Source of the DNA: Alphaproteobacteria bacterium
Lineage (GTDB): Bacteria; Pseudomonadota; Alphaproteobacteria; ATCC43930; CGMCC-115725
Direction of reading: 5' to 3'
Length of the DNA stretch: 34,934 nucleotides
NCBI GenBank assembly: GCA_021325525.1
Contig: JAJPHB010000065.1
Coordinates: 1 to 34,934 of the forward strand
The position numbers were made by a program, and so were the translations under genes. Of the stretch, positions 1 to 34,934 are shown piece after piece; the first letter of the stretch is position 1, and each line of letters begins with the position of its first letter. The notes under the pieces were generated by a model. The model was not told the DNA's origin, did no database searches, and saw nothing but the letters and a program-made list of their open reading frames with translations.

Positions 1-68
1 CCCCGGAGGGGAGAGGGTTTTGCAGAAGGCTGCGGTAGAGAGGATCCGCGAGCGAAAGCGTCCCGGCC

Positions 69-1682
69 CTACTCCTTCTCGATGTTCCAGAGGACCAGGC
101 GGGCGGTGTCGAGGACGCCGTGCAGGTTCTTGCGGTAGGCCGTCGGCGCCAGGAACTGCGCCGGCGGGATATAGGGGACGACCTCGTAGAAGCGCTTCTG
201 CATCTCCTCGACGACCTGCTTCTGCGCCTGCGGCGTCGTCGCGTCGAAGAAGGAGAGGCGCAGCTTCTCGAGTTTTTCGTCGCACGGCCAGCCGAACCAG
301 TTCGATTTGTCGCAGGGCGTCGGCAGGCCGATATTGGTGAGCGGGCTGTCCATGGCGAGACCGCCGCCCCAGGTGAAGAAGATGTTCCAGCCGCCCGGAT
401 TCTTCTCGGGGCTATCCTTGATCGGGCGGCGGCTCGTCATCGTGCTCCAATCCATCGCCTGGAGATCGACATTGACCCCGGCCTGGCGGAGCTTGTCGGC
501 GGTGACGAGAGCCTGGACATGGGCGAGGTGCTGGTCGGTCGGATCCATGAGCACGACCTTCTCGCCCTTGTAGCCGGCCTCCTTGAAGAGCTCCTTCGCC
601 TTGGCGATGCCTGCCTTGGGGTCGAGCTTCGGCCAGTCGCCGATCCCGGCCTTGGTCGCGAGCGGCGTGCCGCAGACGAGGACCGCCCAGCACGGCACTT
701 CGAGCTTCTCGTCGCCCACCATGCCGTCGAGGTAATCCTTCTGGTTGCCGACGAGGTAGAGCAGCGCCTGCCGCGCCTTCACATTGTCGAAGGGCGGCAC
801 CAGGCTGTTGGTGCGCATGATCGCCTGCGTGCCGACATGGTCGATGACCTTGACGACGATGTCGGGATTCTTGCGCAGGACCGGCAGGAGGTCGGGCGAG
901 GGAATCTCGATGGCGTCGACCTCGCCATTGGCGAGGGCCTGCACCGCCGTCGCCGCCTCCGGCAGATAGATCCATTCGACCCGGTCGACCTTGGCGATCT
1001 TGGCGCCGGCAAAGCCTGAGGGCGGGTCCTTGCGCGGGACGTAGAACGGGTTCTTCTTGTAGACGACCTTGTTGCCGGGGGCCCATTCGTCCTTGGCGAA
1101 GACGAAGGGACCGGAGCCGACATACTCTTGGATCTGGGCGTTGGGATCGACCTTGGCCTCCTTCTCGCGCATGATGAAGAGCGGATTCTCGGGCCCGGCG
1201 AGGGCGATCAGCATGGCGCCGAAGGGCTGCTTCAGGCGAATCTCGAAATCCTGCGCGTCCGTGGCGACGATATCGTCGACATACTTCATCATGGTCTGGC
1301 CCGCCGGCATGCGCGCCGCCCAGCGCTTGATCGACGGAATGACGTCCTTCGTTTCGACCGGCGAGCCGTCGCTGAATTTGAGGCCCGGGCGCAGCTTGAA
1401 GGACCAGACGAGATTGTCCTTGCTGACGCTCCAGCTGTCGACCATCTCCGGCTTCGGCTCGAGCTTGGCGTCGAGCGCGAACAGCACGTCGTAGATCATG
1501 TAGCCGTGGTTGCTGGTGATGTTCGCCGTCGTGAAGACCGGGTCGAGAAGCTTCAGATCGGCTTGGGGCACGATGCGGAGCACCGACTCCGCCTGCGCCG
1601 TGCCGGCCTCCGCAAAGCCGAGCGACGCCGTCAATGCCGCCAGCGCCACGGCGCGGCGCCAGCCAATTCCAATGCCTGCCAT
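69..1682 (-). CDS. ABC transporter substrate-binding protein, family 5 (peptide/opine/nickel type)
   Basis: This 537-residue periplasmic binding protein should capture a peptide-like or other small organic ligand for an ABC importer. A basic N-terminus and hydrophobic stretch (residues 9-30) end in an AQA-type signal peptidase I site near residue 31. The mature part has the family-5 pattern: an early LDPVFTT segment, a W-F-LRPGLKFSDGSP motif near residue 95-107, a GSGPF motif near 190, and FDNVKARQAL near 300. Length fits the DppA/OppA family. A strong GGAGGAG ribosome site sits 5 bases before the ATG. No permease or ATPase gene is adjacent inside the window; they could lie beyond the left edge. 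The ligand cannot be told from sequence, although the divergent CoA-transferase operon suggests an organic acid or amide. Family assignment is firm. Confidence 0.93.
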   Translation of the reverse strand: MAGIGIGWRRAVALAALTASLGFAEAGTAQAESVLRIVPQADLKLLDPVFTTANITSNHGYMIYDVLFALDAKLEPKPEMVDSWSVSKDNLVWSFKLRPGLKFSDGSPVETKDVIPSIKRWAARMPAGQTMMKYVDDIVATDAQDFEIRLKQPFGAMLIALAGPENPLFIMREKEAKVDPNAQIQEYVGSGPFVFAKDEWAPGNKVVYKKNPFYVPRKDPPSGFAGAKIAKVDRVEWIYLPEAATAVQALANGEVDAIEIPSPDLLPVLRKNPDIVVKVIDHVGTQAIMRTNSLVPPFDNVKARQALLYLVGNQKDYLDGMVGDEKLEVPCWAVLVCGTPLATKAGIGDWPKLDPKAGIAKAKELFKEAGYKGEKVVLMDPTDQHLAHVQALVTADKLRQAGVNVDLQAMDWSTMTSRRPIKDSPEKNPGGWNIFFTWGGGLAMDSPLTNIGLPTPCDKSNWFGWPCDEKLEKLRLSFFDATTPQAQKQVVEEMQKRFYEVVPYIPPAQFLAPTAYRKNLHGVLDTARLVLWNIEKE

Positions 1683-1942
1683 CGGTCTCCTCCCTGGCCT
1701 GTTCCCGTCGGCCGCACCGATTTCACGTCAAGCTGCGCCGGCGATCCAGAAAAAACTGTGACGTGACGATCGTCCGATTGGGCGTGGGCGGCGCCAGCCC
1801 CTCACCTCGATCCTCTCCCCGCCAGCGGCCGCCCGCGGGGAGAGGACGTTCGACCCTTGGCGCGGCAGACATGCCGCGGCGGTCTTGTCTCGGCACGTCC
1901 TCCCGTGATTTGCTCCGACCGGCCTGTCTCGGGGAGCTCGCC
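1683..1942. other. Intergenic region between divergent genes
   Basis: About 260 bases separate the solute-binding protein from the CoA-transferase operon, so both promoters must lie here. The only clear structure is a long GC-rich inverted repeat at 1811-1846 (listed separately). I did not find a convincing sigma-70 promoter. The plus-strand reading frame extends far upstream of the CoA-transferase start, but that part is low-complexity and does not resemble the protein family. Confidence 0.5.
1811..1846. repeat. REP-like palindrome (CCTCTCCCCGC type)
   Basis: Two perfect 12-base arms (1811-1822 and 1835-1846, beginning TCCTCTCC) flank a 12-base GC-rich spacer. A CCCCTCACC stretch lies just before. 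The same CCCTCTCC...GGAGAGGG core recurs at 10450, 22261, 24363 and 24433, so this is a diverged member of a dispersed intergenic palindrome family. Confidence 0.7.
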
Positions 1943-2761
1943 ATGAGCGCGATTTTCCGCAGTCTCGACGAGGCGCTCGCCGGCATCGGCGACGGCGCGA
2001 TGCTGGTGGTGCCGCCGGAATATGGCGGCGTTGCCATGGAGGCGACGCGCGCCCTCATCCGCCGCGGACTCCGCGATCTCCATCTCGTGACGCTCCCCGC
2101 CTCATCGCTCCAGGCCGACCTGCTGATCGGCGCCGGCGCCGTCGCCACGATCGAGACTTCCGCCGTCAGCCTCGGCGAGTTCGGGCCGGCGCCGCGCTTT
2201 GCCGCCGCGGTCACCTCGGGCAAAATCCGCATCAAGGACGCGACCTGCCCCGCCATCCATGCGGCGCTGCAAGCGGCGGAAAAAGGCGTTCCCTTCATGC
2301 CGCTGCGCGGCCTCGTCGGTTCCGACCTCGTGGCGCGGCGGCCCGATTGGCGCGTCATCGACAACCCTTTCGCCGCCCGCGATCCGATCGTCCTGCTGCC
2401 GGCGATCCGCCCCGACGTCGCCCTCTTCCACGCGCCGATGGCCGATCGCAACGGCAATGTCTGGATCGGAAGGCGGCGCGAGCTCGCGACCATGGCGCAT
2501 GCCGCGGCGAAAACCGTGGTCACGGTCGAGCGCATCCATGACGGCGACCTTCTCGCGACCGAGGCGAGCGCGGCGGGCGTCCTCCCCGCGCTCTATGTCG
2601 AGGCTGTTGCCGCCGCCCCGCGCGGCGCCTGGCCCTTGCCGCTCGCCGGGGAATATCCGCGCGACGAGGCGCATTGCGCCGAATATGCCCGTCTCGCCGC
2701 GACGGAGGAGGGCTTCCGCCGCTATCTCGACCGCTATGTCTATGCCCGCGCCGCGGCCTGA
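1943..2761 (+). CDS. CoA-transferase alpha subunit, glutaconate CoA-transferase/IpdA-like
   Basis: This 272-residue protein is the first subunit of a family I CoA-transferase pair. The start was set at the ATG before SAIFRSLDEAL because the homologous part begins there; the frame stays open upstream but the extension looks random. Family features include the DLLIGAGAVATIET segment, LGEFGPAPRF, a KDATCPAIHAALQAAEKG stretch, DNPFAARDPIVLLPAIRPDVALFHA, and DRNGNVWIG. The usual N-terminal Gly-rich CoA loop (GGFG type) is replaced by a VPPEYGGVAME sequence. It overlaps the next gene by 20 bases, as expected for co-translated subunits. The substrate is unknown. Relatives act on glutaconyl-CoA or, as IpdAB, open a steroid ring thioester. 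Confidence 0.85.
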   Translation: MSAIFRSLDEALAGIGDGAMLVVPPEYGGVAMEATRALIRRGLRDLHLVTLPASSLQADLLIGAGAVATIETSAVSLGEFGPAPRFAAAVTSGKIRIKDATCPAIHAALQAAEKGVPFMPLRGLVGSDLVARRPDWRVIDNPFAARDPIVLLPAIRPDVALFHAPMADRNGNVWIGRRRELATMAHAAAKTVVTVERIHDGDLLATEASAAGVLPALYVEAVAAAPRGAWPLPLAGEYPRDEAHCAEYARLAATEEGFRRYLDRYVYARAAA

Positions 2762-3506
2762 CGGCGCCTGCCGCGACGAAGAGCTGCTGGCGGCGGTGAT
2801 CCTCCGCCTCATCGCCGGCCTGCGGCATGTCGCGGTCGGCGCGCAGTCGCCCATTCCCGCGACGGCGGCGCTGCTCGCCCGGCATCTCGGCAAAGGCCAG
2901 CCGTTCGTCTCGCTGCTCTCGAGCGCGCGCCACAATTTCTTCACCGATGGCGGGCGCGAGCTCTTCGACTGCGCCGGCCAGGGGCGGGTCGATGCCTTCT
3001 TCCTCTCGGGCGGACAGATCGACGGCGCCGCCAACATCAATCTCGTCGCGATCGGCGATTATGCGGCGCCGCAGGTGCGCTTTCCCGGCTCCTTCGGCTC
3101 GGCCTATCTCTATTACGTCGTGCCGCGCGTCATTCTCTTCCGCCTCGAGCATTCGCGCCGCACGCTCGTCAACAAGGTCGATTTCATCAGCGCGCCGGGC
3201 ACGAGCCCGCCGGGCGTCTATAGGCCGGGCGGCCCCGTCGCGCTCGTCACCAATCGCTGCGTCTTCGCCTTCGACCGCCAGCGCGGGCGCTTCCGCCTCG
3301 AAAGCCTCCATCCCGGCCACACGCTCGAAGAGGTGCTGGATCACACCGGCTTCGACTTCGACCGGCCGGAGCGCGTGCCGCAGACGCCGTCCCCGTCGCC
3401 GGAACATCTCGACCTCATGCGCGGCGTCGTGGCGCCGCTCCTCGCCGAGGTCTATCCGCAATTCGCCGCCACGGTCTTCGGCTTCACCCGACAGGAACAA
3501 TCATGA
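2742..3506 (+). CDS. CoA-transferase beta subunit, GctB/IpdB-like, without the family catalytic Glu
   Basis: This protein of about 254 residues pairs with the upstream alpha subunit. It aligns by eye with glutaconate CoA-transferase GctB through GGQIDGAANIN (about 90-100), IGDY near 104, RFPGSFGS near 113, the LVNKVDFISAPG segment and the SLHPGHTLEEVLDHTGFDFD motif. GctB carries its thioester-forming Glu in an IIVESG strand. The equivalent stretch here reads VSLLSSARHNFF, with no Glu. IpdB also lacks a Glu there and works as a ring-cleaving hydrolase, so this pair may not be a true transferase. The start is ATG 2742, or in-frame ATG 2736, both inside the alpha gene. The end overlaps the next gene by 4 bases (ATGA). 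Confidence 0.85.
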   Translation: MPAPRPDGACRDEELLAAVILRLIAGLRHVAVGAQSPIPATAALLARHLGKGQPFVSLLSSARHNFFTDGGRELFDCAGQGRVDAFFLSGGQIDGAANINLVAIGDYAAPQVRFPGSFGSAYLYYVVPRVILFRLEHSRRTLVNKVDFISAPGTSPPGVYRPGGPVALVTNRCVFAFDRQRGRFRLESLHPGHTLEEVLDHTGFDFDRPERVPQTPSPSPEHLDLMRGVVAPLLAEVYPQFAATVFGFTRQEQS

Positions 3507-4714
3507 ACGCGATAAGCGCCGGCGCGCTCGCCGGCATCAAGGTGATCGACCTGACCCGCGTCTTGGGCGGACCCTATTGCACGCAGATGCTGGGCGATCA
3601 CGGCGCCGAAATCATCAAGGTCGAGCCGCCGCAGGGCGACGAGACGCGCGGCTGGGGCCCCCCCTTCAAGGACGGCGCCGCCTCCTATTTCATCGGCGTC
3701 AACCGCAACAAGCGCGGCATGGCGCTCGACCTCTCGCAGCCGCAGGGGCGCGAGGTTCTGTTCCGCCTCCTCGAGACGGCCGACGTCATGGTCGAGAACT
3801 TCAAGACGGGGACGCTCGAGCGCTGGGGGATGGGCTACGAGACGGTGCTGCAGCACCGCTTTCCGCGCCTCGTCCATTGCCGCGTCTCCGGCTTCGGCGC
3901 CGACGGGCCGCTGGGCGGCTATCCCGGCTATGATGCCGTCATCCAGGGCATGGCCGGACTCATGAGCGTCAATGGCGAGCCCGAGGGCGCGCCCGTCCGC
4001 GTCGGCGTGCCGGTCGTCGACCTCGCGACCGGCATGAATGCGACGATCGCGATCCTGATGGCGCTGCTGGAGCGGGGCCGCTCGGGCAAAGGCCAGTTCG
4101 TCGAAGCCGCGCTCTATGACAGCGCCATCGCCCTCCTGCACCCGCACATGGCGAATTTCTTTCTCGACGGCAAGCCGCCGAAGCGGACCGGCAACGCGCA
4201 TTCCAATATCAGCCCCTACGACCAGTTCAAGACCGGCACCAAGCGCGTCTTCCTCGGCATCGGCAACGACCGGCAATTCGCCCGGCTTTGCGCCGAGATC
4301 GGCCGCCCCGACCTGGCGCAGGATGCGCGCTTCCGCAGCAATGGCGACCGCGTGATGAATCGCGCGGCGCTCCGCGCCGAGCTCGAAGCGGCCCTCGCCT
4401 CCGTCGATGGCGTCGCGCTGACGACGAAGCTGCTCGAGCAGGGGGTTCCCGCCGGCCCCGTCCACGACGTGCCGGAAGTCGTGAGCCACCCCCACACCCG
4501 CCACCGCCAGATGGTCGTCGAGAAGAGCGGCTATCGCGGCACCGGCAATCCGGTGAAGCTGTCGCGCACTCCGGCGAGCGTCCGCAGCGCGCCGCCGCAA
4601 TTCGGCGAAGCCACGCGCGCGGTCCTCGCCGAGGCGGGCTATGCGCCGGCCGAGATCGAAGCGCTGATCGCCGCCGGCATCGCTCTCGCGCCGAAGCGCG
4701 AAGCTGCCGAATGA
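3503..4714 (+). CDS. CaiB/BaiF (family III) CoA-transferase
   Basis: This 403-residue protein should move CoA between carboxylic acids, as formyl-CoA and carnitine CoA-transferases do. It opens with the family signature GIKVIDLTRVLGGPYCTQML, then GADVIKVE-type sequence (GAEIIKVEPP), NRNKRG and LDLSQPQGRE, with VENFKTGTLERWG near 98. Asp173 in GVPVVDLATGM is the predicted aspartyl-CoA residue (Asp169 in formyl-CoA transferase). The C-terminal LLEQGVPAGPVHDVPEV motif is also typical. It overlaps both neighbours by 4 bases (ATGA), so the four genes from 1943 to 5157 form one transcription unit. The substrate is not evident. Having a family I-type pair and a family III enzyme together suggests successive CoA exchanges in one pathway. 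Confidence 0.93.
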   Translation: MNAISAGALAGIKVIDLTRVLGGPYCTQMLGDHGAEIIKVEPPQGDETRGWGPPFKDGAASYFIGVNRNKRGMALDLSQPQGREVLFRLLETADVMVENFKTGTLERWGMGYETVLQHRFPRLVHCRVSGFGADGPLGGYPGYDAVIQGMAGLMSVNGEPEGAPVRVGVPVVDLATGMNATIAILMALLERGRSGKGQFVEAALYDSAIALLHPHMANFFLDGKPPKRTGNAHSNISPYDQFKTGTKRVFLGIGNDRQFARLCAEIGRPDLAQDARFRSNGDRVMNRAALRAELEAALASVDGVALTTKLLEQGVPAGPVHDVPEVVSHPHTRHRQMVVEKSGYRGTGNPVKLSRTPASVRSAPPQFGEATRAVLAEAGYAPAEIEALIAAGIALAPKREAAE

Positions 4715-5157
4715 GCGGAGCGGATGGGAGGGCCCCGCCGCCCGCGACGGAGCGGTCGAGCTATCGGGTCTGGACCTCGGACACGCTGCGCTACGGCGAC
4801 ATGGACCCGCAGCGCCACGTCAACAACGCCGTCTTCTCGACCTTCCTCGAAAGCGGCCGCGTCAGCTTCCTCTATGACCAGGATCTGGCGCTCCGCGCCG
4901 AAGGGTGCGAGTTCGTCATCGTCCATCTGACGATCGATTTCCGCGCCGAGCTGCGTTATCCCGGCACGGTCGATATCGGCAGCCGCGTGCTGCGAATCGG
5001 CCGCAGCTCCTTCACCGTCGGGCAAGGCATCTTCAAGGGTGAGCGCTGCGCCGCGACGGCGGAGAGCGTCCTCGTCCAGCTCGACACCGCGACGCGGCGC
5101 CCGCGGACGCTCAGCCTGCCGCTCGTCTCATGGCTGCGGCAGCACCTCGCCGAATGA
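4711..5157 (+). CDS. Acyl-CoA thioesterase, hotdog fold (YbgC/4-hydroxybenzoyl-CoA thioesterase type)
   Basis: This 148-residue hotdog protein should hydrolyse an acyl-CoA to free acid and CoA. The signature YGDMDPQRHVNNAVFSTFLESGR lies at about 28-50. Asp32 is the expected catalytic acid, with His36 and the paired Asn residues alongside. Later segments LTIDFRAELRYPGTVDIGSRV and SVLVQLD fit the central helix and sheet of the fold. The start is the ATG of an ATGA overlap with the CaiB-type gene, so it is the last gene of the operon. It could clear the thioester made by the upstream enzymes. The acyl group is not predictable. Confidence 0.9.
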   Translation: MSGADGRAPPPATERSSYRVWTSDTLRYGDMDPQRHVNNAVFSTFLESGRVSFLYDQDLALRAEGCEFVIVHLTIDFRAELRYPGTVDIGSRVLRIGRSSFTVGQGIFKGERCAATAESVLVQLDTATRRPRTLSLPLVSWLRQHLAE

Positions 5158-5177
5158 AGCGCCGCCGCACCGGCGCT
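5158..5177. terminator. Possible bidirectional terminator hairpin
   Basis: A perfect 7-bp stem (AGCGCCG / CGGCGCT) with a 6-base loop lies exactly between the convergent thioesterase and actin-like genes and overlaps the stop codon of the latter. There is no T-tract, so it is only a candidate. Confidence 0.4.
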
Positions 5178-6174
5178 ACATGTTCAGCATCGCCGAGGCG
5201 AGCGCACCCTTGGCGGTCGTGTTGAGGGGCTCGCGTGCCAGCGTCACCTCGGAAATCTTGACCGGGAGGTCCGCCGCGGCGACGGCGCGGGCGATGGCGG
5301 GCAGGAAGCCGTCGACCATTGCCGTGCCGCCGGCGCAGACGATCGGAATGGGGCCGGCGAATTTCGGCAGCTTCTTCGACTGGCGAACGGCCTCGCCGAG
5401 CGCCGCCACCGCGGTCTCGATGACATCGGCGTAATAGACCGAGAGGGCGTGATCGACGCCGTTGCCGCCGCGGCCGTTGATGGTGAAGCCGTTCTCCTTG
5501 TGGAGCCGCACCGTCGTCGGCGTCTCGCCCGTCACCGAGGCGGCGCTGTGGTCGATGTAGTCGCCGGCGCGCGTCGTCGCCAGCGACAGGACCGGCAGGC
5601 CGAGATAGGCCAGGCAGATGTTGCACATGCCGCCGCCGAAGCTCATGCCGATGCCGGTGAAGTTGACATCCTTCAGCTCGGCATAGACGACCGCCAGCCC
5701 CTCATTCACCGACTGCGCCTGGTAGCCGAGCCCCTCGAAAATGCGGCCGATCGAGCGCTCGTGGAAGATGAGGTCGGCCTCGCGCTCGGGCGGCGCGCTC
5801 GGGATGCTGAAGCAGATCTTCTCGCCCTTGCCGGCCTTGCCGCAGAGCTGCTCGATGATGAGCTCGATCATCTGCAGGTTCTTGGGCTCGCTGGGGTTGA
5901 GGACGCCGTTCTGCATCGGGCGGCGCGTGTCGCCGTTGAGGAACTTGGCGAATTCGTCGACCCGGTTGCCATAGGCATAGATGCGCTGACCCTCGATCCG
6001 GTGCGCGATGCCTTCGCTGACCAGCATCTTCTCGGTCAGCTTCGTATAGGGCAGATCGATGAAGGCGTTGAGCTGCGGCGTGTAGTGCACTGCGTCCTTG
6101 TTGAGGCTGGCGACGACGATGCGGCTCGTTCCCAGATCGAAGCCCTTGATCGGCTGCGCGGTCGTGCTTGCCAT
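5176..6174 (-). CDS. Actin-like ATPase, MreB/MamK/ParM superfamily, divergent
   Basis: This 332-residue protein has the actin-fold nucleotide site in order. Phosphate-1 loop GFDLGTSRIVVAS is at 11-23, a PMQNGVL segment at 86-92 resembles MamK PLQDGVL, CFSIPSAPP follows at 121-129, a connect-1-like VNEGLAVVYA at 156-165, and an adenosine motif VCAGGTAMVDGF at 279-290. The phosphate-2 loop, normally DxGxGTxD, reads SFGGGMCN at 178-185, so the usual first Asp is Ser. Such proteins hydrolyse ATP and often form filaments. The role here is unknown; magnetosome genes and plasmid partition genes are absent. It lies 85 bases downstream of a coiled-coil protein on the same strand. An AAGGAG site 7 bases before the ATG supports this start. 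Fold confident, function open. Confidence 0.85.
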   Translation of the reverse strand: MASTTAQPIKGFDLGTSRIVVASLNKDAVHYTPQLNAFIDLPYTKLTEKMLVSEGIAHRIEGQRIYAYGNRVDEFAKFLNGDTRRPMQNGVLNPSEPKNLQMIELIIEQLCGKAGKGEKICFSIPSAPPEREADLIFHERSIGRIFEGLGYQAQSVNEGLAVVYAELKDVNFTGIGMSFGGGMCNICLAYLGLPVLSLATTRAGDYIDHSAASVTGETPTTVRLHKENGFTINGRGGNGVDHALSVYYADVIETAVAALGEAVRQSKKLPKFAGPIPIVCAGGTAMVDGFLPAIARAVAAADLPVKISEVTLAREPLNTTAKGALASAMLNM

Positions 6175-6259
6175 TGCGGTGCTCCTTCGGATGTCAGGCC
6201 GGAGTTGGAGGGAAAGACGCCACGGGCAGGCGGGGCATGGGTGCGAGCGTCATCGGGCG

Positions 6260-7129
6260 CTATCGCGGCCGGCGGTCCGACATGAACTCGGCGCGGCGCC
6301 AGGCGTCCTGCGCCGGCGTGCGGACCGGCCGCGCCGGCTGGACCAGCCCCAACCATTCGAGCAGCCGCGCAAGGCGCCGCGCCGTCGGCGGCGGCGCCTC
6401 CGGCGCGCGCTTCACCTCGCGGAAGTCGCGGCTGTCGCGGGTCCTGTTGCGTCCATCGACGGCGTCGATGAGATCGAGAATCCAATTGAAGTCGCGATCG
6501 TGTCCGGTGACGACCTCCCGCGGCGGCGGGCGGCGCGACTCGCGCGCGGGCTCGTCCGGCGGGCTCGGGCGCTCGTCGGGCGCGTCGCGGAAGGCGTGGC
6601 TCGCCTCGCCCGCAGGATGGTAAGGCCGCTCCGCCGCGGCAGGCCCGTCGAAGCGCAGCGACGCCCGCGCCTCGCTCTCGCGCGCCATGCGCTCCAGCAC
6701 ATGCAGAAGCGCGAGGAGCAGCGGCTTCAGCTCGGCCCGCAAGGCATCGCGCACCTCGCGCGCGACGAGATTGCGCTCGGCGGCGGCGAGGGCTGCCGGA
6801 TGTTTCTCCTGCCGTTCGGCGGCGCTGCTGAGCAGCGCGAAGACCCGCTCGTTGAGCCGTGCATTCTCGCGGATGAGGCGTTGAATCTCGGCATCGCGCG
6901 GATCGCTCTCGGAATCGCGCGGCGCCACCCGGATGTCGTCGCCGGCGCCGGCAAGCGGTTCCGCCGGCGGCGCGATCGCCGTCCTGGCGGACGGCCGCAC
7001 CGGCGCCGCCGCGAGATCGTTGGCGGCTCCGTTACGCTCCGCCCCCTCGAAGCTGGGACCGCGCCGCGCCGCGTCGCGCAACGCCACGACGATCTCTTGC
7101 ACGCTGGGTTCGGGACTGCGTTCGGCCAT
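6260..7129 (-). CDS. Hypothetical coiled-coil protein, partner gene of the actin-like ATPase
   Basis: I do not recognise this 289-residue protein. The first 75 residues are Pro/Ala-rich and probably disordered. A charged helical block (about 76-160, from RDAEIQRLIRENARLNERV to LLHVLERMARESEARA) looks like a coiled coil. A Pro/Arg/Glu-rich linker follows (about 165-215). Short C-terminal helices contain DFNWILDLIDAVDG and RLARLLEWLGL. There is no signal peptide or membrane segment. It is the first gene of a probable two-gene unit with the actin-like ATPase, which suggests a filament-binding or adaptor role (inference only). A GAGG sequence about 11 bases before the ATG may serve as ribosome site. 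A TTAACCAT motif lies about 120 bases upstream. Confidence 0.7.
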   Translation of the reverse strand: MAERSPEPSVQEIVVALRDAARRGPSFEGAERNGAANDLAAAPVRPSARTAIAPPAEPLAGAGDDIRVAPRDSESDPRDAEIQRLIRENARLNERVFALLSSAAERQEKHPAALAAAERNLVAREVRDALRAELKPLLLALLHVLERMARESEARASLRFDGPAAAERPYHPAGEASHAFRDAPDERPSPPDEPARESRRPPPREVVTGHDRDFNWILDLIDAVDGRNRTRDSRDFREVKRAPEAPPPTARRLARLLEWLGLVQPARPVRTPAQDAWRRAEFMSDRRPR

Positions 7130-7248
7130 CGAATCTTTCGCCTCGCGCCTCGCTGACCGGCGAGACGGCTGATCTCCGCTTTCCTCGATTGAGCGACCCG
7201 CCGGGCGGGCACTTCGCCACGCTAACTTTTCTTCAACCGCCGCAGAAC

Positions 7249-7256
7249 ATGGTTAA
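7249..7256 (-). promoter_or_regulatory. CtrA-like half-site TTAACCAT
   Basis: On the minus strand this reads TTAACCAT, which resembles the half-site bound by the alphaproteobacterial cell-cycle regulator CtrA. It lies about 120 bases upstream of the coiled-coil/actin-like unit. The same 11-mer context CATGGTTAACA recurs at 13470-13480 before another minus-strand gene. Confidence 0.35.
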
Positions 7257-7280
7257 CAGTTTCTTATCCGAGTCGTTGTT

Positions 7281-7296
7281 TTGTGTCTAGACAAAA
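7281..7296. promoter_or_regulatory. Near-palindrome around GTCTAGAC, possible operator
   Basis: A 16-base dyad with one mismatched pair is centred between 7288 and 7289, inside the divergent regulatory region. No regulator can be named. The HTH-containing protein encoded from 7537 is one possible ligand. Confidence 0.3.
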
Positions 7297-7536
7297 GCAC
7301 CGGACTCGACCTTAAAATTCCCAACATTCAGTAGACGCGTCTGTAAAATGCCACAACATACGGCGTCTGTGCGAGCGAAATCTCGGGTCCGGCGCGATGC
7401 TTGCTTTTTGGCCCGGCTCCGGTGCGGCGATGTCTGCGGAAATAGCGTCCGGCGCAGGGCGGATGCACCGAGCCGGGGCGGCCGGCACCACGCTGACGGG
7501 CTGCGACGACATGCCGGATCAGGCTGACGGGGGGTC

Positions 7537-8388
7537 GTGACCAGGATGGCTGAAGGGACGTTCGGAGCGCTGTGCCGACTCGATCCGGGTTGGCAAGTCT
7601 TCCGCAACCGGCACATCGTCGTCGACGGTGCCCAGTGCCGGATCAATTTCATCATCCTGCACCGGGATTTCGGCATCGGCCTCGTCGTCCTGACACGCGA
7701 GGAGTACAGCGTTCCCGAAATTGCGGTACGGGCGACTCGCACGCTGCTGCGCCAGCGCGGCTTCGAGCGGCGCTTTCCCGGCTTCCTCCCGATCGTCTTC
7801 GTCGCCCTCGACGCGGACAATATCGAAGCGGCGCCGAACCGCATCGCCGCCGCTTTCACCGCCGCGCCTCCGCTCGGGGTCAAGGATGCCGGCTGGGTCG
7901 ATTGGACGGCCGACACCTTCGAGGCGCTGGGCGGCGAGGGAGACGATGAGCCGCCCGAGCCGAGCGGCGCCGCCATCGAAATCGACGATGCGCCGTGGCC
8001 GGCGGCGGGCGCGCGTCGAAGCTGGCGCTTTCCCGTCAAAGGCCGCACCGCCTGGATCGGCGCCGCCCTCCTGGCGCTCGTCCTCTCCGCGACGAGCCTT
8101 GCCGCGTTTCCGGGAGGGCTGGCGCTGCTGCGGCCCCTCGTCTCCGGCCCATCCGCCGCGACGCCGGCCGGCGCCGGCACCGCGCGAGGCGCCGTGCCCG
8201 AGCGCGCGGGCCCGCGCCTCCTCTCCGAGGAGCGCGCCGCCGCCTATCTCGGATTGGACCCGGCGCAGTTCCGCGGCAAGCTGCCGGCGCTGCTGGCCGG
8301 CGGCTTCCCGGCGGCGGAGCCGATCACCGGCAATTTCGACAAGGCCGCGATCGACCGCTGGCTCGACCGGCGCGGAGGACAGGAGTAA
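7537..8388 (+). CDS. Hypothetical single-pass membrane protein with C-terminal helix-turn-helix-like domain
   Basis: This 283-residue protein has three parts. The N-terminal domain (about 10-135) contains NRHIVVDGAQCRINFIILHRD and GIGLVVLT, loosely like the NERD (nuclease-related) core, but catalytic residues cannot be confirmed. One hydrophobic segment (about 171-190, AWIGAALLALVLSATSLAAF) is a likely membrane helix. The C-terminal 50 residues (LLSEERAAAYLGLDPAQF ... FDKAAIDRWLD) resemble the AlpA/MerR-like winged helix seen in many small alphaproteobacterial DNA-binding proteins. A membrane-tethered DNA-binding protein is one reading. Start is GTG 7537 or ATG 7546, and neither has an ideally spaced ribosome site. 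The YfbU gene follows after 58 bases and is probably co-transcribed. Confidence 0.65.
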   Translation: MTRMAEGTFGALCRLDPGWQVFRNRHIVVDGAQCRINFIILHRDFGIGLVVLTREEYSVPEIAVRATRTLLRQRGFERRFPGFLPIVFVALDADNIEAAPNRIAAAFTAAPPLGVKDAGWVDWTADTFEALGGEGDDEPPEPSGAAIEIDDAPWPAAGARRSWRFPVKGRTAWIGAALLALVLSATSLAAFPGGLALLRPLVSGPSAATPAGAGTARGAVPERAGPRLLSEERAAAYLGLDPAQFRGKLPALLAGGFPAAEPITGNFDKAAIDRWLDRRGGQE

Positions 8389-8446
8389 GACCCTTCAGGT
8401 CCGGGGGCGCGCCGAAGGCGCCGCCCGCCGCGCGAGGAGCGCAACC

Positions 8447-9100
8447 ATGAAGCTGAGCAAGATCGATCGCATCATCCTGGCCAATCAATACCGCATTCTC
8501 GAGAAGCTCGACCCGGCCAATGCCGACATCTACGCGACCAACTACCGGGTCCTCGAAAGCGGCTACGAGCTCAATTACGAGGCGCTCGACCTCCGTTTCG
8601 GCAACGGCCTCAGCAAGGAGCAATGCAACGAGGTGCTGCAGATCCTCAACATGTTCGAATCGCTGCACAAGAGCTACCTCGAGAACAAGAAATCGGCTGA
8701 TATCCGCATCGAATCGATCAGCTTTGCCGGCTTCGACGGCACGACGGAGGCCGACTATCTCGGCTATGTCACTTTCCTCATGCACGATGAGGGGCGCTTT
8801 CCTTCGCTGAAGCGCGGCAATCTCGACAGCGGCAAGCCGATGCTGACGGTTTATCGGCGCATGCTCTGGGAATGGGAGAAGAGCCGCGAGAAGCGTCGCC
8901 CGCTGGCCGAAGATCTGCGGCGCATCCAGAGCGCGCGCAACGGCCTGGACGGCATCAGCGAGGAGGTCTGGCGCGCCTTCGCGCCGCGCGGCTTCCCGCC
9001 GCCCGTGTCGCTGCGCACGAATGTCGACGCGCCGCCGTCCCGGCTGCAGAACGGCGCTTTCGAGGACGACCAGAGCGAGGAGGGCGAGGCGCGTCCGTGA
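8447..9100 (+). CDS. YfbU family protein (UPF0304) with C-terminal extension
   Basis: The first 165 or so residues match Escherichia coli YfbU closely by eye: ILANQYRILEKLDPANA, the ESGYELNYEALDLRFG segment, CNEVLQILNMFESLH, and ISFAGFDGTTEADYLGYVTFL. The family is reported to be helical, and its molecular role is not well defined. This copy has 217 residues, with an acidic, Pro-rich tail of about 45 residues beyond the usual end. A clear GAGGAG site precedes the ATG by 7 bases, which fixes the start even though the frame is open upstream. The gene ends 6 bases from the convergent pcaJ-like gene. Its association with a membrane/HTH protein is notable. Confidence 0.88.
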   Translation: MKLSKIDRIILANQYRILEKLDPANADIYATNYRVLESGYELNYEALDLRFGNGLSKEQCNEVLQILNMFESLHKSYLENKKSADIRIESISFAGFDGTTEADYLGYVTFLMHDEGRFPSLKRGNLDSGKPMLTVYRRMLWEWEKSREKRRPLAEDLRRIQSARNGLDGISEEVWRAFAPRGFPPPVSLRTNVDAPPSRLQNGAFEDDQSEEGEARP

Positions 9101-9106
9101 TTGTCG

Positions 9107-9778
9107 TCAGAGCGGCGGCGGCGCCAGCGGCCGCCAGTCGTCGGCGAGCTGGAGCCTCGCCTCGGTCTTCGCCTGCAAGGCGGCAAGGCCGAGCCCTTCG
9201 ACCATTTCCCTGACGACGACGCCGGCGGGGCCGATATCGAGCACGGCGAGGTTGGTGTAGACGCGGCGGACGACCCCGGCCGCCGTCAGCGGGTAGTGGC
9301 AGCGCTGGCGGATGCGCGGCTGGCCGTCCTTCGTCGTGTGCTCGCAAAGAACGCGGACCTCCTTCGCTCCTGCGGCGAGATCCATGGCGCCGCCGACGCC
9401 CGGCGGATAGTCCGGGTCCTCCGTCGTCCAATTGGCGAGATCGCCCGTCTCCGACACTTCGAAGGCGCCGAGCAGCGAATAGTCGAGATGGCCGCCGCGG
9501 ATCATGAGGAAAGCGTCGGTGTGGTGGAAGAAGGCGCCGCCCGGAACGAGGCTGGCCGCCCCCTTGCCGGCGTTGATGAGGTCGGGGTCGCCCTCGCCCG
9601 GCGGCGGCGCCTTGCCGAGGCCGAGAATGCCGTTCTCGCTGTGGAAGACGATTTCGCGCCCGTCCGGGATGAAGTCGGCGACGAGGGTCGGCAGGCCGAT
9701 GCCGAGATTGACGTAGGAGCCGTCCTCCAGATCCTGCGCCGCGCGCCAGGCGATCTGCCGCCGCGACAAAGGCTTCAT
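9107..9778 (-). CDS. pcaJ: 3-oxoacid (3-oxoadipate-type) CoA-transferase subunit B
   Basis: This 223-residue protein is the catalytic subunit of a family I CoA-transferase that moves CoA from succinyl-CoA to a 3-oxo acid. It has the signature VNLGIGLPTLVADFIP (23-38) and the active-site motif HSENGILGLG, with Glu48 as the thioester-forming residue. DDLINAGK-type sequence (DPDLINAGKGAASL), PGGAFFHHTDAF, GGHLDYSLLGAFEV and GGAMDLAAGAKEV all fit PcaJ/ScoB. It overlaps subunit A by 4 bases (ATGA) and follows a BKACE gene, so the acceptor may be 3-oxoadipate or a related beta-keto acid. ScoB is the alternative name if acetoacetate is the substrate. Confidence 0.92.
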   Translation of the reverse strand: MKPLSRRQIAWRAAQDLEDGSYVNLGIGLPTLVADFIPDGREIVFHSENGILGLGKAPPPGEGDPDLINAGKGAASLVPGGAFFHHTDAFLMIRGGHLDYSLLGAFEVSETGDLANWTTEDPDYPPGVGGAMDLAAGAKEVRVLCEHTTKDGQPRIRQRCHYPLTAAGVVRRVYTNLAVLDIGPAGVVVREMVEGLGLAALQAKTEARLQLADDWRPLAPPPL

Positions 9779-10446
9779 CGTCTGCCTCCCACCGCGACGA
9801 CGCGGTCGATGAAGATGCCGGGCGTGACGATCGCCTCGGGATCGAGCGCGCCCAATTGGACGATCTCGCGCACCTGAACGATGCTGAGATCGGCCGCCAT
9901 CGCCATGGTCGGGTTGAAGTTGCGCGCCGATTTCCGATAGGTGAGATTGCCCCAGCGATCGGCGCGGTCGGCCTTCAAGAGCGCGACATCGCCTTTGAGC
10001 GGCTTCTCGAAAACGTAGGCGCGGCCGTCGATTTCGCGCAGCTCTTTGCCCTCGGCGAGCTTCGTGCCGACTCCGACCGGCGAATAGAAGCCGCCGAGCC
10101 CGGCGGCGGCGCAGCGCATGCGCTCGCTGATCGTCCCCTGCGGCACCAGTTCGAGCTCGATCTTGCCGGCCTTGAAGGCGTCATCGAAGGCGGTGCTGTC
10201 GGTCGAGCGAGGATAGGAGCAGATGACCTTGCGGACACGCCCCGCGATGATGAGGCCGGCGAGCCCGTTGCTGCGGTTGCCGGCGTTGTTGGAGACGATG
10301 ACGAGGTCGCGCGCGCCCTGCTCGATGAGCGCGTCGGCGAGCTCATCGGGCGCCCCGACCGCGCCGAAGCCGGCGACGAGGATGGTGGCCCCGTCCTTGA
10401 TCCCGGCCACCGCCTCGGCGAGGGACGCGACGGTCTTGTCGATCAT
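9775..10446 (-). CDS. pcaI: 3-oxoacid (3-oxoadipate-type) CoA-transferase subunit A
   Basis: This 223-residue subunit binds the CoA substrate together with PcaJ. It contains the family signature DGATILVAGFGAVGAPDEL (18-36), VSNNAGN, the CSYPRSTDS stretch, VPQGTISERMRCAAAGLGGFYSP, DRADRWGNLTYRKSARNFNP and a C-terminal TPGIFIDRVVAV. The sequence is closer to PcaI of the beta-ketoadipate pathway than to ScoA, in my reading. The ATG is preceded directly by a GAGGGA ribosome site that is itself one arm of the palindrome at 10450-10473. The upstream BKACE gene ends 52 bases before. Confidence 0.92.
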   Translation of the reverse strand: MIDKTVASLAEAVAGIKDGATILVAGFGAVGAPDELADALIEQGARDLVIVSNNAGNRSNGLAGLIIAGRVRKVICSYPRSTDSTAFDDAFKAGKIELELVPQGTISERMRCAAAGLGGFYSPVGVGTKLAEGKELREIDGRAYVFEKPLKGDVALLKADRADRWGNLTYRKSARNFNPTMAMAADLSIVQVREIVQLGALDPEAIVTPGIFIDRVVAVGGRR

Positions 10447-10449
10447 GTC

Positions 10450-10473
10450 TCCCTCTCGCCCCGGGGAGAGGGA
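10450..10473. repeat. REP-like palindrome overlapping the pcaI ribosome site
   Basis: Arms TCCCTCTC and GAGAGGGA (8 bp perfect) flank a partly self-complementary GC centre. On the minus strand the arm nearest the start provides the GAGGGA ribosome site 3 bases from the pcaI ATG, so a hairpin in the mRNA would hide it. The core matches the repeat family seen elsewhere in this window. Confidence 0.6.
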
Positions 10474-10497
10474 TGTCTTCGGAGAGCCAGCGACATC

Positions 10498-11436
10498 CTA
10501 GAACGCCACGCGGTCGCCGCCCTTCAATTGCAGCAGCGCCCGCGCCTCGGTCGGCGTCGCGATTTCGAGCGACAAATTCTCGAGGATGCTGCGGATGCGG
10601 CGCACCTGCTCGGCATTCGATTTCGCGAGCTGGCCCTTGCCGACATAGATCGAATCCTCGAGGCCGACGCGGACATTGCCGCCCTGGATCGCCGCCATGG
10701 TGACGAAGGGGAGCTGGTGGCGCCCGGCGGCCAGCACCGACCAGGCATATTGGTCGCCGAACAGCTTGTCGGCGATGCGCTTCATATGGGCGAGGTTCTC
10801 GGGATCGGCGCCGATGCCGCCGAGAATGCCGAAGATCGTCTGCACGAAGAGCGGCGGCTTCACCAGCTTGCGGTCGAGGAAATGCGCGAGGTTGTAGAGG
10901 TGCCCGACATCGTAGCATTCGAACTCGAAGCGCGTGCCGTGCCCTTCCCCCAGCTCCCGCAGCACATGCTCGATATCCTTGAAGGTGTTGCGGAAGATGA
11001 AGTCGCGCGAGGCTTCGAGATGCTTCCTCTCCCAGTCGTATTTGAACTCCTTGTAGCGGTCGAGCATCGGGTAGAGGCCGAAATTCATCGACCCCATATT
11101 GAGCGAGCACATCTCGGGGCTGGCCTTGAGCGGCGCCGCCAGGCGCTCGGCTAGGGTCATGCCGTGGCCGCCGCCCGTCGTGATGTTGATGACGGCGTCG
11201 CAGGACTGCTTGATGCGCGGCAGGAACTGCATGAAGACGCCGGGATCGGGCGTCGGGCGCCCGTCCTTGGGATCGCGCGCATGGAGGTGGATGATGGCGG
11301 CGCCCGCCTCCGCCGCCTCGATCGATTGCTGCGCGATCTCGTCGGGCGTCAGCGGCAGGTAGGGCGTCATGGTCGGGGTGTGAATCGACCCCGTGACCGC
11401 GCAGGTGATGATGACCTTGCCCGATTTGCCAGCCAT
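10498..11436 (-). CDS. BKACE family beta-keto acid cleavage enzyme (DUF849)
   Basis: This 312-residue TIM-barrel metalloenzyme is expected to condense a beta-keto acid with acetyl-CoA to give acetoacetate and a new acyl-CoA. Family features are TCAVTGSIHTPTMTPYLP near the N-terminus, the zinc motif HLHARD (His50, His52), ITTGGG near 85-90, MCSLNMGSMNFG near 109-120, GILGGIGAD near 203, and VGLED (Glu260, Asp261) with the third metal ligand. A strong AGGAGG site lies 8 bases before the ATG. It heads a unit with pcaI and pcaJ. One plausible role is handling 3-oxoadipate or carnitine-derived keto acids, but the substrate class cannot be fixed without modelling the pocket. Confidence 0.92.
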   Translation of the reverse strand: MAGKSGKVIITCAVTGSIHTPTMTPYLPLTPDEIAQQSIEAAEAGAAIIHLHARDPKDGRPTPDPGVFMQFLPRIKQSCDAVINITTGGGHGMTLAERLAAPLKASPEMCSLNMGSMNFGLYPMLDRYKEFKYDWERKHLEASRDFIFRNTFKDIEHVLRELGEGHGTRFEFECYDVGHLYNLAHFLDRKLVKPPLFVQTIFGILGGIGADPENLAHMKRIADKLFGDQYAWSVLAAGRHQLPFVTMAAIQGGNVRVGLEDSIYVGKGQLAKSNAEQVRRIRSILENLSLEIATPTEARALLQLKGGDRVAF

Positions 11437-11489
11437 GTGGCGCCTCCTCCTGGTGCCGGGCTGCTCCCGTCCCGGCCGAGGCGCCTATT

Positions 11490-12707
11490 TCACCCGTTCG
11501 CGGCGATGAAGTCACGCACCTTCGGATAGATTTCGGTGCGCCAGCGGCGGCCGTTGAAGACGCCGTAGTGACCGACCTTGGGCTGGAGGTGATGGCGCTT
11601 CATCGCCGCCGGCAGGCCGGTGCAGAGCTCGTGCGCCGCCGCCGTCTGACCCACGGCGCAGATATCGTCATTCTCGCCCTCGACGGTGAGGAGCGCCGTG
11701 CGCCGGATCGCCGCCGGCTCGACCCGCCGCCCGCGCGAGGCGAAGCGGCCGAGCGGCAGCGCATGCTCCTGGAAGACGCGGGCGATGGTTTGAAGGTAGA
11801 AGTCGGCCGGCAGGTCCATGACGGCAGTGTATTCGTCATAGAAGCGCTTCGTCGCCTCGGCGCTCTCGCCGTCGCCGCGCACGAGATGCTTGAAGAGATC
11901 GAAATGCGCCGAGACGTGGCGGTCGAGATTCATCGTCATGAAGCCGGCGAGCTGCAGAAAGCCGGGATAGACGCGGCGGAAGGCGCCGGGATAGCGCGCC
12001 GGCACCGTCTCGATGACGTTGCGCTCGAACCATTCGAGCGGGCGCGACGTCGCGAGGCGGTTGGGCTGCGTCGGGTTGCGCCGCGTATCGATGGGGCCGC
12101 CCATCAGCGTCATCGAGGCGGGCTGCGCCGCATCGCCATCGGCCGCCATCAGCGAAACGGCGGCGAGGACCGGCACCGAGGGCTGGCACACGGCGACGAC
12201 ATGGGTGCGGGGTCCGAGATGGCGGAGAAAAGCCACGACGAGATCGATGAAGTCGTCGAGGCCGAAGCGGCCGTGGAAAAGCGGCACGTTTCGCGCATTG
12301 ATCCAATCGGTGATGTAGACGTCGTGCTCGGGCAGCAGCGTCTCGACCGTGCCGCGCAAGAGCGTGGCGAAATGGCCGGAGAGCGGCGCCACGACGAGAA
12401 CTCGCGGCTGACGCTCGCCGCCGGGCTTCTCGAAATGGCGGAGCGTGCAGAACGGGTGCGCCAGCACCTCCTCCTCGAGGACCGGAAGGGTCCTGCCGGC
12501 GACGACCGTCTCGACGATCGCGAATTCCGGGCGGCTGTGGCTGATCCCCGCGCGCGCGACCATCTCGCAGGCGGCGGCGACGCTGCGAACGAGCGGATGA
12601 TCGCCGAGGAGCGGCCAGGGCTGCGCGAGGAAGCCGCGGGCCGCCTGCGCCATCAGGCGAATCGGCATGAGGACGTCGTTTTGTGCTTGGTAAGCCTGGT
12701 AGAGCAT
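11490..12707 (-). CDS. phaZ: Intracellular polyhydroxybutyrate depolymerase
   Basis: This 405-residue protein should hydrolyse or thiolyse stored PHB granules. It begins with the typical LYQAYQAQNDVLMPIRLMAQ sequence. The nucleophile is Cys174 in VAVCQPSVP, the Cys-type lipase box of PhaZa1-like depolymerases. GENDDIC (Asp347 or Asp348) and VGHYGVFNGRRWR (His380) give the rest of the triad. YITDWINARNVPLFHGRFGLDDF and the C-terminal EIYPKVRDFI are family landmarks, and there is no signal peptide, consistent with a cytoplasmic granule enzyme. An AAGGAG sequence sits somewhat far (13 bases) before the ATG. Products could feed the CoA-transferase and BKACE genes downstream on the same strand. 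Confidence 0.95.
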   Translation of the reverse strand: MLYQAYQAQNDVLMPIRLMAQAARGFLAQPWPLLGDHPLVRSVAAACEMVARAGISHSRPEFAIVETVVAGRTLPVLEEEVLAHPFCTLRHFEKPGGERQPRVLVVAPLSGHFATLLRGTVETLLPEHDVYITDWINARNVPLFHGRFGLDDFIDLVVAFLRHLGPRTHVVAVCQPSVPVLAAVSLMAADGDAAQPASMTLMGGPIDTRRNPTQPNRLATSRPLEWFERNVIETVPARYPGAFRRVYPGFLQLAGFMTMNLDRHVSAHFDLFKHLVRGDGESAEATKRFYDEYTAVMDLPADFYLQTIARVFQEHALPLGRFASRGRRVEPAAIRRTALLTVEGENDDICAVGQTAAAHELCTGLPAAMKRHHLQPKVGHYGVFNGRRWRTEIYPKVRDFIAANG

Positions 12708-12907
12708 GTCGATCGCTACCGCTCCTTGGCTGCGGCGGCCGCTCTCGCGCCGGCCTTCGCCGGAACGCCGCCGATACTGTGCCTTCGACAGGAGGATGGG
12801 CTGGGACGGGCTGCCACACGGCTCCTTTAGGGACCGCGCCGCGGCGGGTCAAGTCTCGACTTTACCGCGCGAAATCGAAAACAGGCCTAACTTGCGGTTC
12901 TGCCTCG

Positions 12908-13444
12908 TCAAGCCGCGGCGGCGAGGGCTTCCTCGGGCGGAAGCGCGGTGTAGCTCGGCAGGCCATGGCTCACCAGCAGCTCGCGAATCGCCTGCTCGGG
13001 AATGCCGATGAAGGCGCGGTAGAGGCTCTGCAGCACATAGGTGAAGGCGGGGCCGTGGAGGCGATCGTCCGGGACAAGAAGATGCGCCGATTCGTGCAGG
13101 ATGAGGAAACGGTAGAGGCAGCCATCCTCGATCAGAATGCGGTTCCGCCGGACATCGGCGAAGCCGCCGACCCGCGGATCATCGAAGCCGGAAACGATGC
13201 GCAGCTCGGGAAGCCGGCGCCCGCACGCCTCGAAGACGCTGCGGATGAGCCGGGTCGCGCTGTCGACACCGAGGATCCGGTGGCCTTCGGGGTAGCGGGA
13301 GAAGAGCGCATCTTCCCAGCAGCACAGCATCGCCCGGTAATCTCTATTGCTGCTGCCGCGCGCGCTGGCCGCCGCGACGCCTTCACTCAAGATGCGTTGT
13401 GCCGAATGTATAAAGCGCGCCTGCATCGAGCGCCCCCGAGCCAT
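12908..13444 (-). CDS. Putative zinc metallopeptidase, SprT-like HEXXH protein
   Basis: This 178-residue protein has a metal motif RFLILHESAHLLVPDD with His117, Glu118 and His121, followed by HGPAF with His130 as possible third ligand. The HEXXH-x8-HGPxF arrangement resembles SprT/WLM-type zincins. Before it come conserved-looking strands (LPELRIVSGFDDPRVGGFADV and NRILIEDG), and after it helices ending in an Ala-rich tail. There is no signal peptide, so it should be cytoplasmic. The N-terminal start is uncertain: ATG 13444 or in-frame ATG 13426, neither with a strong ribosome site. A TTAACCAT motif lies 27 bases upstream. I cannot name a substrate; protease function is inferred from motifs alone. 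Confidence 0.7.
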   Translation of the reverse strand: MARGRSMQARFIHSAQRILSEGVAAASARGSSNRDYRAMLCCWEDALFSRYPEGHRILGVDSATRLIRSVFEACGRRLPELRIVSGFDDPRVGGFADVRRNRILIEDGCLYRFLILHESAHLLVPDDRLHGPAFTYVLQSLYRAFIGIPEQAIRELLVSHGLPSYTALPPEEALAAAA

Positions 13445-13470
13445 CAGAGACCCGGGAATGCTGCGATGCC

Positions 13471-13478
13471 ATGGTTAA
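13471..13478 (-). promoter_or_regulatory. CtrA-like half-site TTAACCAT
   Basis: This minus-strand TTAACCAT lies 27 bases before the putative metallopeptidase start, in an AT-rich gap. It shares the 11-mer CATGGTTAACA (plus-strand sense) with the site at 7248-7258. Confidence 0.35.
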
Positions 13479-13527
13479 CAAAGGATTTCCGCCGCGCGCC
13501 GCGGCGGCACGATCCGTAACCGGCGGT

Positions 13528-13737
13528 TTATCGAACTGGCTGGTAGTAGCGCTTATCGCGAAGGATCTTGAGGGCGACGGTCTTCCGGTCGCGGGGCGCG
13601 CCGACGCGGACGAGGCGGACATGGGGCAAAGGCTCGCTCGGGTAGCGTGCGACCGCCTCCACCTCCCAGATCGAGAACGAGCTTCCGGCCACCCGGTAAC
13701 GCTGCCCGGGGGCGACCCCTTGATTCTCGTCCTTCAC
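13528..13737 (-). CDS. Small conserved-type hypothetical protein, 69 residues, GTG start
   Basis: The protein reads as a compact beta-rich domain: GVAPGQRYRVAGS, FSIWEVEAVARY, PHVRLVRVGAPRDRKTVAL, ILRDKRYYQPV. This pattern recalls short proteins of unknown function common in Hyphomicrobiales. I set the start at GTG 13737 (VKDENQG) because the N-terminal 54 residues of the longer frame are Arg-rich and unlike a real protein, and an AGGAG sequence lies 11 bases upstream of the GTG. It sits between the metallopeptidase gene and the patatin-like gene on the same strand. No function can be assigned. Confidence 0.65.
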   Translation of the reverse strand: MKDENQGVAPGQRYRVAGSSFSIWEVEAVARYPSEPLPHVRLVRVGAPRDRKTVALKILRDKRYYQPVR

Positions 13738-13817
13738 CAGACCGACTACTCCTGCAACAGGCCGGCCGAATCTATAGCGGATCGCGTCGCAAGAAAAGGA
13801 CCGCCAGGTGGAACGCC

Positions 13818-14882
13818 TCAGCGGATGCGCGACCGCGGCGCACTGCCGCGCAGCTCGTGCACGACGACGCCGACGCGGCGCGAGGGCGGCGCCAGCCAAG
13901 CCGAGCGGGCAAGGCTCGCCGCCATGTCGCGCTCGCCCGCGCGCCAGCGCTCTGCGAGGCCGCCGCCCGAGAAATCGGCGAGCTTGCCGGCAAGCTCGGT
14001 CGGACCGCCGCCCTCATGGACGAGATGAACGAGGTTCATCGTCGCCATCGAGCCCTGCGCGAGGCAGCGGCGGACATCCGAGTCGCGCCGCAGCTCCGGC
14101 GGCAGCCTTTCGCCGAGGAACCCGACGATGCGGCGAAGATCGTGCGCCCGGCGATACGCCGCGATCTGCTGTCCCGAGCGGCTGCAGCCGGGCGAGCCGG
14201 GCGGCGCCGGATCGAAGCCGTCGATGACGAAGCAGAGCGTGTCGGCCGGCGCGGCGGCATCGAAGATGCCGGAGAGCGAGTTGACGGCAAGGACCGCGCC
14301 GGTGCCGTAGGGCTCGCCATCGACCATGACGGGCGGCATGCCGCCCGGCAGCGATGCGCTCGCCATGACGTGGTCGATGCCGATGATGTGGCGGTCATTG
14401 TCGAAGGAAAGCTCGGCACCCGTCGCCAGATGCGTCGTCCCCAGCGTCAGCCGCGTCAATCCCGAATTGATGCGGGCGAAATCGACGCACTGCGCGAGGA
14501 GGGCGCGCAGCTTCGCCGTGTCGATGGGGCGGCGCGGCGCCTGGCCGGGCTCGGCGCGCAGGGCAGTCCCCACGGAGTGGCCGGCGCCGAGGCGTCGCCG
14601 GAGCCGCTCCCGCAGCGTCGGCGCGTCCTGGCGCGCGATTTCGCCGAGCGCCCGCCAGAAGAAGAGGAGCTTCGCGCCGCGCTCGCCCGGAGGATTGCCG
14701 GCGGCAATCGCCGCGTTGAACGCCCCGGTGCCGATGCCGGCGAGCCAATTGGGCCGGTGATCGGCGAGCTCCATCGCCGTCAAGGCGCCCGCCTGGTAGG
14801 CGCCGAGCGCGCCGCTCCCCGAGAGCACGACCGCGACCCGCTCGAATCGGGCGATGCTCCCTTCCGACCGAGAATGCGCCAC
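13818..14882 (-). CDS. Patatin-like protein with both catalytic dyad residues substituted
   Basis: The fold is patatin-like: oxyanion loop LSGSGALGAYQAG near the N-terminus, then NWLAGIGTGAFNAAIAAGNPP, and a later VMASASLPGGMPPVMVDGEPY segment. Patatins use Ser in GXSXG and Asp in a DGG/DGA motif. Here the first reads GIGTG (Gly51 where Ser is expected; codon GGC) and the second reads YGTGA in place of YWDGG (Thr194 for Asp). The expected lipid acyl hydrolase chemistry is therefore unlikely. I chose GTG 14882 because AAGGAAGG lies 7 bases before it; GTG 14909 is the longer alternative. The reading frame is intact over 354 residues, which argues for a kept, non-enzymatic role over decay. It is divergent from an acyl-CoA synthetase gene. 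Confidence 0.8.
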   Translation of the reverse strand: MAHSRSEGSIARFERVAVVLSGSGALGAYQAGALTAMELADHRPNWLAGIGTGAFNAAIAAGNPPGERGAKLLFFWRALGEIARQDAPTLRERLRRRLGAGHSVGTALRAEPGQAPRRPIDTAKLRALLAQCVDFARINSGLTRLTLGTTHLATGAELSFDNDRHIIGIDHVMASASLPGGMPPVMVDGEPYGTGAVLAVNSLSGIFDAAAPADTLCFVIDGFDPAPPGSPGCSRSGQQIAAYRRAHDLRRIVGFLGERLPPELRRDSDVRRCLAQGSMATMNLVHLVHEGGGPTELAGKLADFSGGGLAERWRAGERDMAASLARSAWLAPPSRRVGVVVHELRGSAPRSRIR

Positions 14883-15080
14883 CGCGTGCCTTCCTTTCCT
14901 CGGCGGCACGGCATCGGGGCAAGACCGCCGCTCCTCCGCTGCCGGCGCGATGTTGAACGGTGAAAGGCGGTGCGAGGTTCATGGCCGCGTCCCCTGCGCG
15001 GCCGCCCTGCGATTTGCTTTGCGATTTGCCGGTGACAGCAGCGGCATCGGCGCGCCATCCTCGGTGCGGAGGAGCGCCGC

Positions 15081-16616
15081 ATGAACATCGCCGCCTGGCT
15101 CGAAAAGAATGCACGCAGCCATGGAGACCGCCCCGCGATCTCGGTCGGAGGCGCCGCTCGCCTCGGCTTCGCCGAATGGGCCCTGCGCGTGCGCCGCATG
15201 GCGGGACATCTGCGCGGCAGGTTCTCCTGCGCGCCGGGCGCGCGCGTCGCCATCGCGATGACGAATTGCCCGGAATTCCTCGAGGCGCAATTCGCGATCT
15301 GGCATGCGGGGCTCGTCGCCGTGCCGATCAACGCCAAGCTCCACCGCAACGAGTTCGCCTATATTCTGGAGCATTGCGGCGCCCGGCTCGTCTTCGCCTC
15401 GCCGGATCTGGAAGCGACGATCGGCCCGCTTGCCGGGACCATCGCCGGACTCGAAGTCATTGTCGCCGGCTCGCCCGAATGGCAGCGCCTCTTCCTGGGC
15501 GAGGGGACGGAGCTCGTCCATCGTTCGGGCGACGATCCCGCCTGGCTCTTCTACACCTCGGGAACGACCGGGCGGCCCAAGGGCGCGACGCTGACGCACC
15601 GCAATCTGCTCGTCGCCGCGCTCAGCTATTTTGCCGATATCGACTGGGTGGCGCCGACGGATGCCATCCTCCACGCGGCGCCCCTGTCGCACGGCTCCGG
15701 ACTCTACGGCCTGCCGCATATCGCGCGCGCCGCCAACAGCGTCATTCCCGAGAGCGGCCATTTCGATCCCGCCGAGATCGCCGAGCTCCTGCCCCGCTGG
15801 CAGGGCGTCAGCTTCTTCGCCGCGCCCACCATGGTGACCCGCCTCGTCGCCAACGGCGCCTTCGCCGCCGCCGACCACCGCAGCCTCAAGACCATCGTCT
15901 ATGGCGGCGGACCCATGTATGTCGCCGATCTCGAACGCGCGCTCGACCTCCTGGGGCCGCGCCTCAGCCAGATCTACGGGCAGGGCGAGGCGCCGATGAC
16001 GATCACCGGCCTCTCGAAGGCGCATCATGCCGCGCGCGAGCATCCGCGCTGGAGAGAGCGCCTGGGCTCGACCGGCATCGCCCGCACCGATGTCGAGGTG
16101 CGCGTCGTCGATGCCGAGGACCGCGACGTTCCCCTCGGGGAGAGCGGCGAAGTGCTGGCGCGCGGCGATGTCGTCATGGCCGGCTATTGGGACGATCCGG
16201 AGGCGACGGCGCGCGCCCTGCGCGGCGGCTGGCTCCATACGGGCGATATCGGCGCCTTCGACGAGGACGGGTTCCTGACGCTGAAAGACCGGGCCAAGGA
16301 TCTTATCATCTCCGGCGGCGCCAACATCTATCCGCGCGAGGTCGAGGAGGTGCTGCTGCGCCACCCCGCCGTCGCCGAAGCCTCGGTCGTCGGCCGCCCG
16401 CATCCCGATTGGGGCGAGGAAGTGGTCGCCTTCATCGTCGCCCGCGGCGCGCCGCCCGCCGAAGCCGAGCTCGACCGCCTCTGCCTTTCCGAGATCGCCC
16501 GCTTCAAGCGCCCGAAGGCCTACCGCTTCGTCGCCGCGCTGCCGAAGAACAATTACGGCAAGGTGCTGAAGACCGAGCTGCGGAAGTTGGTGGAGGAAGA
16601 ACCAGGGCGCCGCTGA
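15081..16616 (+). CDS. AMP-forming acyl-CoA synthetase (ANL superfamily)
   Basis: This 511-residue enzyme activates a carboxylic acid with ATP and CoA through an acyl-adenylate. The P-loop motif LFYTSGTTGRPKGATLTH is at 156-173. IYGQGEAPMT near 298-307 is the A5 region, LHTGDIG near 385 and DRAKDLIISGGANIYPREVEEVL (403-425) are the A7-A8 hinge motifs, and Lys494 in NNYGKVLKTEL is the catalytic lysine. Length is typical. A GGAGGAG ribosome site is 6 bases before the ATG. The acid is unknown; the family includes malonate, benzoate and medium-chain activators. It is convergent with an ABM-fold gene and near an acyl-CoA dehydrogenase, suggesting a catabolic route. Confidence 0.94.
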   Translation: MNIAAWLEKNARSHGDRPAISVGGAARLGFAEWALRVRRMAGHLRGRFSCAPGARVAIAMTNCPEFLEAQFAIWHAGLVAVPINAKLHRNEFAYILEHCGARLVFASPDLEATIGPLAGTIAGLEVIVAGSPEWQRLFLGEGTELVHRSGDDPAWLFYTSGTTGRPKGATLTHRNLLVAALSYFADIDWVAPTDAILHAAPLSHGSGLYGLPHIARAANSVIPESGHFDPAEIAELLPRWQGVSFFAAPTMVTRLVANGAFAAADHRSLKTIVYGGGPMYVADLERALDLLGPRLSQIYGQGEAPMTITGLSKAHHAAREHPRWRERLGSTGIARTDVEVRVVDAEDRDVPLGESGEVLARGDVVMAGYWDDPEATARALRGGWLHTGDIGAFDEDGFLTLKDRAKDLIISGGANIYPREVEEVLLRHPAVAEASVVGRPHPDWGEEVVAFIVARGAPPAEAELDRLCLSEIARFKRPKAYRFVAALPKNNYGKVLKTELRKLVEEEPGRR

Positions 16617-16622
16617 TGCGCG

Positions 16623-16647
16623 GCGCTCCCGCGGAGCGCAGCTCCGC
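16623..16647. terminator. Possible terminator, two alternative hairpins
   Basis: Between convergent genes, GCGCTCC-CGC-GGAGCGC (16623-16639) and GCGGAGC-GCA-GCTCCGC (16631-16647) each form a perfect 7-bp stem with a 3-base loop, and they exclude one another. There is no T-tract. The position suggests transcript ending for one or both neighbours. Confidence 0.45.
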
Positions 16648-16659
16648 TCTGCGCCTTGC

Positions 16660-16950
16660 CTATTCGAGCGGCCGCGCCCGGGTGACCTCGAGCGGATGGT
16701 CGATCGCCGGCTGCACGCGGTCCAGGAAGCGCAGCGTGTGCGGCAGCGTGGCGTGCAGCTCGAACGCCGCCTCGTCCCGCCAGCGCGAATGGATATAAAA
16801 GAGCCGCGGATCGCGGGTCGAGCGGTAGGCGTCGATCGCGAGGCAGCCGACCTCGGCGCGCGTCGCGGGGACGACCGCGCGCAAGGCCGCGGCGACGGCG
16901 GCCTCCTGCCCTTCTATGGCGTGGAAACGCGCGACGATGAACAGCTCCAT
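16660..16950 (-). CDS. Antibiotic biosynthesis monooxygenase (ABM/YgiN-type) domain protein
   Basis: This is a dimeric alpha-beta barrel protein of about 96 residues. Family features are the opening ELFIVARFHAIEGQE, VVPATRAEVGCLAIDAYRS in the middle, DPRLFYIHSRWRDEAAFELHA, and a C-terminal FLDRVQPAIDHPLEV. Members include quinol monooxygenases and heme-degrading enzymes, and many have no known substrate. The start could be ATG 16950 (MELF) or ATG 16965 five codons earlier; I favour the former because homologues normally begin with MELF-like sequence. It follows the acyl-CoA dehydrogenase on the same strand with a short gap and may be co-transcribed. Confidence 0.85.
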   Translation of the reverse strand: MELFIVARFHAIEGQEAAVAAALRAVVPATRAEVGCLAIDAYRSTRDPRLFYIHSRWRDEAAFELHATLPHTLRFLDRVQPAIDHPLEVTRARPLE

Positions 16951-16984
16951 CGCTTGCCGCCCCATTGGTCGCCGTTCGCCGCCC

Positions 16985-18205
16985 TCAGCTGTTGCGCCGC
17001 TCCATCGCCCGCACCTCCTGCCGGGCGATCGTGCGCAGATGCACCTCGTCCGGGCCGTCGGCGAATTGCAGGATGCGGCCCTGCGTCCAGATATCGGCGA
17101 GCGGCGTGTCCTGCGTCAGCCCCTTGGCGCCGAAGACCTGCATGGCGCGGTTGGCGATCTGCACCTGCATGCGCGGCACCGCCACCTTGATGAGGCCGAC
17201 TTCGCGGCGCGCCGCCTTGTTGCCGTGCTTGTCCATGAGCCAGGCGGCTTTAAGGACGAGGAGCCGCGCCTGCTCGATCTCGATGCGCGAGAGCGCGATC
17301 CATTCGGCGACCGTGCCGTGCTCGTGCAGCTTGCGCCCGAAGGTCTCGCGTTCGAGGGCGCGCTTCGTCATGAGTTCGAGGGCGAGCTCGCACTGGCCGA
17401 TCGAGCGCATGCAGTGATGAATGCGGCCCGGGCCGAGCCGCGCTTGCGCCAGGGCGAAGCCGCTCCCCTCCTCGCCGAGAAGGTTCGCCGCCGGGACGCG
17501 GACATTCTCGAAGAGAATCTCGCAATGCCCCTCGGGCGCGGTGTGATGCATGACCGGCGGATTGCGAACGATGGTGACGCCCTTCGCTTCGCGCGGCACC
17601 AGGATCATGCTCTGCCGCCGGTGCGGCTCCGGCGCGTCGGGATTGGTCTGCCCCATGACGATGAAGAGCCGCGTGCGCGGGTCGGCGGCGTTGGTGATGA
17701 ACCATTTGCGGCCATTGATGACGTAGTCGCCGCCCTGGCGCTCGATCCGCGTGCGGATGTTGGTGGCGTCCGAGCTCGCGACATCCGGCTCGGTCATGGC
17801 GAAGGAGGAGCGGATCTTGCCTTCGAGGAGCGGCATCAGCCATTCCTCGCGCTGGGCCGGCGAGGCGGCGAGATGCAGCAGCTCCATATTGCCGGTGTCG
17901 GGAGCATTGCAGTTGAAGATCTCGGGCGACCAGCGCCAGCGCCCCATGATCTCGGCGCAGGGCGCATAGTCGAGATTCGACATCTGCGTGCCGGGCTCGT
18001 CGGGGCGGAGGCCCGGAAGGAAGAGGTTCCACAGCCCCGCGGCCCGCGCCTTCGCCTTCAGCTCCTCGATGAAGGGCGGCGGGTAGACATGCTCCTCCTC
18101 GACGAGGCGGTACCATTCGGCGTGAATGGGCGCGATGTGCTCGGCGATGAATGCCTGGAGCTGCGCCTGAATGCGCCGCGATTTTTCCGAGTATTCGAAA
18201 TCCAT
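16985..18205 (-). CDS. Acyl-CoA dehydrogenase (ACAD10/11-like)
   Basis: This 406-residue flavoenzyme should introduce a 2,3 double bond in an acyl-CoA. The motif SSFAMTEPDVASSDATNI (133-150) is the FAD-binding signature, with YVINGRKWFITNA at 161-173. VRVPAANLLGEEGSGFALAQARLGPGR is at 236-261, RETFGRKL at 286, and MQVFGAKGLTQDTPLADIWTQGRILQFADGPDEVHLR closes the protein. The ADGPDEVHL ending is typical of the ACAD10/11 group. The ATG at 18205 was chosen because an AGGA sequence lies 9 bases upstream; the longer frame to 18385 adds sequence unlike the family. Electron acceptor and chain length are not predictable. Confidence 0.94.
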   Translation of the reverse strand: MDFEYSEKSRRIQAQLQAFIAEHIAPIHAEWYRLVEEEHVYPPPFIEELKAKARAAGLWNLFLPGLRPDEPGTQMSNLDYAPCAEIMGRWRWSPEIFNCNAPDTGNMELLHLAASPAQREEWLMPLLEGKIRSSFAMTEPDVASSDATNIRTRIERQGGDYVINGRKWFITNAADPRTRLFIVMGQTNPDAPEPHRRQSMILVPREAKGVTIVRNPPVMHHTAPEGHCEILFENVRVPAANLLGEEGSGFALAQARLGPGRIHHCMRSIGQCELALELMTKRALERETFGRKLHEHGTVAEWIALSRIEIEQARLLVLKAAWLMDKHGNKAARREVGLIKVAVPRMQVQIANRAMQVFGAKGLTQDTPLADIWTQGRILQFADGPDEVHLRTIARQEVRAMERRNS

Positions 18206-18445
18206 CGGAGCCGTCCTGCCGCTGTTTCGGCCATCCTCCGCCGCGCCGCGAGGCTTGTCCATGGGGGAGGCGGAGGTTGCCGCATCCATGTGAGCGGCAG
18301 CGGCTGGCATCCGGCCAAAAGAAGCGAGATCGTCGAGAAATCGAGTTTTTCTAGATAATATTGAGCAATGATCCGTTGCGCTCACAAGGATGGGAACATA
18401 ACTTTGATGTCTAGAAGTATATAAGACTCGCTTGGAGTGACGATC
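18206..18445. other. Intergenic region, AT-rich, before a small ORF
   Basis: No longer gene is supported. The stretch 18340-18430 is unusually AT-rich for this window and contains two TCTAGA motifs and a TATATAAG element at 18418-18425 that could be a -10 region, though no well-spaced -35 is visible. It must carry the acyl-CoA dehydrogenase promoter and probably that of the small ORF at 18446. Confidence 0.4.
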
Positions 18446-18535
18446 ATGGATGGTGTCGCTCTAATGGTCGCCATAATTGGCGCTGTTATTATCGGATACT
18501 TTATGATGGCCGTCGTCGCCGATCTCGCGACCTGA
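18446..18535 (+). CDS. Putative 29-residue single-pass membrane peptide
   Basis: A complete ORF encodes MDGVALMVAIIGAVI, then IGYFMMAVVADLAT: a short polar start, one hydrophobic helix of about 20 residues and a polar end. A GGAG ribosome site (18434-18437) sits 8 bases before the ATG. Codon use (CTA, ATA, ATT, GTT) differs from the strongly G/C-ending neighbours, which argues for either recent origin or special constraint. Size and shape recall small accessory subunits such as KdpF, but no partner membrane complex is encoded nearby. It could also be a chance ORF. It lies between an acyl-CoA dehydrogenase and a TetR gene, both on the other strand. Confidence 0.45.
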   Translation: MDGVALMVAIIGAVIIGYFMMAVVADLAT

Positions 18536-18569
18536 GCTCGACGAAACCGCGGCTCGACGCCGCGAGGCG

Positions 18570-19169
18570 CTAGCGCTGCGGCCGCAAGAAGCGGCGGACC
18601 AGCGTCTTGAACGCCGCGATGCACGCCTCGCGGTCGAGATGCGGCTGCAAGGCGAGCCTGATCCCCAGTCCCTCGGCGGCGCCCATCAGCAGCGAGGCGG
18701 CGATGGCGGGATCGAGCCCGGGATCGGCCTGGCCGAGCGCCTGCGCCCGCTCGATAGTCTCGACGCAGACGGCGAGGAGCGCGGCGTTGTGCTGCCGGAC
18801 GATCTCGCCGACGCGCCTATTGCGCACCGCTTCGGCAAGGATCTCGATGGCGAGGCGGCGCTTTCCGGGCTGCGTGCTGGCCGCCATCGCATCGCCGGCC
18901 AGTTCGAGCATGGCGTCGAGCAGATCGGCGCTGCTCCCGACCGCCGCGAAGCGTCGCGTCAGCTCGCGGCGTTCGTCCTCGCAGATCGCCTCGATGATGG
19001 CTTCCTTGCTGTCGTAATAGCGGTAGAGATTGCCGGGGCTCATGCCGGCTTCATCGCAGATCTCGGCCATGCTGGCCTGGTGAAAGCCCGAGCGGCGAAA
19101 GCAGGTGAGGGCAGCTCGCCGGATCTGGCGCCGCCGCTCCTCGACTCTCTCGTGATCGACCGTGCGCAT
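18570..19169 (-). CDS. TetR/AcrR family transcriptional regulator
   Basis: This 199-residue repressor has an N-terminal TetR helix-turn-helix: RRRQIRRAALTCFRRSGFH (12-30), then ASMAEICDEAGMSPGNLYRYYDSKEAII (32-59). The rest is a helical ligand-binding domain with the family's DERRELTRRF segment and a hydrophobic C-terminal helix. ATG 19169 is preceded by GGGGAG at 6 bases; the longer frame to 19271 is not supported. It is divergent from hpnI. A perfect palindrome at 19305-19316 overlapping the hpnI promoter is a candidate operator, which would let it control hpnI-hpnK. The inducer is unknown. Confidence 0.92.
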   Translation of the reverse strand: MRTVDHERVEERRRQIRRAALTCFRRSGFHQASMAEICDEAGMSPGNLYRYYDSKEAIIEAICEDERRELTRRFAAVGSSADLLDAMLELAGDAMAASTQPGKRRLAIEILAEAVRNRRVGEIVRQHNAALLAVCVETIERAQALGQADPGLDPAIAASLLMGAAEGLGIRLALQPHLDREACIAAFKTLVRRFLRPQR

Positions 19170-19276
19170 CGCTCGCTCCCCGCTCACCGCGCAATGGTAC
19201 GAGACGGCACCCTTCAGCATCCCCGATGATGATCCTTGTGAGCGAGGTCGGCCGCCACATTCTAACCCCAAAGGTA

Positions 19277-19305
19277 TTGACAGTCGCAGCGCCTCGCAAT
19301 ACGAG
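19277..19305 (+). promoter_or_regulatory. Predicted sigma-70 promoter of hpnI
   Basis: A perfect -35 box TTGACA (19277-19282) is followed after 17 bases by TACGAG (19300-19305), a 3-of-6 match to TATAAT. Transcription would start near 19312, about 65 bases before the hpnI ATG. Confidence 0.5.
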
Positions 19306-19316
19306 AACGATCGTTC
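19305..19316. promoter_or_regulatory. Palindromic operator GAACGATCGTTC, probable TetR site
   Basis: A perfect 12-bp palindrome overlaps the predicted -10 element and start point of the hpnI promoter. The ACG-N2-CGT core is common for TetR-family operators, and a TetR gene is divergently encoded next door. Binding here would block hpnI transcription. Confidence 0.5.
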
Positions 19317-19375
19317 GTTCCAAGAAGAACAAAAGCCAGGCGCAACGGACGGCCGGCATCATCGGGGAGGGGGGA

Positions 19376-20566
19376 ATGGCTGGTACGCTCGCCGCGGCGA
19401 TCGATGGCGCTTGCACCATCCTCGGCATCGCCGGCTTGGCTTATCTCGCCCTCGCGATCTGGTGCGTGCGGCGATTCCGCTCCGCCAGCGCTCCCGGGCT
19501 GCCATCCGACCCGCCGCCGCTCACTGTGCTGAAGCCGCTCTGCGGCGACGAGCCGCGGCTTTACGAGTGCCTCCGCTCGTTCTGCATCCAGGACTACCCC
19601 GGCATGCAGCTCGTTTGCGGCCTCTCCGCCGCGGATGACGAGGCGGCGCTCATCGTCCGCCGGCTGATGCGCGAGTTCCCGGATCTCGACATCAGGCTCG
19701 TCGCCGACGACCGCGCGCATGGCAGCAACCGCAAGGTCTCGAACCTCATCAACATGATGGCGCAGGCGAAGCACGACCTGCTCGTCGTCTCCGACAGCGA
19801 CGTCAAGATCGAAGGCGCGGAGTTCCTGCGGCGCGTCGCGGAGATGCTCGCCGATGGCGCGATCGGCGCCGTCACCTGTCCCTATCGCGGCCTGCCCGAA
19901 GCGGGCATCGCCAATGCGCTCGGCGCCCTCCTCATCGATGATTGGTACTTCCCCCAGGCGCTGATCGCGCGCAGATTGGGGCCCGTCGAATCCTGCTTCG
20001 GACCGGTGACGGCGCTGCGCCGCGCCGCGCTCGAGCGGATCGGCGGGTTCGAGGCGCTCGCAAATCAGCTCGCGGACGATCACATGCTGGGCCAGCTCAT
20101 CGCCGCCAGCGGCTATCGCGTCGTGCTGGGCGGCGCCGTCGCCGGGACCGTCGTCGCCGAGGATCTCCGCTCGCTCATGCGGCGCGAGCTGCGCTGGTCG
20201 CGAACCATCCGCGCGACGCAGCCCGTCGGCCATTTCGGCGGCATCGTGACCCATGCGCTGCCGATCGTGGCCGGTCTCGGCGCGCTGCGGCCCAGCGCTG
20301 CGACGGGGCTCCTGGTGCTGGCGCTGCTCGTCTTGCGACTCGCTCTGCGGCGCCTCGTCCATGGCCGCTTGCAGCAGGGTGGTCCGGCACATGGATGGCT
20401 GGTGCCGCTGCGCGATGCCCTCTGCCTCGCCGTCTGGATGGCGAGCTATATCGGCCGCGGCGTCGTCTGGCGCGGGCAGGTCTTCGCCATCGCCAAGAAC
20501 GGCGCCTTGATCGCTCGCGGACGCAGCTTGCCGTTCCGGCCGCTCGCGCGGGCGAGCGCGCGATGA
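19376..20566 (+). CDS. hpnI: Hopanoid biosynthesis glycosyltransferase HpnI
   Basis: This 396-residue family 2 glycosyltransferase is expected to attach N-acetylglucosamine to bacteriohopanetetrol. It opens with a membrane helix (about 15-33). PPPLTVLKPLCGDEPRLYECL follows, then VSDSDVKI (Asp140, Asp142) as the DxD site, FGPVTALRRAALERIGGF, ADDHMLG with Asp235, and RRELRW (RxxRW, 270-274). Hydrophobic segments near the C-terminus anchor it in the inner membrane. These features match the ceramide-glucosyltransferase-like group that contains HpnI. ATG 19376 has a GGGGAGG ribosome site 5-6 bases upstream. hpnK follows at once, supporting the assignment; the radical-SAM gene hpnJ is not in the window. 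Confidence 0.9.
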   Translation: MAGTLAAAIDGACTILGIAGLAYLALAIWCVRRFRSASAPGLPSDPPPLTVLKPLCGDEPRLYECLRSFCIQDYPGMQLVCGLSAADDEAALIVRRLMREFPDLDIRLVADDRAHGSNRKVSNLINMMAQAKHDLLVVSDSDVKIEGAEFLRRVAEMLADGAIGAVTCPYRGLPEAGIANALGALLIDDWYFPQALIARRLGPVESCFGPVTALRRAALERIGGFEALANQLADDHMLGQLIAASGYRVVLGGAVAGTVVAEDLRSLMRRELRWSRTIRATQPVGHFGGIVTHALPIVAGLGALRPSAATGLLVLALLVLRLALRRLVHGRLQQGGPAHGWLVPLRDALCLAVWMASYIGRGVVWRGQVFAIAKNGALIARGRSLPFRPLARASAR

Positions 20567-20594
20567 GCCCGGGTCGGCCGGCATAGGCGCGCGC

Positions 20595-21431
20595 TTGCCC
20601 AAGCGCCTCATCGTCACGGCCGACGATTTCGGGCTCGACGAGGCGGTCAACGACGCCGTCGAGCGCGCCCATCGGCACGGGATCCTGACCTGCGCCAGCC
20701 TCATGGTCGGCGAGCCGGCCGCCGCCGACGCCGTCGCCCGCGCCCGCGCCATGCCGCGGCTCGGCGTCGGGCTGCACCTTACCTTCGTCGACGGCCGCCC
20801 GACCCTGCCGCCCGAGCGCATCCCCGCCCTCGTCGCCCCCGACGGGCGCTTCCCGTCCGATCCCGTGCGCCAGGGGCTGCGCATCTTCTTCTCGCCGGCG
20901 GCACGGCGGCAGCTCGCCGCCGAAATGCGGGCGCAGCTCGACGCCTTTCGCCGGACCGGCCTCGCCCTCGACCACGTCAACGGCCACCACCACTTCCACA
21001 TTCACCCGGTGATCCGCGGCCTCATCCTGCGCTGGGCGCCGGAATACGCCATCCGCGCGGTCCGCGTCCCCGCCTCGCGCCGCCCGCCGCCGGCACGCTC
21101 GCTCGAAGCCTGGTCCAACGACTGGCAGAGCGGCAGGTTGCGGCGCCGCCTCGCCCGAGCCGGGATTGCCGCCAATGACGACATCTTCGGCCTCGCCGAG
21201 AGCGGCCATATGACGATCGCTCCAATCCGCGACGCCGTGGCGCGGATCGGCGACGGGGTGAGCGAGATCTACTGCCATCCGGTGGCGCGCGCCTGGCGCC
21301 CGGGCGACCCCTGGCCCGAGGATTACGACGGCCTCGGCGAAATGCAGGCGCTGCTCGATCCGGAGCTGCCGCCCCGCCTCGCCGAGCGCGGCATCGAGCT
21401 CGCCACCTTCGCGACGGCGCGCTCCCGCTGA
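20595..21431 (+). CDS. hpnK: Hopanoid biosynthesis deacetylase HpnK (YdjC/ChbG-like)
   Basis: This 278-residue protein should remove the N-acetyl group from the GlcNAc-hopanoid made by HpnI. The YdjC-family metal site is visible: LIVTADDFGLDEAVNDAV (5-22, Asp10 and Asp11), GLHLTFVDGRP near 60, and DHVNGHHHFHIHP near 130 with its His cluster. SEIYCHPV near 225 completes the site. The start appears to be TTG 20595, since the conserved sequence begins right there and no ATG or GTG is in frame nearby; its ribosome site is weak, so translation may be coupled to hpnI, which ends 28 bases before. Expression is probably set by the TetR-controlled hpnI promoter. Confidence 0.9.
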   Translation: MPKRLIVTADDFGLDEAVNDAVERAHRHGILTCASLMVGEPAAADAVARARAMPRLGVGLHLTFVDGRPTLPPERIPALVAPDGRFPSDPVRQGLRIFFSPAARRQLAAEMRAQLDAFRRTGLALDHVNGHHHFHIHPVIRGLILRWAPEYAIRAVRVPASRRPPPARSLEAWSNDWQSGRLRRRLARAGIAANDDIFGLAESGHMTIAPIRDAVARIGDGVSEIYCHPVARAWRPGDPWPEDYDGLGEMQALLDPELPPRLAERGIELATFATARSR

Positions 21432-21535
21432 CGGCGCCGGCCACGGCGTTGTTGCCGGTCCGACGCCCCAAGTCATACAAGGCGGTTTCGCGGCGAGCAC
21501 GTATTCGCCGTTTACCAGGATGAGGATCTGGGCGG

Positions 21536-22240
21536 ATGGCGACGGAGAAAGTGGCGGTGGTCACCGCAGGCGGCAGCGGCATGGGCGCGGCGGCGGCGCG
21601 CCGATTGGCGGCAGACGGATTCAAGATCGCGGTCCTCTCCTCCTCCGGCAAGGGCGAGGCGCTAGCCCGCGAGCTGGGCGGCGTCGGGGTGACGGGGTCG
21701 AACCAGTCGCAGGACGATCTGAAGCGCCTCGTCGACGAGACGATGGTGCGCTGGGGACGCATCGACGTGCTGGTGAACAGCGCCGGCCACGGGCCGCGCG
21801 CGCCCATTCTCGAGATCACCGACGAGCAGTGGCATACCGGGCTCGACACTTATCTGATGAACGTGATCCGGCCGACCCGGCTTATCGCACCGATCATGGT
21901 CAAGCAGAGATCCGGAGCGATCATCAACATCTCGACCGCCTGGGCGTTCGAGCCGAGCCCGATGTTCCCGACCTCCGCCGTCTTCCGCGCGGGGCTCGCC
22001 TCCTATGCCAAAATCTTCGCCGACCAGTACGCGGCGGACAATGTGCGGATGAACAATATCCTCCCGGGCTGGATCGACAGCCTCCCCCAGACCGAGGAGC
22101 GGCGCCGCAGCGTGCCGATGCGGCGTTACGGGACGAGCGCGGAGATCGCGGCGACAATCGCTTTCCTCGCCTCCGAGGGGGCGGGGTACATCACGGGGCA
22201 GAACATTCGCGTCGATGGCGGGATCACGCGCTCGGTCTGA
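21536..22240 (+). CDS. SDR-fold oxidoreductase with atypical active site
   Basis: This 234-residue Rossmann protein has the SDR cofactor motif TAGGSGMG (10-17), NSAG (81-84), and a C-terminal EGAGYITGQNIRVDGG segment. The expected YxxxK is absent. After NIS (Ser133) the sequence runs FEPSPMFPTSAVFRAGLASYAK, which puts Ser147 and Arg151 at the Tyr and Lys positions. A FPTSAVFRAGL stretch of this type recurs in a group of SDRs from rhizobia-like bacteria, as far as I recall. The protein may reduce a substrate by another acid-base arrangement or act as a non-catalytic binder. It stands alone between hpnK and the SUF operon, with an imperfect ribosome site before ATG 21536. Confidence 0.87.
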   Translation: MATEKVAVVTAGGSGMGAAAARRLAADGFKIAVLSSSGKGEALARELGGVGVTGSNQSQDDLKRLVDETMVRWGRIDVLVNSAGHGPRAPILEITDEQWHTGLDTYLMNVIRPTRLIAPIMVKQRSGAIINISTAWAFEPSPMFPTSAVFRAGLASYAKIFADQYAADNVRMNNILPGWIDSLPQTEERRRSVPMRRYGTSAEIAATIAFLASEGAGYITGQNIRVDGGITRSV

Positions 22241-22249
22241 GCGGCGGGC

Positions 22250-22290
22250 CCCTCACCCTGCCCTCTCCGCGCAAGCGGGGAGAGGGTTGC
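22250..22290. repeat. REP-like element before the SUF operon
   Basis: CCCTCACCCTGCCCTCTCC (22250-22268) is identical to 24422-24440. It is followed by GCGGGGAGAGGG (22275-22286), giving a stem of 8-10 bp with a small asymmetry. It lies just after the SDR stop codon. Confidence 0.7.
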
Positions 22291-22343
22291 GCAGGGTTGG
22301 TCGGAAACAAGAGCGCGCCGAAGAAATTGCCTTGGCAAAGGGT

Positions 22344-22374
22344 TGACGGCTTCGATATTGTCGCCAACCTAATG
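22344..22374 (+). promoter_or_regulatory. Predicted promoter of the SUF operon
   Basis: TTGACG (22344-22349) is a good -35 element. CCTAAT (22369-22374) is a 4-of-6 match to the -10 box but at a long 19-base spacing, so the exact -10 is uncertain. The palindrome at 22376-22392 follows immediately. Confidence 0.4.
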
Positions 22375-22375
22375 C

Positions 22376-22392
22376 GTACCAGTTTGGTACGA
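22376..22392. promoter_or_regulatory. Inverted repeat CGTACC-N5-GGTACG, candidate Rrf2 operator
   Basis: Perfect 6-bp arms are separated by AGTTT, directly downstream of the predicted SUF promoter and 27 bases before the Rrf2 gene start. The location fits an autoregulatory site for the encoded Fe-S sensing regulator. Confidence 0.5.
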
Positions 22393-22418
22393 ATTCACCT
22401 CCCCAGGGCAGCGCTGCC

Positions 22419-22879
22419 ATGATCGTCCTCAGCAAGCTGGCCGATTACGGCGTCATCGTCGCGACGCATCTCGCCTGCCATCCGGAGCGGCAGATCACCG
22501 CCGGGGTGCTGGCGACGGAGACGCGCCTGCCGCAGGCGACGGTCGCCAAGGTGCTGAAGAGCCTCGCCCATGCCGGGATCGTGACGGCGCTGCGCGGCGC
22601 CGCCGGCGGCTATCGCCTGGCGCGGCCGCCCGCCGCCGTTTCCGTCGCCGAGGTGGTGGCGGCGATCGACGGCGCGATCGGCATGACGCAATGCTCGAAC
22701 CACGATACCTTGGCGGCGGGCTGCGAGCGCGAAGCCTTCTGCCCGACGCGGCCGCATTGGCAGCGCATCAACCTCGCGATCGGCGCGGCGCTCGCCTCGG
22801 TCAGCCTCGCCGAGATGGCGGATAGCGGCCCCGCGGCGCCGTTCCGCCGCCACACGCCCTTCATGGAAACCATCGCATC

Positions 22880-22883
<4 letters not shown>
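22419..22883 (+). CDS. Rrf2 family regulator of the SUF operon (SufR/IscR-like)
   Basis: This 154-residue regulator should bind an Fe-S cluster and adjust SUF expression to cluster demand. The winged helix is at the N-terminus: [34 protein letters not shown] (33-50), [15 protein letters not shown] (57-71). Three Cys residues, Cys92, Cys102 and Cys108, sit in the pattern C-x9-C-x5-C expected of cluster-binding Rrf2 proteins. [10 protein letters not shown] precedes them. Its last codons overlap sufB by 4 bases (ATGA), so it is the first gene of the operon and probably autoregulated through the inverted repeat at 22376-22392. The gene name is left blank because alphaproteobacterial naming varies. 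Confidence 0.93.
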
Positions 22884-24328
<1,445 letters not shown>

Positions 24329-24362
24329 GAGGCTGGATGGCTCTCCCCTCATCACCATTCCT

Positions 24363-24456
24363 CCCTCTCCCGCTTGCGGGAGAGGGTTGGGGTGAGGGCA
24401 TTGCGCCGCGGCACCCATTCGCCCTCACCCTGCCCTCTCCCGCAAGGGAGAGAGGG
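24363..24456. repeat. Pair of opposed REP-like palindromes inside the SUF operon
   Basis: The first unit is a perfect 11-bp stem with a 2-base loop (arms 24363-24373 and 24376-24386). The second is CCCTCTCCC...GGGAGAGAGGG (24433-24456). The flanks GGGTGAGGGC (24390-24399) and GCCCTCACCC (24421-24430) form an outer inverted repeat, so the two units point towards each other as in BIME elements. The element could stabilise upstream mRNA or lower expression of the genes after sufB. Confidence 0.75.
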
Positions 24457-24491
24457 TTTCATGGAGCGCGATTGCAGGATCGGACCTAGCG

Positions 24492-25247
<756 letters not shown>

Positions 25248-25252
25248 GCGGA

Positions 25253-26551
25253 ATGAGCGACATCAGGACGGGCTATATCGAGGCCTTCCAGAAACAGCGG
25301 GCGAAGAGCCGCGAGGCGGCGCGGCGCGCGGCGATCGCCCGCTTCGGCGAGCTCGGCCTGCCGACGCGGCGCGCGGAGAATTGGCGCTTCACCAATCTGC
25401 GGCCGCTGGAGCAAAGGCTCTTCCCGCCGGCGCCCGCCGGCACCGTCCCGGCCGCGACGCTGCCGCCCCTCTACCGGCTCGGCGTTCCGAGCCATCGCTT
25501 CGTTCTCGTCAACGGCCGCTTCGCGCCAGCGCTCTCGGATATGGGCGACTTGCCGCTCGGCGTCTCGCTGCGGCCGCTGGCCGAGTCCGCGCCGGCACTC
25601 GCCCCGGCCTTGGACGCGCCCTTCCTGCGCGAGAGCAACCCCTTCCTCGCGCTCAACGCCGCCTTCTTCGAGGACGGCTTCGATCTGTCGATGACCGATG
25701 TCGTCGCCGGCGAGCAGCCCTCGCCGCCGCCCGAGCTCGACCGGCCGATCGAGATCCTGCATCTTGCAGCGGCCGCGAACCCGGTCTCGCTTCATACGCG
25801 CAATCGGCTCTGCATCCCTCCCGGCCGGCGCTGCACGATCGTCGAGACCTTCGCCGGAAGCGGCCCCTATTGGACGAATGCCGTGCTGGAGATCGCGATC
25901 GGCGATGGCGCCGCGCTCCGCCATATCGTATTGCAGGACGAAGGGAAGGAGGCCGTTCACCTCGGCCATCGCCGCATCCGCCTCGGCGCCGGCGCCCGCT
26001 ATGACGGCTTCACCCTCGCCCTGGGCAGCCAGCTCTCGCGCCAGGACACCATCGTCACCATCGAGGGCGAGCGTGCGGAGTGCCTCCTGAACGGCGCCTA
26101 TCTTTTGCGCGGGTCGCAGGAAGCGACGATCGCGACCTTGATCGACCATGCGGCGCCCGGCAGCGCGACGCGCGAGGTCTTCAAGGGCGTCGTCGCGGAT
26201 CGCGCGCATGGCGTCTTCCAGGGCAAGATCGTGGTGCGCCAGGCGGCGCAGAAGACCGATGCGCACCAGCTCAACAAGAACCTCCTTCTCGGCCGGCAGG
26301 CGGTGGTCGACACCAAGCCCGAGCTCGAAATCTATGCCGATGACGTGAAATGCAGCCACGGCGCCGCGATCGGCGATCTCGACGAGAACGCGCTCTTTTA
26401 CCTGCGCGCCCGCGGCCTCACCGCGGCGGAAGCGCGGCGCATGCTGATCGACGCCTTCGCCGGCGAAGCGATCGACCTCGTCGCCGACGGCGCCGCCCGC
26501 TCCTATCTGCGCCGGCATCTCGAACGCTGGCTCGCCGCTCGCGAGGAATAA
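25253..26551 (+). CDS. sufD: Fe-S cluster assembly protein SufD
   Basis: This 432-residue paralogue of SufB completes the SufBC2D complex. Landmarks are RRAENWRFTNLRPLEQ (39-54), ESNPFLALNAAFFEDG, PIEILHLA, IPPGRRCTIVETF, LNGAYLLRGSQEATIATLIDHAAP, VFQGKIVVRQAAQKTDAHQLNKNLLL and LEIYADDVKCSHGAAIGDLDENALFYLRARG. His369 in CSHGA corresponds to the essential His360 of Escherichia coli SufD. ATG 25253 has GGAG 8 bases upstream; GTG 25244, which would overlap sufC as GTGA, is possible but less likely. The gene ends 8 bases before the sufS ATG. Confidence 0.96.
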   Translation: MSDIRTGYIEAFQKQRAKSREAARRAAIARFGELGLPTRRAENWRFTNLRPLEQRLFPPAPAGTVPAATLPPLYRLGVPSHRFVLVNGRFAPALSDMGDLPLGVSLRPLAESAPALAPALDAPFLRESNPFLALNAAFFEDGFDLSMTDVVAGEQPSPPPELDRPIEILHLAAAANPVSLHTRNRLCIPPGRRCTIVETFAGSGPYWTNAVLEIAIGDGAALRHIVLQDEGKEAVHLGHRRIRLGAGARYDGFTLALGSQLSRQDTIVTIEGERAECLLNGAYLLRGSQEATIATLIDHAAPGSATREVFKGVVADRAHGVFQGKIVVRQAAQKTDAHQLNKNLLLGRQAVVDTKPELEIYADDVKCSHGAAIGDLDENALFYLRARGLTAAEARRMLIDAFAGEAIDLVADGAARSYLRRHLERWLAAREE

Positions 26552-26559
26552 GGTCCGCC

Positions 26560-27816
26560 ATGTCGTCCATCGCCAATCTCCGCTCCGTCGAGGGCGCCGG
26601 CGCCACGCTCGATCCGCGCCGCCTCCGCCGCGACTTCCCCGTCTTCGAGCACAATCCCGGCCTCGTCTTCCTCGACACCGCGGCAAGCGCGCAGAAGCCG
26701 CGCGCGGTCATCGACGGGGTCGCCGAGTTCTACCGCCGCGACTACGCCAATGTGCATCGCGGCGTCTACCGCCTCTCGGCGCGCTCGACCGAGCTCTACG
26801 AGGAGGCGCGCGAGAAGGTGCGGCGCTTCATCAACGCCGCCGACCAGCGCGAGATCGTCTTCACCCGCGGCACGACCGAAGCGATCAACCTCGTCGCCAA
26901 TAGCTGGGGCCCAGCCTTCCTCGGCAAAGACGACGAGATCATCGTCACCGAGCTCGAGCACCACTCCAACATCGTGCCCTGGCAGATGCTGCGCGACCGC
27001 GTCGGCGCCAAGCTGGTCGTCGCGCCCATCGACGCGACGGGCGGCCTCGACATGGCGGTCTTCGAGCGCCTCCTGTCGCCGCGCACCAAGCTCGTCGCGG
27101 TGACCCATGTCGCGAACGCGACCGGCGCCATGCCGCCCGTCGCCTCGATCGTGCGCCTCGCCCACGAGAAGGGCGCGAAAGTCCTCGTCGACGGCGCCCA
27201 GGCGGCGCCGCGCATGCCGATCGACGTCCAGGCGCTGGGCTGCGATTTCTACGCCTTCTCCGGCCACAAGACCTATGGCCCTTCCGGCATCGGCGCCCTC
27301 TACGGCCGCCGTGAGCTGCTGGAGGCGATGCCGCCCTGGCAGGGCGGCGGCGACATGATTCTCACCGTCACCTTCGAGAAGACTGTTTATAACGAGCTGC
27401 CGCACAAATTCGAGGCGGGAACGCCCGACATCTCCGGCGCCATCGGCCTCGGCCTCGCCATCGACTATCTGCAGGGCCTTGGCCTCGACCGCATCGAGGA
27501 GCATGAGGCGGCGCTCACCGGCTATGGCATCGACGCGCTCGCGGCGCTGCCGGGCGTCCGCGTCGTCGGCGCCGGCCAGCGGCGGCTCGGCGTCCTCTCC
27601 TTCGAGGTCGAGGGCATCCATCCGCACGACCTCGCGACGGTGCTCGATCAGCACAAGGTGGCGGTGCGGGCCGGCCACCATTGCGCCCAACCTCTGATGG
27701 AGAAGCTCGGCCTCGCCGCCACGACCCGCGCCTCGCTCGGCCTTTACAACGACGAGCGCGACATCGACGCGCTCGCGGCGGCGATCAGGGCGGCGCAGGA
27801 GATGTTCGTCCGATGA
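26560..27816 (+). CDS. sufS: Cysteine desulfurase SufS
   Basis: This 418-residue PLP enzyme takes sulfur from L-cysteine for cluster building. LDPRRLRRDFPVFEHN and GLVFLDTAASAQKP open the protein, then FTRGTTEAINLVANSW (101-116) and ELEHHSNIVPWQ (131-142, His135 stacks on the cofactor). The PLP lysine is Lys237 in FSGHKTYGPSGIGALYG, and the persulfide Cys is Cys375 in RAGHHCAQPLM. The short loop before that Cys marks group II desulfurases. An AAGG site lies 6 bases before ATG 26560. Its stop overlaps the following sufU-type gene by 4 bases, so the two products are probably made together and act as donor and acceptor. Confidence 0.97.
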   Translation: MSSIANLRSVEGAGATLDPRRLRRDFPVFEHNPGLVFLDTAASAQKPRAVIDGVAEFYRRDYANVHRGVYRLSARSTELYEEAREKVRRFINAADQREIVFTRGTTEAINLVANSWGPAFLGKDDEIIVTELEHHSNIVPWQMLRDRVGAKLVVAPIDATGGLDMAVFERLLSPRTKLVAVTHVANATGAMPPVASIVRLAHEKGAKVLVDGAQAAPRMPIDVQALGCDFYAFSGHKTYGPSGIGALYGRRELLEAMPPWQGGGDMILTVTFEKTVYNELPHKFEAGTPDISGAIGLGLAIDYLQGLGLDRIEEHEAALTGYGIDALAALPGVRVVGAGQRRLGVLSFEVEGIHPHDLATVLDQHKVAVRAGHHCAQPLMEKLGLAATTRASLGLYNDERDIDALAAAIRAAQEMFVR

Positions 27817-28280
27817 TGGATCTGCGCGAGCTCTACCAGGACATCATCCTCGACCATTCGCGGCATCCGCGCAATGCGCGGGCGATCGCGCAGCCCTCGC
27901 ATTTCGCGCATGGCCACAACCCGCTCTGCGGCGACCGCGTGACCATCTATCTCGCGCTCGAGGGCGACCGCATCGCCGATGTGAGCTTCGAGGGCCGCGG
28001 CTGCGCCATCTCCACCGCCTCGGCCTCGCTGATGACCGAGATCCTCAAAGGCAAGAGCATCGCCGAGGCCGAGACGCTCTTCCGCAGCTTCCATGCCAAG
28101 GTGACGGGCGGCGAGGCCCCCGCCGCCCCCGAGAGCCTCGAAGACGATCTCGACCGGCTCGAGCCGCTGACCGGCGTCAAGGCCTTCCCGGTCCGCGTCA
28201 AATGCGCGACCCTGCCCTGGCATGCCCTCGAAGCCGCGCTGAAGAGCGGCGCACTGGGCGCGACGGTGAAGACGGAATGA
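27813..28280 (+). CDS. sufU: SufU-type (NifU/IscU-fold) Fe-S assembly protein
   Basis: This 155-residue protein has the SufU set of ligands: Cys39 and Asp41 in NPLCGDRV, Cys64 in GRGCAIS, Cys131 in VRVKCATLPW. An insertion of about 20 residues (GEAPAAPESLEDDLDRLEPL) before the last Cys separates SufU from IscU. SufU proteins bind zinc and accept sulfur from SufS to pass to SufB. YQDIILDHSRHPRNAR near the N-terminus is a family signature. It overlaps sufS (ATGA) and sufT (ATGA), so it is within the operon. Gram-negative SUF systems often use SufE instead. Confidence 0.93.
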   Translation: MMDLRELYQDIILDHSRHPRNARAIAQPSHFAHGHNPLCGDRVTIYLALEGDRIADVSFEGRGCAISTASASLMTEILKGKSIAEAETLFRSFHAKVTGGEAPAAPESLEDDLDRLEPLTGVKAFPVRVKCATLPWHALEAALKSGALGATVKTE

Positions 28281-28696
28281 GCGGCGAGAAACGCGGCGGC
28301 GGGCGCTTCGACGACGGCAAGGATTTCTTCGACTTCCTGCCGCGGCGCCCGGCGGAGGGCGAGGCCGCGCGGCCCGAATCGGCGGCCGGCGACGCGGCGC
28401 TGCAGGAGCGCGTCATCGCCGCGCTGAAGACGGTGCGCGACCCGGAGATCCCCGCGAACCTCGTCGATCTCGGCCTCATCTACGATCTGGTCGTGACGGC
28501 GGATGGCCGGGTCTATGTCGAAATGACCCTGACGACGCCCGCCTGCCCGGTCGCCGGCAGCCTGCCGGGCGAGGTCGAGCGCGTGCTGCGCGCCGTGCCG
28601 GGCGTCAGCGATGTCGCCGTCAAGCTGGTCTGGACGCCGCCCTGGACGCAGGAGCGGATGAGCGAGGAGGCGCGGCTCGAGCTGGGCCTGCTGTGA
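28277..28696 (+). CDS. sufT: Fe-S maturation factor SufT (DUF59/MIP18 domain)
   Basis: This 139-residue protein has an N-terminal linker of about 45 residues and then a DUF59 domain: LQERVIAALKTVRDPEIPANLVDLGLIYDLVV, VYVEMTLTTPACPVAGSLPGEVERVL, and VKLVWTPPWTQERMSEEARLELGLL. The DPEIPxNLVDLGLI motif and the Cys in TPACPVAG are diagnostic. SufT helps mature Fe-S proteins under cluster demand. It is the last gene of the SUF operon here. An A-type carrier (sufA) usually found next to sufT is not present in the following sequence. Confidence 0.94.
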   Translation: MSGEKRGGGRFDDGKDFFDFLPRRPAEGEAARPESAAGDAALQERVIAALKTVRDPEIPANLVDLGLIYDLVVTADGRVYVEMTLTTPACPVAGSLPGEVERVLRAVPGVSDVAVKLVWTPPWTQERMSEEARLELGLL

Positions 28697-28739
28697 TCTT
28701 CGTCAACGACAGGTTGCGTGGATCTTCCTAAAATCGGCT

Positions 28740-28772
28740 CTCGTGACCCGCTGGAACGGGTCCAGTCACGAG
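28740..28772 (+). promoter_or_regulatory. Hairpin overlapping a ribosome binding site
   Basis: CTCGT-GACCCG (28740-28750) can pair with CGGGTC (28757-28762) and ACGAG (28768-28772), giving an 11-bp stem with a CTGGAA loop and a 5-base bulge. An alternative pairs CTCGTGAC with GTCACGAG (8 bp). The 3' arm ends inside the AGGAG site (28771-28775) of the next gene, so folding would lower its translation. Confidence 0.45.
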
Positions 28773-28783
28773 GAGACGATTTG

Positions 28784-29116
28784 ATGCCACGCATGTCGAT
28801 CAAGATGAACAAGGACGGAACGCCCGCGAAGGCGGTAAAGCAGGGCGAGAAATCGACCGCCATCGAAGTCCAGGTCACCTACGATTCCAAGGTCAATATC
28901 AAGGGGCATGAGAAGGACGTGTTCCTGACCGCGCTCGGTCTCAAGAAGCTGCACGGGACCGAGAAGGCTCAGGGCGTCGGCAACATCCCGGCGAAGGGCT
29001 ACATCCATTGCGGCGACGACACGCTCTATCTCGTCAGCCGTCTCGACACGGCAAAGCATACGATCCAGATCGACAAGCAGGGGAAGGTCAGCAGCGGCGT
29101 CCACAAATTCGGCTGA
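28784..29116 (+). CDS. Hypothetical protein, 110 residues
   Basis: I do not recognise this protein. It is Lys-rich (PRMSIKMNKDGTPAKAVKQGEK at the start), with strand-like segments STAIEVQVTYDSKVNIKG, KGYIHCGDDTLYLVSRLD and HTIQIDKQGKVSSGVHKFG, suggesting a small beta-rich, basic cytoplasmic protein. A single Cys (in YIHCGDD) is present. There is no signal peptide. AGGAG lies 8 bases before ATG 28784 and is partly held in a hairpin. It follows sufT by 87 bases and is convergent with an M48 protease gene. Any link to Fe-S assembly rests on position alone. Confidence 0.75.
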   Translation: MPRMSIKMNKDGTPAKAVKQGEKSTAIEVQVTYDSKVNIKGHEKDVFLTALGLKKLHGTEKAQGVGNIPAKGYIHCGDDTLYLVSRLDTAKHTIQIDKQGKVSSGVHKFG

Positions 29117-29123
29117 CGCGCAA

Positions 29124-29150
29124 GCGGCGTCCGCACTCGGCGGGCGCCGC
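29124..29150. terminator. Weak terminator candidate
   Basis: GCGGCG (29124-29129) and CGCCGC (29145-29150) can pair with a 15-base GC-rich loop between two convergent genes. There is no T-tract, and the stem is short. Confidence 0.25.
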
Positions 29151-29164
29151 ATGACCCCCGCGCC

Positions 29165-29944
29165 TCACGCCGGGCGGTAGTTCTGCATCGCCTCGGGCAA
29201 GAGGCGTTCGAGCTCGGCGATGCGGTTTTGATCGCTCGGGTGATCCGAGAGAAGCTCCGGCACGGCTCCCGATTGCGCCTGCGCCATCATCCGCCGCCAG
29301 AAGGCGATGGCGTCCCGCGGATCGTAGCCGGCGCGCGCCATCAGATCGAGGCCGATATGGTCGGCCTCGTATTCCTGCTGACGCGAGAAGGGCAGCTCGA
29401 GGCCGAAGGTCGCGCCGGCCCCAAGCAGTGCGCCCAGAAGCTGCTGGCTCTGCGGATTGCCGCCGCCGAGCACGCCGCTGGCGAGGTTGGTGCCGGCTTC
29501 GACCAGCTCGGAGCGGCTGATGCGCTCGGCGCTGTGATGGGCCATCACATGGCCGATCTCGTGGGCGAGCACGGTCGCGAGCCCGGCATCGTTCTGCGCC
29601 ACGGGCAGCATGCCGGCATAAACGGCGACCTTGCCGCCGGGCAGGGCGAAGGCGTTCACCTTCGGCTCGGCGATGACGATGAACTGCCAGTTCTCCTTGA
29701 GCCCGCTCGCCGCGGCGAGGCGGCGGCCGACGCGCTCCACCATCGCATTGGCGGCGGGATCATGTGAAATCGGGCTCTTCTGCTCGACCTCGGCAAAGGC
29801 CTGATCGCCGAGCTGCGCCTCGGTCGAAGGATCGAGGAGGTTGAGCTGGCTGCGCCCGGTGATCGGCACCGTGGTGCAGGCGGCAAGCAGGGTGAAGAGG
29901 ACGACAGCGCCGAGGCGCGGCTTGCGGCAATGCGGCTGCGGCAT
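29165..29944 (-). CDS. M48 family metalloprotease, lipoprotein
   Basis: This 259-residue protein has a lipoprotein signal: a basic start, hydrophobic residues 12-22 and lipobox LLAAC with Cys23. The protease core follows, with FIVIAEPKVNAFALPGGKVAVYAGML (88-113), the zinc motif HEIGH (128-132) within VLAHEIGHVMAHHSAER, and EYEADHIGLDLMARAGYDP (191-209) providing the third ligand. LLSDHPSDQNRIAEL is a family end motif. Such envelope proteases (LoiP/BepA type) clear misfolded outer-membrane proteins. The protein is anchored to a membrane on the periplasmic side. GAGG lies before the ATG. It is divergent from the GST gene. Confidence 0.93.
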   Translation of the reverse strand: MPQPHCRKPRLGAVVLFTLLAACTTVPITGRSQLNLLDPSTEAQLGDQAFAEVEQKSPISHDPAANAMVERVGRRLAAASGLKENWQFIVIAEPKVNAFALPGGKVAVYAGMLPVAQNDAGLATVLAHEIGHVMAHHSAERISRSELVEAGTNLASGVLGGGNPQSQQLLGALLGAGATFGLELPFSRQQEYEADHIGLDLMARAGYDPRDAIAFWRRMMAQAQSGAVPELLSDHPSDQNRIAELERLLPEAMQNYRPA

Positions 29945-30081
29945 GGGCGATCCTCGCGGCTCGCGACGGTTTCTGCCTCATGAACGCCGCAGGCAAGCCG
30001 ATGGCCGAGGGCGAGGCGCCGCTGTTGCCCTCGCCCGCGTTATGCTCTTCAATCCGCCCACCGATCAGCGGAGGGAACGCC

Positions 30082-30702
30082 ATGCTGAAGATTTGGGGGC
30101 GAGCCAATTCGTCGAATGTGCAGAAGGTGTTGTGGGCCTGCGAGGAAATCGGCATCGCCTTCGAGCGCATCGATGCCGGCGGCGCTTTCGGGAAGACGAA
30201 GGAGCCGGCCTATCTCGCGATGAATCCGAACGGCCTCGTGCCCACGGTCGAGGACGGCAAGACGATTCTCTGGGAATCGAACACCATCCTGCGCTATCTC
30301 GCGACGACGCGCGGCGCCGACCGCCTCTACCCGAAGGACCCGGTTCAGCGCAGCATCGTCGAGCGCTGGATGGATTGGCAGCTCGCCTCGGTCAACGCGC
30401 CGATGGCGGTGCTCCTCTTCGGCCATTACCGCACGCCGCCTGAGCAGCGCGACCCGGCAGCGCTCGAAGACGCGCGGCAGCGCGCGATCGGCGTCTGGAG
30501 CATCCTCGAAAGCTGCCTCGGCGAGACCGGCTACGTCGCCGGCGCGGACTTCACTCTCGCCGACATCTGCCTCGGCATGTATGTCCACCGCTGGTTCTCT
30601 TACCCGATCGAGCGGCCGCAGACGCCGCGCCTCGCGAAATACTACGAGCGCATCGGAGAGCGGCCAGGCTGCCGCAAGCACGTCCTGGGCCCCGTCACCT
30701 GA
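30082..30702 (+). CDS. Glutathione S-transferase family protein
   Basis: This 206-residue cytosolic GST has a thioredoxin-like N-terminal domain: LKIWGRANSSNVQKVLWACEE (2-22) with Ser10 or Ser11 as likely catalytic residue, NPNGLVPTVEDG, and WESNTILRYLA containing the ESNT glutathione-binding motif. The all-helical C-terminal domain has VERWMDWQLASVNAPM, then FTLADICLGMYVHRW. ATG 30082 is preceded by GGAGGG 7 bases away; the longer frame from 29980 is not supported. The electrophile is unknown. It has no clear operon partner; cytochrome c' follows on the same strand after 160 bases. Confidence 0.92.
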   Translation: MLKIWGRANSSNVQKVLWACEEIGIAFERIDAGGAFGKTKEPAYLAMNPNGLVPTVEDGKTILWESNTILRYLATTRGADRLYPKDPVQRSIVERWMDWQLASVNAPMAVLLFGHYRTPPEQRDPAALEDARQRAIGVWSILESCLGETGYVAGADFTLADICLGMYVHRWFSYPIERPQTPRLAKYYERIGERPGCRKHVLGPVT

Positions 30703-30862
30703 CCCGGCCCTCATTTCACGGCCGATAAAATCCTTGTGACGTGGACGTTGCAGGCGGTGCGCCCAGCGCTTGCCTGCGACATAGTGGCTTTGGTCGGACA
30801 ACTGGAGAATGACCGGGACCCGTGCCACAGACGAAGCTCGGAACTTGCAGGGGAAAGCCAGG

Positions 30863-31342
30863 ATGAAGCGGATGATGGGGCGCGTTGCTGTGATCGGGGC
30901 CGTCGTCGCGGCGCTGGGCTGGAGCGCGGCGGTCGTCGCGCAAAACGGCGAAGGCGAGGCGGTCGTCAAGGATCGCCAGGCCGCCATGAAGCAGCAAGGC
31001 ACCGATCTCAACAATATCAAGAAGTTCCTCGACGGCAGCGTCGATCAAGCCGACGCCGTCAAAGCCGCCGGCGAGCTCGTCACGATCGGTCAGGCCCTGC
31101 CCAACCGCTTTCCCAAGGGGACCAGCAGCGCGGAGATGCCGGGCAAGACGCGGGCGAAGCCGGCGATCTGGGCGGAGTGGGACAAGTTCCTCGCGGCGCA
31201 AAAGAACTATGTCGCCGAGGTGCAGAAGCTCGAAGCCGCGCTCAAGGGCGGCGACAAGACGGCGATCCAGGCGCAGTGGACGAGCGTCGCCAAGAATGGC
31301 TGCGGCGGCTGCCACGGCCCGTTCCGCGAACCCGCGAGCTGA
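30863..31342 (+). CDS. Periplasmic cytochrome c' (c-556 type)
   Basis: This 159-residue precursor has an N-terminal signal peptide (MKRMMGRVAVIGAVVAALGW, cleavage probably after AVVA near 26). The mature protein is a four-helix bundle with the heme-binding CGGCH at 147-151, close to the C-terminus, as in cytochromes c'. The middle helices LNNIKKFLDG, IWAEWDKFLAAQKNYVAEVQKLEAAL fit the family. The role is likely gas or radical binding, or electron transfer in the periplasm. ATG 30863 was chosen because the signal peptide starts there. An imperfect inverted repeat lies upstream (30747-30780). Confidence 0.9.
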   Translation: MKRMMGRVAVIGAVVAALGWSAAVVAQNGEGEAVVKDRQAAMKQQGTDLNNIKKFLDGSVDQADAVKAAGELVTIGQALPNRFPKGTSSAEMPGKTRAKPAIWAEWDKFLAAQKNYVAEVQKLEAALKGGDKTAIQAQWTSVAKNGCGGCHGPFREPAS

Positions 31343-31447
31343 GCCCCCGGCTTCCCCCTCCGCTTCCCCTGGACGGCGGCGCCGCGCGGCTGCATTCTGC
31401 CGGCCCGGGCATGTCAGCCCGGGCACGTCAGCAAGGGGTGAGCGCGA

Positions 31448-32227
31448 ATGGATTTCGGCATCGCCGGCAAATCGGCGCTGGTCTGCGCCGCCAGCAAAGG
31501 CCTCGGCAAGGGCTGCGCCCTCAACCTCGCGCGCGAGGGCGTGAGGCTCACCATCACCGCGCGCGGCAAGGAAGCGCTCGAAGCGACGGCGGCGGAGATC
31601 CGCAAGGAGACGGGCGTTTCGGTCACGGCGGTGAGCTGCGACATCACGACGCCGGAAGGGCGCAAGGCGGCGCTCGCCGCCTGCCCCGAGCCGGACATTC
31701 TCGTCAATAATGCGGGCGGGCCGCCGCCCGGCGATTTCCGCGAATGGGACCGCGAGGTGTGGCTGAAGGCGCTCGACGCCAACATGCTGACGCCGATCGA
31801 GCTCATCAAGGCGACGGTCGACGGCATGATCCGGCGGCGCTTCGGCCGCATCGTCAACATCACTTCGAGCGCGGTCAAGGCACCCATCGACATTCTCGGC
31901 CTCTCGAACGGGGCGCGTTCGGGCTTGACCGGGTTCATCGCCGGCATCGCTCGCAAGACGGTGCGCCACAACGTCACCATCAACAACCTGCTCCCCGGCG
32001 CGATCGAGACCGACCGGCTGCGCGCCAATTTCGCCGCCGTCGCCAAGGCGAAGGGCATCAGCATCGAGGAGGCGCGCGCCGAGCGCATGGCGGAAATACC
32101 CGCCGGCCGCTTCGGCACGATCGAGGATTTCGGCGCCGCCTGCGCCTTTCTCTGCAGCCGGCAGGCGAGCTACATCACGGGCCAGAACTGGCTCGTCGAT
32201 GGCGGGATGTATCCCGGGACCTTCTGA
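31448..32227 (+). CDS. SDR-fold oxidoreductase with atypical active site
   Basis: This 259-residue Rossmann protein has the cofactor segment CAASKGLGKGCALNLAREG (13-31), VNNAGGPPPG (87-95) and NITSSAVKAP (137-146) with Ser140/Ser141. It ends in ASYITGQNWLVDGG. The YxxxK catalytic pair is not there: LGLSNGARSGLTGF (150-163) puts Ser153 and Arg157 at these positions. FabG-like annotation is usual for such proteins but not secure. The ribosome site GGGGTG lies before ATG 31448. Its group differs from the SDR at 21536 although the substitutions are similar. No partner genes suggest a substrate. Confidence 0.87.
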   Translation: MDFGIAGKSALVCAASKGLGKGCALNLAREGVRLTITARGKEALEATAAEIRKETGVSVTAVSCDITTPEGRKAALAACPEPDILVNNAGGPPPGDFREWDREVWLKALDANMLTPIELIKATVDGMIRRRFGRIVNITSSAVKAPIDILGLSNGARSGLTGFIAGIARKTVRHNVTINNLLPGAIETDRLRANFAAVAKAKGISIEEARAERMAEIPAGRFGTIEDFGAACAFLCSRQASYITGQNWLVDGGMYPGTF

Positions 32228-32329
32228 TCCGTGCAGAGCCGCGACTTGGCCGGAAGTCAGCAACTTTAAGTAATATTGAAATCCGTAAAATCACCGGGAT
32301 TAACGCCTCCTCCATAGACGCTCGCTTAC

Positions 32330-32361
32330 ATTCGCCAGGAACGGAGCAGTTCCCGGCGAAT
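32330..32361 (+). promoter_or_regulatory. Long hairpin directly before the rlpA-like start
   Basis: ATTCGCC-A-GGAAC (32330-32342) pairs with GTTCC-C-GGCGAAT (32349-32361): 12 base pairs with one A-C mismatch and a GGAGCA loop. It ends 7 bases before ATG 32369. No other ribosome site is visible, and the only GGAG is in the loop. Confidence 0.5.
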
Positions 32362-32368
32362 CGCGACG

Positions 32369-32758
32369 ATGCGTCGAAATCCTTGGATCGTGTTGGCGCT
32401 TCTTCTGTCCTCGCTTGCGGCCGGACCGGCCTCGGCGAGCCAGACGAAGCATGCCTGCTCCGCCGCCAAGGCGACCTGCGTCAGCGGCGTCGCCTCCTGG
32501 TACGGCAAGGCGTTCCAGGGGCGCCGCACGGCCAGCGGCGAGCGCTTCGACCGCAGCGAGATGACCGCGGCCCACCCGTCCCTGCCCTTCCAGACGAGGC
32601 TGCGCATCACCAATTTGGCAAATGGCCGGACGGTCGTCGTCCGCGTCAATGATCGCGGCCCCGGCTACGGGCGGCTCGTCGATGTTTCCGAAGCGGCCGC
32701 CGAAAGGCTGGGCATGAAGAGCCGCGGCTTCGCCCGCGTCGAGATGCGCGTCGAATAG
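32369..32758 (+). CDS. RlpA-like septal ring lytic transglycosylase (DPBB domain)
   Basis: This 129-residue secreted protein has a signal peptide (MRRNPWIVLALLLSSLAAGP, cleavage probably after ASA near 23). It is almost entirely a double-psi beta-barrel: GVASWYGKAFQGRRTASGERFDR (40-62), MTAAHPSLPFQTRLRITNL, GRTVVVRVNDRGPGYGRLVDVSEAAAERLG. Asp95 in VNDRGPG is the likely catalytic acid. It cleaves glycan strands or binds peptidoglycan at the septum. The SPOR domain of full-length RlpA is missing, as in many short alphaproteobacterial copies. Its start is preceded by a 12-bp hairpin with no clear ribosome site. Confidence 0.9.
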   Translation: MRRNPWIVLALLLSSLAAGPASASQTKHACSAAKATCVSGVASWYGKAFQGRRTASGERFDRSEMTAAHPSLPFQTRLRITNLANGRTVVVRVNDRGPGYGRLVDVSEAAAERLGMKSRGFARVEMRVE

Positions 32759-32779
32759 CCTCGGCGCGGCGCGCGTCCG

Positions 32780-32794
32780 CTCGGGCCGCCCGAG
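32780..32794. terminator. Terminator candidate between convergent genes
   Basis: CTCGGG-CCG-CCCGAG forms a perfect 6-bp stem with a 3-base loop between the rlpA-like gene and the ATP-grasp gene. There is no T-tract. Confidence 0.35.
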
Positions 32795-32879
32795 AACGAT
32801 CATCATCGGCCTTGTCCGGCCGAACGCCTCGGTCTTCGGCGGCAGGGCCGGTGAACGAGCCGGGTGAGCGAAGGGTCGG

Positions 32880-34043
32880 TCAGACGAGCGGCGAGCCGTT
32901 GCGCAGCCATTCCTTGCCGAGCCGCCTGCGCTCGGCGAGGAAGCTGCAGAACTCGGCATCGAGAATGCCGCGGCCATCGGCGAGTTGCGCCAGCACGAAA
33001 TCCGGCGTCGCGTTCATCTCGACGATGACGGCGCCGGCATCGGTGGGGGCGATGTCCCAGCCGATGAGGCCGAGGCGCGGCAGGACCTTCGCGCCTTCGA
33101 GCGCCAAGCGGAGCACGACGGGCCAATTCGGGACTGCGAGCCCGGCGAAAGGATAGGCCGAATCCGGGTGCTGGCTCACCTCCCTCAGATCGAGGCCGGT
33201 GCCGCGCAGGACGCGAAGCACCCGGCCGTCGCGCGCATCGAGCTGCGCCAGGAGATTGCCGGAGCGCCAGAAATTGTCGGCGGCGTGGCGGCCCGCCGGC
33301 AGCTTCCAGCTGGCCCGCAGGATGCGCGGCCCCGCCTCTTCGAGAATGGTGAGGACCCGCACGGTCGCGAGCCGGTTGCCGCAGATCTGCCGCACCAGCG
33401 CGTGCGGCTCGAGGCGCGGCTGGAAGAGATAGCCCGTCGGATAGAGCCGCGTCACTTCGGCGACGAAATCGGCGAGCGCGACGTCGCGGCCGTCCAGCGT
33501 CACGAGGCGATCCGTCGCGCCGTCGTACCGCTCCAGGCTGACCGAGCCCAGGCTCTGTATCCCGTCCGTCGGCTTGCCGAAGAGCGGGTAGCGATCGCTC
33601 CGGCGCAGAAACGCGCTCAGCTCCTCGGCGCTGCGCAGCAGCGTCGGCGAGGGCAGCCCGACATCGGCGCGGAAGAGCGCGGCGAGCGGAATGACAGGCA
33701 AGCCGTTCGCCGAGAGAATGGCGGCGGAGGCGATCTTGCTTTCCAGAATGCCCCAGCGGTCGATGCGGAAATTGGCCGACCGCCAGATCTTCTGTGAGAC
33801 ATGCTTGCCGACGAAGGCGTGCTTGTCGGCGCCCTCATATCGCGCCCGGTCGAAGAGGCGCAACGAGACATATTCCTCGAAGGCGAGGCGTCCCGGGCCG
33901 AAGGCGAGGCGCGCGTAGTCCGCGACCAGCTCGACATAGGACATGCCGCCCGCCTCCCTCATGGCCCGGAGCTTCAGCGGATCGAGCGCGCTCGTTTCGG
34001 CGGGACGTGCCCAGTCGACGATCGTCTGTGCGGATTGGCTCAT
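32880..34043 (-). CDS. Sugar-transfer associated ATP-grasp protein
   Basis: This 387-residue protein matches the ATP-grasp group found near polysaccharide synthesis genes. LAFEEYVSLRLFD and HAFVGKHVSQKIWRSANF are typical N-terminal segments. The ATP-grasp core shows YPLFGKPTDGIQSLGSVSLERYDG (about 152-175), TGYLFQPRLEPH, RLATVRVLTI, LRASWKLPAGRHAADNFWRSGNL and GLIGWDIAPTDAGAVIVEMNATPDF, the last with the metal-binding Glu and Asn. These enzymes are presumed to join a carboxylate to an amine or hydroxyl; the substrates are unknown. No glycosyltransferase genes are adjacent here. Twin palindromes (34054-34080) lie just before its ATG. Confidence 0.88.
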   Translation of the reverse strand: MSQSAQTIVDWARPAETSALDPLKLRAMREAGGMSYVELVADYARLAFGPGRLAFEEYVSLRLFDRARYEGADKHAFVGKHVSQKIWRSANFRIDRWGILESKIASAAILSANGLPVIPLAALFRADVGLPSPTLLRSAEELSAFLRRSDRYPLFGKPTDGIQSLGSVSLERYDGATDRLVTLDGRDVALADFVAEVTRLYPTGYLFQPRLEPHALVRQICGNRLATVRVLTILEEAGPRILRASWKLPAGRHAADNFWRSGNLLAQLDARDGRVLRVLRGTGLDLREVSQHPDSAYPFAGLAVPNWPVVLRLALEGAKVLPRLGLIGWDIAPTDAGAVIVEMNATPDFVLAQLADGRGILDAEFCSFLAERRRLGKEWLRNGSPLV

Positions 34044-34053
34044 CTCGAGGCGT

Positions 34054-34080
34054 CTTCGCGAAGTGATTCTCTTCGCGAAG
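34054..34080. promoter_or_regulatory. Two tandem perfect palindromes CTTCGCGAAG
   Basis: The 10-bp palindrome occurs at 34054-34063 and 34071-34080, separated by TGATTCT (17-base centre spacing). They lie 11 bases before the ATP-grasp ATG and downstream of the amidohydrolase stop. They may be twin operator sites, or form one 10-bp RNA hairpin with a 7-base loop. Confidence 0.5.
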
Positions 34081-34109
34081 ATCGCCGAACCCGAGTTAAG
34101 CCCCGGTAA

Positions 34110-34934
34110 TCACGACAATTCGTTCTTGAAGATCCTCCCGGCCTTCATGATCAGTTTCAGATGCGCCCCCTGCTCTTGCAGACGCCCCAAGTCGCGGAGC
34201 GGGTCGCCATCGACGATGAGCAGATCCGCGAAGGCGCCGGGAGCAACTGTTCCGAGCTTTCCTTCCATTTGTAACAGCTCTGCATTGCCGATTGTCGCGG
34301 CCCGGATCACCTCGATCGGGCTCATGACTTCGCGGCGGATCGAAAATTCCCGGCTCTGATGGATTTGCATGGCGCCGAGAAGATCGGTGCCGAAACCCAT
34401 TTTTACCCCGGCGGCGCGCAGGTGATCGAGGGAGGCGAGGCCGGCCATGCGCACCTCCTTCAGCTTGGCGATGCTGACCTCGGGGATGCCGAGATCGCGG
34501 CCGAACCGTTCGAGGGCCTCGTAGGTCGCGAGGGTGGGCACGACGAAGGCGTCATTGGCCGCGACATGCCGCGCCGTCTCCGCATCGATGAGATTGCCGT
34601 GCTCGATCGAACGCACCCCGAAGCTGACGGCGCGGCGGATCGCGGCCGGCGTGTAGGCATGCGCCATGACATAGGTCTGCCAGGCGGCCGCCTCCTCGAC
34701 GATGGCGCGAATCTCCTCTTCGGAATATTGCAGCGTCCAGATCGGATCGTTGGGCGAGGCGACTCCGCCCGAGGCCATGATCTTGATCTGGTGAGCGCCC
34801 CGCCGCAGCTCGTCGCGCGCCGCCCGGCGCACTTCGGCGACGCCGTCGGCGATGCGGCCCAAGGTGGCGACGCCCTGGCAGCAGGCGCAGCTGTCGATGC
34901 CGGCGGTGCGCGCCCGCAAATCGCCATGCCCTCC
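34110..34934 (-). CDS. Amidohydrolase family protein (imidazolonepropionase-like), partial at window edge
   Basis: The gene runs off the right edge, so only the C-terminal 274 residues are visible; the start lies outside the window. The frame enters with GGHGDLRARTAG, a common block in this group. HQIKIMASGG contains the probable carboxylated or metal-bridging Lys. VMAHAYTPAAIRRAV and SIEHGNLID give two metal-binding His residues, and MGFGTDLLG contains the catalytic Asp. A dihydroorotase-like end, GTVAPGAFADLLIVDGDPLRDL, is also present. Members hydrolyse amides or cyclic substrates such as dipeptides and mycotoxins. It is on the same strand as the ATP-grasp gene and upstream of it. Confidence 0.92.
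   Translation of the reverse strand, partial: GGHGDLRARTAGIDSCACCQGVATLGRIADGVAEVRRAARDELRRGAHQIKIMASGGVASPNDPIWTLQYSEEEIRAIVEEAAAWQTYVMAHAYTPAAIRRAVSFGVRSIEHGNLIDAETARHVAANDAFVVPTLATYEALERFGRDLGIPEVSIAKLKEVRMAGLASLDHLRAAGVKMGFGTDLLGAMQIHQSREFSIRREVMSPIEVIRAATIGNAELLQMEGKLGTVAPGAFADLLIVDGDPLRDLGRLQEQGAHLKLIMKAGRIFKNELS

Follow-up and report, generated by a model that had tools for sequence, protein, structure and literature searches.

A bacterial member of the volactin family encoded beside a conserved partner with a predicted coiled coil in Alphaproteobacteria

A 34,934-nucleotide stretch of alphaproteobacterial DNA, here named the window, encodes an actin-like protein that belongs to the known volactin family, in which it represents a new bacterial branch, and that is accompanied by a partner gene. 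The two open reading frames are on the minus strand, the first encoding the partner (289 amino acids, positions 6260..7129) and the second the actin (332 amino acids, 5176..6174), with a gap of 85 bases between them, as described in a first-pass annotation of this DNA. The reading that we favour, and consider somewhat probable, is that a dedicated adaptor with a coiled coil uses a short amphipathic helix to grip the volactin filament. No description of this two-gene pairing was found in the open-access literature, where we also met none of bacterial or viral volactins; the words volactin, phage, partner and operon do not occur in the available portion of the salactin paper (PMC10746226).

The first-pass annotation had proposed an undescribed filament system. 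Membership of the actin superfamily and a conserved, adaptor-like partner were upheld, but "undescribed" was not, since the 332-residue protein matched the Pfam Volactin family (PF25216) with 238.3 bits (2e-70; curated cut-off 35 bits), residues 10-328 covering positions 3-321 of the 321-position profile. This full-length match rules out an undescribed actin family. PF25216 takes its name from volactin of Haloferax volcanii (VolA, HVO_2015), and volactin has been known as an actin-like filament protein of salt-loving archaea. The window protein is 33-35% identical over 96% of its length to homologues on haloarchaeal plasmids (not to HVO_2015 itself).

The actin-type phosphate-1 (GFDLGTS), connect-1 (VNEGLAVVYAE) and adenosine (CAGGT) motifs were found as previously quoted, with their key residues kept in relatives. 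Invariant among 39 aligned relatives are the D, G and T of phosphate-1 DLGTS (residues 13-17; 6124..6138, minus strand), E158 of connect-1 NEGLA (E151 in the alignment numbering; residues 157-161; 5692..5706, minus strand) and the GG of the adenosine motif GGT (residues 282-284; 5323..5331, minus strand), together with S, G, G and N of the phosphate-2 loop SFGGGMCN (residues 178-185; 5620..5643, minus strand). The unusual loop is thus present, but it is a family trait and not a peculiarity of the window protein: the pattern S[FY]GxGxxN replaces the DxGxGTxD form of phosphate-2 in 107 of 109 rows (window and redundant rows counted), L088 and L118 being the two outside it. The haloarchaeal homologues L051 and L052 share an S-F-G-x-G-M-x-N loop.

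Searching solved structures with the window actin as a single sequence gave nothing meaningful. A profile of the 39 relatives matched 5ljv (2.4e-12) and 5jyg (2.7e-12), both entered as "Actin-like ATPase", as well as MreB (7.9e-7), indicating that the window protein belongs to the actin superfamily. We take 5ljv and 5jyg to be MamK filament entries, in which case MamK provides the closest solved structures by profile. However, the phosphate-2 loop differs from that of MamK, no magnetosome gene was recognised among the window proteins scanned, and membership of the MamK family was ruled out by the score against NCBIfam NF040964 (26.1 bits versus a cut-off of 400); the NCBIfam matches of the window actin to MamK and salactin were all weak and far below threshold. 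MreB is also of the actin superfamily and its structures are matched by the volactin family profile, but membership was ruled out by the loop, which is SFGGGMCN and not DxGxGTxD, and by MreB-like and MreC-like frames on another contig. On that contig (L003) a canonical-looking MreB (DIGGGTTE) lies beside the MreC-like frame, the names of both being assigned from sequence; this genome therefore has volactin in addition to an MreB. An AlphaFold2 model of the actin, made from only 6 close sequences, had a mean pLDDT of 40.3.

The scanned window proteins other than the pair were assigned by Pfam to CoA-transferases, a PHB depolymerase, SUF proteins and other families of this kind. None of those scanned was encoded by mreC, rodA, ftsZ, partition or magnetosome genes, in line with what the first-pass annotation had said of the neighbourhood. 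Two frames adjoin the partner-gene side in divergent orientation, a 283-residue frame without a Pfam family (7537-8388) and a YfbU-domain protein (8378-9100).

A homologue of the partner was found directly upstream of volactin, on the same strand, in seven of seven distinct alphaproteobacterial loci (the window, contig C101 of the same genome, the sister genome, L043, L044, L046 and L047), at distances of -4 to 153 bases, the two genes of L043 overlapping by 4 bases. When the six genomes that contain these loci were searched with a partner profile, seven copies were recovered, every one beside a volactin gene and none elsewhere; the pairing is therefore constant and the two genes are present one to one. 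A search for the pairing across Alphaproteobacteria had been suggested at the outset, and no homologue lacking the partner and standing without conserved context was encountered. Within about 6 kb of the pair (positions 1-13500 in the window), no other neighbour was common to the loci apart from those of L046 and L047, which are closely related (volactins 93% identical), and one match between L044 and the window. Since other neighbours are mostly unshared, volactin and its partner can be regarded as a conserved unit. The L044 match involves CoA-transferase-like frames (L044:4028-5446 and window:3503-4714, 33% identity) on opposite sides of the pair, and is probably a case of paralogy.

The genome that contains the window has two volactin copies, in the window and on contig C101, while the sister genome has one (its locus carries the same protein sequences as L045). 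The C101 copy (genome G000, L150:5968-6972) is 76% identical to the window volactin and has its own partner, with no neighbourhood gene common to the window. Comparable volactins were not found in the remaining 41 of the order's 43 genomes, nor in the remaining 384 of 385 sampled across the class. In a sample of the phylum, 16 of 398 genomes matched, one being the same genome and the other 15 falling in three families. A scan of named genomes recovered at least five loci, in Acetobacteraceae or Rhodospirillales metagenome-assembled genomes, a count that could be larger in truth given the poor patterns used. Matches were obtained in 2 of 299 genomes from the family of one of these metagenome-assembled genomes and in 2 of 299 from the order of another, all of them among the loci already known from the named genomes. 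Within the genomes searched, the alphaproteobacterial clade is thus very rare and scattered. Its volactins, 66-76% identical to the window copy, formed one clade in the tree (100/100), on a long stem and with an unsure position.

Sequence divergence is greater in the partner, with 33-44% identity to the window copy versus 66-76% for the actin. Conservation is concentrated in an N-terminal motif, EP[ST]VxE[IL]xxALR, and in parts of two long helices, with segments NARLNERI..LL and LRPVL..LL..LE, and little else; the window protein can be described as a motif helix followed by a linker, a coiled coil and a variable tail. The motif reads PSVQEIVVALRDAARR in the window (7061..7108, minus strand), is present in all seven partners and is proposed to be the volactin-binding helix. 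An AlphaFold2 model, usable for helices only, placed helices at residues 77-109 and 116-158 (6656..6901 for residues 77-158, minus strand), with block-mean pLDDT of 72-84 from residue 81 and 62 for residues 71-80. These predicted helices, parts of which are conserved, are consistent with a coiled coil, as first-pass annotation had predicted; the "disordered start" that it also described does not apply to residues 10-22, which are a predicted helix and belong to its most conserved regions, a long low-confidence stretch starting only at residue 26.

In outline, the pair resembles ParM and ParR, where the adaptor gene likewise neighbours that of the actin; the ends of ParM filaments are bound by ParR, as stated in PMC6599009. 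A DNA segregation system of this kind, in which the partner would bind a centromere-like site and the actin would push DNA, is in our view quite unlikely here. The two-gene layout with the adaptor upstream would suit it, and flanks that for the most part differ between loci point to a mobile module. However, the window actin belongs to a different family, and searches of Pfam, NCBIfam and PHROGs found no known or DNA-binding domain in the window's partner (PHROGs gave a single chance-level match, E 0.26). Partner isoelectric points are 4.8 to 5.3 in four of the seven loci (4.8-9.1 over all seven), and the scanned neighbours in the window are mostly metabolic genes. Upstream of the pair, the three of seven loci examined had no repeat array, only short repeats of two or three copies and imperfect inverted repeats, and the ParMRC assignment was rejected.

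Volactin relatives are common in viral contigs, where 193 were confirmed among 218 pattern-matched stretches and the best 80 were kept (L055-L134); the contigs bear IMG/VR labels, and some could be cellular. Two further volactin records, of 485 and 595 kb, are called uncultured phage, and some of the volactin-bearing viral contigs exceed 200 kb. This abundance, and the grouping of another proteobacterial clade with the viral rows of the tree, would fit a window pair that is a phage-gene leftover without cellular function, which we consider very unlikely. Against this, both genes are open and conserved in seven loci of six genomes, two diverged intact copies coexist in one genome, and the alphaproteobacterial clade stands apart from the viral rows (100/100). 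Pfam recognised no phage genes among the scanned window proteins. A phage origin of the pair was also rejected on the PHROGs results, with nothing for the actin and the chance-level match for the partner.

By a crude choice of genes, a same-strand frame was found at most 250 bases upstream of volactin in 74 of the best 80 viral loci. These upstream proteins were sorted by C-terminal patterns composed after reading the sequences: 16 of 74 are short, with a hydrophobic stretch and IETSFGxxRIG; another 18, also short, terminate in a variant of IPxF..KxKFG; a further 18 fit a loose pattern for a short amphipathic helix at the end, such as LDEAAKALKALRKS; and 22 are of other kinds. The end peptides of the first two classes were present in none of 72 downstream genes, while the loose helix pattern was found in 18 of 74 upstream versus 7 of 72 downstream genes. 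Within the final 90 residues, 10 of 74 upstream but 0 of 72 downstream genes have a pattern resembling FIPS or FIPT. Ten neighbour and volactin proteins were compared with PHROGs: a downstream neighbour matched a head-tail adaptor (3.7e-6) and an upstream protein a family whose function is unknown (0.0065), while the remaining eight had no match.

Upstream proteins of other kinds accompany volactin elsewhere. In Natrinema and Haloarcula, the protein encoded upstream has about four hydrophobic segments, judged by eye, and an acidic tail that bears the motif; both proteins (L051:2974-3897 and L052:2920-3828) belong to Pfam DUF7139, whereas in the window this place is taken by the soluble-looking coiled-coil partner. 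Among 14 control genomes, H. volcanii alone exceeded the cut-off for volactin, and likewise alone that for DUF7139. In other Pseudomonadota (L137-L148; L030, L031, L035, L040), volactin is preceded by a small protein with a hydrophobic segment, also judged by eye, that ends in SVEDVARKLASMQ or similar. The four of these loci that were read further upstream each have a second, coiled-coil-like protein there, with a somewhat similar tail, which resembles FimV by eye.

The similarity of the short helices was assessed with a 14-position motif model derived from 12 viral upstream proteins, with instances chosen by eye before testing and scores compared with those of shuffled sequences. In leave-one-out tests, which covered 11 of the 12 instances (L054 being outside that table), ten proteins were recovered at p <= 0.04 and L074 was not (p 0.71). 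The model matched both haloarchaeal tails examined (p 0.006 and 0.001). In four loci of other Pseudomonadota, it matched the end of the first upstream protein every time (p 0.002 to 0.053) and gave no significant match to the second upstream protein in any. In 12 of 14 loci of other Pseudomonadota, the upstream protein carries the motif at its very C-terminus (4.7 to 11.7 bits), and in two it does not; the 12 rows are homologous and hence not independent cases. In the background, 3.1% of 1516 open reading frames reach 6.5 bits and 1.7% reach 9 in their last 60 residues. These comparisons lend moderate support to a link among the motifs of viral, haloarchaeal and other-Pseudomonadota upstream proteins, with the reservation that homologous rows are not independent.

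For the alphaproteobacterial partners, in which the motif is N-terminal and not C-terminal as in the others, the N-terminal motif was the best match of the viral model in five of seven proteins (p 0.002 to 0.26), while for the window partner and L045 taken singly the best match fell elsewhere (p 0.42 and 0.19). When the seven motifs were scored together as an aligned block, the result was 7.9, the highest score in 5000 column permutations being 5.3 (p 0.0002); none of 51 other ungapped segments from the partner alignment scored above -3.6. On sequence grounds, a link between this motif and the helices beside other volactins, including the C-terminal helix of some viral upstream proteins, is suggestive. 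Applied to the 63 viral upstream proteins outside the model, the viral model did no better than in controls (6 at p<0.05 versus 5 of 72 downstream genes), and at least two of the six were near-copies of model rows, which indicates that the helix marks only part of the viral loci. The alphaproteobacterial partners also served to build a narrower model, which likewise failed to distinguish viral upstream proteins (p<0.05 in 1 of 52, versus 4 of 47 downstream).

In the mechanism that we favour, volactin would bind ATP and form dynamic filaments, and the partner would dimerise or oligomerise through its coiled coil, clustering volactin-binding sites. By analogy with ParM and ParR, the amphipathic helix at the partner's N-terminus (P[ST]VxE[IL]xxALR) would dock on volactin, and the partner would link filaments to one another or to whatever its variable tail holds. 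The variability of these tails suggests that the cargo differs between species. For the volactin pair we infer ATPase activity, polymerisation, direct binding of the partner and a cargo. PilM and FtsA are non-cytomotive actin-fold scaffolds, and volactin could instead be a protein of that sort, binding a partner peptide and recruiting a complex without long filaments. We consider this unlikely, although the combination of an actin fold with a neighbouring partner that bears a short terminal helix would suit such a scaffold, and the altered phosphate-2 loop would agree with it. The best structural relatives by profile, MreB and the proteins that we take to be MamK, are filament formers, and neither PilM nor FtsA nor pilus genes were detected among the scanned window proteins. 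The founding volactin, that of H. volcanii, forms dynamic filaments in vivo according to PMC10869688.

Under the preferred adaptor mechanism, a partner whose helical tag resembles tags beside other volactins hints at how these filaments grip their targets. With a neighbour-encoded adaptor that carries a short helix, what holds volactin filaments would become testable with one peptide, and the window pair offers a small two-gene bacterial system for testing volactin attachment. A broader rule, that in archaeal, bacterial and phage volactins the upstream gene encodes an adaptor gripping the filament via a short terminal peptide, is possible, and we propose it only tentatively. The peptide would be the amphipathic helix in one broad group, with two other viral classes having conserved end peptides of their own, and the adaptor body would be of membrane type in haloarchaea, would contain a hydrophobic segment in other Pseudomonadota and a coiled coil in the alphaproteobacterial clade, and in viruses would belong to unknown proteins. 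In H. volcanii, the tips of volactin filaments bind the membrane, as reported in PMC10869688, which makes DUF7139, encoded upstream of volactin in Natrinema and Haloarcula, a candidate membrane anchor; if the shared rule were true, the factor holding these tips at the membrane would be a DUF7139 protein. No mention of DUF7139 was found in the open-access literature. Two more DUF7139 matches (L164 and L165) were observed on a Natrinema plasmid (CP031304.1, near 51.5-52.0 kb), far from its volactin gene; they overlap by a few bases and together span the family.
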